In this document: positions 1 through 64,000 of the stretch, piece by piece
Layout of the letters: each line of letters begins with the position of its first letter
Position numbering within the stretch: the stretch's first letter is position 1
Assembly (NCBI GenBank): GCA_902617625.1
Contig: CACMXJ010000006.1
Span: forward strand, 1-64,000
Direction of reading: 5' to 3'
Source of the DNA: an uncultured Pelagibacteraceae bacterium
Lineage (GTDB): Bacteria; Pseudomonadota; Alphaproteobacteria; Pelagibacterales; Pelagibacteraceae
Length of the DNA: 64,000 nt
Notes under the pieces: generated by a model
Told to the model about the DNA's origin: nothing
The model's input: only the letters and a program-made list of their open reading frames with translations
Databases searched by the model: none
Translations under genes and position numbers: made by a program

Positions 1-903
1 ATTAGCCAAGTTGAGGGGCTTGCTAAAGCTCTTAATCTTGAATTTATACACGAAAAAATTGAACTAAATAATTTTTGGAAAATGATTCCTCCAAAAATTA
101 CACCTGTAAAAGATTTTGTTTTCAAAAACAATATATCAGAAAAATTTAATGTAGTAATTTCATGTGGGAGAAAAAGTGTAGTCCCATCCATCTTTTTAAA
201 AAAAAAATTTGGAAGTAAAATTATGAACATTCATATTCAAGATCCAAAAGTATCATTAAATAATTTTGATTTTGTTATTGCGCCAGAACACGACGGTCTT
301 GAGGGAAAAAATGTTCTTAAAACCAAAGGAGCAATTCATTATCTTACTGAAAAAGAGTTAGAGGAAAATGTTAATTATTTAAAACCTAGAATTAAAAAAG
401 AAAAAATAATTGTGTTTATCGCTGGTGGTCCAAATAAGTATTATGATTTTAATGATGAAATAATTGAGGAAATTTTTGTTAAAACCAAAAAAAATTTCAT
501 AAATCAGGGTTATCAGCTAATTTTTATACCTTCAATGAGAACACCGCAAAGAATTATAGATAAAGCTCGAAATTTTTTTGACGATGATCAGATTATAATT
601 CAAGATATTGATAAGAAAGCCTATTTGTCATCACTTAAACTAGCTAATCATATTATTGTAACTTGCGACTCTACATCTATGATATCTGAGGCAGCGATGT
701 CGGGGAGACCAATATATGTGGCTCAAATGCCAGCTATTAAAAAAAATATTCGTTTCAAAAAATTTTTTGAGCTTTTTAAATCCCTAGAAATAATTAAAAA
801 CTTAGGGGACGGAGTAGAAGAATGGAATTATAAAAAACTTAATGAAACTTATAGAATATCGGGATATATAGAGAAACAATTTAAAGATTATGACTTTTCT
901 TAA
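1..903 (+). CDS. Mitochondrial fission ELM1 family protein (partial, 5' end outside window)
   Basis: Frame 1 is open from base 1 (ISQVEGLAKALNLEFIHEKIELNNFWK) into ORF 82..903; VSCGRKSV..., HIQDP, DFVIAPEHD and CDSTSMISEA motifs are typical of ELM1/DUF1022. Confidence 0.8.
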   Translation: MSQVEGLAKALNLEFIHEKIELNNFWKMIPPKITPVKDFVFKNNISEKFNVVISCGRKSVVPSIFLKKKFGSKIMNIHIQDPKVSLNNFDFVIAPEHDGLEGKNVLKTKGAIHYLTEKELEENVNYLKPRIKKEKIIVFIAGGPNKYYDFNDEIIEEIFVKTKKNFINQGYQLIFIPSMRTPQRIIDKARNFFDDDQIIIQDIDKKAYLSSLKLANHIIVTCDSTSMISEAAMSGRPIYVAQMPAIKKNIRFKKFFELFKSLEIIKNLGDGVEEWNYKKLNETYRISGYIEKQFKDYDFS

Positions 904-1552
904 TTCTATATTGAAAAACTCAAAAAAGTATGAATTCCCATTTAATCACTGGGAATACAATAATGCTTTAAGTGAAGAAGCTATTAAAGAAATAGAAGGT
1001 GCAGACATTCCCGATGTAAGCAAACATAATCTCATTTATGATGGTACAAGAGCAATTGATGGTGGTGCCGCTGAATTTAGAGAAGGCATAGCTTCAGGAG
1101 GTAAGGCAATAAAATTTAGATGTTTTGTTACAAAAGAAAATGCTTCTCAATTTCCACATTTAGTAAAATTCATTAATGAACTTCAATCTAAAGAAACATG
1201 CGAAACGATCTCCAAAATGATTAATAAAGATTTATTCGGTTCATATGTCAGACTTGAGGTTATTTGTGATCGTGAAGGTTTTTGGTTAAAGCCTCACTGT
1301 GACATTAAAGAAAAATTAATGTCAGGACTTATTTTTGTAAATAATGCAAATGAATCAGAGGAACTAGGCACTGATTTTTATAATGAAAAATTGGAAAAAG
1401 TTAAAACAGTTCCCTACAAACATAATTATGGTTATTTATTTACAAGCGGTCCAAATACATGGCACGGAATGGAAAAGAAAAAAATTGTTAAAGAAAGACG
1501 ATGTGTTCAAGTCAATTATGTTACATTTAAAACTGATTGGAAGGTTGATTAA
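890..1552 (+). CDS. 2OG-Fe(II) oxygenase-like protein
   Basis: 220 aa [19 protein letters not shown] and [11 protein letters not shown]...RRCVQVNYV resemble the HxD...H...R facial-triad pattern. Confidence 0.6.
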
Positions 1553-4500
1553 ATATTTTGTAGAGACGTCACCTCTAATTTTTTTGTTTTAAGTGATTTA
1601 ATACCCTCAATACATGCAAGTGCTGTTGACATATTAGTGCAGTAGGGCACTTTATTTTTAAGTGTTGCTCTTCTTAAAGCAATAGCATCGTTTAATCTAT
1701 GTTCTGTATTGCCCCCACCAGTATTGATTACCAAAGCTATTCTTTTGGAGTCGAGAACATCAACGATATGAGGTGATCCACTACTTACTTTATTTATAAT
1801 TTTACAACTCATGCCATGTTTTTTAATGTATTCAGCTGTTCCTTTTGTAGCACACAAATGGAATTTTAGTTTCAAGAGTTCTTTTGCAAGCCCTAAACCT
1901 TCATCTTTATGAGAATCTTTTAATGATAAAAAAGCGAGTCCATTTGTAGGTAACGAATTAGACGATGCTATCTGGCTTTTTGCGTATGCCATTCCAAAAT
2001 TTTTGTCAAATCCCATCACCTCTCCAGTTGATTTCATTTCTGGACCTAACAATAAATCACTGTTTGGAAATTTATTAAACGGAAAAACAGCTTCTTTCAC
2101 GGCAAACATTCCTTTAGATTTATCTTTTAAATTAAATTTTGAAAGTTTTTCACCAGCCATAACTCTCGAGGCTATCTTTGCTAATGGTATTCCTTTAGCT
2201 TTTGATACAAATGGAACAGTCCGACTAGCTCTTGGATTTACTTCAATAACAAAAATTTCATCTTTTTTTATTGCAAATTGAACATTCATGAAACCTTTTA
2301 CTTTCAGAGCCAGGGCTAAATTTTTGGTTTGTTTCTCAATTTCTTTTAGTAAAAAAGGTTTTATGGAAACAGGCGGCAAGCTGCAAGCCGAATCCCCAGA
2401 ATGAATTCCTGCTTCCTCTATATGCTGCATGATGCCAGCTACATGCACTTCTTTACCATCAGATATAGCATCAACATCCACCTCCATTGCATGATCTAAA
2501 AATTTATCAATTAGAATTGGATTTTTCTCTGCTGCTTTAAAGGCCTCCTCTACAAAATTTTTTAATTGGCTTTTTTCATAAACAATTTCCATTGCCCGTC
2601 CTCCAAGAACATAGGAGGGTCTAACCATCAAAGGCAAACCAATTTTTTCAGATATTTCAATTGCTTGTTTAAAATTTTTTGCAATTCCACTTTCAGCTTG
2701 ATTTAAATTTAATTTTTCTAAAAGCTTTCTAAATCTATCTCTATCTTCTGCTAGATCAATAGATGAGTATTGAGTTCCTAAAATTGGGAGATTATTATCA
2801 TGTAAAAATTTTGCTAATTTAATTGGAGTTTGACCCCCAAATTGTGTAATTATACCGATTAACTTCCCTTTATCCTTTTCTCTCTTTATAATGTTGAAAA
2901 CATATTCTTCTTTTAAAGGCTCAAAATATAATCTATCGCTAGTGTCATAATCTGTTGAGACAGTTTCTGGATTACAATTAACCATTACAGTCTCAAAACC
3001 AGCAGCCTTTAAGGCAAAACTGGCTTGACAACAGCAATAATCAAATTCTATTCCTTGTCCTATTCTATTAGGCCCTCCACCTAATATTATAATTTTTTTC
3101 TTAACAGATGGGTTAGCTTCACACTCTGAATTTATTGAGAAATTTCTTTGATATGTTGAGTACATGTATGGTGTAAAAGATTTGAATTCTGCAGCACAAG
3201 TATCAACCTTTTTAAATACTGGTAAAATTTTTAGTGCAGTTCTTTTTTTTCTCACAATGTCTTCAGATAAATTTGATAGCTCAGAAAGCTTTTTATCTGA
3301 AAAACCTATTGATTTTATTTGGTTAAAATCATCAAAATTTTTAGGCAATCCATTAATTTTGATCTTAATTTCATTATCTATTATTTCTTTAATTTGGTTT
3401 AAGAACCACGGATCGATTTTTGACAAGTTATAAATTCTTTTAAGCTTGATTTTTTTCCTCATTGCTTCTGCAACAAGTAAGATTTTATTTGGAATATTTT
3501 CTTTTAGTTTTTTTTCAATTTGTCTTTTATTTAGATTAAATATTCTGTCTAATCCTGAAAAACCAGTCTCAAGAGAAACCAATGCTTTTTGAAGAGACTC
3601 TTTAAAATTTCTTCCAATTGCCATTGCTTCCCCGACTGATTTCATTGATGTACCTAGAATTGCCGGTGAAGTTGAAAATTTTTCAAAAGTAAATCTTGGA
3701 ATTTTGGTTACTACATAATCTATACTTGGCTCAAATGATGCTGGAGTGACTTTGGTAATTTCATTTTTTAATTCATCCAAAGTATATCCAACCGCAAGTT
3801 TTGCAGCAACCTTTGCAATGGGAAATCCAGTTGCTTTTGATGCAAGGGCTGATGATCTTGATACTCTAGGGTTCATCTCAATTATTACCATTCGCCCATT
3901 TTTAGGATTTATTGCAAATTGAACATTTGAACCACCTGTCTCAACTCCAATTTTTCTCAAACATGCAATAGAAGCATTTCGCATTACTTGATATTCTTTG
4001 TCAGTTAATGTCAATGCAGGAGCAACTGTAACCGAGTCTCCTGTATGTATTCCCATTGGATCTACATTTTCTATTGAACAAATAATTATACAATTATCTT
4101 TTTTATCTCTTACAACCTCCATTTCAAATTCTTTCCAACCCTCTAAGCATTCCTCTACAAGTACTTGGCTAACTGGAGACTCGTGTAAACCATTTTTGAT
4201 AATTTTTAGGTAATCCTTTTTATTTTTGGCTATCCCTCCTCCTAAACCTCCAAGCGTAAAAGCTGGTCTAATTATTGCTGGCAAACCAATTTTATTCAAA
4301 ACTTTTGATGCTTGATTTATATTGTTTACGATTTCAGATTTTGGAAGATCCAAACCAATATCAATCATGTTTTTTCTAAATTTCTTTCTATCTTCCGCAT
4401 TGGAAATGGCTTTCGAATTTGCGCCGATTAATTCAATTTTATATTTTTTTAGAATTCCTTTTTTCTCTGCTTCCATTGCAAGGTTAAGAGCAGTTTGGCC

Positions 4501-4773
4501 ACCCATAGTTGGAAGAATTGCATTTGGTTTTTCTTTTTTGAGAATTTTTTCTAAAACTTCCAAAGTAATAGGTTCAATATAAGTTTTATCAGCAACATCT
4601 GGATCTGTCATAATTGTTGCTGGATTTGAATTGATTAAAATAACTTTATAACCTTCATCTTTTAATGCCTTACAAGCCTGGGTTCCTGAATAATCAAATT
4701 CACAAGCTTGTCCAATGATTATTGGTCCAGCACCTACAACTAAAATTTTTTTAAGATCTTTTCTTTTTGGCAT
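1549..4773 (-). CDS. carB: Carbamoyl-phosphate synthase large subunit
   Basis: 1074 aa; two ATP-grasp halves ([44 protein letters not shown]), C-terminal MGS domain. Confidence 0.98.
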
Positions 4774-5944
4774 TTTTTTTCATATTGTTAATAAATTCCT
4801 CGAATAAATAGACACTATCTTGTGGCCCGGGGTTTGACTCTGGGTGATATTGAACTGAGAATACAGGATTATTCTTTAGTCTTATTCCCTCTATACTATT
4901 ATCGAACAAAGATTTATGAGTAATTTGAATATTTTTTGGTAAATTTTCTCTTACAACTTCAAAACCATGATTTTGGCTGGTAATTTCTACATTGTCATGA
5001 CTTAAATTTTTTACAGGATGATTTGCTCCTCTGTGACCTAGTTTCATTTTTTTTGTTTTACCACCTAATGCAAGTGCGAGTATCTGATGACCAAGACAGA
5101 TACCGAATAATGGTATTTTATTTTTAATAAGATTTTGAATTATTTGAATTGCATATTTTCCTGTTGCAGCTGGATCTCCAGGTCCATTAGACAAGAAGAC
5201 ACCATTGGGTTTAAGAGATAAAATTTTTTCTGCAGATGTTTTACAAGAAACTACAGTGACCTTACAATTAAAATCAGAAAAATATCTCAAAATATTTTTT
5301 TTTATTCCATAATCAATGGCCACCACATGAAATGAATTTTGCTTATTTTTTCTATAGCCATATTCTTTTCTCCAAGTTTTAAGTCCGTTCCAAATATAAT
5401 TTTTTTTTGTGGTAACTTTTTCTGCTAGATCTAAATTTTTTAGCCCGCTCCATTTAATCGTAGAATTAATAAGTTTGTTAATATGAAATTTACTTTTTTT
5501 TGAGTATGCAATGGTTCCTTTTGGAGCACCTTTATCTCTAATAAAATTTGTTAAACTTCTTGTATCAAGTCCAGTAATTCCAACTATCTTGTTTTTTTTT
5601 AACCAAGCATCTAAATGTTGAAAAGATCTGTAATTTGATGGTGATGTTATCTCGGAATTTAAGATAACTCCTTTAGTCCATATTTTATCAGACTCAAAAT
5701 CTTCTTTGTTTGTCCCTACATTTCCAATATGAGGAAAGGTAAAGTTTATTATTTGTCCAGCATAAGATGGATCTGATATTATTTCTTGGTATCCCGTTAA
5801 TGAGGTATTAAAGCAAACCTCACCCGTTGCTTCTCCCTGATATCCAATCCCGATCCCCCTAAAAATCTTTTTATTTTCTAAAACTAAAATACCTGTATAT
5901 TTTTGAGAATTTTTTAAGTGAGTTTTTTTTACTTTTTTGATCAA
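4751..5944 (-). CDS. carA: Carbamoyl-phosphate synthase small subunit
   Basis: [28 protein letters not shown], glutaminase FGICLGHQ; overlaps carB by 23 nt. Confidence 0.97.
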
Positions 5945-6069
5945 TTACAACTCATAAGTTAAAGGTTAATACAATAATTGATTTATTATCGCAACAGAGA
6001 TGTATTATAAAATTGTAAAAAAACAATTTTTCTTTTGAAGAATTTTTTCTTTAAAGTAGATTAAAAATT

Positions 6070-6531
6070 ATGTCGTTAAAAGAAACAATTGAAACAGAAT
6101 ATAAAAATGCCTTAAAATTTAAAGATAAGATTAAAATCTCAACTTATAGGTTAATTTTATCATCAATTAAGGATCTCGATATTTCAAATAGGTCTGGCCC
6201 TAACAAAAAAGAAACAGATGATGAAGATATAAAAAAATTATTAAAAAAGATGATGAAGCAAAGAACCGAATCAATCGATATTTATAAAAAAAATAATCGC
6301 TCTGATCTTCTAGAAATTGAGCAAAACGAATTTAATATTCTATCAAGTTTTCTTCCAAAACAACTTAATGATGAGGATACGAAAAAAATATGTGAGGAAA
6401 TTATTTCTAAATTAAGCGCAAACTCAATTAAAGATATGGGAAAAGTAATGGGTGAATTAAAAAAAAAGCATGCTGATGAAATTGATTTTTCAAAAGCTGG
6501 TGCCTTGTTAAAACAATTATTAAATAAATAA
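6070..6531 (+). CDS. GatB/YqeY domain protein
   Basis: 153 aa; KRTESIDIYKKNNRSDLLEIEQNEFNILSSFLPKQL, C-terminal KDMGKVMGELKKKHADEIDFSKAG. Confidence 0.9.
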   Translation: MSLKETIETEYKNALKFKDKIKISTYRLILSSIKDLDISNRSGPNKKETDDEDIKKLLKKMMKQRTESIDIYKKNNRSDLLEIEQNEFNILSSFLPKQLNDEDTKKICEEIISKLSANSIKDMGKVMGELKKKHADEIDFSKAGALLKQLLNK

Positions 6532-8306
6532 TGAAATATCCAAAGGAATATCTAGATGAAATTAAAACTCGTCTTAAAGTTTCTAGCGTTGTTTCAAAAG
6601 TTGTATCTTTAAAAAAAAGAGGAAAGGAGTTTGTTGGACTATCACCGTTTAAAAATGAGAAAACCCCTTCCTTTACAGTTAATGATGAAAAAGAATTTTA
6701 TCATTGCTTCGCAACTTCAGAGCACGGAAATATTTTTGATTTTGTTATGAAAACTCAAAACTTAAGGTTTGGAGAAGCAGTAAAATATCTTGCTAATATT
6801 GCAGGAATGCAACCATATCTATTTACAAAACAAGATGAGGAGAGAGAAAAAAATTGGAAAGAGTATTTATCAATTTATAGCAATTATGTTGATTATTATC
6901 ATGATCAGCTGTTAAAAAATGAAAAACTCTCATACGCTAGAGACTATTTAAAGAATAGATCGCTTGGCAAAGATGATGTCAAAAAATTTAAGATTGGTTT
7001 TGTTGAAAAAAATCCAAGTTTTTTTGATGAACTTAAAAAAGAATTTAGTGAAAAAACTTTATTAGAAAGTGGTTTATTTTATTTTGATGAAAATAAGAAA
7101 ATTTATGTAGAAAGATTTAGAGGAAGATTAATATTTCCAATTAATAATATTTCCGGACAACCAATTGCTTTAGGAGGCAGAATAATTCAAAATTTTGATT
7201 ACCTGGCTAAATATATAAATTCACCAGAGACTCCTTTTTTTAAAAAAGGTTCAAACCTTTATAATTTAGATCAAGCCAGAAAGTTATCTAACAAGCTAGA
7301 TCACATTTTTTTAGTTGAGGGTTACATGGATGTGGTTGGACTATGTAAAAATGAAATAGAAAATGTAGTTGCTAACCTTGGTACTTCTCTAACTGATAAG
7401 CAAATTTTAGTATTAAACCAATTTTTTGGTGACATTATTATTTGCTTTGATGGAGATGAAAGCGGGTATAAAGCTGCATTAAGAGCTGCAGAAAATTCAA
7501 TTAAAGAATTAAAACCTGAGAAACAAATATCTTTTTTATTTTTACCAAATAAAGAAGATCCTGACAGTTTCGTTAATAAAAATGGTAAAAACTTTTTTTT
7601 AGATTTTACTAAAGAAAATAAAATTTCAATTCATCAATTTATTTTTAGTCATTATAAAAAACAAACTGAAAATAATCCCTCTTCTATGGCTGTATTTGAA
7701 AAAAAGCTAAGATCTATAACAAACACAATCAAAGATAGCTTTATAAAAAAATATATTCTCGAATATTTTTTAGAGAAAATTGCAGAATTAACACCTCATT
7801 CTAATCAAAATAAAAATAAATTTTTTAAAAAGAAAATAAAATCTTTAGAGTCAACAAAAAAAATTTACATTGAAAGCGAGACTATTACTGGTGTTGAATT
7901 AAAGGAATACTCTTTATTATACCTAATTTTAAATAATTTATCATTTTTTCAATCAAATATTCATTTAGTTGAAAATATTAAAATATTCACTGAAATAAAT
8001 AAACAAATACTGAATTCCATTATAGATAAATTAAAGGTCAAGGATCAAATCGATGTTGATAACCTTAATCTGGATCAACAATTACTAGATAAGATAAATA
8101 AATTTGCACCAATAAAACATATACTCAAAAATAAACCAAATAATGATGATCAAGTAATAGATTTGCTTGACGATATATCTAAAGATCTTTTTAATCATGG
8201 ACTAGAGTTGAGAATTCAAGAATTAGAATCGAAGTTTTCCAAGGATATGAGCGAAAGAACCTTTAATGAGCTAAAAGAGCTTAAAAACGAAAGAAAATCC
8301 AATTAA
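6531..8306 (+). CDS. dnaG: DNA primase
   Basis: CHC2-type fold remnant, TOPRIM LVEGYMDVVGL ... CFDGDESGYKAALRA; lies directly before rpoD. Confidence 0.96.
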   Translation: MKYPKEYLDEIKTRLKVSSVVSKVVSLKKRGKEFVGLSPFKNEKTPSFTVNDEKEFYHCFATSEHGNIFDFVMKTQNLRFGEAVKYLANIAGMQPYLFTKQDEEREKNWKEYLSIYSNYVDYYHDQLLKNEKLSYARDYLKNRSLGKDDVKKFKIGFVEKNPSFFDELKKEFSEKTLLESGLFYFDENKKIYVERFRGRLIFPINNISGQPIALGGRIIQNFDYLAKYINSPETPFFKKGSNLYNLDQARKLSNKLDHIFLVEGYMDVVGLCKNEIENVVANLGTSLTDKQILVLNQFFGDIIICFDGDESGYKAALRAAENSIKELKPEKQISFLFLPNKEDPDSFVNKNGKNFFLDFTKENKISIHQFIFSHYKKQTENNPSSMAVFEKKLRSITNTIKDSFIKKYILEYFLEKIAELTPHSNQNKNKFFKKKIKSLESTKKIYIESETITGVELKEYSLLYLILNNLSFFQSNIHLVENIKIFTEINKQILNSIIDKLKVKDQIDVDNLNLDQQLLDKINKFAPIKHILKNKPNNDDQVIDLLDDISKDLFNHGLELRIQELESKFSKDMSERTFNELKELKNERKSN

Positions 8307-8373
8307 TCATGGTAAATTAGCAATGGATTTTTGCTGATTTGATATTATATAAGTCTCTCAAACTTAATTTGTC

Positions 8374-10200
8374 GTGGAAAGAATAATTACAAAATCATTC
8401 GCTAGATTAATGGGCCGTGGAGTTCACCGTGGTTTCATAACTCATGAGGAATTAAGTAAATCGCTTGGAAAAAGAAATCTTTCAGATGAAAACTTAACAC
8501 AGGCCTTCATCCATATTTTGGATGAGGGAATTGTACTGGTAGAAAAAAAATCAGATTATAAAGTTTTAAGAAAAAAAGAAAATTCATCCAAGGAAGAAGG
8601 AAAAACAATAGAGAAAAGTGACGACCCAATAAGGATGTATCTGAGAGAAATGGGTGGTGTTGAATTGCTTTCAAGAGAGGGAGAGATAGCAATTGCAAAA
8701 AGAATAGAAGCAGGAAAAGATGTAATGTTAATTGCTCTTTCACAAAGTCCAATAACAGCTCAACAATTTTTCGATTGGGATGAAAAATTACAGAAGGATG
8801 AAATTCTTGTAAGAGAAATAATTGATATCGATACAAATTACATGGAGGATGAAAATACTGGTCCAAGCGCAAAACAAAAGAATGCTGGAGAAGATGAAAA
8901 AGACGATAATTCTAGTGATGATAGTGATGATGACTTTAACCCAACTCTTGCAGCAATGGAAACTGAAATAAAACCGAAAGTTTTAAAAACAGTTCATTTA
9001 CTTACCAAAGAATATCGTAAATTGATTAAGTACCAGAAAGAAAAACTTGAGTGTGTTTTAAATTCTCAAACTTTTTCGTCATCAAAAGAAAAAGGTTATG
9101 AGAAGATAGTGAGTGGTATTTTAGAAAGTATAAAATCTCTTCAATTATCACCGTCGGTATTAGAAGAGCTTGTACAAAAACATTACATAGAAAATAAAAA
9201 AATAATATCTTTAGAGGGAAATCTTTTGAGATTAGCGATGGATCAAAAAATACCAAGAAATGAATTTATTAAATTTTATATTGGAAATGAAATAAATCCA
9301 AATCTAAAAAAATTTTTAGATACCAATTCTTTATGGAGGCAATTTTTTAGCAAAAATAAAGATGAGTTTAAAAATATAAGAGTAAGATTAATTGAGATTA
9401 GTAATAAGTTAGGTATGTCTGTAACTGACTTTAAAAAATTGGTTAGTAGAGTTCAAAAAGGTGAAAAGGAGTCAAGAATTGCAAAAAAAGAGATGGTAGA
9501 AGCAAATCTTAGATTAGTTATTTCAATTGCAAAAAAATATACTAATAGGGGTCTTCAATTTTTAGATCTTATTCAAGAGGGAAATATTGGATTAATGAAA
9601 GCTGTAGATAAATTTGAATACAGAAGAGGATATAAGTTTTCAACTTATGCTACGTGGTGGATAAGACAAGCGATAACAAGATCTATTGCCGATCAAGCAA
9701 GGACAATACGTATTCCAGTCCATATGATTGAAACTATTAACAAGATCGTAAGAACACAGAGATTAATACTTAGTGAGTTTGGAAGAGAAGCTACCCCAGA
9801 GGAATTAGCGAAAAAGTTAAGAATGCCACTTGATAAAGTAAGAAAAGTGTTAAAAATTTCAAAAGAACCAGTTTCTCTTGAAAAACCAGTTGGTGACGAG
9901 GAAGATAGTAGTTTGGGTGATTTTATTGAAGATACAAAAGCATTAGCTCCATTAGAACAGGCGATCAAATCAAATTTAGGAGAAGCGACTACAAAAATAT
10001 TATCTACTTTAACTCCAAGGGAAGAAAGAGTTTTGAGAATGAGGTTTGGTGTTGGAATGAATACAGACCACACTTTGGAGGAAGTTGGACTTCAATTTTC
10101 AGTAACTCGAGAAAGAATTCGGCAAATAGAAGCTAAAGCTTTAAGAAAATTGAAACATCCAAGCAGATCCAAACAACTTAAAAGCTTTTTGGAAAGTTAA
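8374..10200 (+). CDS. rpoD: RNA polymerase sigma factor RpoD (GTG start)
   Basis: [61 protein letters not shown]; region 4 [11 protein letters not shown]...[22 protein letters not shown]. Confidence 0.98.
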
Positions 10201-10203
10201 TTT

Positions 10204-10278
10204 GGGCCGTTAGCTCAATAGTAGAGTACTGCATTGACATTGCAGGGGTAGTTGGAGCGTAACCAACACGGCCCACCA
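10204..10278 (+). tRNA. tRNA-Val (anticodon GAC), with atypical D- and T-loops
   Basis: Cloverleaf: GGGCCGT/ACGGCCC acceptor, GCTC-AATAGTA-GAGT D arm, CTGCA-TTGACAT-TGCAG anticodon arm, GTTGG-AGCGTAA-CCAAC T arm, encoded ACCA. Confidence 0.88.
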
Positions 10279-10332
10279 TGAAATTCTTTGTTTAATAAAT
10301 TTTTCAAATTGATATAAGTCAATTAGAAATCA

Positions 10333-10409
10333 GGGCCTGTAGCTCAGTTGGTTAGAGCAGTACACTCATAATGTATTGGTCCCAGGTTCGAGTCCTGGCG
10401 GGCCCACCA
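10333..10409 (+). tRNA. tRNA with CAT anticodon (elongator Met or Ile2)
   Basis: GGGCCTG/CGGGCCC acceptor, D-loop with GG, anticodon loop CTCATAA, canonical T arm CCAGG-TTCGAGT-CCTGG, encoded CCA. Confidence 0.93.
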
Positions 10410-10420
10410 CTCTATTTATA

Positions 10421-11011
10421 TTAATCTTGTGAAAATTCTTTTAAAACTTTAAATAAAGCCTCAATGTCATCATTATTTGAATTTAAAACAGATGCAAATT
10501 CCTCTTTTTGAGTTCTAGCCAAACTAAGACCTTCTATAATTAAATCTCTAATTAGAGGGTTGTCTGGATTTTTAGTATATATCCTCCAATCTATATTTAT
10601 TTCAGGTCTTTCATTAGTAGCCTTTAAAATACTATTTACGATAGTATAGTTTTCGTTAAGTTTTTCTTTATTTCTAACGTCTATTTCTGGATTAGTATAT
10701 TCTGCTAGTCTGCTAGAAAAGCTTTTTAAAAAATACTCCTCAAATAATTCGGCATACCTTTTTTTATCTTGATCACTCAAAGATTTTCTTTTTTTTCCAA
10801 GAGTATAAAAACCAATTCCTCTAATATCCACAGTCTCTTTTGCGATTACCTTCAATTTTTCAATTTTTTTTTCTTTTGAAATATCTTCTCCAAGTAATTT
10901 AGATGCTCTATTAACAGTGGATTGAACAAAAATGTCGGGTTCTATAGAAAATGAATTGAATGTTATTGAAAAAAAAATAATTAAAAATGCTAAAAATTTT
11001 ATTTTCATCAT
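10421..11011 (-). CDS. mlaC: MlaC/Ttg2D family phospholipid-binding ABC transport protein
   Basis: 196 aa with signal peptide; DIRGIGFYTLGKKRKSLSDQDKKRYAELFEEYFLKSFSSRL, DWRIYTKN..IRDLIIEGLSLARTQKEEFASVL. Confidence 0.85.
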   Translation of the reverse strand: MMKIKFLAFLIIFFSITFNSFSIEPDIFVQSTVNRASKLLGEDISKEKKIEKLKVIAKETVDIRGIGFYTLGKKRKSLSDQDKKRYAELFEEYFLKSFSSRLAEYTNPEIDVRNKEKLNENYTIVNSILKATNERPEINIDWRIYTKNPDNPLIRDLIIEGLSLARTQKEEFASVLNSNNDDIEALFKVLKEFSQD

Positions 11012-11023
11012 TTTGTAATGAAA

Positions 11024-11812
11024 TTATTGTGTTTCTATTTCTTCCCAATCACTATCATCTTGAGTTTCAATAATTTTTTGACTATTCAAGATTCTTTGTT
11101 GTCTGTCTTGTAAATAAAGACTTTTTACAGATGCATAAAAATCAATTGAGTTTTTTTCTAAATTTTCAATTGAGTCGAAATTTTTAGCTCTAAAATCAAC
11201 TCCACTTGTAACTTTAGATGAATAATAATCTACATCTCTAAAGTATTGAGTGTCATTTCTTACAGTTACATTATACCAAGCATCACCACCAAAAAAGTTA
11301 GCCAGTGAAGCAACAGTATCTCTAGCAGTGCTAGGTCCTAATACTGGTAGCACCAAATAGCATCCTGGCCCCACTCCATGTACTGCAAGGCTTTGACCGT
11401 AATCTTCTTTTATGTATTCTTCAAATCCCAGGTATGACGCAGCATCGAATAAACCTAAAACCCCAACTGTCGTATTTATTATAAATCTTCCAGAATTTAT
11501 TACTGCCAAGGCAAACTCTCCTTGTAAAAGATTATTTGGAATTGTAACTAAATTACCAAGGTTATTTAATGAATTACTTACTCCAGTTTTTACTGGCGAG
11601 GGCATTAATCTATAAACACTTGCAACGGGTTTAAAGATAACTTTATCCAAACCTTGATTAAGTGCGAAAGAAGCTTTATTGAAAGTTTCTGAGCAGTCTT
11701 TTATTTCAGATGGTTCATTTTTTTTTAAAATTAAATCACCGTCAGAACTAGCGTGTAAATTTGAAACTAACGTAAAAGTTGTAATTATTATAACTATAAT
11801 TTTCTTAATCAT
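11024..11812 (-). CDS. mlaA: MlaA/VacJ family protein
   Basis: NKASFALNQGLDKVIFKPVASVYR, NNLGNLVTIPNNLLQGE, EDYGQSLAVHGVGPGCYLVLPVLGPSTARD. Confidence 0.93.
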   Translation of the reverse strand: MIKKIIVIIITTFTLVSNLHASSDGDLILKKNEPSEIKDCSETFNKASFALNQGLDKVIFKPVASVYRLMPSPVKTGVSNSLNNLGNLVTIPNNLLQGEFALAVINSGRFIINTTVGVLGLFDAASYLGFEEYIKEDYGQSLAVHGVGPGCYLVLPVLGPSTARDTVASLANFFGGDAWYNVTVRNDTQYFRDVDYYSSKVTSGVDFRAKNFDSIENLEKNSIDFYASVKSLYLQDRQQRILNSQKIIETQDDSDWEEIETQ

Positions 11813-11877
11813 TTTTGATCTTGTATATTACAATGAGAAACAAAATAAAATAAGAATTAATCAAAATTATAGCTTAA

Positions 11878-12609
11878 ATGTGGCTTAAAATAACAACTAA
11901 TTATTCTCCAAATTTTAATACACCTAAAAGACAAAAAAAAAACATCAAATATATAATTATCCATTACACAGGAATGAAAAATGAGATGTCAGCCTTAAAT
12001 AAATTGACTGATCATAAGTCAAAAGTAAGCGCTCATTACTTTATAAAAAAAGATGGTAAAATACTTAATTTAGTTCCAGACCTTTACGAGGCTTGGCATG
12101 CAGGAAAATCTAATTGGAAAAATATTCAATCTTTAAATCGATACTCAATTGGCATTGAAATACAAAATTCTGGCCATCAAAATTTTTATGAGAAATTCTC
12201 CATCAAGCAAATGAATTCAGTAAAAAAACTCTTAAGATTTTTGACGAAAAAATATAGTGTAAATTATAAAAATATTTTAGGGCATTCAGATGTTGCTCCT
12301 AATCGTAAAAAAGATCCAGGTGAAAAATTTCCTTGGAAAGAACTTGCAAAAGTTAAACTTGCACACTGGCATCAGTTAAATGAAAAAGATCTTGTTAAAT
12401 ATAGGCTTAAAAAAATTAATTTATTAGAAGAGAAAGAATTTTTTATCAATTTATACAAGATAGGGTATACAAAAGTTCAATCAAAAAGCTCTGTTGATAA
12501 AAAAAGACTTTTAGTCAAAGCTTTCCAACGAAGATTTCGACAAGGATTAGTCAATGGGATTTCTGACCAGGAATGCCTAATATTGAGTAAAAATTTAATA
12601 AAGTCCTAA
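11878..12609 (+). CDS. N-acetylmuramoyl-L-alanine amidase (AmpD family)
   Basis: IIHYTGM, VSAHYFIKKDGKI, AWHAGKSNWK, SIGIEIQNSGH, GHSDVAPNRKKDPGEKFPW; C-terminal peptidoglycan-binding-like region. Confidence 0.92.
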   Translation: MWLKITTNYSPNFNTPKRQKKNIKYIIIHYTGMKNEMSALNKLTDHKSKVSAHYFIKKDGKILNLVPDLYEAWHAGKSNWKNIQSLNRYSIGIEIQNSGHQNFYEKFSIKQMNSVKKLLRFLTKKYSVNYKNILGHSDVAPNRKKDPGEKFPWKELAKVKLAHWHQLNEKDLVKYRLKKINLLEEKEFFINLYKIGYTKVQSKSSVDKKRLLVKAFQRRFRQGLVNGISDQECLILSKNLIKS

Positions 12610-12652
12610 ATAATTATTGTTGAAAAAATTAAATTTAATAATAAATTGTAAT

Positions 12653-13006
12653 AGCCAGATAAACGACTTATCGCTTTAAGAAATTAAAGAGGAAAGTCCG
12701 GGCTCCGCAAGGATACAGTGCCAGGTAATACCTGGCGGGGGCAACCCTAGGGATAGTGCCACAGAAAATAAACCGCCATAACATGGCAAGGGTGAAAAGG
12801 TGTGGTAAGAGCACACCGGTTATATTGGTAACAATGAACGCTGGAAAACCCCACTGGGAGCAAGACTAAGTAGAGGTGACATTGTTGAAAAACTAAAAGC
12901 CATCCTTGGCTAGTCACCTGGGTTAGTCGCTTGAGTTTGGAAGTGATTTCAAACCTAGAGAAATGATAGGTTTAAATGACAGAACCCGGCTTATAGTTTA
13001 TCTGGC
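12653..13006 (+). ncRNA. rnpB: RNase P RNA (bacterial class A); ends approximate
   Basis: Terminal pairing AGCCAGATAAAC/GTTTATCTGGC; GAGGAAAGTCCGGGCTCC, CACCGGTTATATTGGTAACAATGAACGCTGG, GACAGAACCCGGCTTATAG. Confidence 0.95.
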
Positions 13007-13084
13007 AGACTTTTCTAAATTTAACCATTAACAATTTATAAATAAATACTCTAATTTGCTTATCTAAGCCTTTAATTGTATCTA

Positions 13085-13128
13085 TTGACACTAAGGATAA
13101 AAACCCATATTATCCCATTTATTCCCAT
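13085..13128 (+). promoter_or_regulatory. Putative sigma-70 promoter with three MraZ-type boxes upstream of mraZ
   Basis: TTGACA (13085-13090), 17-nt spacer, TATTAT (13108-13113); CCCAT (TGGG on minus strand) at 13104, 13114, 13124, exactly 10 bp apart. Confidence 0.75.
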
Positions 13129-13156
13129 AACACGGGAATAAGGGATTTTATGGTTT

Positions 13157-13612
13157 ATGTTTTTATCTACTTACGAAAACAAAATAGACAAAAAAGGAAG
13201 GGTGTCGGTGCCGGCAAGCTTTAGATCTTATTTATCTAATTTAGGATACAATGGAGTAATTTGTTATCCCTCATTTAATAATCAATCAATAGAGGCATGG
13301 CCACAAGATAGAATTGAAAAAATTTCAAATTCAATAGACTCTTTAAATCCTTTTGAGGAAAAAAGAGATTATTTCGCTACATCAATATTATCAGAAAGCA
13401 TTAATTTACAATTTGATGGTGAAGGAAGAATTTCACTTACAGCAAAATTATTAAAACATGCAAAAATTAAAAATAGCATGGTGTTTGTTGGTCAAGGTAA
13501 GACTTTTCAGATATGGGAACCAACAATTTTTGAAAAATTTAAGGTCACTGCAAGAAAAAAAGCAAATTTAAGTCGTGCAAGTCTTAAATGGGAGAGCCAA
13601 TTAAATAAATAA
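13157..13612 (+). CDS. mraZ: Transcriptional regulator MraZ (alternative in-frame status of ATG 13150 not used)
   Basis: FLSTYENKIDKKGRVSVPASFRSYL, second AbrB-like repeat LQFDGEGRISLTAKLLKHAKI. Confidence 0.95.
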   Translation: MFLSTYENKIDKKGRVSVPASFRSYLSNLGYNGVICYPSFNNQSIEAWPQDRIEKISNSIDSLNPFEEKRDYFATSILSESINLQFDGEGRISLTAKLLKHAKIKNSMVFVGQGKTFQIWEPTIFEKFKVTARKKANLSRASLKWESQLNK

Positions 13613-13633
13613 AAAAAAGAGGGGGATAACAAA

Positions 13634-15100
13634 ATGACAATTAACTTTAAAACTCCAGAGATTAGAGAGTTACAACCAAGACTTTTGGTAATGGGAGTGG
13701 GTGGAGCAGGTGGAAATGCAATAAATGAAATGATTGAAAATGGAATGCAAGGTGTTGAATTCATTGCTGTTAATACTGACGCACAAGATTTAAAACATAG
13801 CAAAGCAAAATCAAAAATTCAAATTGGCTTAAATTTAACTAAAGGTCTCGGTGCAGGTGCAAAAATTGATATAGGTCAAGCTGCAGCCGATGAATCTTTA
13901 AATGATATCGTTAACGTTTTACAAGGTGCAAATATGGTTTTTATAGCTGCCGGAATGGGTGGTGGAACAGGAACTGGTGCTGCACATGTAATAGCAAGAG
14001 CTGCAAAAGAATTAAATATTTTAACTGTTGGAGTAGTGACATTACCATTCTTATATGAGGGTCCTTCAAGAATGAGAAGAGCCCAAATTGGTCTTGAGGA
14101 ATTAAGAAAACACGTAGATACCATAATAGTAATTCCCAATCAAAATTTATTTAAGATAGCAAATGAACAAACTACATTTGAAGAGTCTTTCAATCTATCA
14201 AATAATGTTTTAATGCATGGAGTTCAAAGTGTTACAGACCTGATGGTAAGACCTGGGATCATCAATTTAGATTTTGCTGATGTTGAGACAGTTATGGCAT
14301 CTATGGGTAAAGCTATGATGGGGACAGGAGAAGCTGAAGGCGAGGGAAGATCTATGAAAGCCACAGAAATGGCAATTAGCAATCCTTTAATTGATGACTA
14401 TACTCTCAAAGGCGCAAAGGGATTACTTGTTAATATCACAGGCGGTAAAGATCTTAAATTATTTGAAGTTGATGAAGTAGTTAACAAAATAAGATCTGAG
14501 GTTGAGGCTGACGCTGAAGTTATTATAGGTGCAATAACCGACCCATCTCTTGAAGGTAAAATAAGAGTATCAATTGTTGCAACTGCTTTAGATGGACAAC
14601 AACCTGAAACAAAATCAGTTATCAATATGGTCCACAGAATTCAAAATAGAAATCCTGGATATTCTGATTTCTCGAATCTAGGCTCTAACACTTCTTTTAA
14701 TTTTTCAACTAGCACCCCTATCTCAAGTGGTGCCAATGCATTAAAATTAGAGAATGAAGTATCAAACGAAAATATTAGTGAAAATATTCTGAGTGATAAT
14801 ATTAATCAAATTAATGACCAATATCATGAGGAATTATTAAAAAACCAACAAGTTGAAAGCTTGGTTGAAAACACCAATGAGGATGTGGAAGGTTCTTTCA
14901 CTCAAGAGGCTATTGATGAATCAACCAATGAAGTTGAGATAAATAATGATCTCAAAGAGTTTGGAGTAGATAGTGACGCGCCAGACTTATTTAGCTCTGA
15001 AAACGAGACCTCTTCAACAGAAAATCTGTTGTCGCAAGAAAATGAGGATGAAGAGGATGATTTAGAGATACCAGCATTTTTAAGAAGACAAAAAAATTAA
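13634..15100 (+). CDS. ftsZ: Cell division protein FtsZ
   Basis: [37 protein letters not shown] tubulin signature; C-terminal peptide [22 protein letters not shown] upstream. Confidence 0.98.
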
Positions 15101-15118
15101 TGGTCTTCGTAAAAATAA

Positions 15119-16129
15119 ATGGAAGCCACCATAGTACAGGATAAAAAAAAACATTATCCGGTACTGCTAAAAGAAATTATTAGCATTATTTCCCCTCAAT
15201 ATGGTGGCACATTTATCGATTGCACTTTTGGTCAAGGCGGTTACACTCGAGAAATTCTTAGAAATAATGACAACAAAGTAATTGGTTTTGACAGAGACTC
15301 TGAAAGCTTAAAAGCCGCAAAAGAAATTGAAAAAGAATTTCCAGATCGATTTATTTTTAAGAATTTAAATTTTAGTAAATTAGGAAATTTAAAACTCAAA
15401 AATGAAAATGTAAGAGGTGTAATATTTGATTTAGGTTATTCATTCACACAGATAAAAGATTTAAAAAAAGGATTATCTTTTAGTTCTAGCGGTTCGTTGG
15501 ATATGAGGATGGGTTTAAATGAATTTTCAGCTAAGGAAGCAATAAATAAATTAGATGGAAAAAGCCTTATTAAAATTTTCAAATTTTTTGGCGACGAGAG
15601 AGACGCAAAATTAATCGTTAAGAATATTCTTAAAGACAGATTGTTAAAAGAAATAGATACCCCTCATCTAGTAAAAATTATTGAAAAATCAAAAAAAAGA
15701 AATAATAAAAAAATTCATCCTGCAACTAAAGTTTTTCAAGCATTAAGAATATTTGTCAATAAAGAAATAAGTGAGTTAATTCATGGAATGATCCATGCAG
15801 CTAAAGTTTTAAAAAAAGATGGTCTTTTGGTTGTTGTAACTTTTCATTCTTTAGAGGATAAAATTGTAAAATATTTTTTTAGAAGTCTCTCGGAACATAA
15901 AAGTGTATCTAGATACCAACCTGAAGAAATACACGAAGAAATCTTATTTAAATTACATCAAAAAAAACCAATAGTGCCATCAAATCGAGAATTAAAAGAA
16001 AATTTTCCCTCTAGGTCTGCAAAATTAAGGTGCTTAATAAAAAAAGAAAATTTTTATGATTTTAAAACCGATATTTTAGACAAATTTAAAGATTTGATAG
16101 AAATTGAAAATCTCGGACTTGAATTATGA
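15119..16129 (+). CDS. rsmH: 16S rRNA (cytosine(1402)-N(4))-methyltransferase
   Basis: [66 protein letters not shown]. Confidence 0.97.
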
Positions 16130-16437
16130 AAAAAATTCTAACTATTAGTTTAATTTTTTCACTTATTGTAATTACATCTTTTATAAAAAATTCTACAAAG
16201 AAAATTGATGAAGAATTGTTCAGTTTAAAAGAGAATATATCAGATTTAAATTCAGAATTAGAAAATGTAAAACTTGAATTCGATTATCTAAGCTCCCCAG
16301 AAAAACTGATTAGTTATCAAAATCTTTATTTTGAAAATAAATTAACCCAAAAGAGTATAAATGAAATTGGAATTATTGACTTCACGAGAGAAAAAATTCT
16401 TACAAATGATGTCAAAATTATAGATAGCGAAAAATAA
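16126..16437 (+). CDS. ftsL: FtsL-like cell division protein (small TM + coiled coil)
   Basis: 103 aa, N-terminal TM helix then coiled coil, [12 protein letters not shown]; position between rsmH and ftsI. Confidence 0.65.
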
Positions 16438-16441
16438 TATT

Positions 16442-18112
16442 ATGAAGTTTATTCTCCAAGAAAACAAAGAAGAATTTGAATTTAAAAGTGACAAAAAAAA
16501 CTTTGATATTAAGTTTAATAGAGTTGCATTTATTTTTTTTATTTTTTTTTTAATTTCTTTAATTTATTGTATTCATCTTACTCATCTGGGATCAAGAGAT
16601 TTTAATTCCAATATTTCAAAGAATTATGGCTCTTTTAAAAAAATTCAGAGAGCAAATATCTTAGATCGAAACAATCATTTTTTAGCAAAAACTGTTAATT
16701 CTATTGATATTGGAATAAATCCAGTTGAAGCGATAGATAAAAAAAAATTGCTACTTAATCTAAAATATATTTTTCCCGATAAAGATTTTGAATTTATTAA
16801 TTCAAAACTTTCAAAAGATAAATTTTTTTGGTTTGAAAAAAAAATTTCAGAGGAGAACTATGAGAAAATTATGATGTTGGGTGATAAATCAATAAAACCA
16901 CACGAAAATCTTATAAGAGTTTATCCACAAAAAAATTTATTTAGTCATATAATAGGACAAATAGATGATGATAACCTAGGGATTTCTGGGTTAGAGAAAT
17001 CATTAGATGTAGATTTAAAAAAAAAAAATAAGTCTATTCAACTTACTGTCGATAAAGATATTCAGTTCCTGATAAGAGAAGAGTTAATAAGGTTTAATAA
17101 AATATTTAAAACTAAAGGTAGTGCCTCAATTTTAATGGATATTAATAATGGTGAGATATTATCGATTATTTCGCTGCCTGATTTTGACCCTAATCAAAGA
17201 GAAAATATTACAGATTTGAATTATATTAATAGAGCAACTAAAGGTGTTTATGAATTAGGTTCTGTTTTTAAAACTTTTACCTTGGCAGCAGCCTTAAATG
17301 AAAAGATAATAGAACCAACTACTGAATTTAAAAATTTAGAAAGAAGTATTACCTGTGGAAAAAATAAAATAAGTGAATATGATAAAAAAATTCCCTCCGA
17401 CCTAACTGCTGAAGAAATACTAATCCGCTCAGGCAACATAGGTTCAGTAAGAATCGGCCAAGCAATTGGGATTGAAAAATATAAAAAATTTTTAAATGAT
17501 CTCGACTTAATTAACTCAATACAATTTGACATAGAGGAAATGGGTAAACCAATATCCTTTAATTGGGGAAAATGTAAGCTTGCAACAACTTCATATGGAC
17601 ATGGAATAACTACTACAATTTTACAATTAACTAGCGCTTACTCTACTATTGCTAACGGTGGTTTTAGGATCAATCCAACTCTTATAAAAAAAGAAAAATA
17701 TGTTAAAGGAGAAAGAATTTTAGAGGAAAATGTTTCATCAAATCTTGTTTCAATATTAAGAAAAATTGTAACTACAAAAGAAGGTACAGCAACTCTAGCT
17801 AATGTAGAAGGTTATGAGGTTGCAGGGAAAACTGGTACCGCAGAAAAAATTTTAGAGGGTGGATATTCCCGAAAAAAAATTAATACTTTTGCTTCAGTAT
17901 TTCCAGCCTCAAATCCCAAGTATAGCTTAGTTGTGATGTTGGATGAGCCTAAAACAAATAGTGAGTACGTTTATAATTATAGAGATGGATCAGGAATAAA
18001 ATACAAAGGAACTCCTTTTAATACTGCGGGGTGGACTTCAGTTGAAGTTGTTGGTCAAATTATAGAAAAGATTGGGCCTATTTTAGCCACAAAATACGCG
18101 CAAATTAATTAA
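16442..18112 (+). CDS. ftsI: Peptidoglycan transpeptidase FtsI (PBP3)
   Basis: RANILDRNNHFLAKT, YELGSVFKTFTLAAAL (SxxK), RSGNIGSVRIG (SxN), VAGKTGTAEK (KTGT). Confidence 0.96.
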   Translation: MKFILQENKEEFEFKSDKKNFDIKFNRVAFIFFIFFLISLIYCIHLTHLGSRDFNSNISKNYGSFKKIQRANILDRNNHFLAKTVNSIDIGINPVEAIDKKKLLLNLKYIFPDKDFEFINSKLSKDKFFWFEKKISEENYEKIMMLGDKSIKPHENLIRVYPQKNLFSHIIGQIDDDNLGISGLEKSLDVDLKKKNKSIQLTVDKDIQFLIREELIRFNKIFKTKGSASILMDINNGEILSIISLPDFDPNQRENITDLNYINRATKGVYELGSVFKTFTLAAALNEKIIEPTTEFKNLERSITCGKNKISEYDKKIPSDLTAEEILIRSGNIGSVRIGQAIGIEKYKKFLNDLDLINSIQFDIEEMGKPISFNWGKCKLATTSYGHGITTTILQLTSAYSTIANGGFRINPTLIKKEKYVKGERILEENVSSNLVSILRKIVTTKEGTATLANVEGYEVAGKTGTAEKILEGGYSRKKINTFASVFPASNPKYSLVVMLDEPKTNSEYVYNYRDGSGIKYKGTPFNTAGWTSVEVVGQIIEKIGPILATKYAQIN

Positions 18113-18114
18113 CA

Positions 18115-20958
18115 ATGTTATTAGGCAATTATTTTACCAATATAGATAATAGTAAAAAAAAAATTTTTTTCTCAGGGATTTCATTCAATTCAAAAGATAT
18201 TAAAAAAGATAATATTTTTTTTGCTATAAAAGGAAATAATTTTGATGGAAATAAATTCATTTCTGTTGCAATAAAAAAAGGCTCTAAAATTATTATAAGC
18301 GAGAAAAGAATTACAAATCCTCAAAAGGATATTTTATTCATTCATACTAAAAATATAAGAAAACTTTTAGCAGAAATCGCTTTTAAAATTTATAAGAATA
18401 AACCAAATAATTTAATTGCTGTAACTGGAACAAATGGAAAATCATCTGTTTCAGATTTTTATTTTCAATTGTTAAAACTTAATAAAATAAAAGTCGCCTC
18501 AATCGGAACATTAGGCGTAAAATCGAAAAATATAAGACGAAATTTACAAAATACTACGATAGACCCAATTCGAATGGGACAAATATTATCTAAATTAAAA
18601 TCTCAAAAAATTAATAATGTAATTATGGAAGCGTCCAGCCACGGTCTAACTCAACATAGGTTGGATGGTCTAAAGTTTTCATCTGGTATTTTCACAAATT
18701 TATCTCAAGATCACTTAGATTATCATAAAAATTTTAAAAAATATTTCAAAGCAAAACTGTACCTCTTTGAAAATCTGATAGGAAAGAAAGGAAATGTAAT
18801 AACAGATGAAATATTACCAGAATTTAAAAGAATAAAAAAAATCGCAATTTCTAGAAAATTGAAATTGCAGGTTTTAGATAATAGCAAAAATCAATTTCAA
18901 ATTTTATCTCATAGTTATAGAGGTGAGAAACAAACATTAAAAATTAGATACTATAATCTAACAAGAGAAATAAATTTAAATCTTATTGGAAAAATACAAT
19001 TAAAAAATATTTTAATGGCGATTATTGCAGCAAAAAATAGCAATTTAAGTTTAATCAAGATTCTTAATGTTTTATCACAACTTAAGCCAATAGATGGAAG
19101 ACTTGAAAAAATAGGTAAAATCAAAAATAGGTCTAAAGTAATACTTGATTATGCACATACACCAGATGCACTCAGAATATGTCTTTCAAACCTAAAAGAG
19201 CAATTTCCAAATAAAAAAATAATTTTACTCTTTGGTTGTGGTGGAAATAGAGATCAAAATAAAAGATTTAAAATGGGAAAGATTGCATGTAATTATTCTA
19301 ACGAAATTTATTTAACAGATGATAATCCTAGATTTGAAGATCCAAAAAAAATAAGAGATGATATTAAAAAGGGTATTCAAGACACTTCGATAAAAGAAAT
19401 TCCTGATAGAAAAAAAGCTATTTCTGAGGCTATCAAAAATTTAAATACAGGTGATATTTTGTTGGTTGCTGGAAAAGGTCACGAGAAAACTCAAGATTTT
19501 GGTAAAAAGAAAATTTACTTTTCAGACAAAAAAATTATTTTAGATTGTATTAAACTTAAGAATACAAACTTATCAAAAAACTTTAAGATAAATATTATTA
19601 AAGAATTATCGAAAATCAAAAACAAAATTCCTTTAGTAAAAGCAGACAAAGCAAGAATTAACTCCAAAGAGGTAAATAAGAATGATATCTTTTTTGCTAT
19701 TAAAGGAAAAAAAAATGATGGAAATAAATATATTGGAGAGGCATTTAAAAATAAAGCATCATTAGTTGTAGTAAATAAAGTTCAAAATAAATTTAATAAC
19801 AAACGTCAGATAAAAGTACGAAATACATTAAAATTTATGACTGAAATTTCAAAAATATTTAGACAAAATATCGATACAAATATTATAGCTATTACAGGAA
19901 GTTGTGGAAAAACTACTCTCAAAGAATTATTGGGCAATGTGTTAGGAAAGATTTCTAGTGTTAGTATTTCTCCAAAATCTTATAACAATAAATTTGGAGT
20001 TCCATTAAGTTTACTTAATTTAAAACATAGTGATGAATTTGGAGTTTTAGAGGTTGGTATGGATAAAAAAGGGGAAATAGATAATTTAACAAATATTATA
20101 AAACCAAATGTTGGCTTGATAACTAACATAAATTATGCACATGCAAAAAATTTTAAAAATATCAAACAAATTGCTTTAGCTAAAGCAGAGATAATTAAAA
20201 ATATATTACCCAATGGTTTTGTTGTCTTGAATGCTGATGATAGTTTTTTCAAATTACATAAAAAAATTGCTGAAAAAAATAATATTAATGTGATTTCTTT
20301 TGGGATTAAAACTAAAAAAGCAAATGTTAAGTTGTTTAATATTAAAAAAGTTAAAAAGGCATTTAAAATTAAAGTTAAACTTAATGATAAGTTTAAATAT
20401 TTTATAATTTCTAATAATTTTCAAAGTAATATTTATAATATTTTAAGCGCTTTAAGTGTAATAAGTATTTACAAAGATGTGCTTAAACTTAATGAAAAAA
20501 TTTTCTTAGATTTTAGAAGTCCAGCAGGAAGAGGAGATCATTCTACAATAAAGATAGGTAACAAAAAAATAAACTTAATTGATGAAAGTTATAATTCTAA
20601 TCCTCTATCTTTAAAATCAGCCTTAAAAAATTATGACAACATAGATACAAAAAAATATCGTAAATATCTTTTGCTTGGAGATATGATGGAACTTGGTTCA
20701 CATTCAAAAAAACTTCACCAATCAATAGTTCCTTTAATAAACGAGACAAATATTGATAAAGTATTTGTTATGGGAAAAATGGTAAGAGAAATATTCGATA
20801 ATATTGTGAAAGTAAAAAGAGGAAGAATTTTAGAAAATAAATCAGGAATTTTTGAATTAATTAAGAAAGATTTCAATAATAATGATTATTTAATGATTAA
20901 AGCCTCAAATGCGACAGGTTTCAACAGTATAGTAAATAACTTAAAGGGTTTAAATTAA
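18115..20958 (+). CDS. Fused MurE-MurF UDP-MurNAc-peptide ligases
   Basis: Two Mur ligase modules in one 947-aa ORF: AVTGTNGKSSVSDF ... DYAHTPDAL ... TDDNPRFEDP (MurE) then AITGSCGKTTLKELLG ... DESYNSNPLSLKSAL ... LLLGDMMELG (MurF). Confidence 0.95.
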   Translation: MLLGNYFTNIDNSKKKIFFSGISFNSKDIKKDNIFFAIKGNNFDGNKFISVAIKKGSKIIISEKRITNPQKDILFIHTKNIRKLLAEIAFKIYKNKPNNLIAVTGTNGKSSVSDFYFQLLKLNKIKVASIGTLGVKSKNIRRNLQNTTIDPIRMGQILSKLKSQKINNVIMEASSHGLTQHRLDGLKFSSGIFTNLSQDHLDYHKNFKKYFKAKLYLFENLIGKKGNVITDEILPEFKRIKKIAISRKLKLQVLDNSKNQFQILSHSYRGEKQTLKIRYYNLTREINLNLIGKIQLKNILMAIIAAKNSNLSLIKILNVLSQLKPIDGRLEKIGKIKNRSKVILDYAHTPDALRICLSNLKEQFPNKKIILLFGCGGNRDQNKRFKMGKIACNYSNEIYLTDDNPRFEDPKKIRDDIKKGIQDTSIKEIPDRKKAISEAIKNLNTGDILLVAGKGHEKTQDFGKKKIYFSDKKIILDCIKLKNTNLSKNFKINIIKELSKIKNKIPLVKADKARINSKEVNKNDIFFAIKGKKNDGNKYIGEAFKNKASLVVVNKVQNKFNNKRQIKVRNTLKFMTEISKIFRQNIDTNIIAITGSCGKTTLKELLGNVLGKISSVSISPKSYNNKFGVPLSLLNLKHSDEFGVLEVGMDKKGEIDNLTNIIKPNVGLITNINYAHAKNFKNIKQIALAKAEIIKNILPNGFVVLNADDSFFKLHKKIAEKNNINVISFGIKTKKANVKLFNIKKVKKAFKIKVKLNDKFKYFIISNNFQSNIYNILSALSVISIYKDVLKLNEKIFLDFRSPAGRGDHSTIKIGNKKINLIDESYNSNPLSLKSALKNYDNIDTKKYRKYLLLGDMMELGSHSKKLHQSIVPLINETNIDKVFVMGKMVREIFDNIVKVKRGRILENKSGIFELIKKDFNNNDYLMIKASNATGFNSIVNNLKGLN

Positions 20959-22044
20959 ATGCTTTATCAATTTTTACTAAATTTTGTTGATAGTTTTAGT
21001 TTTTTAAATGTATTTAAATATCTAACATTTAGGACTGGTTTATCTTTTTTTACTTCATTAATTATTGTTTTAATTATTGGAGGAACTTTTATAAAATTTT
21101 TTTCAAAACAAAAAATTTTAAATCCTATCCGTAATGATGGTCCAGAAGATCATATAGTTAAGAAAATAGGAACTCCGACTATGGGTGGAATAATTATTTT
21201 GATTGGTTTGTTAATATCAGTACTATTCTGGGCTGATTTATCGAATTTAAATGTTTTATTTTGTTTATACATCGCAATTTCTTTTGGTTTGCTTGGGGCA
21301 TTCGATGATTATAAAAAAATAAAGCATAGCAACTCTTATGGAATCTCATCAAAGTTAAAATTAACTTTTCAAATAATACTAGCAATAATTGGTGTGAGTT
21401 TATATGTTTACTTTAACGACTATCAAGATTTAACAAATTTATATTTTCCTTTTTTTAAAAACCTTATCATTAATCTTGGATGGTTTTTTATTCCTTTTTC
21501 AATATTTGTGATTATTGGCTCATCAAATGCAGTAAATCTTACTGATGGATTAGATGGTTTAGCTACAGTACCAGTAATACTTGTAGCAGCTTGTTTTGCA
21601 TTTATAAGTTATGTTACAGGAAACATTGTATTCTCAAATTATTTACAAATTCCTTACATAGAGGGAACTGGGGAAGTTTCAATTTTTTGTGGAGCAATCA
21701 TTGGCTCTTGCTTAGGCTTTTTATGGTTCAACGCACCTCCAGCAAAAATTTTTATGGGAGATACTGGATCTTTGTCTTTGGGTGGCTCTCTAGGAGCAGT
21801 TGGTATAATAACAAAACATGAAATAGTTTTAGCAATTACTGGAGGTTTATTTGTTCTTGAAGCAGTTTCAGTGATTGTACAAGTAATATCATTTAAACTT
21901 ACTGGTAAAAGAGTTTTTAAAATGGCACCGATCCATCATCATTTTGAGAAGAAAGGCTGGCCTGAATCAACAGTTGTAATTAGATTTTGGATAATTTCTA
22001 TTATTTTAGCAATGATAGGACTTGCTACATTAAAACTAAGATAA
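20959..22044 (+). CDS. mraY: Phospho-N-acetylmuramoyl-pentapeptide-transferase
   Basis: GTPTMGGIIIL, GAFDDYKKI, NAVNLTDGLDGLA, APPAKIFMGDTGSLSLGG, MAPIHHHFEKKGWPES. Confidence 0.98.
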   Translation: MLYQFLLNFVDSFSFLNVFKYLTFRTGLSFFTSLIIVLIIGGTFIKFFSKQKILNPIRNDGPEDHIVKKIGTPTMGGIIILIGLLISVLFWADLSNLNVLFCLYIAISFGLLGAFDDYKKIKHSNSYGISSKLKLTFQIILAIIGVSLYVYFNDYQDLTNLYFPFFKNLIINLGWFFIPFSIFVIIGSSNAVNLTDGLDGLATVPVILVAACFAFISYVTGNIVFSNYLQIPYIEGTGEVSIFCGAIIGSCLGFLWFNAPPAKIFMGDTGSLSLGGSLGAVGIITKHEIVLAITGGLFVLEAVSVIVQVISFKLTGKRVFKMAPIHHHFEKKGWPESTVVIRFWIISIILAMIGLATLKLR

Positions 22045-23354
22045 TGAGTGATAATTCACAAATTTTCTTTAATAAAAAAATTTTAATTTATGGATTAGGA
22101 AAAAGTGGACTTTCGTCATTCAATTTTTTAAGAAATAAAAATGATGTTTATTTATTTGATGATAACCCAAATCTTAAAATAAATAAGTCGATTAAAAAAA
22201 AAACTCTCAATTTTAAAAAATTATTAAAAACCAAATTTGATATAATTATATTAAGCCCAGGAATTGATATAAAAAAATGTAAGTTAAAAAATTTACTTAG
22301 AAAAAAAAATAAGAATATCTATACAGATCTAGATGTTTTTTACTCATTTTATAAAAATGACTCATTAACAATAACTGGCACAAACGGAAAGTCCACCACA
22401 TGCAAACTTCTATATGATATCTTAAAAGATCAAAAAAAAGACGTAAGATTAGTAGGGAATATTGGTACACCAATACTATCTATAAATAAGATCTCAAAAA
22501 AAACAATTTTCGTTATTGAGGCTTCATCTTACCAATTAGAATATAGTAAAATTTTTTCATCAAAATTTGCCGCTATCCTTAATATTGCGCCAGATCATTT
22601 GGAGAGACATGGTAATTTAGAAAATTATATAGAGGCAAAATTTAAAATTTTTAATAATCGAAAAAGAGGAGCAATTGGATTTGTAAATAAAAATGATCAT
22701 TTAATTCAAAAAAGAATTAAAACATTAAAGCCTAAATTAAAACTGGTAAATGTAGATACAAAATTGAACAATCTAATTTTGAAAAAAATTAGAAACAAAT
22801 ATTTTTTATCAAGATCAAATCAAGCAAATCTCTCATTTGTTTTAGAAATGATAAAAAAATTTAATGTAAAACCAAATAAATTATTAGAAAGTGTAAATAA
22901 ATTCAAAGGATTGAATTATAGGCAGAAAATTATTTATAACAAAAATAAATTAATCATCATTAATGATTCTAAATCAACAAGTTATTCTTCTTCAAAAGAA
23001 TTATTAGAAATGTACAAGAATATTCATTGGTTAATTGGCGGTATTCCAAAAAAAGATGACAAAATATCGTTATCAAAAAAATATTTTAGAAATATTAAGA
23101 TTTATGTCTTTGGTAAAAACTTTAAAAAATTTTCAAAAGATCTAAAGAAAAATGCGGAACTTAAAAGTTTTAAAAATTTAAATCTTGCAGTATCAGCAAT
23201 TTTTAAGAATATTCTTAAAAAGAAACACTCAAATAATACAATCTTATTTAGTCCAGCCTCTGCATCATTTGATAGTTTTAAAAATTTTGAGGAAAGAGGT
23301 TCATATTTTAATAAGTTGATAAAAAGATATATTAATGAAAGAAAAATTATTTAG
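22044..23354 (+). CDS. murD: UDP-N-acetylmuramoylalanine--D-glutamate ligase
   Basis: MSDNSQIFFNKKILIYGLGKSGLSSFNFL, TITGTNGKSTTCKLL, EASSYQLEYS, NDSKSTS. Start ATG 22044 preferred over ORF-track start 21987. Confidence 0.94.
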   Translation: MSDNSQIFFNKKILIYGLGKSGLSSFNFLRNKNDVYLFDDNPNLKINKSIKKKTLNFKKLLKTKFDIIILSPGIDIKKCKLKNLLRKKNKNIYTDLDVFYSFYKNDSLTITGTNGKSTTCKLLYDILKDQKKDVRLVGNIGTPILSINKISKKTIFVIEASSYQLEYSKIFSSKFAAILNIAPDHLERHGNLENYIEAKFKIFNNRKRGAIGFVNKNDHLIQKRIKTLKPKLKLVNVDTKLNNLILKKIRNKYFLSRSNQANLSFVLEMIKKFNVKPNKLLESVNKFKGLNYRQKIIYNKNKLIIINDSKSTSYSSSKELLEMYKNIHWLIGGIPKKDDKISLSKKYFRNIKIYVFGKNFKKFSKDLKKNAELKSFKNLNLAVSAIFKNILKKKHSNNTILFSPASASFDSFKNFEERGSYFNKLIKRYINERKII

Positions 23355-24462
23355 TTATATTTCTTTTTATCAATGGTGGAAAAGTATTGATAAACCTATT
23401 CTATCATTGATCTTAATTTTATTTTTGGCGGGTTTATTCTTTTCATTAGTATCAACTTCCCTAATTGCATCTGATAAATTAGATACGAATACTTATTTCT
23501 TTTTTTTTAAACATACAGTTTTTGTTTTTATTGGCTTTTTTTTAATTTTTATTTTATCTTTTATACCTGAAAAAGAAATTTATAGAATTTCACTAATATT
23601 TTTCTGTTTATCATTAGTTTTGTTGTTACTAGTTCCTATAATTGGAGTAGAGATTAAGGGTTCCAAGAGATGGATTGATTTGTTGGTATTGCCAAGAATA
23701 CAACCTATTGAGTTTGTGAAGCCTTTTTTAATAGTGATAATAAGTATGATAATTTGCTCTCAAAAATATAATAATTTTAATTTGAAATACTTCTTATCCT
23801 TTTTGTTAACTATATTGATATCGAGTCTTTTGATACTTCAACCAGATATTGGTCAAACTCTTTTAATCGGTTTTAGTTGGTTAGTTTTGATTTTTATTTC
23901 TGGTATTAGTATATTTTTTTTGAGCTTAGTTTTTTTTATCTCTCTAGCCACGATAGCATCTATTATTAGCTACCTTCCACAATTTAAATACATAAAAGAT
24001 AGATTATTTTCTTTTTTTAATCCTGAAATGGGTACTCATAACTTTCAATCAGATAAAGCATTAGAAGCTATAATAAGTGGAGGATTTTTTGGAAAAGGCA
24101 TTGGAGAGGGAACATTAAAAAACAGAGTCCCTGAAGCTCATACAGATTACATTATTTCAGTAATTTCGGAAGAGTTTGGGGTAATCTTCATAATGTTAAT
24201 TTTATTAACCTACCTAGTATTAATATTTTCAGTTCTGAAAAAAGTTTACAAAGAAAATGACAAAAAGATCAAACTAATCCTAACTGGATCTATTAGCTTA
24301 ATACTTATGCAAGCAATGATTCACATAGGAGTAAATATAAGATTATTCCCAACTACAGGAATGACTTTACCATTTTTAAGTTATGGGGGTTCATCCATTA
24401 TAAGTATTTCTATAATGTCTGGTATAATTTTGAATTTAACAAAAAGAAAAATAACTGAATGA
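23335..24462 (+). CDS. ftsW: Peptidoglycan glycosyltransferase FtsW
   Basis: SEDS family: KRWIDLLVLPRIQPIEFVKPF, LQPDIGQTLL, EAHTDYIISVISEEFG, TTGMTLPFLSYGGSS. Confidence 0.95.
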   Translation: MKEKLFSYISFYQWWKSIDKPILSLILILFLAGLFFSLVSTSLIASDKLDTNTYFFFFKHTVFVFIGFFLIFILSFIPEKEIYRISLIFFCLSLVLLLLVPIIGVEIKGSKRWIDLLVLPRIQPIEFVKPFLIVIISMIICSQKYNNFNLKYFLSFLLTILISSLLILQPDIGQTLLIGFSWLVLIFISGISIFFLSLVFFISLATIASIISYLPQFKYIKDRLFSFFNPEMGTHNFQSDKALEAIISGGFFGKGIGEGTLKNRVPEAHTDYIISVISEEFGVIFIMLILLTYLVLIFSVLKKVYKENDKKIKLILTGSISLILMQAMIHIGVNIRLFPTTGMTLPFLSYGGSSIISISIMSGIILNLTKRKITE

Positions 24463-25520
24463 AAAATATATTAATTTCAACAGGAGGATCAGGGGGACAT
24501 GTAGTGCCAGCAAAAATTCTAAGTGAACATTTACATTCAAATTTTAATGTTTTTATTTCTACTGACTCAAGAGGGCTGAAATATCTAGATGAAAAAAATA
24601 ATATTATTTTGATAAATACTCCTAAATTAAATCTTAATATATTTTTTATATTTAAAATATTCCAAGTAATTTATTTGGTGATTAAAACAATTTTATTATT
24701 AAAAAAAAATAAGATTAATATCGTTTTTTCAACAGGAGGATATATGTCATTACCTGTTTGCTTTGGTGCAAAATTATTAGGAATAAAGATATACCTACTT
24801 GAACCCAATATTGTTTTAGGTAGAGCAAACAGACTCTTTTTAGGTTTTTGTAAAAAAATTTTTACTTATACAGGAAGCTTAAAAAACTTTCCTGAAAAAC
24901 TTAAACATAAAATTCAAATAATAACTCCACTAGTTAAAAAAAATTTTTATGAGAAAAGAGAAATTAAAACAGAAAATAAAGCATTCTGTCTTTTGGTCGT
25001 TGGTGGCAGTCAAGGAGCAAAGATTTTTGACAATGTGGTAAAAAATGTAATTATTAATGTGTCGAAAAAAAATAAAATTAAAATCATTCAACAAACTCAT
25101 AAAAGTAATACTGATCAATTAAGAGGTATTTATGATGAGGCTAAAATTGAAAATACCATTTTTGATTTTGAGGAAAATTTGGCAGATTTGATAAATCAAT
25201 CAGACCTATGTATTACGCGTGCTGGTGCATCTACCTTAGCAGAATTATCAATCATGAATAAACCGTTCCTAACAATCCCTTTAGTTTCAGCAAAAGATAA
25301 CCATCAATTTGAAAACGCAAATTTTTATCAAAATTTAGGTTGCTGCTGGGTTATGAATCAAAAAGACTTTAATGACGTAAATTTAGAAAAATTTTTAAAT
25401 CATATAATTATGAATAAGTCCGAATATAATATAAAAAAAAATAACTTAGAAAAACATAATTCCCAAAACTCATGGAATAATATAAATCAAAAAATATTGG
25501 AAATTATAAATGAAAATTGA
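24459..25520 (+). CDS. murG: UDP-GlcNAc--MurNAc-pentapeptide-PP-undecaprenol GlcNAc transferase
   Basis: STGGSGGHVVPA, FSTGGYMSLPVCFGAKLLG, VVGGSQGAKIFD, ITRAGASTLAEL. Confidence 0.97.
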   Translation: MKNILISTGGSGGHVVPAKILSEHLHSNFNVFISTDSRGLKYLDEKNNIILINTPKLNLNIFFIFKIFQVIYLVIKTILLLKKNKINIVFSTGGYMSLPVCFGAKLLGIKIYLLEPNIVLGRANRLFLGFCKKIFTYTGSLKNFPEKLKHKIQIITPLVKKNFYEKREIKTENKAFCLLVVGGSQGAKIFDNVVKNVIINVSKKNKIKIIQQTHKSNTDQLRGIYDEAKIENTIFDFEENLADLINQSDLCITRAGASTLAELSIMNKPFLTIPLVSAKDNHQFENANFYQNLGCCWVMNQKDFNDVNLEKFLNHIIMNKSEYNIKKNNLEKHNSQNSWNNINQKILEIINEN

Positions 25521-26904
25521 ATTAGCTAAAAAAGAGATTATCCATTTTATAGGTATTGGTGGAATAGGCATGAGTGGTCTTGCATTGATTATGAAGGCAA
25601 AAGGTTTTCAAATTCAAGGTAGCGATATTAATAAGAACAAAAATATCGAAAAATTAAAAAAACAGGGTGTTAGAATTTTTATTGGTCAAAAAAAACAAAA
25701 TATAAAAGATGTTACAATTGTAGTGACTTCCTCTGCGATAAAAAAAAGTAATCCAGAATTACTAGAAGCTAAAAAAAAAAAATTACCAGTAATTAAAAGA
25801 GGGAAGATGTTAGCAAATCTTGTTTCTTTAATGAAAAATATTGTCGTAGTTGGATCTCACGGCAAAACAACAACGACATCTTTAGTAAGTTCTATTTTTG
25901 AAAATACAAAGTTAGATCCTACTATAATCAATGGAGGCATAATAAATTCGATAAAGAGTACTGCAAAATTAGGTAAGAGTGACTGGTCTATATTAGAGGC
26001 AGATGAGTCAGATGGAAGTTTTATTCATATTTCTCCAACATACTCAATTATTACAAACATAGATAGAGAACACATGGATTTTTATAGATCAATGAAGGAT
26101 TTAAAAAATCATTTTTTACACTTTATAAAAAAAGTTCCATCATTTGGAAAAACTTTTATTTGTATTGATGATAAAATTAATAATGAATTAAGTAAAGATA
26201 TTAAAAATAAAAATTTTTTTACTTATGGAATCAAGTCTAATGCTAATTTTCTTATCAAAAATATAATTCAAAACAAACTTTTCTCAAAATTTGATTTATC
26301 TATAAATTTACCAAATAAAAAAAGAACAATCTTAAAAAACTTTCAGATCCCATTATTAGGTGTTCATAATATAAGAAACTCTACAGCAGCAATTGCAGTT
26401 GCTCTTACTGTAGGAATTCCAGTGTCTAATATTAAAAAAGGTCTGAAAAACTTTAAAGGTGTCCAGCGTAGATTTAATAAGATATTTACATTTAATGGAG
26501 TTGATTTTTATGATGATTATGCACATCATCCTACTGAGATAAAATCTGTTTTAGAGGGAGTAAAAAAAGTTTTTGATAAGTGTGAAAAAGTCTGTGTTTT
26601 TCAACCACATAGAATATCAAGATTAAAAGATTTAAGAAATGAATTTACTCACTGTTTCAGAGATGCAGACACAATTATATTATGTCCCATTTTTACAGCG
26701 GGAGAAAAAATTAAATTGGATTTTAATTATAATGATTTTGCAAAAGAAATAATTAAAAATTCAAAAGTAAAACTATTTATGATTAAAAATAATATTGAAT
26801 TAGCAAAATTTCTCAAACAAAATATTTATGGAAAAAAAATCGTCATAGGAATGGGTGCTGGTACAATTTCAAATTGGATGAAAAAATTACCTGAATTAAT
26901 GTAA
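25510..26904 (+). CDS. murC: UDP-N-acetylmuramate--L-alanine ligase
   Basis: IHFIGIGGIGMSGLALIM, VVGSHGKTTTTSLVSSI, EADESDGSF, YDDYAHHPTEI. Confidence 0.97.
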   Translation: MKIELAKKEIIHFIGIGGIGMSGLALIMKAKGFQIQGSDINKNKNIEKLKKQGVRIFIGQKKQNIKDVTIVVTSSAIKKSNPELLEAKKKKLPVIKRGKMLANLVSLMKNIVVVGSHGKTTTTSLVSSIFENTKLDPTIINGGIINSIKSTAKLGKSDWSILEADESDGSFIHISPTYSIITNIDREHMDFYRSMKDLKNHFLHFIKKVPSFGKTFICIDDKINNELSKDIKNKNFFTYGIKSNANFLIKNIIQNKLFSKFDLSINLPNKKRTILKNFQIPLLGVHNIRNSTAAIAVALTVGIPVSNIKKGLKNFKGVQRRFNKIFTFNGVDFYDDYAHHPTEIKSVLEGVKKVFDKCEKVCVFQPHRISRLKDLRNEFTHCFRDADTIILCPIFTAGEKIKLDFNYNDFAKEIIKNSKVKLFMIKNNIELAKFLKQNIYGKKIVIGMGAGTISNWMKKLPELM

Positions 26905-27812
26905 TGCAGATACATCAACTTAAAGATTTATTAAAAGACTTCGATAAAAATGTAATTTACGATCAAGATTTAAAAAAAAAAAGCTGGTTTAATATTGGAG
27001 GAAAGTCCAAAGTTTTTTATAAGGCGGAAAATTTAAAAGATTTAGTTAAATTTCTCAAATTACTCGATAATAAGGAAAAAATCTTTATCATTGGCGCAGG
27101 TTCAAACACCTTAATCACAGATAATATTTTTGATGGAGTCGTAATAAAGCTTAGTAAAAATTTTAATAGAATGTCTTTATTAAGAGAGGACGTAATAATT
27201 TCTGGAAGTGGCGTTTTAGATAATAGCCTATCTAGTTTTGCTTCTGAAAATAATTTGAGTGGATTTGAGTTTTTATCATGTATTCCAGGATCTATTGGTG
27301 GGGGAATTAAGATGAACGCTGGATGTTTTGGAAAGGAATTTAAAGATATTCTTCTTTCAATTCAAGCTATAGATCAAAAAGGAAATTTAATAACAATTCC
27401 ATCAAAAGAAATAAATTTTGATTATAGAAAAAATGATTTATCTGATGACCTGATTTTTTTAAGTGCTTCTTTCAAAGGAGTTAAAAGCACTTTCAACAAA
27501 GTAAATAGTGAAGTAATAAAAATGAAATCTTTAAAAGAAAAAAATCAACCAATGAGAATTAAAACTGGTGGAAGCACTTTTAAAAATCCAATAAATCAAA
27601 CGAATAAAAAAGTTTGGGAGTTGATAAGAGAATCAGTTTCTATTGATACTAAGTTTGGTGATGCACATATCTCAGAAAAACATTCAAACTTTTTTGTAAA
27701 TAAGGGTAATGCAACGTTCAATGATATGAAAAAATTAATTGATTTTGTTTCTAAAAAAGTTCTAGAAAAAACTGGTATAAAATTAGATAAAGAAATTAAA
27801 ATATTAGAATAA
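26904..27812 (+). CDS. murB: UDP-N-acetylenolpyruvoylglucosamine reductase
   Basis: SWFNIGGKSKVFY, FIIGAGSNTLITD, SCIPGSIGGGIKMNAGCFG, GGSTFKNP. Confidence 0.96.
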   Translation: MQIHQLKDLLKDFDKNVIYDQDLKKKSWFNIGGKSKVFYKAENLKDLVKFLKLLDNKEKIFIIGAGSNTLITDNIFDGVVIKLSKNFNRMSLLREDVIISGSGVLDNSLSSFASENNLSGFEFLSCIPGSIGGGIKMNAGCFGKEFKDILLSIQAIDQKGNLITIPSKEINFDYRKNDLSDDLIFLSASFKGVKSTFNKVNSEVIKMKSLKEKNQPMRIKTGGSTFKNPINQTNKKVWELIRESVSIDTKFGDAHISEKHSNFFVNKGNATFNDMKKLIDFVSKKVLEKTGIKLDKEIKILE

Positions 27813-27813
27813 A

Positions 27814-28728
27814 TTGAAAAAAAAAATTTTGATAATCTCAGGTGGTATTTCTAAGGAAAGAATTATCAGCTTGGAGACAGGAAGACAGGTTGCTAAAGAA
27901 CTAAAAAAAAATAATTATAAAGTAAAAATATGTGAGCCAGACAAAAATTTAATATCTGTAACAAAAAGTTTTAAACCCCACTTCATTTTTAATGCCCTAC
28001 ATGGGCAGTTTGGAGAAGATGGATATATACAAACAATCCTTGAGACAATAGGTATACCTTATACCCATTCAGGTGTGATTGCCTCGGCTAAGGCAATGGA
28101 TAAAGAAATTTCTAAAAAAATTTTTATTAAAAATAAAATTTTAACACCTAAATATTTCATTTTTACTTTTAATAAAACTAATAAAGAACTTATAAGTTTA
28201 GTAAAAAAAAAGTTGAACTTTCCTGTTGTAATTAAACCAATTAATGAAGGTTCTAGTGTAAATGTTTATATTTGTACTAAGAATAATTTATCGAGAAAGA
28301 TAAAATTATTAAAAGATTATAAAAAAATATTGATAGAACAATTTATTCCTGGGAGAGAAATACAATCAGCTATAATTGGAAAGAAAAAGCTCGGAGCAAT
28401 TGAACTTAAGCCAAAAAGAAAATTTTATGATTACCAGGCAAAGTACAATTCTAATGCTAAGACAGAGCATATCATTCCAGTAGACCTGCCAAAGAAAAAA
28501 TATAAAGCTCTTATGGACATTACTTTTAAAGCACATACTTTGATGGGATGTAGAGGTGTTTCCAGATCAGATTTTAAATATTTTAGAGGAAAATTTTATC
28601 TTTTAGAAATTAATACCCAACCTGGAATGACAAAACTATCTTTAGTTCCAGAGATATCAGCTTATATTGGAATTAATTTCTTAAATTTAATTAAATTAAT
28701 TTTAAAAGATGCATCAATTAATAAGTAA
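27814..28728 (+). CDS. ddl: D-alanine--D-alanine ligase (TTG start)
   Basis: SGGISKERIISLETG, FNALHGQFGEDGYIQTILE, PYTHSGVIASAKAMDK, LLEINTQPGMT. Confidence 0.95.
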   Translation: MKKKILIISGGISKERIISLETGRQVAKELKKNNYKVKICEPDKNLISVTKSFKPHFIFNALHGQFGEDGYIQTILETIGIPYTHSGVIASAKAMDKEISKKIFIKNKILTPKYFIFTFNKTNKELISLVKKKLNFPVVIKPINEGSSVNVYICTKNNLSRKIKLLKDYKKILIEQFIPGREIQSAIIGKKKLGAIELKPKRKFYDYQAKYNSNAKTEHIIPVDLPKKKYKALMDITFKAHTLMGCRGVSRSDFKYFRGKFYLLEINTQPGMTKLSLVPEISAYIGINFLNLIKLILKDASINK

Positions 28729-29383
28729 AAAAATTATAGTTTACTTTTTAATGTTTTGTTTTCTTGTATCAATAAATAATATTTCATTCATGAATGTTAG
28801 TTTTCCAAAAATTAGTGAGGTAGAGATAAATGGTTTAAACTCAGATGAAAGAAAAAAAATTGAAGATATTATCTATGATTCTAATTTTAAAAATATTTTT
28901 TATTTAGATAAAGAATATTTAAAAAGAAAGATCAATTCAATTAATATTATTGAACAATTTGAAATATTTAAAAATTATCCATCAACTTTAAAAATTTTTA
29001 TAAAAAAAACAGAAATACTTGCACAAACAAAAAAAAATGGTTTTGATTATTTGATTGGATCAAATGGAAAGTTAATTGAAAACAAAGATTTTACATTAGA
29101 ACTTCCTTTTATATTTGGTGATTTAAACATATTAGAGTTTCTCGAATTAAAAAGGAAAATTGATAGCTCTCTTTTTGAATTTAGCGAAATTTTAAACTTA
29201 TATGTGTATAAGTCAAATAGGTGGGATATTGAAACTCGTAATGGAAATTTAATAAAACTTCCGAAAAATGATATTAAGAGGATATTAAATTTATATGTTC
29301 GATTGTCTAATGAAGAAAAAATTAACGAAAAAACAATTGTTGACTTTCGTCAAAAAAACCAAATCATACTAAATGATAAATAG
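28709..29383 (+). CDS. ftsQ: Cell division protein FtsQ
   Basis: 224 aa, N-terminal TM then POTRA-like ISEVEINGLNSDERKKIEDII; position between ddl and ftsA-like gene. Confidence 0.8.
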   Translation: MHQLISKKIIVYFLMFCFLVSINNISFMNVSFPKISEVEINGLNSDERKKIEDIIYDSNFKNIFYLDKEYLKRKINSINIIEQFEIFKNYPSTLKIFIKKTEILAQTKKNGFDYLIGSNGKLIENKDFTLELPFIFGDLNILEFLELKRKIDSSLFEFSEILNLYVYKSNRWDIETRNGNLIKLPKNDIKRILNLYVRLSNEEKINEKTIVDFRQKNQIILNDK

Positions 29384-30074
29384 TTCAGTTAATAAGACGT
29401 TTATCTTTATTGCTTCAAATAAATTTATAATTTTATCGCTCAATGAAGCAAATAAGATTAATTATAAAAAAGAAACTATTTTTAAAGATCAAAATAAAAA
29501 ATTTGACTTGAATTTATTTAATGAATTTTTGAATGAAAATATTTTTAAAATTGAAAAAGAATTGGGTGAATTCATTAAGGTTATATATCTAATAATTGAA
29601 AATGAAGAAATTTTTTCAGTTAATCTTTCAATTAAGAATAAGATTAATGAAATTACAATTAATGCAAAAATAATTAATAATTTATTAATAGAAGCCAAGA
29701 ATTATTGTGAAGAAACTTTGAGAAAAGCAGAAGTTATTCATATGAAAATTGATCAATTTTTCATTGATAATGAATACTATAAAGTTTTACCAGATAAAGT
29801 TACCTGTAAAAGTTTATCTTTAGATTTAAGTTTTATCTGTGTACCAAAAAATATTTTGAATAATTTTGAAAAAATCTTAAATAATTTTCAGATATCTGTT
29901 TATAGAACAATTAGTTATCAGTACCTTCATAGTTATTTTAAAATTAGCACTAATAATTTAGAATTAGTTGCACAAAAAATTCTGACTGGTTTTAATGAAA
30001 ATGAAGTGATTTTAATGAAAAAAAAACCAAAAAACCTTGGTTTTTTTGAGAAATTTTTCAATTATTTCAATTAA
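29373..30074 (+). CDS. Truncated/divergent FtsA-like protein
   Basis: Position between ftsQ and lpxC; FICVPKNILNNFEKILNNFQISVYRTISYQYLHSYF resembles FtsA subdomain 1C; C-terminal amphipathic NLGFFEKFFNYFN resembles the FtsA membrane-targeting helix; 233 aa only. Confidence 0.6.
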   Translation: MINSSVNKTFIFIASNKFIILSLNEANKINYKKETIFKDQNKKFDLNLFNEFLNENIFKIEKELGEFIKVIYLIIENEEIFSVNLSIKNKINEITINAKIINNLLIEAKNYCEETLRKAEVIHMKIDQFFIDNEYYKVLPDKVTCKSLSLDLSFICVPKNILNNFEKILNNFQISVYRTISYQYLHSYFKISTNNLELVAQKILTGFNENEVILMKKKPKNLGFFEKFFNYFN

Positions 30075-30137
30075 TCTGTATTTTCTCGTAATATTTGTTG
30101 TGTTTAATTTTGTGTGACTCAGGATTAAAACTTCTGC

Positions 30138-31058
30138 GTGTCTTTATTAAACCAAAAAACAATTAAAAAAAAAGTTTCCTTCAGTGGGGTAGGTCTACAC
30201 AGTGGTAAAGTAATCAAAATTTGTGTTAAACCTTCTGAGCCAGATACTGGAATTGTTTTCAAAAGAGTTGATTTAAAAGAAAATAATTTTATTTATCCAA
30301 ATTTCATGAACGTAAGTAGCACAGCCCTTTGCACAACTATTAGTAACAGTTATGGAGCAAAAGTTTCAACTATTGAACATTTAATGGGTGCATTATTTGG
30401 ACTTGGAATTGATAATGCTTTGGTAGAAATTGATAATGATGAAGTTCCAATTTTAGATGGGTCAGCCAAGTTGTTTATAAATGAAATTTTATCAGTAGGT
30501 TTAGAATCAAGTAATAAACCTATTAAGATCATAAAAATAAACAAAAAAGTAGAATTTAAAAATGGTGATAAGTTTATTTCAATCGAACCTTCAAAGTTAA
30601 GTCTAGATATAGATTTTAAACTTAAGTATCAAAATCAAATTATTGGTAACCAAAGAAATAAGATTAACGTTTATGAGGATAATCTTGAAGAAATTTTTAA
30701 TTCAAGAACATTTTGTTTATACGAAGATATTGAGGCAATAAAGAAAAAAGGTCTAGCAAAAGGTGGAAGTTTAGAGAATGCGATAGTTGTTAAAGGAGAA
30801 AACATTTTAAATCCAAATGGTTTAAGAAATACCAAAGAATTTGTTAATCATAAAATTTTAGATTGTATTGGTGATCTTTTTACCAGCGGATATAGAATGA
30901 TAGCAAGTGTAAACTGTTCTCAGGGAGGTCATTCCATGACGAATAGTTTATTAAGAAAAGTATTTGAAAACAAAGATAATTTTTCAATCGTTGAAATACA
31001 AGAAAGAACACTTCCACATACATTGATAAATAGAAGCTTATTGAGATCAATAGCTTAA
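30138..31058 (+). CDS. lpxC: UDP-3-O-acyl-N-acetylglucosamine deacetylase (GTG start)
   Basis: VSFSGVGLHSGK, STIEHLMGALFGLGIDNALVEID, EVPILDGSA, KILDCIGDLF, GGHSMTNSLLRK. Confidence 0.97.
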   Translation: MSLLNQKTIKKKVSFSGVGLHSGKVIKICVKPSEPDTGIVFKRVDLKENNFIYPNFMNVSSTALCTTISNSYGAKVSTIEHLMGALFGLGIDNALVEIDNDEVPILDGSAKLFINEILSVGLESSNKPIKIIKINKKVEFKNGDKFISIEPSKLSLDIDFKLKYQNQIIGNQRNKINVYEDNLEEIFNSRTFCLYEDIEAIKKKGLAKGGSLENAIVVKGENILNPNGLRNTKEFVNHKILDCIGDLFTSGYRMIASVNCSQGGHSMTNSLLRKVFENKDNFSIVEIQERTLPHTLINRSLLRSIA

Positions 31059-31103
31059 TAAAATATTCATCTTTGCAGTTTTTTATGTATATATACTTAA
31101 AGT

Positions 31104-31937
31104 ATGTTCAAAATTAAGATTATTTTAATTTTTTTTACTTTGTTAATTTTTAATTCATGTGGAAAAGAGGTAGAAAAAATTAAACTAATTAAGGAAACCA
31201 GTCAAAGTGAAGAAGTTATTTCTACATATAAAAAAGGCATGGACTTTATGGAAACTGGTGATTATTTCGCAGCAAGTAAGAAATTTTTAGAAGTTGAAAT
31301 ATTATTGCCACAATCTAAATGGGCACCAAAGTCAGTTTTAATGGCATCATATTCATACTATCTACAAGGCTATTATTCTTTGGCAATTGAGAATCTTAAA
31401 AGATATTTTAAAACCTATCCTAAAGATAAAAATTTGGCTTATGCACATTACCTTTTAGCAATGTGTTATTATGAAACTATTGAGGGAGAAAAAAAAGATT
31501 TAGCTCCTTTAATTTTATCAAAAAAAGAACTCATTTTTATTATCGAAAATTATCCTGAAACTGATTATGCTTATGATGCGAGATACAAAATTGATCTAAT
31601 TGATGATATATTAGCAGCTAAGGAGGTATATATTGGTAGACATTACGTAAAAAAGAAAAAATGGATACCTGCTCTAAATAGGTTTAAGAATGTATTAAAT
31701 AATTATGATACAACAGATCATGTTGAAGAGGCAATTCATAGATTAGTAGAAATATACTACATATTAGGTATGGAGGAAGAGTCACTAAAATACGCAGCAT
31801 TACTGGGCTATAATTACAATTCAGGTGAATGGTATAAAGAAACATATAGAATTTTTAATAAAGAATACAAAATTAGTGTTCCAAATAAAAAAAAAGAGAA
31901 AAGTAAAATCTTAAGTACAATAAAAAGTCTTTTTTAA
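31104..31937 (+). CDS. bamD: Outer membrane assembly lipoprotein BamD
   Basis: Lipobox-like LIFNSC, TPR-like YKKGMDFMETGDYFAASKKFLEVEILLPQSKWAPKSVLM; upstream of ligA. Confidence 0.9.
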   Translation: MFKIKIILIFFTLLIFNSCGKEVEKIKLIKETSQSEEVISTYKKGMDFMETGDYFAASKKFLEVEILLPQSKWAPKSVLMASYSYYLQGYYSLAIENLKRYFKTYPKDKNLAYAHYLLAMCYYETIEGEKKDLAPLILSKKELIFIIENYPETDYAYDARYKIDLIDDILAAKEVYIGRHYVKKKKWIPALNRFKNVLNNYDTTDHVEEAIHRLVEIYYILGMEEESLKYAALLGYNYNSGEWYKETYRIFNKEYKISVPNKKKEKSKILSTIKSLF

Positions 31938-31939
31938 AA

Positions 31940-33961
31940 ATGATTGATGAGAGAATTAATCAAAAATACCTAAATAAAATTAAATTATTTCAAAAATATA
32001 ACAAACATTATTATAATTTAAACAAACCTTTAGTTGATGATAATGAATTTGATAAATTAAAATTAGAGATAATTAATTTAGAGAAACAATATAAATTTTT
32101 GAGTCACAAAGATTCTCCCTCTTATTCTGTAGGTTTTAAACCCTCTAAAATTTTTAAAAAAATAAAACATAAAACAGCAATGTTGTCCTTAGGTAATGCA
32201 TTTAGTGAGGAAGATCTTATAAATTTTGAAAAAAAAATCTTAAATTTTCTCAATAATGAAGTGGGATTAAATATCGAGTATAGTGCAGAGCCAAAAATTG
32301 ACGGAATATCTGCATCTTTATTGTTTAAAGGTGGAAAATTTATAACTGGTCTATCAAGAGGCGATGGAAAAGAGGGGGAAGATATCACAGAAAACTTAAA
32401 AACAATTAAAGATATACCTCATGAAATTAAATTAAAAAGTTTTCCTGAAGAAATAGATATAAGAGGCGAGGTATTTATTCAAAACAGCGATTTTAAAAAT
32501 TTAAGCAATAAATTTGCAAATCCAAGAAATGCAGCCTCCGGTTCATTAAGACAAAAAGATGCTAAAGAAACACAAAAAATTCCATTAAAGTTTATTGCTT
32601 ATACTTTTGGTTATGAAAAAGGGTTAGAAGTAAGCACTCAAGAAGGTTATTTAAAAAAATTGAAAGAGTGGGGTTTTAAAACAAATCCTTTAAACAAAAC
32701 AATTGGTTCAATAAAAGATTTAATGAAAAATTATAATGAAGTTGAAAAAAAAAGGGATCAAATAGATTTTGATATTGATGGAATCGTCTATAAAGTTAAT
32801 GATTTTGGATTACAAAAAAGATTAGGGAATGTCGCAAATGCTCCAAGATGGGCTATTGCACATAAGTTTTCAGCTAATAGTAGTGTCTCAAAAATTGAAA
32901 ATATTGAAATTCAAATTGGCAGGACTGGTGCCTTAACACCTGTAGCAAAAATAAAACCAGTAAAAATTGGAGGTGTTGTTGTTTCAAATGCAACTTTGCA
33001 TAATGAAGAAGAGATAAATAGAAAAGATATAAGAATTGGGGATACGGTTTTAATTGAAAGAGCGGGAGATGTAATACCTCATGTAATTTCAGTTGATTTA
33101 AAATTAAGAGATAAAAATTCCAAAAAATTTAATTTTCCAAAAAATTGTCCATCTTGTGGATCAAAAACTGTTAAAGATTTTAATTTTACCACAAAAAAAA
33201 AAGACGCTGTAAGAAGATGTTCAAGTGACGGGTATGAATGTGAAAAAATGGCAATAGAAAAGTTAAAACATTTTGTTTCCAAAGAAGCTTTCAATATTGA
33301 TGGTTTTGGAAAAAAAATTGTTGAAAATTTTTGGAATTTAAATTTAATCAAATTTCCACAAGATATTTTCAAACTTGATTACGTAAAAATAGAAAAATTA
33401 GAAGGATGGGGGAAGCAATCAGTTTCAAATTTAAAATATTCAATTAACCAAAAAAAAATAATTTCATTTGAAAAATTTATTTATGCATTAGGCATTAGAC
33501 ATATAGGTTTAGAAAATGCTAAAATTATATCAAAAAATTTAAAATCACTAAGAAATTTTATCTCTTTATCCAAAAAAAATAATTTTGATAATTTAATCAA
33601 TATTGATGGGATTGGTGAGACCCAGATTAGTTCAATCAAAAATTTTTTTAAAAATGATACAAATTTATTCGTTTTACAGAACTTAGAAAAAATACTCACA
33701 GTAAAAAATGCTGAAAACCAAAAAACTGATGGCATATTAAATAATAAAACTTTTATGTTTACTGGTAAACTTTCAAATATGAGTCGTTCTGAAGCAAAAT
33801 CTCTAATAGAACAAAATTCGGGGTCGATAGTTAGCAATGTGACGAAAAAACTTGATTATTTAATAGTTGGAGAAAAACCAACAAATAGAAAAATTGATGT
33901 TGCAAGAACTTTAAAAATAAAAATTTTAGACCAGTCTTCTTGGCTTAAAATGCTTAAATAA
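31940..33961 (+). CDS. ligA: NAD-dependent DNA ligase
   Basis: EPKIDGISASLLFKGG, RGDGKEGEDITENLKTI, four-Cys finger CPSCGS...RCSSDGYEC, HhH and BRCT domains. Confidence 0.98.
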   Translation: MIDERINQKYLNKIKLFQKYNKHYYNLNKPLVDDNEFDKLKLEIINLEKQYKFLSHKDSPSYSVGFKPSKIFKKIKHKTAMLSLGNAFSEEDLINFEKKILNFLNNEVGLNIEYSAEPKIDGISASLLFKGGKFITGLSRGDGKEGEDITENLKTIKDIPHEIKLKSFPEEIDIRGEVFIQNSDFKNLSNKFANPRNAASGSLRQKDAKETQKIPLKFIAYTFGYEKGLEVSTQEGYLKKLKEWGFKTNPLNKTIGSIKDLMKNYNEVEKKRDQIDFDIDGIVYKVNDFGLQKRLGNVANAPRWAIAHKFSANSSVSKIENIEIQIGRTGALTPVAKIKPVKIGGVVVSNATLHNEEEINRKDIRIGDTVLIERAGDVIPHVISVDLKLRDKNSKKFNFPKNCPSCGSKTVKDFNFTTKKKDAVRRCSSDGYECEKMAIEKLKHFVSKEAFNIDGFGKKIVENFWNLNLIKFPQDIFKLDYVKIEKLEGWGKQSVSNLKYSINQKKIISFEKFIYALGIRHIGLENAKIISKNLKSLRNFISLSKKNNFDNLINIDGIGETQISSIKNFFKNDTNLFVLQNLEKILTVKNAENQKTDGILNNKTFMFTGKLSNMSRSEAKSLIEQNSGSIVSNVTKKLDYLIVGEKPTNRKIDVARTLKIKILDQSSWLKMLK

Positions 33962-35651
33962 ATCTAGCCAACCATTCTTTTTCATTTTTATTAAGAAATG
34001 GCGATAATTTTGAATAAACCTCTTTATGATATTTAAAAAGATAACTCTTCTCCTCTTTATTTAAAAGTTTATAATTAATTAAATCTATTTCTAATGGTGC
34101 CAAAGTTAAATTTTTGAAAAATAATTGACCTTTAATTTTTTTTGCATAAATTAAATTTTCAATACGAATTCCAAATTTACCTTTTTTATAATATCCAGGT
34201 TCATTACTCAAAATCATTCCATTTTCAATTTTAATTAAATTGTTTTTTGAAATAGCTTGTGGACCCTCATGAACATTTAAGAAATAACCCACACCGTGGC
34301 CAGTTCCATGGGCATAATCCATATTATTTTTTTTAAGAAATTTTCTTGCTTCAATATCAATTAATTTCCCAGTTTTTTTTATATCTAAATTTATTTGAGC
34401 TACTGCGATATGTCCTTTTAAAACATTTGTGTAAATATTTTTTATATAATTTTTTTGATTTGAAAAACAAATTGTTCTTGTAACATCTGTGGTTCCAAAT
34501 TTATATTGTCCACCAGAATCACATAATAAAATTTCATTTTTTTTTAAAGTTTTAGTGTTATTTTTTGTTGCTCTATAATGAACAATAGCTCCATTTTTTC
34601 CACTGCCTGCTATTGTTTTAAAACTTGGAAATAAATAATTCGAATTCATTTTTCTAAATTTTTCCAACTTATTTTGAGCATCAACCTCCGTGATATCTAA
34701 TTTTTTTTTATTTTTTATCCAATAAATGAATTTCGTCAGCGCTACCCCATCGATGATGTGAGTATCTATAGTATTTTTAATTTCAGTTTTATTTTTAATT
34801 GATTTAAAAAGATAAACTGGATCTTCTTTTTTGATCAATCTAAATCTTTTTTTTAAAATTTCTTCAAAATACACTGAGCAAGTTTTCTCATCAATCAAAA
34901 TACTTCCCAAATCTAAATCTTGGAATAAAGAGGAGATATTTTTTGGATCAATTATTTGACTTTTTTTTAATCTTTTTTTTTTAATAAGATTTTTTGATTT
35001 ATCTTTCTCAACAATTAGATAAATATTTCTTTTTTTACTTATAACAAGATAACAGTTGGGTATTGGACTAGTTGGGCTATCATATCCTCTAATATTTAAT
35101 AACCATGCAATATTTTCTGGAGCTGTGATGAATAAATAATCAAATTTATTTTTCTTTAAATATGAGCAGACTTTAGAAATTTTTTGCAAGTGAGTTTCAC
35201 CAGTGTTTTCTTTGTCTAAAGTATAAAAAGGATCTTTTTTTTTACTTTTAAATTGGTAAATTTTATCAACTAAATTTTTATCAATTAAAGTCACTTTGTT
35301 ATTCTTTAAAAAAAATCTTTTAATTTGTTTTGAGGTAAATAGTGTAGGATCAATCCCTAGATTTAGATTTTTGAATATATTTGTATTAATTATCTTTTCA
35401 TAATCTACAATCTTAAAGTTCTTACCACTTTCAATTTTTGCTTGAATTGTATATCTACCATCAACAAATAAAAAACTTTTCTTTTTTAGAATTACTGCAT
35501 ATCCGGCTGACCCAGTAAAATTAGATATAACTTTAAGTCTATCTTTATTTGAATATTCTGAAAAAAATTCATCATTTTTTGGGATTACATAACCATCAAT
35601 ATTATATCTAATAAATTGATTTCTTAATTTATCTATCCTTTTTTTAATCAT
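33954..35651 (-). CDS. M24 family aminopeptidase P-like metallopeptidase
   Basis: GAIVHYRATKNN, LCDSGGQYKFGTTDVTRTICF, HGTGHGVGYFLNVHEGP, SNEPGYYKKGKFGIRIENL. Confidence 0.94.
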   Translation of the reverse strand: MIKKRIDKLRNQFIRYNIDGYVIPKNDEFFSEYSNKDRLKVISNFTGSAGYAVILKKKSFLFVDGRYTIQAKIESGKNFKIVDYEKIINTNIFKNLNLGIDPTLFTSKQIKRFFLKNNKVTLIDKNLVDKIYQFKSKKKDPFYTLDKENTGETHLQKISKVCSYLKKNKFDYLFITAPENIAWLLNIRGYDSPTSPIPNCYLVISKKRNIYLIVEKDKSKNLIKKKRLKKSQIIDPKNISSLFQDLDLGSILIDEKTCSVYFEEILKKRFRLIKKEDPVYLFKSIKNKTEIKNTIDTHIIDGVALTKFIYWIKNKKKLDITEVDAQNKLEKFRKMNSNYLFPSFKTIAGSGKNGAIVHYRATKNNTKTLKKNEILLCDSGGQYKFGTTDVTRTICFSNQKNYIKNIYTNVLKGHIAVAQINLDIKKTGKLIDIEARKFLKKNNMDYAHGTGHGVGYFLNVHEGPQAISKNNLIKIENGMILSNEPGYYKKGKFGIRIENLIYAKKIKGQLFFKNLTLAPLEIDLINYKLLNKEEKSYLFKYHKEVYSKLSPFLNKNEKEWLARFI

Positions 35652-37684
35652 TTAATTCTTTTTTGATATCTAATCCAACCCGGACTTCTTTTGGGGTCAT
35701 CATCTAATTCTATATCTTGGTTGAACTCAAATTCGTCAAATGTGTCGTTATTTTCTTCAAAATAAGAATTTTTTTCTAAATTATTTTCTGGCAGTTCGTC
35801 AATAAATCTTGAAGCCATGCTATCTATCCAATCTCCTTGATAAAATCTATTCATTGAAAAAGAAATAATTGCATTTTTTTTTGCTCTCGTGATACCCACA
35901 TAAGCTAATCTTCTCTCCTCCTCTAATCCATTATGTCCTTTTTCCTCAATTGATTTTTGATGAGGAAATAAACCTTCTTCCCACCCAGGTAAAAAAACCA
36001 CATCAAACTCCAAACCTTTAGCTGCATGCATTGTCATCATATTAATTTTTTCGCCTTCCCAATCTTGATCAATAGAAGTTGCAAGAGATACATGGTCTAA
36101 AAAACTTTCTAGATTATCAAATTCTTTCATTGCACTTAATAATTCTTTTATATTTTCTAACCGATTTTCATTTTCGAGATCTTTTTTGTTTTTTAACATT
36201 GAGGAATATCCAGACTCATCTAAAAGTATTTGCAGTAATTTGACATGATTAAATTTTTTAATTTTCAAGTCATTTCTCCATTTTGAAATTAAATCTAAAA
36301 AAATACTTAAACCTAATTTTGCTTTAGGTTTTATTAGATTTTTTTCTATCATCTTTCTTGCTGAGTATTCCAAAGTTATCTTATTTTTTTTTGAGTATTC
36401 ATGAATAATTTTAATTGTACTATCACCAATTGATCTTTTAGGATTATTAACTATTCTTTCAAAAGCTAAATCATCTTTTTCTTGATAAATTAATCTTAGG
36501 TATGCAACGCAGTCCTTAATTTCGGCTCTCTCATAAAATTTAATTCCTCCTAAAATTCGGTAGGGTACACCTATTTTTAAAAATCTTTCCTCAAATTCTC
36601 TTGTTTGAAAAATTGCTCTCACTAAAATCGCAATATTATTTAAAGAATATTTCTTTTTTATTTTTTCCACTTCATCAGAAACTCCGATTGCTTCATCTTT
36701 TCCGTTTTTAAAACAGTTTAATTTAATTAAATCACCCTCTTCCATTGTTGATTTTAAAGTCTTTCCTACTCTATTTTGATTATTAGATATTAATGAAGAA
36801 GCCACAGACAAAATATTTTTTGAGGATCTGTAATTTTGTTCTAGTCTAATTACTTTAGTATTTTTATAGATTTTATCAAATTCTAAAAAATTTTTTATTT
36901 CAGCACCTCTCCAACTATAAATTGATTGATCATCATCACCAACACAACATATGTTATTGTTCTTCTCTGCTAACAAATTTAACCATTGGCTTTGTATATA
37001 ATTTGTATCCTGGTACTCATCTACAAGTATATATTTAAAATTTTTAGAGTAGATTTCTCTAATATCTTCATTTTTTTCCAAAATTTTAACAGAGTGTAAA
37101 ATTAAATCTCCAAAGTCACACGCATTTAATTCTATTAACTTCTGTTGATAAATTTTATAAACTGGCAAAATTGTTTTTTCATAAATATCTTTTGGATTTA
37201 TCTTTACTTCACTGGGGTATAATCCTTTATTTTTCCATTTATCAATTATTGCAATGATATACCTTGGAGCAAGTTGTTTGATGTCGATGTTTTCTGCTTT
37301 ACAAATATTTTTGATTAATCTGATTTGATCGTCAGCATCAACAATAGTAAAATTTGAATTTAGATTTACCGCTGATGCATGTTTTCTTAATAACTTTGCG
37401 CAAATTGAGTGAAACGTACCAAGCCAAGATAAACCAACCGCTGATGAACTAAGAATATTGCTCACTCTATCTTGCATTTCTTTTGCAGCCTTATTTGTGA
37501 AAGTTACCGCAAGAATTTGGTTAGGAAAGGCTTTCTTATTTTTAATTATGTGAGCAATTCTGCTTGTCAAAACCTTTGTTTTTCCTGATCCAGCACCAGC
37601 AACAATTAAAAGTGGTCCATCTAAAGATATTACAGCTTGTTTTTGAGCTTCATTCAAATTTTTTAAATAATCAGAGTTTACCAT
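35648..37684 (-). CDS. uvrD: UvrD/PcrA/Rep-family DNA helicase II
   Basis: LNEAQKQAVISLDGPLLIVAGAGSGKTKVLTSRI, LVDEYQDTNYIQ, VGDDDQSIYSWRGA, MTMHAAKGLEFDVVFLPGWEEGLFPH. Confidence 0.97.
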   Translation of the reverse strand: MVNSDYLKNLNEAQKQAVISLDGPLLIVAGAGSGKTKVLTSRIAHIIKNKKAFPNQILAVTFTNKAAKEMQDRVSNILSSSAVGLSWLGTFHSICAKLLRKHASAVNLNSNFTIVDADDQIRLIKNICKAENIDIKQLAPRYIIAIIDKWKNKGLYPSEVKINPKDIYEKTILPVYKIYQQKLIELNACDFGDLILHSVKILEKNEDIREIYSKNFKYILVDEYQDTNYIQSQWLNLLAEKNNNICCVGDDDQSIYSWRGAEIKNFLEFDKIYKNTKVIRLEQNYRSSKNILSVASSLISNNQNRVGKTLKSTMEEGDLIKLNCFKNGKDEAIGVSDEVEKIKKKYSLNNIAILVRAIFQTREFEERFLKIGVPYRILGGIKFYERAEIKDCVAYLRLIYQEKDDLAFERIVNNPKRSIGDSTIKIIHEYSKKNKITLEYSARKMIEKNLIKPKAKLGLSIFLDLISKWRNDLKIKKFNHVKLLQILLDESGYSSMLKNKKDLENENRLENIKELLSAMKEFDNLESFLDHVSLATSIDQDWEGEKINMMTMHAAKGLEFDVVFLPGWEEGLFPHQKSIEEKGHNGLEEERRLAYVGITRAKKNAIISFSMNRFYQGDWIDSMASRFIDELPENNLEKNSYFEENNDTFDEFEFNQDIELDDDPKRSPGWIRYQKRIK

Positions 37685-37716
37685 TTAAATATTTTAATTA
37701 TAAGTCTGAACAAAAT

Positions 37717-39303
37717 ATGTTTAATTTTAATTATTACAAAAAAAAATTTCGAAAATTACTAATATCAATAAATAAAATTTTAGAAAGTTTTTTTATAGAG
37801 TTAGCAAGATCAAAACATTACAAAGACAAACGTACACCTATAGTAAAAAAATTTATTGATTTAGACCAGAAGTTTGAAAGTTTTTTTAATAAATTTAAAG
37901 AATTTAAGAAATACAATCAGAGCAAGAAAAAATTAAGCTTTTTTGAAAATAAGGCAGTTTTATCAATAACAATAATTTTTTTGTTATTTTTAACCTATTT
38001 TTTTATCCCTGTTTTTTACAATGAAGGCGAAACTAAAAATTTTTTAAAAAATCAGATTAACAAAAGTTATGAAATAGAAATTGAATTTAATGAAAAAGTA
38101 AAATATGGCTTACTCCCAAAGCCATATTTTTATACAAAAAATTTAAATATTATTCATGATGATAAAATTTTAGGTAACTCAAGTTATGTTAAATTTTATA
38201 TCTCATTTAATAATTTTTTTTCATTTAAAAAATTAAATATAAAAGATGTAATATTTAAAAACACCGAATTTAATGTTGATGTTAGTAATATAAACTTTTT
38301 TAAAAAAACTTTAAAAAAGTCAGAAAAACAAGATGATATTTTATTTAAAAAATCAAAATTCTTTTATAAGGATCAAAATGAAGAATTATTATTTTTGTCT
38401 AAAGTTGATAATCTGAAATTTTTTTACGATGATAAAAATAGTTTTCAGAAAGTAAAGACGGTATTTGAGATTTTTAATATTCCTTTTAAATTAGACATCT
38501 TAAAAGATACATCAAGTCATAACAAAAATATAAAATTAATGTCTAAAAAAATTCGTTTAGATTTAGAAAGTTCAATTGAATATGACAATTCTGGAAAAAT
38601 TACTGGTTTTTTGGATATTGATTTATTTAATAAAAGTAATTCGTTTAATTATGTAATTGAAAATGAAAAATTAAATTTTTTATCGGAGGATGAAAATTTT
38701 AGTGGTGGTTTAAATTTCAAACCTTTTTATTTTTTTAGTAATTTAAGTTTTGATTATATAAGTCAAAAAAAAATATTTCAAAGTGAGTCTTTGATTTTTG
38801 ATTTAATTGACTCAGAATTATTATACAATCCCAATTTAAGTGCTAGTATTAACATTGATGTTGATAAAATTGATAAGTTTGAATACTTGACTGATTTCAT
38901 TCTAGAAATTCAACTTGATAATGGTAAAATTTTTGTGAGTAATTTTGATGTAAACTGGAATCAAGCTCTTTCAATTAAATCTAATGATATTGAGTTTACA
39001 AATGATGAAAAGGGAAAAAAGTTAATAGGTGAAATATTGTTTGATTTTAAGGATGTAGAAAAGTTTTTTAGATATTTTCAGATTAAAAGAAATTACAGAA
39101 ATGTTTTCGATGAAATAAATGCAGATTTTGTTTATGATTTTACTCAGGAAAAATTGATTTTGAATAATATTAAAATAGACAATAAGTCAAATCAAATTCT
39201 TGAGAATTTTTTAGAGGAATATAATAATAAAAATAAAAATTTATTTAACAAAGTAATCTTTAGGAACTTTGTGAAAGATTTTTTCCAAACTTATGCGGGA
39301 TAA
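37717..39303 (+). CDS. AsmA-like membrane/periplasmic protein
   Basis: Start ATG 37717 ([17 protein letters not shown]) preferred; single TM then [37 protein letters not shown] typical of AsmA-like N-termini. Confidence 0.6.
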
Positions 39304-40679
39304 ATCATTTTTTTTGGGTTAACAATCCTGTCATAATTTTTCTCGCTAATCAATTTTGACTTTAAAGCTTCGTGTTTAAGGGTCGTTTTATTTTTCAATG
39401 CTAGTTTTGCAATTTTTGCAGAATTATCATATCCAATATGTGGAGCTAATGCTGTTACCAACATTAAAGAATTATCTAGGTATTTTTTTATCTTCGATTT
39501 GTCTGCTTTAAGTCCTTTTATACAATAAAGTGAAAAGTTTTTTATGCTGTCAGCTAATAAATTTATTGATTGTAAAATATTATGAGCGATTAAGGGTTTA
39601 AATACATTCAGTTCAAAATGTCCATGTGAACCTGCCATTGTTATTCCATTGTGATTACCAATTACTTTGACACAAACCATTGTTACAGCCTCTGACTGTG
39701 TAGGATTAACTTTTCCTGGCATAATTGATGATCCAGGTTCATTAGCTGGTAAGATAAGTTCTCCGTAGCCAGCTCTTGGACCGGAGCCTAAAAATCTAAT
39801 ATCATTTGCAATTTTCATTAAACTTACTGCTGTTGTATTTAAGGTACCTGAAAAATTAACAATTTCATCATGTGCTGCAAGCGCTGCAAATTTATTTTTT
39901 GTAGGTTTGAATGGCAACTTAGTTATTTTCTTTATCTCTTTAATTATTTTTTTATCAAAATTTTTTTTACTGTTTATTCCAGTACCAACTGCTGTACCAC
40001 CTTGAGCAAGAGAATAAATTTCTTTTAAAGCATTATTAATTCGATTAATACAATCTTCAATTTGAGACTGATATCCAGAAAATTCTTGACCTAAAGAAAG
40101 CGGAGTTGCATCTTGAAGGTGAGTTCTTCCAACTTTGATAATATTTTTAAATTTTGATATTTTTTTCTTAAGTTCTTTATTGAGCAAAATTAAAGATGGT
40201 AGTAAATTATTTTTTGTTTCTATTGCTATTGCAATATGCATTGCTGTTGGAAAGACATCATTAGTTGATTGAGATTTATTGACATGGTCGTTGGGATGTA
40301 CAGGTTTTTTTGAACCCTTTTTGCCGCCTAATTTTTCTATGGCTCTATTAGCTATGACTTCATTGACGTTCATGTTTGTTTGTGTGCCAGAACCAGTCTG
40401 CCAAACTTTGAGCGGAAAGTGCTCATCAAGTTTTCCAGCAATAATCTCATTACTTGCTAAAATTATTGCTTTTGAGATTTTGGGTGAAATTTGCTTTTCT
40501 TTTTGGTGAACTTTTGCGGCAGCTTTTTTAATTATTGCAATAGATTTTATTAGAATTGGTCTAACTAAAAAATCTCCTATATCAAAATATTTTTTTGATC
40601 TTTGCGTTGAAGCACCCCAATATTTATCATTAGGTACTTTTATTGATCCAATACTGTCAAATTCTTTGCGAAATTTCAT
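39291..40679 (-). CDS. fumC: Class II fumarate hydratase
   Basis: [75 protein letters not shown]. Confidence 0.98.
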
Positions 40680-40732
40680 TGATAATACTTTATTATATAT
40701 ATATTAAAATTAAGTTTACTAACAGGAGCAAA

Positions 40733-41104
40733 ATGACAAATTTTGAAAAAGTAGGTACTTTTATGAAAACTTTTGGTCAAGACGTAAAACAGAGTTCCTC
40801 ATTTAGCACTGATAAGATTAATGAATTAAGAGTAAGTCTTATTAAAGAAGAACTTGATGAGCTAATAGAGGCAATGAACAAAAAAGATTTAGTCGAAGTA
40901 GCTGATGCATTAACAGATATTCTTTACGTAACATATGGAGCAGGACATGCGTTCGGTATAAATCTCGATAAATGCTTTGAAGAAGTTCAGAATTCAAATA
41001 TGAGCAAATTAGATAATAATGGAAAACCTATTTATAATGATAAGGGTAAAGTAATGAAGGGTCCAAATTATTTTAAGCCAGATTTAAGTAAGTTTATAAA
41101 ATAG
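40733..41104 (+). CDS. MazG-like / phosphoribosyl-ATP pyrophosphohydrolase-like NTP pyrophosphatase
   Basis: Start ATG 40733 with SD AGGAG; LIKEELDELIEAMNKKDLVEVADALTDILYVTYGAGHAFGINLDKCFEEVQNSNMSKL. Confidence 0.85.
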   Translation: MTNFEKVGTFMKTFGQDVKQSSSFSTDKINELRVSLIKEELDELIEAMNKKDLVEVADALTDILYVTYGAGHAFGINLDKCFEEVQNSNMSKLDNNGKPIYNDKGKVMKGPNYFKPDLSKFIK

Positions 41105-41106
41105 TA

Positions 41107-41350
41107 AAAGGGGCGTTCTGTTGCCAGGTGCCCCGAACCCCGTTTACTTAATTAACTAAGTTAATTAAGCAGCAAGTGCGTAACTTTCGTTAGCAATTAT
41201 AAATTAGCCCTTTACGGAGGAACAATTCCGAACGAAAGAATAGCCTTTAGTCACTCGTCGAATCTAGTTCACCCCCATAAGTTGTAAATGGTGGAGGTGG
41301 TGGGTACTGCCCCCACGTCCGCAATGGTTATTACGAAATTCGTTTATCGT
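41107..41350 (-). ncRNA. ssrA: Permuted two-piece tmRNA gene (acceptor piece 5', 12-nt intervening segment, coding piece 3'); outer ends approximate
   Basis: Minus strand: T arm GTGGG-GGCAGTA-CCCAC, CACCTCC-ACCA (41289-41316), spacer 41277-41288, then GGGGGTG...GATTCGACGAG (from 41276). Acceptor GGGGGTG pairs CACCTCC. Tag ORF 41165-41194 encodes ANESYALAA-stop. Confidence 0.93.
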
Positions 41351-41374
41351 CATAGTTGGAAATCCAACTTTATT

Positions 41375-41402
41375 AATATAAAAGGAATTGCTAGAGATTC
41401 AA
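41375..41402 (-). promoter_or_regulatory. Putative sigma-70 promoter of ssrA
   Basis: Minus strand TTGAAT (41402-41397), 16-nt spacer, TATATT (41380-41375), pointing toward ssrA. Confidence 0.55.
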
Positions 41403-41410
41403 TAACAATC

Positions 41411-42358
41411 ATGAAATTAACAAACGAGCAAATTGCAGAGATTAAAGGTCAACAATCACAAAACAATTCAACAAAAAGAGTAACTTCTCCTGAATTAGAA
41501 AAAATCCTCTACGAAGCTATACCAGCACTTGATCACGGATTTGTTAGAGTTGTTGATTATATGGGAGATGATACATCAATAGTTCAATCGGCTAGAGTTT
41601 CATATGGCAAAGGTACTAAACAAGTTTCTACAGATTCAGGGTTAATTAAATATTTAATGCGTCATTGGCATAGTACTCCATTTGAGATGTGTGAAATTAA
41701 ATATCATATTAAACTACCAATTTTTATTGCTCGTCAATGGATTAGACATAGGACTGCGAATGTAAATGAATATTCTGCAAGATACTCAATTTTAGATAAA
41801 GAATTTTACTTACCATCAAAAGAAAATCTTGCAGCTCAATCAACATCTAATAGACAAGGTAGGGGGGACGTTCTTGAGGGAGAACAAGCAAATAAAGTTT
41901 TAGAACTTTTAAAAAATGATGCTGAGAGAACATATGCAAATTATGAAACAATGCTCAATGAAAGATATGATGGATCTACTATTGATGAAAATAAAAAGGG
42001 ATTGGCGAGAGAACTAGCAAGAATGAATTTGACATTGAACACTTATACTCAATGGTATTGGAAAACAGATTTATTAAATCTTATGAATTTTTTAAGACTA
42101 AGAGCAGATCATCATGCACAATATGAAATTAGAGTTTACGCAGATATTATGTTGGATACATTAAAAAAATGGGTTCCAATAACCTATGAGGCCTTCATGG
42201 ATTATAGAGTTGGTGGAACAGAAGTTTCTGCTAAAGGAAAAATTATTATTCAAAAACTTATCAAGGGTGAAAACATCTCTATAGAGGACTCTGGTTTATC
42301 TAAGAGAGAATGGAATGAATTAATGGAAGCTTTTGAACTTAAAGATAAGTTGATTTAA
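41411..42358 (+). CDS. thyX: Flavin-dependent thymidylate synthase
   Basis: [19 protein letters not shown] ThyX motif; start ATG 41411 ([14 protein letters not shown]) preferred because the longer ORF start at 41288 lies in ssrA. Confidence 0.96.
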
Positions 42359-43163
42359 TTTTGTTTGCAAAATTAATATAAATTTTTGATATTTCATTGT
42401 TTGGATCTTCCTCAACAATGGGTTTGCCTTTATCACCTGACTTTCCAACTTCAGGGTTAATTGGTATCTCCCCTAAAAATTCTTTATTAAATTCTTCTGC
42501 AGTATTTTTAACTCCACCCTCTCCAAAAATATTATATTTTTTTTTATCATCCCCGATAAAGTAACTCATGTTGTCTACTAACCCTAAAATTTTAACTCCG
42601 AGTTTATCAAACATTTTTATTCCTCTTTTTACATCTAATAAAGCCACCTCTTGTGGAGTTGAGACTATAATTGCACTATCCATCTTAATCTCCTGGGAAA
42701 AAGTAAGTTGGGTATCTCCAGTTCCAGGAGGCATATCAACAATTATAAAATCCAAGTCTTTCCAATTAACTTTTTGTGTAAAAGTTCTAATTGCGCTAGT
42801 CACCATAGGTCCTCGCCAAATCATAGGTGTTTGTTGATCAGTTAAGAAACCAATAGACATACACTGAATATCGTACTTATTTACAGGTTCTAATTTTTCT
42901 CCATCACTTTTTGGTTTCTCATTAATTCCCATCATTTTTGGGATAGATGGACCATAAATATCAGCATCCAATAAACCAACTTTACATCCAACCTTTTTTA
43001 AAGCTAAAGCTAAATTTGTTGCAAAAGTGGATTTTCCAACTCCTCCTTTTGCGCTTGAAATCGCAATAGTAAATCTTGTGCCTTTAATTGGATTTTTCTC
43101 TGGTAATTTTCTACTCATTTTAGCTCTCATTGCGTCACTTAATTCTGGTTTTTCCTTTGGCAT
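42339..43163 (-). CDS. mrp: Mrp/NBP35-family iron-sulfur carrier ATPase
   Basis: [55 protein letters not shown]. Confidence 0.95.
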
Positions 43164-43214
43164 GATTGGATCTTAACTTGTTTTTCCGCACAAAGACATT
43201 ATATAGATTGCCAT

Positions 43215-44330
43215 ATGTCAGATAATTTCAGACAAAGTGGCGGAAGTCCTTGGGGAACACCTCCTGGAGGAGGTGGTGGTGGAAGTGGTAATGGCTCTGG
43301 CCGAGGCCCAACGCCCCCTGATGTAGACAAAATTATCAGAGAGTTCCAAGAAAAGATTAAGAAATTTTTACCTGGTGGAAGTTCTTCAGGTGGCAAACAA
43401 GCCATTTTAGTTTTAATTATTTTAGGATTTGTTTGGTTAGCTAGTGGACTTTATAGAGTTTTACCAGATGAGCAGGGTGTAGTTTTACGATTTGGTAAAT
43501 TTGTTAAGACAACCCAACCAGGATTAAATTATCATATCCCTTTCCCTGTTGAGTCTGTACTTACTCCAAAAGTTACAAAAGTTAATAGAATAGATATTGG
43601 TTTTAGATCTGAGAGAGATAGTGGATTTACCTCTCAAGGTGGAGTGGCTGATGTTCCACAAGAGAGCTTAATGTTAACGGGAGATGAAAATATTGTTAAC
43701 ATAGATTTCTCTGTTTTCTGGGTCATCAAAGATGCAGGAAACTTTTTATTTAAAATTCAAGACCCAGAGGGAACAGTTAAAGCAGCGGCAGAGACAGCAA
43801 TGAGAGAGGTTATCGCAAGATCTGATATCCAACCTATTTTAACTGAAGGTAGATCAGTCATAGAGACAGATACACAAGAAATTATTCAAAAGATCTTAGA
43901 TGAATACACTAGTGGTATTCAAATCACTCAAGTACAAACACAAAAAGCGGATCCACCTGATCAAGTAATTGATGCATTTAGGGACGTACAGGCTGCAAGA
44001 GCAGATATGGAAAGATCAAAAAATGAGGCTGAAGCTTATGCAAATGATGTTATTCCAAGAGCACGAGGGGAAGCAGAAAAAATCTTACAAGCAGCTGAAG
44101 CATATAAAAAGGAAGTTGTAGCAAAAGCAGAAGGTGAAGCCAGCAGGTTCTTAGCGATTTATAATGAATACAAAAATGCAAAATCTGTTACACAAGAGAG
44201 AATGTATTTAGAGACAATGGAAAAAGTTTTAGCTGATATTGATAAGGTAATTATAGAAAAAAACGCAGGCTCTGGTGTAGTGCCATACTTACCGTTACCT
44301 GAGTTACAAAAAAAGAGAGTGACGAATTAA
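43215..44330 (+). CDS. hflK: FtsH protease regulator HflK
   Basis: Gly-rich N-terminus, TM, SPFH domain VVLRFGKFVKTTQPGLNYHIPFPVESV, YLETMEKVLADIDKVII. Confidence 0.94.
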   Translation: MSDNFRQSGGSPWGTPPGGGGGGSGNGSGRGPTPPDVDKIIREFQEKIKKFLPGGSSSGGKQAILVLIILGFVWLASGLYRVLPDEQGVVLRFGKFVKTTQPGLNYHIPFPVESVLTPKVTKVNRIDIGFRSERDSGFTSQGGVADVPQESLMLTGDENIVNIDFSVFWVIKDAGNFLFKIQDPEGTVKAAAETAMREVIARSDIQPILTEGRSVIETDTQEIIQKILDEYTSGIQITQVQTQKADPPDQVIDAFRDVQAARADMERSKNEAEAYANDVIPRARGEAEKILQAAEAYKKEVVAKAEGEASRFLAIYNEYKNAKSVTQERMYLETMEKVLADIDKVIIEKNAGSGVVPYLPLPELQKKRVTN

Positions 44331-44331
44331 T

Positions 44332-45201
44332 ATGAAAGCTGGAAAAATTATTGCAGGAACTATTGTTGCTTTAGCTGTTGTTGCATTCTTTTCAATTTTT
44401 ATTGTTAAAGAAGTCAATCAAGCAATTGTTCTTCAATTTGGTGATCCAAAAAGAATAATTTTAAAGCCTGGATTAAATTTTAAAATTCCATTTATTCAAA
44501 ACGTTGTCTTTTTAGACAAAAGAATTCTTAATTTAGATACACCGCCAGAGGAAGTAATTGCTTCTGATCAAAAGAGATTAATAGTTGATGCATTTGCAAG
44601 ATTTCAAATAGTTGATCCATTGAAGTTCTATATTTCAGTTGGAAATGAGAGAGTTGCAAGATCAAGATTGGCTACAATTATTAATTCAAGAATTAGGAAC
44701 GTTCTTGGACAACAAGAACTTCAAACTTTACTTTCAGAGGACAGAACAAAACAAATGGCCTTAATTCAAGAAGGTGTAAATAATGAAGCAGAAAATTTTG
44801 GAATAAAAATAGTTGATGTTAGAATTAAAAGAGCTGATCTTCCTCAAGCTAATAGTGATGCAATCTTTAGAAGAATGCAAACTGAAAGGGAGAGAGAGGC
44901 GAAAGAATTTAGAGCAAGAGGAGCTGAGATGGCAGTTACAATTACATCGACTGCTGATAAAGAAGTTACTGTAATTCTAGCTGAGGCTCAAAAAAAATCA
45001 GAAATTATGAAAGGTGAAGGAGATGGTAAAAGAAATAATATTTTTGCTGCAGCATTTGGACAAGATCCAGAATTCTTTGCATTTTATAGAGCTATGCAAG
45101 CATATGAAAAAGCTTTAATAGGTGGTGAAACATCTTTAATTTTATCTCCAGATAGTGAGTTTTTTAAATTTTTTGGGAATATCCAGCCACAAACTGAGTA
45201 A
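44332..45201 (+). CDS. hflC: FtsH protease regulator HflC
   Basis: EVNQAIVLQFGDPKRIILKPGLNFKIPFIQNV, SPFH domain, directly after hflK. Confidence 0.94.
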   Translation: MKAGKIIAGTIVALAVVAFFSIFIVKEVNQAIVLQFGDPKRIILKPGLNFKIPFIQNVVFLDKRILNLDTPPEEVIASDQKRLIVDAFARFQIVDPLKFYISVGNERVARSRLATIINSRIRNVLGQQELQTLLSEDRTKQMALIQEGVNNEAENFGIKIVDVRIKRADLPQANSDAIFRRMQTEREREAKEFRARGAEMAVTITSTADKEVTVILAEAQKKSEIMKGEGDGKRNNIFAAAFGQDPEFFAFYRAMQAYEKALIGGETSLILSPDSEFFKFFGNIQPQTE

Positions 45202-45207
45202 GATTTA

Positions 45208-45393
45208 ATGAAAGAATTGATCATTGCATTTGGTCTATTCTTTTTTATTGAGGGAATTTTATATGCCTTATTTCCATCAAAAATGAAGAATATGTTAAAA
45301 AGGCTTGAGTTAATCAAAGATAGTCAATTACGTACCGGGGGATTAATTTTTGCTTTAATAGGATTTATGATTATTTATTACGCAAAAAGTTAA
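45208..45393 (+). CDS. Small two-TM protein, DUF2065-like
   Basis: 61 aa; FIEGILYALFPSKMKNMLKRLELIKDSQLRTGGLIFALIGFMIIYYAKS; located between hflC and Do protease. Confidence 0.8.
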   Translation: MKELIIAFGLFFFIEGILYALFPSKMKNMLKRLELIKDSQLRTGGLIFALIGFMIIYYAKS

Positions 45394-45394
45394 A

Positions 45395-46807
45395 ATGATG
45401 AAAATAAAAGCAATATTTCTCTCTTTATTATTAGTATTTAGTTTTTCATCTATATCAAATTCTCAAAATATTCCTAATTCGTTTGCAGATTTAGCTGAAA
45501 AATTAATGCCTTCAGTAGTAAATATTTCAACAACTCAAACAGTAGTGACAAGAAGCAATCCTTTCCCAAACTTTCAATTTCCACCAGGATCACCATTTGG
45601 TGATATGTTTAAAGAATTTGGAACACCTCAAGAAAGACAATCCTCAGCACTTGGCTCAGGATTTATTATTGATGAAAAAGGAATACTAGTCACAAATAAC
45701 CATGTGATTGAAGGAGCAGAAGATATCGTAGTTCAGGTCAACGGAGAAAAAAAGTTTAAAGCAAAAGTTATTGGAGCAGATCCTCTTTCAGATATTGCAG
45801 TTTTAAAAATTGAGTCAAAAGAAAAGTTTTTACCGGTGAGATTTGGTGATTCTGATAAAGCAAGAATAGGTGATTGGGTTATAGCTATTGGAAATCCATT
45901 TGGGTTAGGTGGAACAGTAACTTCAGGAATAATTTCTGCAAGAAATCGATCAATTGGATTATCAAGATATGAAGATTATATTCAAACAGATGCATCTATT
46001 AACTCAGGAAACTCAGGTGGTCCCTTGTTCGATATGAATGGTAATGTGATTGGGATTAACACGGCTATTCTCGGTAGAAGTGGAAATGTAGGAATAGGTT
46101 TTTCAATACCATCAAATAGCGCTAAGATTGTAATTGATCAATTAATTGAATTTGGGGAAACAAAAAGGGGATGGTTAGGAGTAAGAATTCAAGATGTAAC
46201 AAAAGAAATTGCAGATGTTGAAAAGTTAGACGAGCCAAGAGGAGCTCTAGTAGCTAGTGTTGCACCAAACAGCCCATCTGAAAAAGCTGGGGTTAAAAGT
46301 GGAGATATTATTTTGGAATTTAATGGTGAAAAAATAAAGCAAATGAAAGAACTTCCTATAATTGTTGCAAGAACTGAAGTTGGAAAAAAAGTAAAAGTTA
46401 AAATCTGGAGAAACAAAAAAGAAATTATCAAAACAATTACACTTGGAAGATTGGAGACATCAGAGGATTTTAAAATTTCAGAAAAAAAAGAGGAACTCCC
46501 AAAAGAAACTTTAATTGAGAATTTGAAAATAAAAGTAAGAAAACTCTCTGATCAAGATATTAAAACGAGAAACTTACCCAACCAAACTAATGGTTTAGTG
46601 ATTACAAGTATTGAAAATAATAGTCCCTTAACTGGCTCGATCGAAGTAAATAGCATTATTCTAGAAGCTCAGAAGAAAAAAATAAGGAATGTTGAGGATT
46701 TAAATCAAGCTTTAAAACAAGTTTTAAATAGTAACCAGAAGACTATTTTACTTGTGATCTATAATAGCCAAAATCAGAAAAGATATATAGGCGTTAAATT
46801 AGATTAG
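45395..46807 (+). CDS. DegP/Do-family periplasmic serine protease
   Basis: Signal peptide; VTNNHVIEGA, DPLSDIAVLKIE, TDASINSGNSGGPLFDMNGNVIGIN catalytic motifs; PDZ domains. Confidence 0.95.
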   Translation: MMKIKAIFLSLLLVFSFSSISNSQNIPNSFADLAEKLMPSVVNISTTQTVVTRSNPFPNFQFPPGSPFGDMFKEFGTPQERQSSALGSGFIIDEKGILVTNNHVIEGAEDIVVQVNGEKKFKAKVIGADPLSDIAVLKIESKEKFLPVRFGDSDKARIGDWVIAIGNPFGLGGTVTSGIISARNRSIGLSRYEDYIQTDASINSGNSGGPLFDMNGNVIGINTAILGRSGNVGIGFSIPSNSAKIVIDQLIEFGETKRGWLGVRIQDVTKEIADVEKLDEPRGALVASVAPNSPSEKAGVKSGDIILEFNGEKIKQMKELPIIVARTEVGKKVKVKIWRNKKEIIKTITLGRLETSEDFKISEKKEELPKETLIENLKIKVRKLSDQDIKTRNLPNQTNGLVITSIENNSPLTGSIEVNSIILEAQKKKIRNVEDLNQALKQVLNSNQKTILLVIYNSQNQKRYIGVKLD

Positions 46808-46810
46808 TTC

Positions 46811-47719
46811 ATGGATTTAAAATCCAAAATTATTTTAATTTATGGACCTACCGCAAGTGGTAAATCTAAATTTGCAATTAAACTAGCAAAAAAAATTTCA
46901 GGTCAGATTATAAACGCTGATAGCATGCAAGTTTATAAAGAACTAAAGGTTTTAACAGCAAGACCTTTTAAAAAAGATTATCAAAATATCAAACATCATT
47001 TATATGGATTTCAAAATGCTAAAAAAAATTTTTCTACAGGAGATTGGCTTGAATTGGCAAACCAAAAAATTTTGCAATGTAGAAAAATTAAAAAAACACC
47101 CATATTGGTTGGGGGCACTGGTCTCTATTTTAAAGCTTTAACTGACGGTTTAGTAAATATTCCGAAAATTCCTATTAATTTTAGAAATAAAGTAAGAAAT
47201 TTACATAAAAGAATAGGACAAAAGAAATTTTTTTTAAAGTTACTAGAAATAGATCCTTTAATTAAAGATCAAATTAATTCTCTAGATGTACAAAGATCTT
47301 TAAGAGCATATGAAATTAAATCATTTACAAAAAAATCTATGATTAGTTGGTTTAAAAAGACTAAGTCAGATTACAGTCATAATGACTTTTTTAAAATTTG
47401 TATTGATTTTCCAAGGAAAGATTTAATTGAGAGAATTAATAAGAGATCTGAAAATATGATTAAACTAGGTGCAATTTTAGAGGTTAAAAAATTTATCAAA
47501 ATGAGAGTTCCAAAAAATAAAAGCCTAAGTAAAGCAATTGGAATAAGTGAGATTAAGCAATATCTTCAAAAAAAAATCCAAACAGATCAATTAATCGAGA
47601 AAATATCAATAAAGACTAGGCAATATGCTAAAAGACAGAGCACCTGGGCTCGAGGACACATGAAAGATTGGAATAAAGTTCATCCAGTTGGTTTGGATAA
47701 GCTCTTAAAAAAAATTTAG
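46811..47719 (+). CDS. miaA: tRNA dimethylallyltransferase
   Basis: IYGPTASGKSKFAIKLAKK, INADSMQVYKELKVLTARP, VGGTGLYFKALTDGL. Confidence 0.95.
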   Translation: MDLKSKIILIYGPTASGKSKFAIKLAKKISGQIINADSMQVYKELKVLTARPFKKDYQNIKHHLYGFQNAKKNFSTGDWLELANQKILQCRKIKKTPILVGGTGLYFKALTDGLVNIPKIPINFRNKVRNLHKRIGQKKFFLKLLEIDPLIKDQINSLDVQRSLRAYEIKSFTKKSMISWFKKTKSDYSHNDFFKICIDFPRKDLIERINKRSENMIKLGAILEVKKFIKMRVPKNKSLSKAIGISEIKQYLQKKIQTDQLIEKISIKTRQYAKRQSTWARGHMKDWNKVHPVGLDKLLKKI

Positions 47720-47772
47720 ATATTCTCTACTTAGCCTTGACCAATTAGCACAACTTCAGCTAGATTGCTTGA

Positions 47773-49539
47773 ATGTCTAAATTATATACTGGTGCAGAAA
47801 TTGTATTTAAGTGTCTTGAAGATCAAGAGGTTGAATATATTTTTGGTTATCCAGGTGGAGCAGTTTTACCAATTTATGATGAACTTAAACATCATTCATC
47901 AATAAAACATATACTTGTTAGACATGAACAAGGAGCGGGCCATGCAGCAGAGGGTTATGCAAGATCATCAGGCAAGCCTGGAGTAGTTTTAGTAACATCT
48001 GGACCTGGTGCAACTAATGTTGTTACAGCATTGACTGATGCTTATATGGACTCAATACCTTTAGTTTGTATTTCTGGTCAAGTACCTACTCATTTAATAG
48101 GCACTGATGCCTTTCAAGAATGTGATACAACTGGAATCACAAGGCCTTGCACAAAACATAATTGGTTAGTTAAAGATATTAAAGAATTACCAAAAATAAT
48201 GCATGAAGCTTTTAAAGTAGCAACAACTGGGAGACCTGGACCTGTACTAATTGATATTCCTAAAGATATCCAATTTGCAAAAACTAATTATACAAAATTT
48301 AAAAAAGAAAAAAAATTAAACGGAAAAATACATAATAAATTTTCTGAAAATGAAATTAATCAATTAATTGATTTGATTTCAAAAGCAAAAAAACCAGTTG
48401 TTTACACTGGGGGCGGAGTAATAAATTCTGGGCCTCAGGCTAGTGAGACTTTAAAAGAGTTTGTTAGATTAATTGGTTTTCCAATCACGTCGACTCTACA
48501 AGGGTTAGGGGCATTTCCAGGGGATGATAATCAATTTATTGGAATGCTAGGTATGCATGGAACTTATGAAGCTAATAATGCAATGCATGATTGTGATTTG
48601 TTAATTAACATTGGTGCAAGATTTGACGATAGAATAACTGGTAAGATCGATGAGTTTTCACCAAAATCAAAAAAAGTTCATATCGATATTGATCCATCGT
48701 CAATCAATAAAATTATTAAAGTAGATCTTGCAATAGTTGGAGATGTTAATGAAGTAATAAAGTCAGCTATTAAGAAAATAAATAAAAAACAAAATGGATT
48801 AAAAGACTCGAATAAACAAAGAATTTCAAAATGGTGGGAACAAATCCAAAAGTGGAGAACGAAAGACTCTTTGGGATTTATCAATAGTGATAAAGAAATT
48901 AAGCCTCAGCATGCTGTAAAAAGATTATATGAGCTAACAAAAAATCAAGATACATTTATCACAACTGAAGTTGGTCAGCATCAAATGTGGGCTGCACAAC
49001 ACTATAAATTTAATAAACCTAATAGATGGATGACATCAGGAGGTCTTGGAACAATGGGATATGGACTTCCAGCAGCAGTAGGCGTTCAAATTGCTCATCC
49101 AGATAAATTGGTGATCGATATTGCAGGTGAAGCATCTGTTTTGATGACGATTCAAGAAATGTCTACAGCAGTTCAATACAATTTGCCCATAAAGATATTT
49201 ATTTTAAATAATCAGTACATGGGAATGGTAAGACAATGGCAGGAACTTCTACATGAAAAAAACTACTCAGAGAGTTATTCTGAAGCCTTACCTGACTTTG
49301 TTAAATTAGCTGAGGCTTATGGATGTAAAGGTATCAAGGCAGATAATCCAGATGAATTAGATGATAAAATTAAAGAGATGATTGATTATAACGGTCCAGT
49401 AATATTTGATTGTCATGTAGATCCTAATGAAAATTGTTTTCCAATGATACCATCCGGAAAGCCTCATAATCAGATGATTTTAGGTCCAAATGATAAAGAG
49501 GAAAATAAAATTACCGGTAAAGGGAAATCATTAGTTTAA
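47773..49539 (+). CDS. ilvB: Acetolactate synthase large subunit
   Basis: YIFGYPGGAVLPIYDEL, RHEQGAGHAAEGYARSSGKPGVVLVTSGPGATN, TPP domain TSGGLGTMGYGLPAAVG. Confidence 0.97.
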   Translation: MSKLYTGAEIVFKCLEDQEVEYIFGYPGGAVLPIYDELKHHSSIKHILVRHEQGAGHAAEGYARSSGKPGVVLVTSGPGATNVVTALTDAYMDSIPLVCISGQVPTHLIGTDAFQECDTTGITRPCTKHNWLVKDIKELPKIMHEAFKVATTGRPGPVLIDIPKDIQFAKTNYTKFKKEKKLNGKIHNKFSENEINQLIDLISKAKKPVVYTGGGVINSGPQASETLKEFVRLIGFPITSTLQGLGAFPGDDNQFIGMLGMHGTYEANNAMHDCDLLINIGARFDDRITGKIDEFSPKSKKVHIDIDPSSINKIIKVDLAIVGDVNEVIKSAIKKINKKQNGLKDSNKQRISKWWEQIQKWRTKDSLGFINSDKEIKPQHAVKRLYELTKNQDTFITTEVGQHQMWAAQHYKFNKPNRWMTSGGLGTMGYGLPAAVGVQIAHPDKLVIDIAGEASVLMTIQEMSTAVQYNLPIKIFILNNQYMGMVRQWQELLHEKNYSESYSEALPDFVKLAEAYGCKGIKADNPDELDDKIKEMIDYNGPVIFDCHVDPNENCFPMIPSGKPHNQMILGPNDKEENKITGKGKSLV

Positions 49540-50087
49540 TGTCATCTCCAAAATCAGCATATAGTATTCCCACTAAAAAAGGAAAATTAGATACTCATAT
49601 ATTTGTTGTTTGGGTTGATAATGAGTCTGGTGTATTGGCAAGAGTAGTTGGGTTATTTTCTGGCAGAGGATATAATATCGAGTCCTTAGCGGTTGCAGAA
49701 GTTGATGCAACAAAAAATATTTCAAGAATTACTATCGTGACAACAGGAACACCACAAGTTATTGATCAAATTAAACTTCAGCTGAAAAAACTAGTTCCAG
49801 TCCATAAAGTTGCAGATTTTAAAAGAGAAGATAAAAATGTTATTTTTAAAGAGATGGCATTACTTAAAATTGTTGCACAGAAAAAAAAGATAGATAAGTG
49901 TCTTAAAGAATGCAAAAAATTTAATCCTGTAATTTTAGACAAAACAAATAAATCAGTGGTTGTACAAATAACTGCTTTAAGAAGAGAAATTGATAAAATG
50001 AGTAAAAAATTAAAACCCTTAGGTCTTACAAGCACTTCTAGAACTGGGGCAATAGCTATGACCAGAGGTGCTCAAACATTCAAATAA
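49539..50087 (+). CDS. ilvH: Acetolactate synthase small subunit
   Basis: ACT domain WVDNESGVLARVVGLFSGRGYNIESLAVAEVD; C-terminal TGAIAMTRGAQTF. Confidence 0.97.
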   Translation: MSSPKSAYSIPTKKGKLDTHIFVVWVDNESGVLARVVGLFSGRGYNIESLAVAEVDATKNISRITIVTTGTPQVIDQIKLQLKKLVPVHKVADFKREDKNVIFKEMALLKIVAQKKKIDKCLKECKKFNPVILDKTNKSVVVQITALRREIDKMSKKLKPLGLTSTSRTGAIAMTRGAQTFK

Positions 50088-50095
50088 ATTTATAA

Positions 50096-51130
<1,035 letters not shown>

Positions 51131-51215
51131 ATATTGATTAAATTGGGCTAAAATAGTTATTTTATTTTGCAATCTAAACGATAGGTTGTATATTTCGAGC
51201 ACTAAAAATATTTAT

Positions 51216-53827
<2,612 letters not shown>

Positions 53828-53832
53828 GAAAG

Positions 53833-55053
53833 ATGGCCGAAAGCAGAGATGATTTTATAATAGCAATTAGATCTGCTTTTTTAAATAAAAGTACAAAACA
53901 AAAATTTTCCTTATTAACTTTAGTTTTTTTTTCGATTGTTATAATTGTTTTATCTAGTTTTAATTTCAAGGCGATAACTGTAACAAAGTCAGTTATAAAA
54001 GAAATTGTCTATCGATCTTCATTTATAGTTTCGATCCCAGAAAATTTTATCAAATCTTCTTATTTAAATCTAAATGAATATACTAATTTTTATAAAGAAT
54101 ATAAACAAACCAAAGAGGAATTAGATCAGTTAAAATCTGAAAATATATCAACAAAAATTATTAAAAGTGAAAATGAGGAACTCAAAAGTCTAATTGATGG
54201 TTATACCATTACCTCTAATAAGATTTTAGCAAAGGTAATTGTTGATCATGAAAGTCCTTTTTTAAGATCAATTATTATCAACAAAGGTAGTAAGGAAAAA
54301 ATTAAGATTGGAACAAATATTTATGATCGAAGCTATCTTGTAGGACGGGTCATCGAAGTAAATTATACAAATTCAAGAGTATTGTTGTTAACTGATTTAA
54401 ATTCAAATATTCCTGTTTCTATCACACCTGGAAATGTTCAAGCAATTGTTGTTGGTAATGGAGATAAAAAAGGTGAAATTAAATATATTAAAAATGATCT
54501 TATAAACAAAATCGATGATCAAGGAATTGCATATACCTCAGGAACTGGCTCAATTTTCAAAAGTGGAATTCCTGTTGGAACGATTGATTTAAAAGATAAA
54601 AATGAAAAAATTTTGATCAACTTTTATAGTGATTTTAGTCAATTAAAATATGTTTTTGCAGAGATTGATGAGTTAATCCCAACACCTGTTGAAACTGAAG
54701 AAAATGATCAAACACAAGTCTCTTCAAATACAGAGCAAATAAAATTAGACTTAATAAGTGATGAATTGCAGATTTTAGAGGATAGTAACACTAAATTTTT
54801 AGAGGAAAATAAAGAATTAAATACTTTAACTAACAATTTAACTAAACAAATTGAGATATTAAAGTCAGAAAATGAGTTTCAAAAAAGTGTTATTCAACAG
54901 CATAATTTAGACCAAGAAGAGCTAGAATTCTTAAGATTAAATTTAATCTATAGTTCAAAATGTCAATCAAAAAAACTCTTTAGCACTGGTTTTAAAGTAG
55001 GCACTGAAGAATATAAAAAATGTATAATGCGAAAAGGAAAGATAAGTGATTAG
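53833..55053 (+). CDS. mreC: Rod shape-determining protein MreC with long C-terminal extension
   Basis: N-terminal TM, coiled coil, VDHESPFLRSIIINKGSKEKIKIG, YDRSYLVGRVIEVNYTNSRVLLLTDLNSNIPV. Confidence 0.92.
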   Translation: MAESRDDFIIAIRSAFLNKSTKQKFSLLTLVFFSIVIIVLSSFNFKAITVTKSVIKEIVYRSSFIVSIPENFIKSSYLNLNEYTNFYKEYKQTKEELDQLKSENISTKIIKSENEELKSLIDGYTITSNKILAKVIVDHESPFLRSIIINKGSKEKIKIGTNIYDRSYLVGRVIEVNYTNSRVLLLTDLNSNIPVSITPGNVQAIVVGNGDKKGEIKYIKNDLINKIDDQGIAYTSGTGSIFKSGIPVGTIDLKDKNEKILINFYSDFSQLKYVFAEIDELIPTPVETEENDQTQVSSNTEQIKLDLISDELQILEDSNTKFLEENKELNTLTNNLTKQIEILKSENEFQKSVIQQHNLDQEELEFLRLNLIYSSKCQSKKLFSTGFKVGTEEYKKCIMRKGKISD

Positions 55054-55552
55054 ATTTCAAAAGAAAAATTTACTTTATAAGATATACACTTGGTTACCAA
55101 TTCTCGCTTTATTTATATCTGTATTTAATGAATTTGATTTTAATTATTTAAACATTGATTATTTTTCATTTAATTTTCCATTTATATTAATTTTTTATTT
55201 CGCTTTAAAAGCATATCAGCGATTTGATTACTTTTTAGTTTTTTTAGCAGGGTTATTTAATGATACCGTTGTGGGTTTACCCTTAGGCATAAGTTCTATG
55301 TCATATATCTTAATTTGTATATTTGCCACTTACCTAAGAAATATAACAATTAGTCCAAATTTAATAAAAGATTGGTTCTATTTTTTGTTTATCATTAGTT
55401 TGATAAATTCAATAAATTTTTCAGTTTTATTTTTGTTTTTTTCTTATGAATTGGATATTACACTTTTTATCGTGAACAATTTTTTTACGTTTTTATTTTA
55501 CATAATATTTTCAATATTTTTTAAGAGGTATTTAAAAAGTTTAGATGATTAA
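55046..55552 (+). CDS. mreD: Rod shape-determining protein MreD
   Basis: 168 aa multi-TM; FLAGLFNDTVVGLPLGISSMSYIL; position between mreC and mrdA. Confidence 0.85.
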   Translation: MIRFQKKNLLYKIYTWLPILALFISVFNEFDFNYLNIDYFSFNFPFILIFYFALKAYQRFDYFLVFLAGLFNDTVVGLPLGISSMSYILICIFATYLRNITISPNLIKDWFYFLFIISLINSINFSVLFLFFSYELDITLFIVNNFFTFLFYIIFSIFFKRYLKSLDD

Positions 55553-57425
55553 TATTAATATAAGTGACAGCGCAACCAAGTTAAATTCATTAAATCGAAG
55601 AATGTTTATTCTTGCGACAGCTAAAATTATCATTCTAGGTGGAATAGTTAGTAGATTATTTTTTTTACAAGTTAAAGAGAATAAAAAATACTTAACACTA
55701 TCTGATAAAAATAGAATTCGAGAATGGAAATTACCCCCTATTAGAGGAGAATTTCAAGACTATTTTGGAAACACGATTGCTGGAAATTTTGAGGCTTACC
55801 AACTCCATATCATACCAGAGGAGGTTGAGGATTTTAGATATGTAATTTATCGTGTGAAAGAATTATTGGAATTAAGTGATAAACAATTTAAAAAAATTGT
55901 AAAAAAAAAGAATGAAATAAAACCTTGGGAAACATTAATTGTAGCAGATAATTTAAGTTGGGAAAAATTTTCTAAAATTAATAATCACCTTTATGATCTT
56001 AATGGTGTTAAGCCAGTCATTTCAATATCAAGAGATTACCCTTATAAAGAAAATTTCACTCATGTTTTGGGTTATGTTAGTCAGGCTAATGAAAATGACC
56101 TTTTAACAAATGAAAATATAAAAGAAAAATTTGTACCTGGATTAAAAGTTGGAAAAACAGGTCTAGAAAAATCATTTGAACAGAAATTAATTGGATCAAA
56201 TTCTGTGGAGCGATATGAGGTTAATGCTTATGGTAGAAGGATCAGTCAATTAGCATTTCAAAAAGGAGATAAGGGAGAAACAATCAAACTTACAATAGAT
56301 ACAAAAATTCAAGAGTTAACAAATGAGTTACTTAAAGAAAAAGCTGGATCGATATGCGTAATGGATATTTATACAGGTGCAATTATTGCAATGCATTCTT
56401 CCCCATCCTTTGATCCCAATTCTTTTGTTTTTGGAATAAGCCAAGATGAATGGCAACTGATAAGAAACAATCCAATGAAACCTCTAGTAAATAAATCATT
56501 ATCAGGTAATTACTCACCAGGATCAACCATAAAACCTATAGTTGCCTTATCCGCTTTAGAAAATGAAATTATTAAACCAGATTTTACAGTTCAATGTAAA
56601 GGACACAAAAATCCTTTAGAATTGTACGGGCAAACTTATCATTGCTGGAAGAAAGAGGGACACGGATTTGTAAACTTAAGAGAAGCGATGAAACAATCTT
56701 GTGATACATATTTTTATGAAGTTGCAAGAAGGTTAGGTGTAGATCGATTAAGTGTTACTGCAAAAAAATTCGGATTAGGTCAGAAAGTTTTTAAAGATAT
56801 ATTTGATAACGAAAAGAAGGGTTTAGTTCCTAATACAGAATGGAAAAAAAATGCATTAGGAAGAAATTGGGTACTTGGTGAAACAATAATTACTGGAATT
56901 GGCCAAGGGTTTATTCAAACAACTCCAATACAATTATGTTTGATGACTGCTCAAATTGCTAATGGTGGATACAAAATTTATCCTAAAATAGTGGCAAATG
57001 ATGACAATCAATATGCAGATAAGTTTACACCATTATATAAAAAGTCTCGAAATATTAAGATTGTTCAAGATGCAATGTTTAGTTCTACAAATGAAGTGAG
57101 AGGAACTTCTTACAGATCTCGTTTGGACGATCCTAAATATAAATTTGCTGGAAAAACTGGAACCTCACAAGTTAAGAAAATAACTGAGAGGGATCGTGAG
57201 TTAGATCTTAAAACATTTCAAATTCCTTATGAGGAGAGAGATCATGCTTTATTCGTAGCTTTTGGGCCTTACAAAAATCCAAGATATGCGCTTAGCATAA
57301 TCATAGAACATGGTGGTTCTGGAGGAACTGTTGCAGCTCCATTAGCTAAAGAATTATTTAAAATGATTGTTGATAGACATGAAATAAGAAAAAATTACGA
57401 TAACAAAAAATATTTGGATATCTAA
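55545..57425 (+). CDS. mrdA: Penicillin-binding protein 2
   Basis: PPIRGEFQDYFGNTIAGN, GNYSPGSTIKPIVALSAL (SxxK), KQSCDTYFYEVA (SxD/N), AGKTGTSQ. Confidence 0.96.
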   Translation: MININISDSATKLNSLNRRMFILATAKIIILGGIVSRLFFLQVKENKKYLTLSDKNRIREWKLPPIRGEFQDYFGNTIAGNFEAYQLHIIPEEVEDFRYVIYRVKELLELSDKQFKKIVKKKNEIKPWETLIVADNLSWEKFSKINNHLYDLNGVKPVISISRDYPYKENFTHVLGYVSQANENDLLTNENIKEKFVPGLKVGKTGLEKSFEQKLIGSNSVERYEVNAYGRRISQLAFQKGDKGETIKLTIDTKIQELTNELLKEKAGSICVMDIYTGAIIAMHSSPSFDPNSFVFGISQDEWQLIRNNPMKPLVNKSLSGNYSPGSTIKPIVALSALENEIIKPDFTVQCKGHKNPLELYGQTYHCWKKEGHGFVNLREAMKQSCDTYFYEVARRLGVDRLSVTAKKFGLGQKVFKDIFDNEKKGLVPNTEWKKNALGRNWVLGETIITGIGQGFIQTTPIQLCLMTAQIANGGYKIYPKIVANDDNQYADKFTPLYKKSRNIKIVQDAMFSSTNEVRGTSYRSRLDDPKYKFAGKTGTSQVKKITERDRELDLKTFQIPYEERDHALFVAFGPYKNPRYALSIIIEHGGSGGTVAAPLAKELFKMIVDRHEIRKNYDNKKYLDI

Positions 57426-58549
57426 TGTACCAATATACAAGATTTAATAATAAAAATGGTTTTTTCCAAAAATTTGGAAATTTAGATTATATCCTTTTAT
57501 CATGTCTTCTAATTCTTGGATTTGTTAGTCTTGCAACAATGTATTCTACTGACGGGGGTGAAGTTTTATTTCATACAAGAAGTCACTTCATAAAATTTAT
57601 TGTTTTCTTTTCAATGATGCTTGTGATTTCATTTATCAACATAAAATTTTGGTTCTCTCTTGGTTATCTATCTTATGCAGTTATTTTAGGAATGTTAATT
57701 TGGACTATAAATTTTGGTATTACTGCATCAGGATCTAAAAGATGGATTGATTTATATTTTTTAAATATTCAACCATCTGAATTAATGAAAATTTTTATTA
57801 TTTTATGTCTAGCAAAATATTTTCATAGAATGAAAGCACAACATGTTAACTCTTTTTATAGCCTTTGTTTTTCATTAATAATCATATTCGTTCCAATGAG
57901 TTTAGTAATTATACAACCAGATTTAGGTACTTCATTACTTATTGCAATAAGTGGAATAGTTGTATTGTGGTTTGCTGGATTAAATCATAAATATTTTTTT
58001 TATTCTTGTTTACTATCAATCATTTCATTGCCAATTATTATTTCTTTTCTAAAACCTTATCAAAAACTTAGAGTATTAACTTTTCTAAATCCAGATAGAG
58101 ATCCTTTAGGAGCCGGTTATCAGATTATTCAATCTAAAATTGCTGTTGGATCAGGAGGTTTCACTGGTAAAGGTTTTCTAAAAGGAACACAAAGTTATCT
58201 AGAATTTCTACCAGAGAAACATACAGATTTTATATTCACCCTTTTTTCGGAAGAATTTGGTTTTATTGGGTCAGTTTTGTTACTTTTAATTTATAGTATC
58301 ATAATTTACCGAGTTATCAGAATAGGTGCGCTTTCTAGAAGTTATTTTGCGAAATTATTTTGTTACAGCTTTGGAACATCAATCTTTATATATGTTGTAA
58401 TAAATATGAGCATGGTTTTAGGTTTACTTCCTATTGTAGGTTCACCTTTACCGATAATGTCATATGGTGGTTCATCAATGTTAGCCACAATGATAGGATT
58501 TGGAATTGTGATGAGTGCCAAAACTCATAGTCAACAATCCATTGCATAA
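57425..58549 (+). CDS. rodA: Rod shape-determining protein RodA (SEDS)
   Basis: KRWIDLYFLNIQPSELMKIFII, IQPDLGTSLLI, LEFLPEKHTDFIFTLFSEEFG, GSPLPIMSYGGSSML. Confidence 0.95.
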   Translation: MYQYTRFNNKNGFFQKFGNLDYILLSCLLILGFVSLATMYSTDGGEVLFHTRSHFIKFIVFFSMMLVISFINIKFWFSLGYLSYAVILGMLIWTINFGITASGSKRWIDLYFLNIQPSELMKIFIILCLAKYFHRMKAQHVNSFYSLCFSLIIIFVPMSLVIIQPDLGTSLLIAISGIVVLWFAGLNHKYFFYSCLLSIISLPIIISFLKPYQKLRVLTFLNPDRDPLGAGYQIIQSKIAVGSGGFTGKGFLKGTQSYLEFLPEKHTDFIFTLFSEEFGFIGSVLLLLIYSIIIYRVIRIGALSRSYFAKLFCYSFGTSIFIYVVINMSMVLGLLPIVGSPLPIMSYGGSSMLATMIGFGIVMSAKTHSQQSIA

Positions 58550-58599
58550 GTATAATTTGTCGCTTAATCTTAATTAATATTTCATTATATAGTCGTCTA

Positions 58600-59838
58600 A
58601 TGAATAAAATTAAAGTAGGTATTGTTGGAGCTGGTATTCAAGGAATCTCTAATGCTTTATTTTTGCAGAAAAAAGGTTTTGATGTCACGATATTTGATAG
58701 AGAAAATCCAGGAAGCCCTGTAGCATCTTATGGAAATGCTGGTCATTTTTCTCCCTATGCTTCCTTGTCTTTAAATAGAACTGACATTTTACTAGATGTT
58801 CCTGCAATGTTAATGAGCTCAACCGGACCTCTTGCACTTAAATGGAATTATGTTCCAAAAATGATCCCTTGGTTTATGAAATTTATATTGAACACCACAA
58901 AAAATAAAATGATGCACACTGCAAAAAATATGCATCAAATTTTAGATTTAGCCTTACCAGCCTATGATGAATTATTTGATGAAGTTGATATTGAAGGTTT
59001 AGTCGAAAACAAAGGAATTTTGTATATTTGGAACGATCAAGATTTGAAAAGTAGAGAATTAGAAATTAATGTTAGAAAGGAATTAGGAGTTCAGCAACAA
59101 CTTGTAAATAAAAAAGAAATTCATGATTTAGAGCCTAATATAAAACCATTTTATCATGCTGGTGTTTATTATCCTTACGCAAGACATGCGAGAAACCCAA
59201 AAAAAATCCTTCTTAAATTTTTTGATTTGTTTCTTAAAAAAGGTGGGCAATTTAAAAAAACAGATATTAAAAGAATAGATTTTCAAGATGAACAACCAAT
59301 ATTAAAAACGGAGTCTGAAAAATTTTCATTTGATAAAGTGGTGGTAGCTTGTGGAGCCTTTTCAAAAAGATTAACTGATAATTTAAATGAAAAAATACCT
59401 TTAGACACTGAGCGTGGTTATCATGTTCACTTTAAAGATTGTGACCATCTTTTACAAAGACCAGTTATTTTTTCAAATCGAGGATTTGGAATTACTCCAA
59501 TGGAACAAGGATTAAGAGTTGTAGGTACAGTAGAGTTTGGTGGATTGAAAAATCCTTTATCAAAATCTCGTATTAATAATTTAATTAATAATGCCAAGTA
59601 TATGTTGGGAGACTTACCTGATCATGAAGATGAATGGTTAGGATTTAGACCAACATTACCTGATTTTTTACCTGTTATGGGTCCATCAAAAAATCATAAA
59701 AATGTATTCTATTGTTTTGGTCATCATCATTTAGGATGGACATTAGGTCCAATATCTGGAAAGATTGTCTCTGGAATGATAGCTAAAGAAAACACTAATT
59801 TAAATTTAGCCCCTTATAGCTCAACAAGATTCAATTAG
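58600..59838 (+). CDS. DadA-family FAD-dependent oxidoreductase (D-amino-acid dehydrogenase-like)
   Basis: GIVGAGIQGISNALFLQKKGFDVTIFDRENPGSPVASYGNAG; DERGYHVHF, GFRPTLPDFLPVMGPS, GHHHLGWTLGPISGKIVSGMI. Confidence 0.88.
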   Translation: MNKIKVGIVGAGIQGISNALFLQKKGFDVTIFDRENPGSPVASYGNAGHFSPYASLSLNRTDILLDVPAMLMSSTGPLALKWNYVPKMIPWFMKFILNTTKNKMMHTAKNMHQILDLALPAYDELFDEVDIEGLVENKGILYIWNDQDLKSRELEINVRKELGVQQQLVNKKEIHDLEPNIKPFYHAGVYYPYARHARNPKKILLKFFDLFLKKGGQFKKTDIKRIDFQDEQPILKTESEKFSFDKVVVACGAFSKRLTDNLNEKIPLDTERGYHVHFKDCDHLLQRPVIFSNRGFGITPMEQGLRVVGTVEFGGLKNPLSKSRINNLINNAKYMLGDLPDHEDEWLGFRPTLPDFLPVMGPSKNHKNVFYCFGHHHLGWTLGPISGKIVSGMIAKENTNLNLAPYSSTRFN

Positions 59839-59842
59839 TAAA

Positions 59843-60736
59843 ATGCAAAATACCAAAGCATATATCATGCTGGTATGCGCAACTTTATTCTGGGCAGGTA
59901 ATTTTATGGTTGGCAAGTACGCTTTCTTGGTTGAGATACCTCCTCTAACTTTAGTATTTTATCGTTGGCTACTTGTTTGGATTATATTGTTACCTTTTAC
60001 TTTTAAAGAAATAATTAAATATAAAGATACGATTTTAAATAATCTACCTTTGTTATTTTTTTTAGGTTTTACAAGTGTTGGTTTGTTTAATTCTTTTACT
60101 TACTTATCTTTAATTCATACCCAAGTCATTAACGCATCTCTTTTTAATACAGCTATTCCAGCTATAATAATTTTACTTTGTTTTTTATTTAAAGTTGAAC
60201 AAACTAATAAGTATCAAATTTTAGGGCTTATCATTTCAGTGTGTGGTATTCTGGCGATTATTACCAGACTTAAGCTAGACATTTTGTTTTCCCTAAATTT
60301 TAATAAAGGCGATTTGATAATGATAGGAGGTGTTATTACATGGGGAGTTTATTCAACTCTCTTAAAGAAAAAAAAATTTACTCTTCCGTTATTAACTTTA
60401 GTTCATGTTATTTGTACATTCGGTTTGATAACTGTATTGCCTCAATTTTTATATGAATACTCTAATGGAGAATTAATTAAGTTCGACATAAATTTAGTCT
60501 ATACTTTGATATTTTTAGCTCTTTTTCCTAGTATAGGATCTTATTATTGTTGGGCAGGTGCTGTTTCTATCATTGGTGCAAATAGAGCAGGTATTTTCTT
60601 ATCTTTAATTCCGTTGTTTAGCACCATAATGGCAATACTATTTTATAATGAGCAATTTAAATTTTTTCACTTGATTGGTGCAATTTTAATTATATTAGGT
60701 TTATTTCTATCAAATAAGGAAATTAAAAATGCTTAA
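59843..60736 (+). CDS. EamA/DMT-superfamily transporter
   Basis: ATLFWAGNFMVGKYA, TM-rich two EamA repeats, WGVYSTLLKKK. Confidence 0.9.
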   Translation: MQNTKAYIMLVCATLFWAGNFMVGKYAFLVEIPPLTLVFYRWLLVWIILLPFTFKEIIKYKDTILNNLPLLFFLGFTSVGLFNSFTYLSLIHTQVINASLFNTAIPAIIILLCFLFKVEQTNKYQILGLIISVCGILAIITRLKLDILFSLNFNKGDLIMIGGVITWGVYSTLLKKKKFTLPLLTLVHVICTFGLITVLPQFLYEYSNGELIKFDINLVYTLIFLALFPSIGSYYCWAGAVSIIGANRAGIFLSLIPLFSTIMAILFYNEQFKFFHLIGAILIILGLFLSNKEIKNA

Positions 60737-61679
60737 AGTTGCCATCTTAGACGACTATCAAAATGTATCTCAACAATTTGTTGATCTTGAAAAATTAGCA
60801 GGAAAGTACGAGATCAAAATTTTTAGTGAGCCTTTCGAGGATGAAGCAGATGCTCTTGATAAATTAGCTGATTTTGAAGCTTTATTAATTATGAGAGAAA
60901 GAACACCAATTACAAAAAATTTAATTGAAAATTTAACTAAATTAAAATTTATAATTACCAGCGGGTTAACAAATAAGTCTATTGATCTTGAGGCTGCAAA
61001 AAAAAGAAAAATAATTGTTAGTGGGACAGACAGTAATCAAAATTCAGTTCCTGAGCTTACTTGGGCATTAATTCTTGGATTAGCAAGAAACTTTAAAGAA
61101 GAAATTGATAATATGTACCAGGGTTATTGGCAGACTACTATTGGAGTAGAATTAAAAGGAAAAATACTTGGTTTGATTGGCCTTGGAAAAGTTGGATCTC
61201 AAGTAGCTAAAATTGGAAAAGCATTTGGTATGCAAGTGATGGCATGGAGCGAAAATCTCAATTTAGATACCTGCAAAGAATTAGACGTTTTACCCTGTAG
61301 CAAAGAAGATTTAATTAAGAACTCAGATTTTTTATCTATTCATGTCCAAGGTGGTGATAGATACAAAGGCTGTATTACAATTAAAGAGATGGATAAAATG
61401 AAAAAAACTGCTTTTTTAATTAACACTTCCAGGGGACCAATCATAAGCGAGGACGATTTAATAATTGCGTTATCAACAAATGAAATAGCTGGTGCTGGAT
61501 TAGATGTTTATGAAAAAGAACCTTTGCCGGAAAATAATAAACTTAGATTTTTACCAAATGTGTTATTAACTCCTCATATTGGATATGTGACCGCTGAAAA
61601 CTATCAAATTTTTTACAGTCAAATGATGGAGTCACTTGAAGCATGTGTAAATGGTAAACCAATTCGTGTCATTAAATAA
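60729..61679 (+). CDS. D-2-hydroxyacid dehydrogenase (NAD-binding)
   Basis: GKILGLIGLGKVGSQVAKIGKAFGMQVMAW, LINTSRGPIISEDDLIIAL, GAGLDVYEKEPLP, LTPHIGYVT. Confidence 0.93.
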   Translation: MLKVAILDDYQNVSQQFVDLEKLAGKYEIKIFSEPFEDEADALDKLADFEALLIMRERTPITKNLIENLTKLKFIITSGLTNKSIDLEAAKKRKIIVSGTDSNQNSVPELTWALILGLARNFKEEIDNMYQGYWQTTIGVELKGKILGLIGLGKVGSQVAKIGKAFGMQVMAWSENLNLDTCKELDVLPCSKEDLIKNSDFLSIHVQGGDRYKGCITIKEMDKMKKTAFLINTSRGPIISEDDLIIALSTNEIAGAGLDVYEKEPLPENNKLRFLPNVLLTPHIGYVTAENYQIFYSQMMESLEACVNGKPIRVIK

Positions 61680-61681
61680 TA

Positions 61682-62575
61682 ATGGAATTACCAGTCGTTA
61701 ACCATAAAGATTATTTTGCAAAAATTGGTGATGATCATAAATTTCCAATAAACAAATTTGGTGATCTTGCAGATTATTTAATAAGCAAAAAAATTGTAGA
61801 AAAATTTCATGAACCCTACCCCTGTTCAGTAGAAACTTTAAAAAGAGCTCATTCAGAGGAATATATTAACCATATTAAAAACAAAACTTTGGATGAGATT
61901 GGTGTAAAAAAAATAGGGTTTCCGTTAGTTGATAGTGTAGTTCAAAGATCTTTTATAGCAACTGGTGGCACAGTATTGGCCTCTAAGTTAGCAATAAATT
62001 ATGGTGTAGCTTGTAACACTGCAGGTGGCAGCCACCATGCTAATTACCAAGGTGGTGCTGGTTACTGTGTTTTTAATGATGTGGCAGTGGCATCACAATA
62101 TTTGTTAGATAGAGGGTTAGCTGGAAAAATTTTAATTGTAGATTTAGATGTTCATCAAGGCAATGGTAACTCAGATATATTTAAAGACAATAGAAATGTT
62201 TTTACTTTTAGTATGCATTCTAAATCAAATTATCCTGCAAAAAAATCTATTAGTGATTGTGATGTGGAGCTTGAAAACGACTTAGAGGATGAAGAATATT
62301 TAAAGATACTAAAATTTTATTTAAATCAATTAAATCAGGAAAATTTTGATTTTGTTTTTTATATCGCAGGTGTTGATATTCATTTTAACGATAGACTTGG
62401 AAAACTAAAAATTTCTGATGATGGGGTTAAAAAAAGAGATGAAATTGTTACTGAGAACTTTTTCTCTAAAGGAATACCTCTTTGTGGTGTTTTAGGTGGC
62501 GGGTATAATAAAGATCCTAAAAAGCTTGTAGAATTACATTCTTATTTACATCAATCGTGTGCTAAATTAGTTTAA
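61682..62575 (+). CDS. Histone deacetylase-family (acetylpolyamine amidohydrolase-like) hydrolase
   Basis: AGGSHHANYQGGAGYCVFNDVAVAS, ILIVDLDVHQGNGNSDIF, FYIAGVDIHFNDRLGKLKIS, GVLGGGYNKD. Confidence 0.92.
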   Translation: MELPVVNHKDYFAKIGDDHKFPINKFGDLADYLISKKIVEKFHEPYPCSVETLKRAHSEEYINHIKNKTLDEIGVKKIGFPLVDSVVQRSFIATGGTVLASKLAINYGVACNTAGGSHHANYQGGAGYCVFNDVAVASQYLLDRGLAGKILIVDLDVHQGNGNSDIFKDNRNVFTFSMHSKSNYPAKKSISDCDVELENDLEDEEYLKILKFYLNQLNQENFDFVFYIAGVDIHFNDRLGKLKISDDGVKKRDEIVTENFFSKGIPLCGVLGGGYNKDPKKLVELHSYLHQSCAKLV

Positions 62576-62579
62576 TAGT

Positions 62580-62951
62580 ATGAGCAAAAAAAACTCAGAT
62601 TTAACTGCAGAACAAAAATTAGTTATGTTTGAAGATGGCACTGAGCCACCAGGTTCAAGCGAGTTAAATAATGAAAAACGAGAAGGAAGTTATCACTGTG
62701 CAAATTGTGATGTAAAATTATTTGACTCAAAAACTAAGTATGAAAGTGGATCAGGTTGGCCATCATTTTATCAATCATTGCCAGATGTATTTGAAACTAA
62801 AACTGACCATTTAATAGGTTATGCAAGAACAGAGTATCACTGTAAAAATTGCAATGCCCATCACGGACACATTTTTGATGATGGACCTTTGCCAACTGGA
62901 AAAAGATATTGCAATAATGGTGTATGTTTAGTTTTTAAAGAGACCAAATGA
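62580..62951 (+). CDS. msrB: Peptide-methionine (R)-S-oxide reductase
   Basis: YHCANCDVKLFDSKTKYESGSGWPSFYQ, EYHCKNCNAHHGHIFDDGPLPTGKRYCNNG. Confidence 0.96.
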   Translation: MSKKNSDLTAEQKLVMFEDGTEPPGSSELNNEKREGSYHCANCDVKLFDSKTKYESGSGWPSFYQSLPDVFETKTDHLIGYARTEYHCKNCNAHHGHIFDDGPLPTGKRYCNNGVCLVFKETK

Positions 62952-62963
62952 TTTTAGATTAAA

Positions 62964-63308
62964 ATGAGTAAAATTAAGTTTGTCTTTTATTTGATTTTAG
63001 CTTTTGTTGCTTACAAAGGTTTTGTAGCATTTAAAAATTTTGAGATTGGTGTTGATAATCGAGTAGCTGAAATAGAGGAGAAAGCAGGTTTTGAGAAAAA
63101 AGGTGAGGTCATCGGTCTTATGATGTATTTGGGTAATCCTCCAGAATTAACAGAACATTTGTATACGGAAAACAGATCAAAATGTTTGGAGATGAAAGAA
63201 ATAGCAGAAGAAACCTCGTTTGCGTATTATGAATGTGCGAGAGTAAATGCTGTAATTAGCGGCAAAAAAATTGTGAGTATAATTGAGGAGCTAGAAGTAA
63301 TTGAATAA
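62964..63308 (+). CDS. Small membrane-anchored protein of unknown function
   Basis: 114 aa ORF with N-terminal TM; same strand and close spacing to msrB; no recognised domain. Confidence 0.6.
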   Translation: MSKIKFVFYLILAFVAYKGFVAFKNFEIGVDNRVAEIEEKAGFEKKGEVIGLMMYLGNPPELTEHLYTENRSKCLEMKEIAEETSFAYYECARVNAVISGKKIVSIIEELEVIE

Positions 63309-63402
63309 TTAATAATTTAATAGATAAAACGCCAAAAGTAGATGTTATTCAGTTAAACTTAAAAGATGAAAATTAAGGCTAAATTTACTATAAATCGCTC
63401 TT

Positions 63403-64000
63403 ATGTGTAAAAATTTAAAGCACCTAATTAAAATTATATTTTTTGTCATAATCTATCAAAATTTGGCTTATTCAATTGATATTGATGATGGTGGGGTTAC
63501 TACCGCCAAACAAACTTTTACTTCAGCAGATACAACTATAACAATATCTAATTCATCTACATTAAGAAATTCACTAAATAATATGATTAACATTAATGGA
63601 CAGGATAATGGAACAGTTATTATTGAGGCCGGTTCAACTGTAGAAACGACAGGAGGTAAATCAAATCCTATTAATGGTAATGCCGCTTCTGGCTTAACTA
63701 TAACTAACAGTGGAACAATCAAATCAGCATCTTCCAAGGCTATTAATTTAACTGACGCAACAACTGGTACAACATTAACAAATAATAGCGGTGGAGTAAT
63801 TCAAGCAAAAACTAACACTATTTCCATGTTTGGCGCGGATACTGACAGTGTCACTATTCATAACAATGGAACAATTTTTGCTACCGATGATGATGATGAT
63901 GGGACTAATACAATTAAAAGTCATGACGAATCTACGAACGTAACTATAAATAATAATAGCGGTGGACATATTTATCATACTTCTCAACTTGCAGTTATCG
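63403..64000 (+). CDS. Autotransporter-like / beta-solenoid repeat secreted protein (partial, runs off window)
   Basis: ATG 63403 reads open to the window end: MCKNLKHLIKIIFFVIIYQNLAYSIDIDDGG (signal peptide) then repeats LTITNSGTIKS, TTLTNNSGGVIQA, VTIHNNGTIFA, VTINNNSGGHIYH. Missing from ORF track because it has no stop in the window. Confidence 0.75.
   Translation, partial: MCKNLKHLIKIIFFVIIYQNLAYSIDIDDGGVTTAKQTFTSADTTITISNSSTLRNSLNNMININGQDNGTVIIEAGSTVETTGGKSNPINGNAASGLTITNSGTIKSASSKAINLTDATTGTTLTNNSGGVIQAKTNTISMFGADTDSVTIHNNGTIFATDDDDDGTNTIKSHDESTNVTINNNSGGHIYHTSQLAVI

Follow-up and report, generated by a model that had tools for sequence, protein, structure and literature searches.

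Coupled substitutions in the elbow of tRNA-Val(GAC) in SAR11 bacteria

The tRNA-Val(GAC) locus

SAR11 bacteria are among the most abundant bacterial groups of the ocean, and a Pelagibacter (SAR11) genome is the source of the DNA studied here, a stretch of 64,000 nucleotides ("the window"); among the matches listed, the records it matched are Pelagibacterales, nearly all of them labelled Pelagibacteraceae. The features at the locus are as follows (coordinates are those of the window):

8374–10200, + strand: rpoD (NCBIfam RpoD, 778 bits)
10204–10278, + strand: tRNA-Val(GAC) gene with encoded CCA (ARAGORN; RF00005, 53.6 bits)
10217–10223, + strand: D-loop AATAGTA, that is A14 A15 T16 A18 G19 T20 A21, with A15 at 10218, A18 at 10220 and G19 at 10221 (sequence)
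10236–10238, + strand: anticodon GAC, which reads GUU/GUC (ARAGORN)
10250, + strand: A48, the non-standard partner of A15 in the Levitt pair (sequence)
10256–10262, + strand: T-loop AGCGTAA, that is A54 G55 C56 G57 T58 A59 A60 (sequence)
10333–10409, + strand: tRNA(CAT) with a canonical elbow (ARAGORN; RF00005, 72.7 bits)

Elsewhere the window carries a class A RNase P RNA (12655–13009) and, on the minus strand, a permuted alphaproteobacterial tmRNA with the tag ANESYALAA (41074–41406; ARAGORN and two Rfam families).

The tRNA-Val(GAC) gene is 75 nt long with its CCA at 10276–10278, and all of its stems are paired, with a single wobble (G10-U25) in the D-stem. The gathering score of RF00005, the Rfam tRNA family, is 29 bits, so at 53.6 bits the gene is a member of that family. 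It retains the G19-C56 pair of the canonical elbow, with A18/G55 in the place of G18/U55 and A54/T58 in the place of U54/A58. A further departure, absent from the preliminary description of this DNA, is the non-standard Levitt pair A15/A48. That description gave the bases and coordinates of both loops exactly, and its perfect stems (apart from the one wobble), encoded CCA and canonical elbow in the neighbouring CAT tRNA are all borne out by the sequence, by ARAGORN and by the Infernal-type scoring that it had proposed. It had also supposed that a second, canonical tRNA-Val(GAC), with the present copy unexpressed, would speak against its reading; the parent assembly (1.03 Mb, 92.6% complete) gives one match and contains no second copy. 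The tRNA-Val(TAC) of the same genome has a canonical elbow.

The rpoD stop codon is only 3 nt upstream of tRNA-Val(GAC), and tRNA(CAT) starts 54 nt downstream of it; from the 3-nt spacing, co-transcription of rpoD and tRNA-Val(GAC) is likely. The two genes adjoin one another in most loci of the same genus (g1). In several other genera tRNA-Val(GAC) occupies a different conserved site (loci L110, L116 and L056, compared with ~314 kb of the g1 genome G003), which points to an apparent relocation of the gene.

A lone 56-nt 3' fragment of tRNA-Val(GAC) is present in another genome, G051 (C1:397210–397265; L292 ~9210–9266). It is 100% identical to nucleotides 20–75 of the gene, includes the altered loop and the CCA, and lies beside glycosyltransferase-like ORFs; no integrase was evident, by eye, among the ORFs within ~10 kb. 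The fragment is perhaps the remnant of an integrated element. Since tRNA genes are phage attachment sites, a changed T-arm could have been selected simply as an escape from integrases, the altered tRNA being otherwise neutral. A fragment of the kind left by integration or transfer, and a gene that stands beside rpoD in its own genus and elsewhere in others, would suit such pressure from mobile elements, but the fragment itself has the altered loop, no integrase is evident near it, and escape from integrases leaves the coupled change at D-loop position 18 and the changes in tRNA-Phe and tRNA-Thr (below) unexplained. We consider this origin very improbable.

Distribution and covariation of the altered elbow

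The 75-nt gene is found, 100% identical, in ~20 further species of the family sample. The altered form was searched for with a pattern that runs from the anticodon to the T-arm (TTGACAT-N13-15-GGAGCRTWACC); it matched 236 of the 398 genomes of the order, while the reversed pattern, used as control, had 0 matches. By table count the matches comprise ~231 of the 271 genomes of g1, 3 genomes of g12 and 2 of g4, with none among the 54 genomes of the outgroup family f2. The canonical pattern was found in 60 genomes of the order, mainly in other genera, and no genome with both patterns was seen among the 398. Many single-cell genomes also carry the altered form (contig scan, among the matches listed), and the ~150 tRNA-Val(GAC) genes of non-SAR11 Alphaproteobacteria in the class sample are all canonical among the matches listed. 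In G132 and ~28 other g1 genomes, one of them 97% complete, no Val(GAC) gene matched any of the three patterns; these genomes have either other variants of tRNA-Val(GAC) or truly lack it, with Val(TAC) reading all of the valine codons.

An RF00005 score below that of the neighbouring tRNA might raise the suspicion of a mistake in sequencing or assembly, or of a pseudogene in decay. The same tRNA is, however, identical in many independent assemblies and in single-cell genomes, and with zero matches to the control pattern it is therefore neither a chance find nor an assembly error; its stems are fully compensated, and it is the sole Val(GAC) copy in its genome. With 236 of 398 genomes carrying the pattern we reject both error and decay, whose combined probability we regard as negligible. 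The preliminary description had held that canonical close relatives would betray such an error. About 10 g1 genomes are in fact literally canonical, but these are alternative natural alleles and do not point to a sequencing error.

The 247 tRNA-Val(GAC) loci that were collected (some genomes having been fetched more than once) reduce to 47 distinct SAR11 sequences. Positions 18/55 of these are G/T in 29 and A/G in 18, and are never mixed; positions 54/58 are T/A in 30 and A/T in 17; and 19/56 is G/C in all 47. Relative to the canonical relatives, then, the altered form has G18/U55 replaced by A18/G55, U54/A58 by A54/U58 and Y60 by A60, with G19-C56 and R57 kept. In 16 distinct altered sequences 100% of the stem cells are paired and both partners have changed in 12 of the 21 pairs (in the T-stem, 50-64 and 51-63 vary with compensation), whereas positions 15, 18, 19, 54, 55, 56, 58 and 60 are invariant. 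Compensated stems around a constant elbow are characteristic of a structural RNA in use. One sequence, from G287 (L152), is unlike all the others and is intermediate: it has A18 and the T-loop TGCAATC, that is, A18/G55 with the normal U54/A58.

These observations supply the covariation of 18/55 and 54/58 that the preliminary description had proposed to score, and its view that the elbow shows coordinated rewiring rather than decay is supported by the constant elbow, the covarying stems, the coupling of 18/55 in both Val and Phe (below), the invariant G19-C56 and the intermediate of G287. On the rpoD tree at least 6 changes of the Val elbow state fall within the genus, and starred branches force 5 of them; g1 and g12 share identical alleles. 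SAR11 has been reported to recombine widely (title of PMC12374537), so some of the state changes may be whole-allele swaps, and they are not counted here as independent mutations; the coupling counts are in any case inflated by the relatedness of the sequences. There is accordingly an appreciable, though minority, chance that the 18/55 coupling goes back mainly to a single old double change per tRNA, spread by transfer or recombination of whole alleles, rather than to coupled mutations that recurred under structural constraint; the scatter of states on the tree and the shared alleles are what such a history would leave. Against it, at least two unrelated tRNAs (Val and Phe) made the same double change, the G287 intermediate differs from every other sequence, and there are close pairs with a common anticodon arm that differ at position 18 and in the T-loop (L153 of G341 and the main form; L150 of G365 and L145 of G010).

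Two further altered tRNAs and the truB slot

The T-loop fits TTCRANY in 23 of the 26 tRNAs found in the parent genome. The altered elbow had been thought specific to one tRNA, and this does not hold, as the same genome contains two more unusual tRNAs:

C1:60298–60369 (L018), − strand: tRNA-Phe(GAA), the only Phe tRNA found; D-loop AGGAGTA, T-loop TGCGAAT
C1:64493–64563 (L027), + strand: tRNA-Thr(GGT); T-loop GTCAGTA, with G54, G58 and A60

tRNA-Phe(GAA) has A18/G55, the same swap as in Val(GAC). Over 70 genomes its positions 18/55 are G18/U55 in 53 and A18/G55 in 17, with no mixed case, and all 17 of the A18/G55 genes are in the Pelagibacteraceae genera g1, g2 and g4 (both statements among the matches listed). 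The Val and Phe states are independent of one another; an altered Val accompanies a canonical Phe in G010, G026 and G040, and the reverse is true of G106. At L027, L278–L284, L293 and L294, tRNA-Thr(GGT) has the GTCAGTA loop, with normal G18 G19 and compensated T-stems, in six g1 genomes and TTCRATT in other genomes. ARAGORN missed tRNA-Thr(GGT) in G303 and G341, where the genes are plainly present.

Pseudouridine 55 is made by TruB, and the TruB family TIGR00431 was not found in the parent genome (a 92.6% complete assembly), while all 14 control genomes match it. Its usual slot is between rbfA and rpsO, and the following loci show its two states:

L371:13108–13734: slot closed (parent genome)
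L300:13452–14081: slot closed (G003)
L377:13570–14161: slot closed (G024)
L339:1396–2289: intact truB in the slot (G009, genus g9)
L360:8109–8984: intact truB in the slot (G040, genus g12)

The complete genome G003 reads nusA-infB-rbfA-rpsO-pnp, with 12 nt from the rbfA stop to the rpsO start. Five g1 genomes (the parent genome G000, G003, G017, G026 and G218) have a closed slot, and so does G024 of g2, where 25 nt separate the homology hits. The truB genes of G009 and G040 score 197 and 211 bits with TIGR00431 (cut-off 151) and have the motif GHxGTLDPxAxG. Thus at least g1 and g2 have lost truB from this position; a copy relocated elsewhere is excluded for the parent assembly only. Given this loss, U55 is probably not pseudouridylated in the truB-less lineages. 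The preliminary description had TruB losing its target in tRNA-Val(GAC); position 55 is indeed G and not U, but the genome has no TruB to be deprived of it and the slot is closed. With A54, tRNA-Val(GAC) also offers no m5U54 substrate to TrmA/TrmFO.

Where truB data exist for a genus, the A18/G55 form of Phe turns up in those without the gene (g1, and two genomes of g2, neither of them G024); in g9 and g12, which have truB, every Phe seen is canonical. The correspondence is imperfect in both directions: G040 has an intact truB with the altered Val elbow, and G026 has the slot without truB and a canonical Phe. The first of these rules out truB loss as the sole cause of the Val switch, and the two together make it at most a permissive background. 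We suggest tentatively that truB loss in part of SAR11 freed the G18-Psi55 contact, that A18-G55 then arose repeatedly in unrelated tRNAs (Val and Phe) and that 54/58 was rebuilt in Val and Thr, all by natural steps with translation kept.

Function of the altered tRNA and comparison with known systems

Almost every bacterial elongator tRNA is taken to have the 18-55 and 54-58 contacts and also Psi55. In the canonical elbow, residue 18 is stacked between 57 and 58 and touches 55, U54-A58 closes the T-loop, and G19-C56 makes up the outer face recognised by RNase P, the ribosome and other readers (PMC4810234, PMC7912444); rapid translocation depends on the 18-55 pair, as Pan et al. (2006), a reference of PMC4810234, state in their title. 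Hundreds of genomes share one unvarying set of altered Val elbow positions, whose 18/55 half recurs in tRNA-Phe, and we consider it probable, judging from the sequences, that tRNA-Val(GAC) of SAR11 is functional and competent in translation, its elbow having been rewired by coupled substitutions around a conserved G19-C56.

Structurally, A18 would still be stacked between 57 and 58, with G55 as its inner contact. A54/U58, together with A60, would close the T-loop by a non-standard pair of another geometry; A54-U58 is not isosteric with U54-A58, and the geometry we give here is a guess. The outer G19-C56 face would be preserved for RNase P, the ribosome and the other elbow readers, and with that face unchanged the tRNA should still decode GUU/GUC. 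The state of G287 and of tRNA-Phe suggests that A18/G55 came first and the changes at 54, 58 and 60 afterwards. Selection on U55 may have become weaker once truB was lost, and Phe is the most plausible case of this.

The tRNA might instead be charged with valine, be kept from translation and serve some other aminoacyl-tRNA-dependent reaction, like certain tRNA-Gly species of Staphylococcus, leaving Val(TAC) to decode all of the valine codons. A canonical Val(TAC) is present in the genome, and there is a precedent for an altered elbow in a tRNA-Gly that does not serve translation. But GTT and GTC make up 425 of the 723 valine codons (59%) in 30 ORFs of the window, G19-C56 is kept in every sequence, and canonical and altered Val alleles replace each other in close relatives. 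Furthermore, the same A18/G55 is carried by Phe(GAA), the one Phe tRNA found; translation must therefore tolerate the pair, and this speaks against a role wholly outside translation. We give this alternative very little credence.

A very abundant bacterial group has dropped truB in some of its lineages and carries coupled pair replacements in up to three tRNAs per genome. Canonical, intermediate and altered elbows coexist in close relatives, which makes it testable there which of the elbow contacts translation needs and what purpose the Psi55 enzyme serves. There is a practical side as well: programs that look for tRNAs by a TTCRANY loop can overlook genes of this kind, as ARAGORN did with the two tRNA-Thr(GGT) genes mentioned above. 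A literature search, which had most subscription journals outside its reach, found no report of A18/G55 tRNAs or of elbow changes in SAR11; of the papers listed under SAR11, Pelagibacter and TruB, a single one contained TruB, and its subject is mitochondrial genes. The main text of a paper on SAR11 tRNA signatures does not mention the T-loop or D-loop (PMC3937112). The novelty of the SAR11 elbow rewiring is therefore provisional.

With the canonical bacterial elongator elbow (G18-Psi55, G19-C56, T54-A58), SAR11 tRNA-Val(GAC) shares the cloverleaf, the 7-nt T-loop, G53-C61, G19-C56, a purine at 57 and a purine at 18; it differs in A18/G55, A54/U58, A60 and A15/A48, and in having no modifiable U at 54 or 55. 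The eukaryotic initiator tRNA-Met resembles it in having A instead of U at position 54 (PMC7912444). The initiator, on the other hand, keeps G18, U55 and A58 (as an A54-A58 pair), whereas SAR11 tRNA-Val(GAC), an elongator, has A18, G55 and U58; the gene in the window, with A54 beside T58 and G55, is thus not initiator-like in its elbow. A60 is also found in the eukaryotic initiator, as in the SAR11 tRNA.

The non-translational tRNA-Gly of Staphylococcus offers another likeness, namely an altered elbow in an extra isoacceptor. These isoacceptors serve peptidoglycan synthesis (reviewed in PMC4810233). Unlike them, SAR11 tRNA-Val(GAC) keeps G19-C56, its 18/55 pair is present also in the sole Phe tRNA, and the demand for its codons is high; membership in this class is disfavoured, indirectly, by the A18/G55 of Phe. 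Suppressor tRNAs with altered contacts between the D- and T-loops have reportedly been selected in the Steinberg laboratory, and are said to show that non-standard elbows can in principle support translation. Those were products of artificial selection in E. coli, whereas the SAR11 tRNA-Val(GAC) is a natural tRNA, fixed in the genome.

Follow-up and report, generated by a model that had tools for sequence, protein, structure and literature searches.

The window analysed here, a 64,000-nucleotide stretch of AT-rich Pelagibacteraceae DNA, carries a division and cell-wall (dcw) cluster in which the place of ftsA is held by a gene for a protein of only 233 amino acids. Alignment and structure prediction show that this Pelagibacter (SAR11) gene is orthologous to ftsA and that its product has been cut back to actin domain I. 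In the usual account, FtsA is an actin homologue that binds ATP, links FtsZ to the membrane by way of its 2B subdomain and polymerises through domain II. The reduced protein, which we call mini-FtsA, probably acts (we put this at about 70%) as a 1A-1C adaptor that sits on the membrane, does without ATP and serves partners in the divisome. Orthologues of its size make up a large natural set of FtsA proteins devoid of ATP site, 2B and domain II in highly abundant ocean bacteria. In the open-licence literature we found neither a reduced FtsA described nor any account of FtsA in SAR11; an earlier report may exist elsewhere.

Architecture of the gene in the ftsA slot

The cluster reads mraZ-ftsZ-rsmH-ftsI-murE/F-mraY-murD-ftsW-murG-murC-murB-ddl-ftsQ-[233 aa]-lpxC, and the nearest named relatives of the 233-aa protein all come from Pelagibacteraceae or Pelagibacter genomes, mostly single cells. 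The features on which the argument rests are these:

13634..15100, forward strand: ftsZ, flanked by mraZ and rsmH
15062..15097, forward strand: FtsZ C-terminal tail, conserved and retained despite the loss of its 2B partner
28709..29383, forward strand: ftsQ, overlapping mini-ftsA by 11 bases
29373..30074, forward strand: mini-ftsA coding sequence, 233 aa, FtsA domain I plus membrane-targeting helix (open reading frame, TIGR01174, alignment, model, Foldseek)
29394..29480, forward strand: N-terminal strands of 1A, residues 8-36, site of the phosphate-1 loop with its D and G lost (model, motif counts)
29508..29597, forward strand: first helix and next strand of 1A, residues 46-75 (alignment, model)
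29607..29834, forward strand: 1C (SHS2) subdomain, residues 79-154 (sub-threshold PF02491, model, Foldseek)
29847..29936, forward strand: second part of 1A, residues 159-188, ending just past Y184 (alignment, model)
29937..29948, forward strand: junction, residues 189-192, where about 150 residues of full-length 2A and 2B are missing (alignment)
29949..29987, forward strand: last 1A helix, residues 193-205, homologous to full-length ICESGxK (alignment, model)
30039..30071, forward strand: C-terminal amphipathic membrane-targeting helix GFFEKFFNYFN (conservation; helix 224-232 in the model)
30138..31058, forward strand: lpxC, the downstream neighbor in the loci examined (gene order)

These coordinates agree with the first-pass annotation, which had put the gene in the ftsA slot between ftsQ and lpxC and overlapping ftsQ. 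The canonical FtsZ tail it described (EIPAFLRRQ) is also present; ftsZ, however, is not adjacent to ftsA, lying 14 kb upstream at the head of the cluster. It sits between mraZ and rsmH in mini and full-length species of the genus alike, in those loci (L063-L122) that extend that far, and was not seen in the fetched stretch of the outgroup locus L082.

Against full-length relatives of the same genus, the minis align with a single gap of about 150 residues, which opens a few residues past Y184, invariant among minis, and closes just before the last 1A helix. In that helix region the full-length proteins read ICESGxKxxxG..QEVVIVPKK and the window protein LELVAQKILTGFNENEVILMKKK, followed in both by a GFFEK(F/L)F helix; the distance from Y184 to the C-terminus is 49-54 residues in every mini examined. 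Domain II (2A and 2B, with the FtsZ-tail site and the longitudinal interface) is thus absent from the aligned mini protein, and alignment and model place its excision directly ahead of the last 1A helix, where the middle segment of 1A ends. The predicted C-terminal amphipathic membrane-targeting helix is present and as conserved as in full-length FtsA. The 1C subdomain, inserted in 1A, is present by structure prediction; by sequence it gives only a sub-threshold Pfam match. The proposed loss of 2A and 2B therefore stands, and the jump from 1A-1C to an amphipathic membrane anchor is confirmed by an alignment in which the cut is cleaner than could be seen at first reading. What has to be enlarged is the inventory of domain I, all segments of which are retained: the last 1A helix (ELVAQKILTG) is there, and so, in degenerate form, is the hairpin at the N-terminus of 1A.

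The ATP site did not survive. Both D and G of the phosphate-1 DxG motif occur in all 37 full-length proteins compared and in none of 60 minis; the R that follows the motif is found in 36 of the 37 and again in 0/60. The phosphate-2 and adenosine motif regions are deleted in minis, in keeping with the earlier remark that no GGGT phosphate-2 loop or later actin motif could be seen. Loss of phosphate-1 together with the whole of domain II argues strongly that the protein would be ATP-independent, as the annotation had suggested.

A probable adaptor half and the question of FtsZ tethering

FtsN docks with its cytoplasmic end in the 1A-1C cleft of full-length FtsA, in whose double filament 1C makes the lateral contacts and 2A-2B the longitudinal ones (PMC7613929). 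The mini keeps the parts for the 1A-1C cleft and the 1C lateral contacts and loses those for the 2A-2B longitudinal contacts, which favors the view of an ATP-free 1A-1C membrane adaptor. We infer a protein that would sit on the inner membrane without ATP and, being incapable of actin-type longitudinal (2A/2B) polymerisation, would serve as a static adaptor. Through its 1A-1C cleft and through contacts between 1C subdomains it would bind division proteins that act downstream and bring them into clusters, the model for cleft binding being FtsN on full-length FtsA. The tethering of FtsZ would fall to some other protein that binds its tail. What the mini shares with FtsA (TIGR01174; PDB 4A2A, 7Q6D, 7Q6I) is operon position, 1A, 1C, the last 1A helix and the C-terminal amphipathic membrane helix, besides orthology by synteny with the full-length FtsA of sister species. 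It differs in having neither 2A/2B nor ATP motifs, and hence neither the known FtsZ-tail site nor the longitudinal polymer interface. PilM of type IV pili (PDB 5EOX, 2YCH), the second-best fold match, is an actin-like protein that resembles the mini in its 1C-type subdomain and uses its 1A-1C cleft to bind a short cytoplasmic tail, that of PilN. PilM, however, is a nucleotide-binding part of the pilus machinery with two actin domains, whereas the mini has a single domain, no full actin fold with nucleotide site, and a gene in the dcw cluster rather than a pil operon.

A replacement for the missing half was sought in the genome sequences. Besides mini-ftsA, an ftsA profile run against the window's genome found only MreB, whose gene lies in the window, and an actin-like frame of 647 aa, which by its size may be DnaK-like. 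No full-length ftsA was found in this genome, whose completeness of 92.6% means that absences there rest partly on closed relatives, nor in four single-contig genomes that carry a mini (G338, G341, G345 and G122). A second, full-length ftsA, one of the two findings that would have refuted the first-pass annotation, was thus rejected for both. The idea of a split gene with domain II encoded elsewhere was likewise abandoned: a profile of Pelagibacter FtsA domain II returned nothing at E ≤1 in 10 of 11 mini genomes and one chance-level match (E 0.03) in the eleventh (G349), and recovered full-length FtsA in 5/5 positive controls. The mini is the only FtsA found in its genome.

The search for zapA and sepF that the annotation had recommended gave ZapA in 15 of 16 genomes, which is uninformative, and no SepF above cut-off in these genomes. 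SepF is a small FtsZ membrane tether that replaces FtsA in some bacteria; it offers a comparison as a small tether and is unrelated to the mini. FtsE was not found above cut-off in mini or full-length genomes. FtsN was not recognised either; the single SPOR protein, first taken for FtsN, reads as an RlpA-type lipoprotein. The lack of a recognised FtsN, and of a SepF or an FtsE above cut-off as FtsZ tether, speaks against the adaptor view.

The lack of a SepF or an FtsE above cut-off lends weight to the best-placed alternative, in which mini-FtsA remains the main FtsZ tether and a new site in domain I has replaced 2B in binding the FtsZ tail. The mini has a membrane helix and no other FtsA was found in its genome; minor changes apart, mini and full-length genomes encode the same FtsZ tail. 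In solved FtsA structures the FtsZ tail binds 2B; with this site gone in minis, the tail there must be bound by a different partner or at a new site. However, no new conserved surface was identified on the mini, and the tail, which may have other partners, shows no compensating change. On balance, we regard a new tail site in domain I as unlikely, though as the leading competitor to the adaptor. The unchanged tail in mini species in any case raises the question of what holds FtsZ at the membrane.

Selection on the remaining half

The constraints on the protein have changed. Conservation drops from 2.96 bits per column in full-length proteins to 2.04 in minis at the phosphate-1 strand and loop; it is hardly different in 1C (2.31 versus 2.22) and in the membrane helix (3.52 versus 3.54). 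Such a pattern would be expected if ATP binding had been lost and a membrane function of 1A-1C kept. Comparison among relatives, as proposed at the outset, gave dN/dS ratios (NG86) of 0.13-0.24 for close mini pairs, against 0.12-0.21 for full-length FtsA, with FtsQ similar. Mini-FtsA is under purifying selection. The remaining half, staying under selection, probably does something essential by itself.

Decay into a functionless remnant of ftsA, on its way to being lost, is suggested by the fast evolution of the protein, by the disappearance of its ATP motif and by broken mini-ftsA frames at two loci, L063 (genome G012) and L064 (G180). Set against these are the dN/dS values of closely related pairs, more than 100 intact minis of near-constant length, and invariant residues together with a conserved membrane helix. 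At L063, moreover, further genes are broken (mraY is split and murD shortened), which suggests sequencing errors; at L064 most neighbors look intact. We consider decay very improbable.

Descent and distribution of the short form

The family assignment rests on profiles and fold. TIGR01174 (ftsA) matches the window protein with 24.2 bits (E 1.5e-5) over profile positions 45-182 of 371 only, far below its curated cut-off of 175.85 bits, under which full-length Pelagibacter FtsA also falls; sub-cut-off matches were obtained with 62 of 75 minis. The Pfam SHS2_FTSA model (PF02491) gives its sub-threshold match over residues 79-154. A lone mini sequence searched against the PDB returned noise, so that profiles were required. 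With family profiles, solved FtsA structures rank first; for the profile of 75 minis, FtsA entries are the sole matches up to E 5, if weak ones (E 0.008-0.09). An AlphaFold2 model of the window protein, built on a 75-sequence alignment of close relatives from one mini clade, reached a pLDDT of 84.5 and a pTM of 0.79. It has the 1A/1C fold on which the first-pass annotation had made its case depend, and in Foldseek ranks 1-19 are all FtsA (best 4a2a, E 1e-12), PilM coming next. A search of a viral fold library gave nothing useful.

The very weak Pfam match and the distance from the TIGR01174 cut-off might point to an unrelated protein that had moved into the place of ftsA and acquired an FtsA-like membrane helix by convergence. 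This is hardly credible given the predicted FtsA fold and the way full-length proteins of sister lineages align throughout domain I (54% identity between the L086 mini and the L118 full-length protein) and along the C-terminal stretch. Together with the ftsQ-ftsA-lpxC order common to minis and full-length relatives in the loci compared, the domain I alignment supports common locus and common descent.

Mini-size orthologues occur in more than 100 species of the genus, which shows that the frame did not arise by chance. FtsA lengths in the genus are strictly bimodal: 220-246 aa or 363-406 aa. Among the best-scoring matches listed for a 300-genome sample of the genus, 134 frames look whole. Of these, 107 measure 220-246 aa and the other 27 measure 370-406 aa, a proportion that is not an abundance ratio since the search profile favors minis; none of the 134 is of intermediate length. 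In the extracted locus set some full-length frames are as short as 363 aa. Two loci, L065 (G152) and L066 (G122), have somewhat smaller minis, of 220-222 aa, whose frame is intact; G122 is a single-contig genome. Many of the genomes are single-cell or metagenome assemblies, but an assembly or sequencing artefact can be dismissed, as more than 100 independent assemblies, among them the four single-contig genomes, carry the mini with an intact frame.

FtsA frames measure 378-420 aa across seven other genera from the same family and order, except for two that are short at contig ends. No FtsA was seen in the one genome of a further genus (g4), and three genomes from another family of the order (G069, G077, G084) had no FtsA-length match among the matches listed, only MreB-like or weak ones; these genomes may be incomplete or lack ftsA. 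Since other genera have full-length FtsA, this is most likely the ancestral state.

How the mini form arose is told differently by different trees. In a tree of 14 neighboring dcw genes, used as species tree and drawn from one genomic region with several incomplete rows, minis occupy at least 4 to 5 separate positions with full-length lineages between them, and a single mini clade is rejected (log-likelihood 1299 lower, p about 1e-8); single-gene trees (ftsQ, lpxC and others) call for 4-9 changes and were of no help. The scatter in the cluster tree implies that the mini form arose repeatedly or spread by recombination. In a full-column tree of FtsA domain I, by contrast, minis form one clade (support 99), and a grouping of the window's clade with its full-length sisters is rejected (p 0.009). 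The columns that set minis apart lie mainly in the phosphate-1 loop and near the junction, positions that would change in parallel after any loss of domain II. When only the middle columns are used, the minis no longer hold together, and the test rejects neither a single origin (p 0.38) nor the grouping of the cluster tree (p 0.32). The FtsA sequence is thus compatible both with repeated loss and with a single loss whose allele then passed between species by recombination. We entertain only tentatively the possibility that several independent events, each cutting at almost the same place, reduced Pelagibacter FtsA to one actin half free of ATP. Were it true, FtsZ tethering and ATP-driven polymerisation would be the dispensable part of FtsA, and the 1A-1C membrane adaptor the indispensable one. 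Close pairs of mini and full-length species offer a natural experiment on which FtsA function is essential.

Three further observations concern the surroundings of the gene. MurE and MurF are apparently fused in the window into one 947-aa protein (18115-20958), in which stretches of the Mur ligase middle domain and of the C-terminal domain each occur twice, whereas at the outgroup locus L082 they are two separate proteins. A class A RNase P RNA (12655-13009) lies directly upstream of mraZ, and a tmRNA of the alphaproteobacterial permuted type is encoded on the minus strand at 41107-41406.

Follow-up and report, generated by a model that had tools for sequence, protein, structure and literature searches.

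The window (the whole 64,000-nucleotide stretch analyzed) carries a permuted, two-piece alphaproteobacterial tmRNA gene on its minus strand (41107..41406), called by ARAGORN as a permuted tmRNA with the tag ANESYALAA. A cmscan search of the window matched model RF01849 at 41406-41107 with 226.2 bits (E 2.9e-64), against a curated cut-off of 50, and the parts lie in the permuted order. Read directly on the minus strand, GGAC (41320-41317) precedes the T-stem strands GTGGG (41316-41312) and CCCAC (41304-41300), which enclose the T-loop GGCAGTA (41305..41311); the RF01849 and RF04321 alignments place the whole T-arm, GTGGG-GGCAGTA-CCCAC, at 41300..41316. The 3' acceptor strand with its CCA (41299-41289; CACCTCC at 41299-41293, then ACCA at 41292-41289) is followed by a short spacer between the two pieces that is presumably removed in processing (41277..41288), and then by the 5' acceptor strand GGGGGTG (41276-41270), the D-like loop AACTAGATTCGAC (41257..41269), and the tag downstream.

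The contact between G18 and Psi55 is termed invariant in the tRNA literature (e.g., PMC6337575). The window tmRNA has A at position 18 (41265) and G at position 55 (41310) in place of this pair, and it keeps G19 (41264) and C56 (41309), which would still pair; the other T-loop positions are G54 (41311), A57 (41308), and G58 (41307), making 54/58 G/G. The same double substitution occurs in tRNA-Val(GAC) on the plus strand (10204..10278; ARAGORN; RF00005, 53.6 bits), with D-loop AATAGTA (A18 at 10220, G19 at 10221), T-loop AGCGTAA (10256-10262), and A54/U58. These readings (for the tmRNA, minus-strand letters 41311 to 41257) agree with the initial annotation, which had reported the change of both 18 and 55, with G19 and C56 kept, in both RNAs. 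An RNase P RNA (class A, 295 bits) lies at 12655-13009, approximately 2.4 kb from tRNA-Val.

The tmRNA loops had been described as unusual, and while the letters are correct, the form is the normal one for its family. The RF01849 consensus in the cmscan output contains GGGGCgGUACCC and uAGGAUCGACG, and is therefore already of the A18/G55 type, making the window tmRNA a typical member. It shares the gene order and tag region of the family as well as its consensus T-loop (GGCRGUA) and D-loop (UAGGAUCGAC); compared with its relatives, it has UAGAUUCGAC and is a weaker match (226 bits vs. up to 313), and otherwise nothing unusual was found. A changed T-loop is already on record for the Caulobacter tmRNA and for a mitochondrial one (PMC1168896).

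Assignment of A18 depends on the register of the D-like loop. It could be argued that most alphaproteobacterial tmRNAs, with UAGGAUCGAC, have kept G18-G19 and merely lost one U, since a single gap aligns UAGGAUCGAC to UGGAUUCGAC and the stretch from the acceptor to CGAC lacks one base relative to E. coli. The window loop, however, aligns without gaps to those of 74 relatives, and in 17 of 74 two-piece tmRNAs, the window copy included, the base after A-G is A, C, or T (UAGAUUCGAC, CAGCUUCGAC, UAGUUUCGAC). The second G is thus not conserved, and the conserved unit is A-G rather than a shifted G-G. Moreover, A18 is unambiguous in tRNAs that share the T-loop change (AGTTAGTTA, AATAGTA), and we consider a register artifact very improbable. 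The identity of GGCAGTA as the T-loop, proposed initially, was borne out by the relatives, in which the 5-bp T-stem survives compensating changes (CCGGG/CCCGG, CAGGG/CCCTG, TCGGG/CCCGA, TGGGG/CCCCA, and GAGGG/CCCTC).

To place the window copy in its class, 385 alphaproteobacterial genomes and a further group of divergent or unmatched genomes were searched, and both loops were read in 75 two-piece tmRNAs. A18/G55 was found in 74 of these 75, spanning 40 families, in a tally made from tables for a sample that combines the 30 best-scoring matches with many of the weakest and is not a random draw; the 74 are also related and may stem from one old change, so the counts are not numbers of independent events. 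All 74 have G55-C56-R57. Positions 54/58 are mostly G/G (GGCRGUA, GGCRGAG, GGCRGAA), and the one tmRNA that combines T54/A58 with A18/G55 (TGCGATA; genome G060, locus L059) shows that the two pairs, 18/55 and 54/58, are separable. The sole two-piece exception (G036, L083) is G18/U55, with GTGGC-TTCGAC-GCCAC as its T-arm and AATTGGGATCGAC as its D-loop. The genome is a draft at 84% completeness and alone represents its order in the genome set, so that its G18/U55 may be either the ancestral state or a reversal.

A canonical-looking tmRNA T-arm with U55 was present in six genomes of the class. Five have the D-loop upstream, in the standard gene order, with G18, and were counted as standard-order tmRNAs; the sixth (G058) is cut short by the end of its contig. 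Sixteen of the 23 pattern matches to a U55 tmRNA arm were judged to be chance, being unlike a tmRNA T-arm. Independent variation of the two positions would speak against an alternative elbow pair, and no mixed 18/55 state was seen among the 74 A18/G55 and 6 G18/U55 tmRNAs read in the class. The consensus of the merged model RF04321 (cmscan), which also covers beta- and cyanobacterial tmRNA forms (PMC11915505), is canonical, and the two-piece arrangement alone seemingly does not force the swap. The distribution indicates that A18/G55 is class-wide, inherited, and old in alphaproteobacterial tmRNA.

The remaining tRNAs of the genome extend the pattern beyond the pair initially reported. A18/G55 occurs in 3 of the 26 tRNA genes found: along with tRNA-Val(GAC), it is present in tRNA-Phe(GAA), with D-loop AGGAGTA and T-loop TGCGAAT, and in tRNA-His(GUG), with D-loop AAATAGTA, T-loop AGCGTAA, and A54/U58. 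The tRNA-His gene (G000:C1:59670-59740, minus strand; L025:1501-1571) was recovered by covariance model after ARAGORN had missed it, and a first impression that tRNA-His was absent from three genomes was discarded on the same grounds; gene finders can miss such tRNAs. The Phe and His tRNAs are the only ones found for their amino acids, and the variant elbow therefore serves essential tRNAs.

Other genomes of the genus (G207, G297) agree on the A18/G55 tRNAs where read, and their tRNA-Val(GAC) D- and T-loops are the same. In the sister genus (HIMB114 included; G098), tRNA-Val(GAC) and tRNA-Phe are canonical, so that between the two genera both tRNAs differ at 18 and 55 alike, and A18/G55 is confined to tRNA-His. 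This tRNA keeps A18/G55 in both genera, with 54/58 being T/A in the sister genus vs. A/U here. The initially noted difference at 54/58 between tRNA-Val and tmRNA is real, and reflects a second pair that does not vary in step with 18/55. In genome G207, a tRNA-Met-like fragment (G207:C1:838387-838444, within L173, minus strand; 33 bits) covers model positions 8-63 only, without a matching acceptor stem, and is perhaps the remnant of an integration event.

Could positions 18 and 55 simply be drifting? The genome is small (1.03 Mb assembled, 92.6% complete), and an odd T-loop is found in tRNA-Thr(GGT) as well (G000:C1:64493-64563 and L168:4918-4991): in this genus it reads GTCAGTA (G54, U55, G58) with a GG D-loop, and so is G18/U55, and in the sister genus it is canonical. 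A relaxed elbow in these small genomes, with 18 and 55 changing without interacting, is nevertheless a reading to which we give hardly any credence, since mixed 18/55 states are almost absent, G19-C56 is intact, and the tmRNA state is kept in 40 families that include large genomes.

The scarcity of mixed states also holds for tRNAs at large. A narrow pattern limited to 7-8 base D-loops, and thus blind to longer ones such as that of the HIMB114 tRNA-His, located A18/G55 tRNAs in one genus among 250 genomes of the class and no A18/U55 tRNA; a lone G18/G55 match (G125, L112) was dropped, as ARAGORN called no such tRNA there. With 8-9 base D-loops and one genome per GTDB species, A18 plus G55 tRNAs were found at no fewer than 115 loci, and the matches listed include Patescibacteria, Elusimicrobia, Omnitrophota, Verrucomicrobiota, Planctomycetota, Actinomycetes, and others. 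Among the tRNAs at these listed matches that were not themselves selected by the pattern, 89 are A18/G55, 160 G18/U55, none A18/U55, and 3 G18/G55. The tRNAs in this tally share ancestry and often sit together in arrays, for which reason its Fisher value overstates the evidence, and positions 18 and 19 were assigned by applying a simple rule to the D-loop string. Loci L102-L105, in which no T-loop was located, do not enter the counts reported in this analysis. Among the same listed matches, 54/58 is T/A, A/U, G/G, C/C, or one of a few other states, and both A/U and G/G occur on either 18/55 background. The swap shared by the tmRNA and tRNA-Val had been attributed to tolerance in this lineage, an explanation that found no support: the tmRNA state is a class-wide inheritance, and the tRNA swaps are separate events, occurring in many bacterial phyla.

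Several listed loci in Verrucomicrobiota (Opitutaceae) and Planctomycetota are tRNA arrays in which nearly all tRNAs have G55 and most have A18 (L195, L262, L268, L247, L303, L232, and L252), for example 24 of 25 tRNAs in L232 and 15 of 15 in L262. The L303 array (L303:1699-6952) adjoins genes for an RtcB RNA ligase and an AAA ATPase, and this RtcB could repair cut tRNAs. In the array tRNA-Arg(TCT) genes (L195:4730-4805 and L262:5346-5421), D-loops GAACACATCA and GAACACATGA accompany the T-loop TGGAACT, which may represent a swap of G19-C56 to C19-G56.

Arrays that are almost wholly G55 invite an adaptive reading, in which U54 and U55 (and G18) are lost to evade a T- or D-loop modification or a base-reading enzyme, and the partner then compensates. 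U54 and U55 of E. coli tmRNA are modified (PMC3968760), as G54 and G55 cannot be, and G18 is the target of TrmH (PMC7912444). T54 is kept, however, in 161 of the 186 A18/G55 tRNAs among the matches listed, and avoidance of U54 methylation is thus not general; evasion of modification would in any case supply a reason for the swap rather than replace the pair. We regard this explanation as unlikely.

We instead favor, with a probability of roughly 0.75 for the reading as a whole, that the window tmRNA is an ordinary alphaproteobacterial two-piece tmRNA in which A18/G55 replaces G18/U55 and G19-C56 is intact; that 18/55 behaves as a single unit, commonly found in nature as either G-U or A-G, and 54/58 as a second unit with several states; and that the variant elbow is GNRA-like. 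The alternative pair proposed initially holds up in that 18 and 55 change together and 19-56 stays, and A18/G55 looks like a real second way of building the tRNA elbow. Whereas this coupled variation and its spread were observed directly, the geometry and function are what we infer from the sequences and from precedent. In the canonical loop, U55-C56-R57 would form the U-turn, with G18 lodged between 57 and 58 and contacting U55, as described for residue 18 of tRNA (PMC4810234). In the variant, G55-C56-R57 would form an equivalent GNR turn, a sequence that makes the U-turn in GNRA loops (PMC12550061), and the inserted A18 would contact G55 in the trans sugar/Hoogsteen manner by which the final A of a GNRA tetraloop touches its G. 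The elbow would then be a GNRA-like fold completed in trans, still capped by G19-C56, which would offer RNase P and the ribosome the flat face that they use. SmpB binding and the function of tmRNA depend on contact between the D- and T-loops (PMC3968760, citing Barends 2002).

The window T-loop has G-N-R at loop positions 2-4 (G55-C56-A57), and the coupled A18/G55 states fit an A that is inserted between positions 4 and 5 and would touch the G. Its 54/58 is G/G instead of the U-A closing pair of G55-type T-loops, and the window tmRNA would therefore work like this class rather than being a proven member of it. Loops with G54/G58 or A54/U58 differ from UGNRA, and their closing pair would need another geometry; T54/A58 accompanies A18/G55 in most A18/G55 tRNAs.

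Coupled 18/55 swaps in tmRNA and in the sole Phe and His tRNAs suggest another way to build the elbow, and the structural prediction that follows from the swaps is a sheared A18-G55. This genus and HIMB114 provide matched natural tRNA pairs for direct testing. It is tempting, though doubtful at present, to go further and see A18/G55 as a general second bacterial elbow, a GNRA fold in trans that evolved many times, became fixed in alphaproteobacterial tmRNA, and is standard in whole tRNA arrays of Verrucomicrobiota and Planctomycetota. If so, the array elbow might put a separate set of tRNAs beyond the reach of host modification or of enzymes that cleave tRNA. Our literature search returned no description of A18/G55 tRNAs or of a T-loop change coupled to A18; key older literature was outside its reach, and an earlier report is possible.

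Known RNAs offer structural precedents for the proposed elbow. Compared with the canonical tRNA elbow (G18-Psi55, G19-C56, T54-A58), the variant shares the 7-base T-loop, G19-C56, and purine 57, as well as, by assumption, the insertion of residue 18; it differs in having A18/G55 for G18/U55 and in allowing G/G or A/U at 54/58. In animal tRNA-Ala, too, the 54-58 pair is naturally replaced, there by A54/A58, but that study reports its unusual pairs as absent from bacteria (PMC7566577), whereas the A/U, G/G, and C/C pairs found here are bacterial. The T-loops of the FMN riboswitch (L2 and L5, UGAAA; PMC3764141) and the TPP riboswitch (UGAGA, which fits the UGNRA consensus; PMC2258182) have a GNR turn like that proposed for the variant. 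The FMN riboswitch loops also accommodate an A between the fourth and fifth T-loop residues (PMC3764141), where A18 is proposed to insert, and FMN riboswitch structures contain GNRA-like folds whose intercalated A comes from a different chain or strand (PMC12550061). Unlike these riboswitch T-loops, the elbow proposed here would join the D- and T-loops of a tRNA-like fold, and in the window tmRNA 54/58 is G/G rather than U/A.
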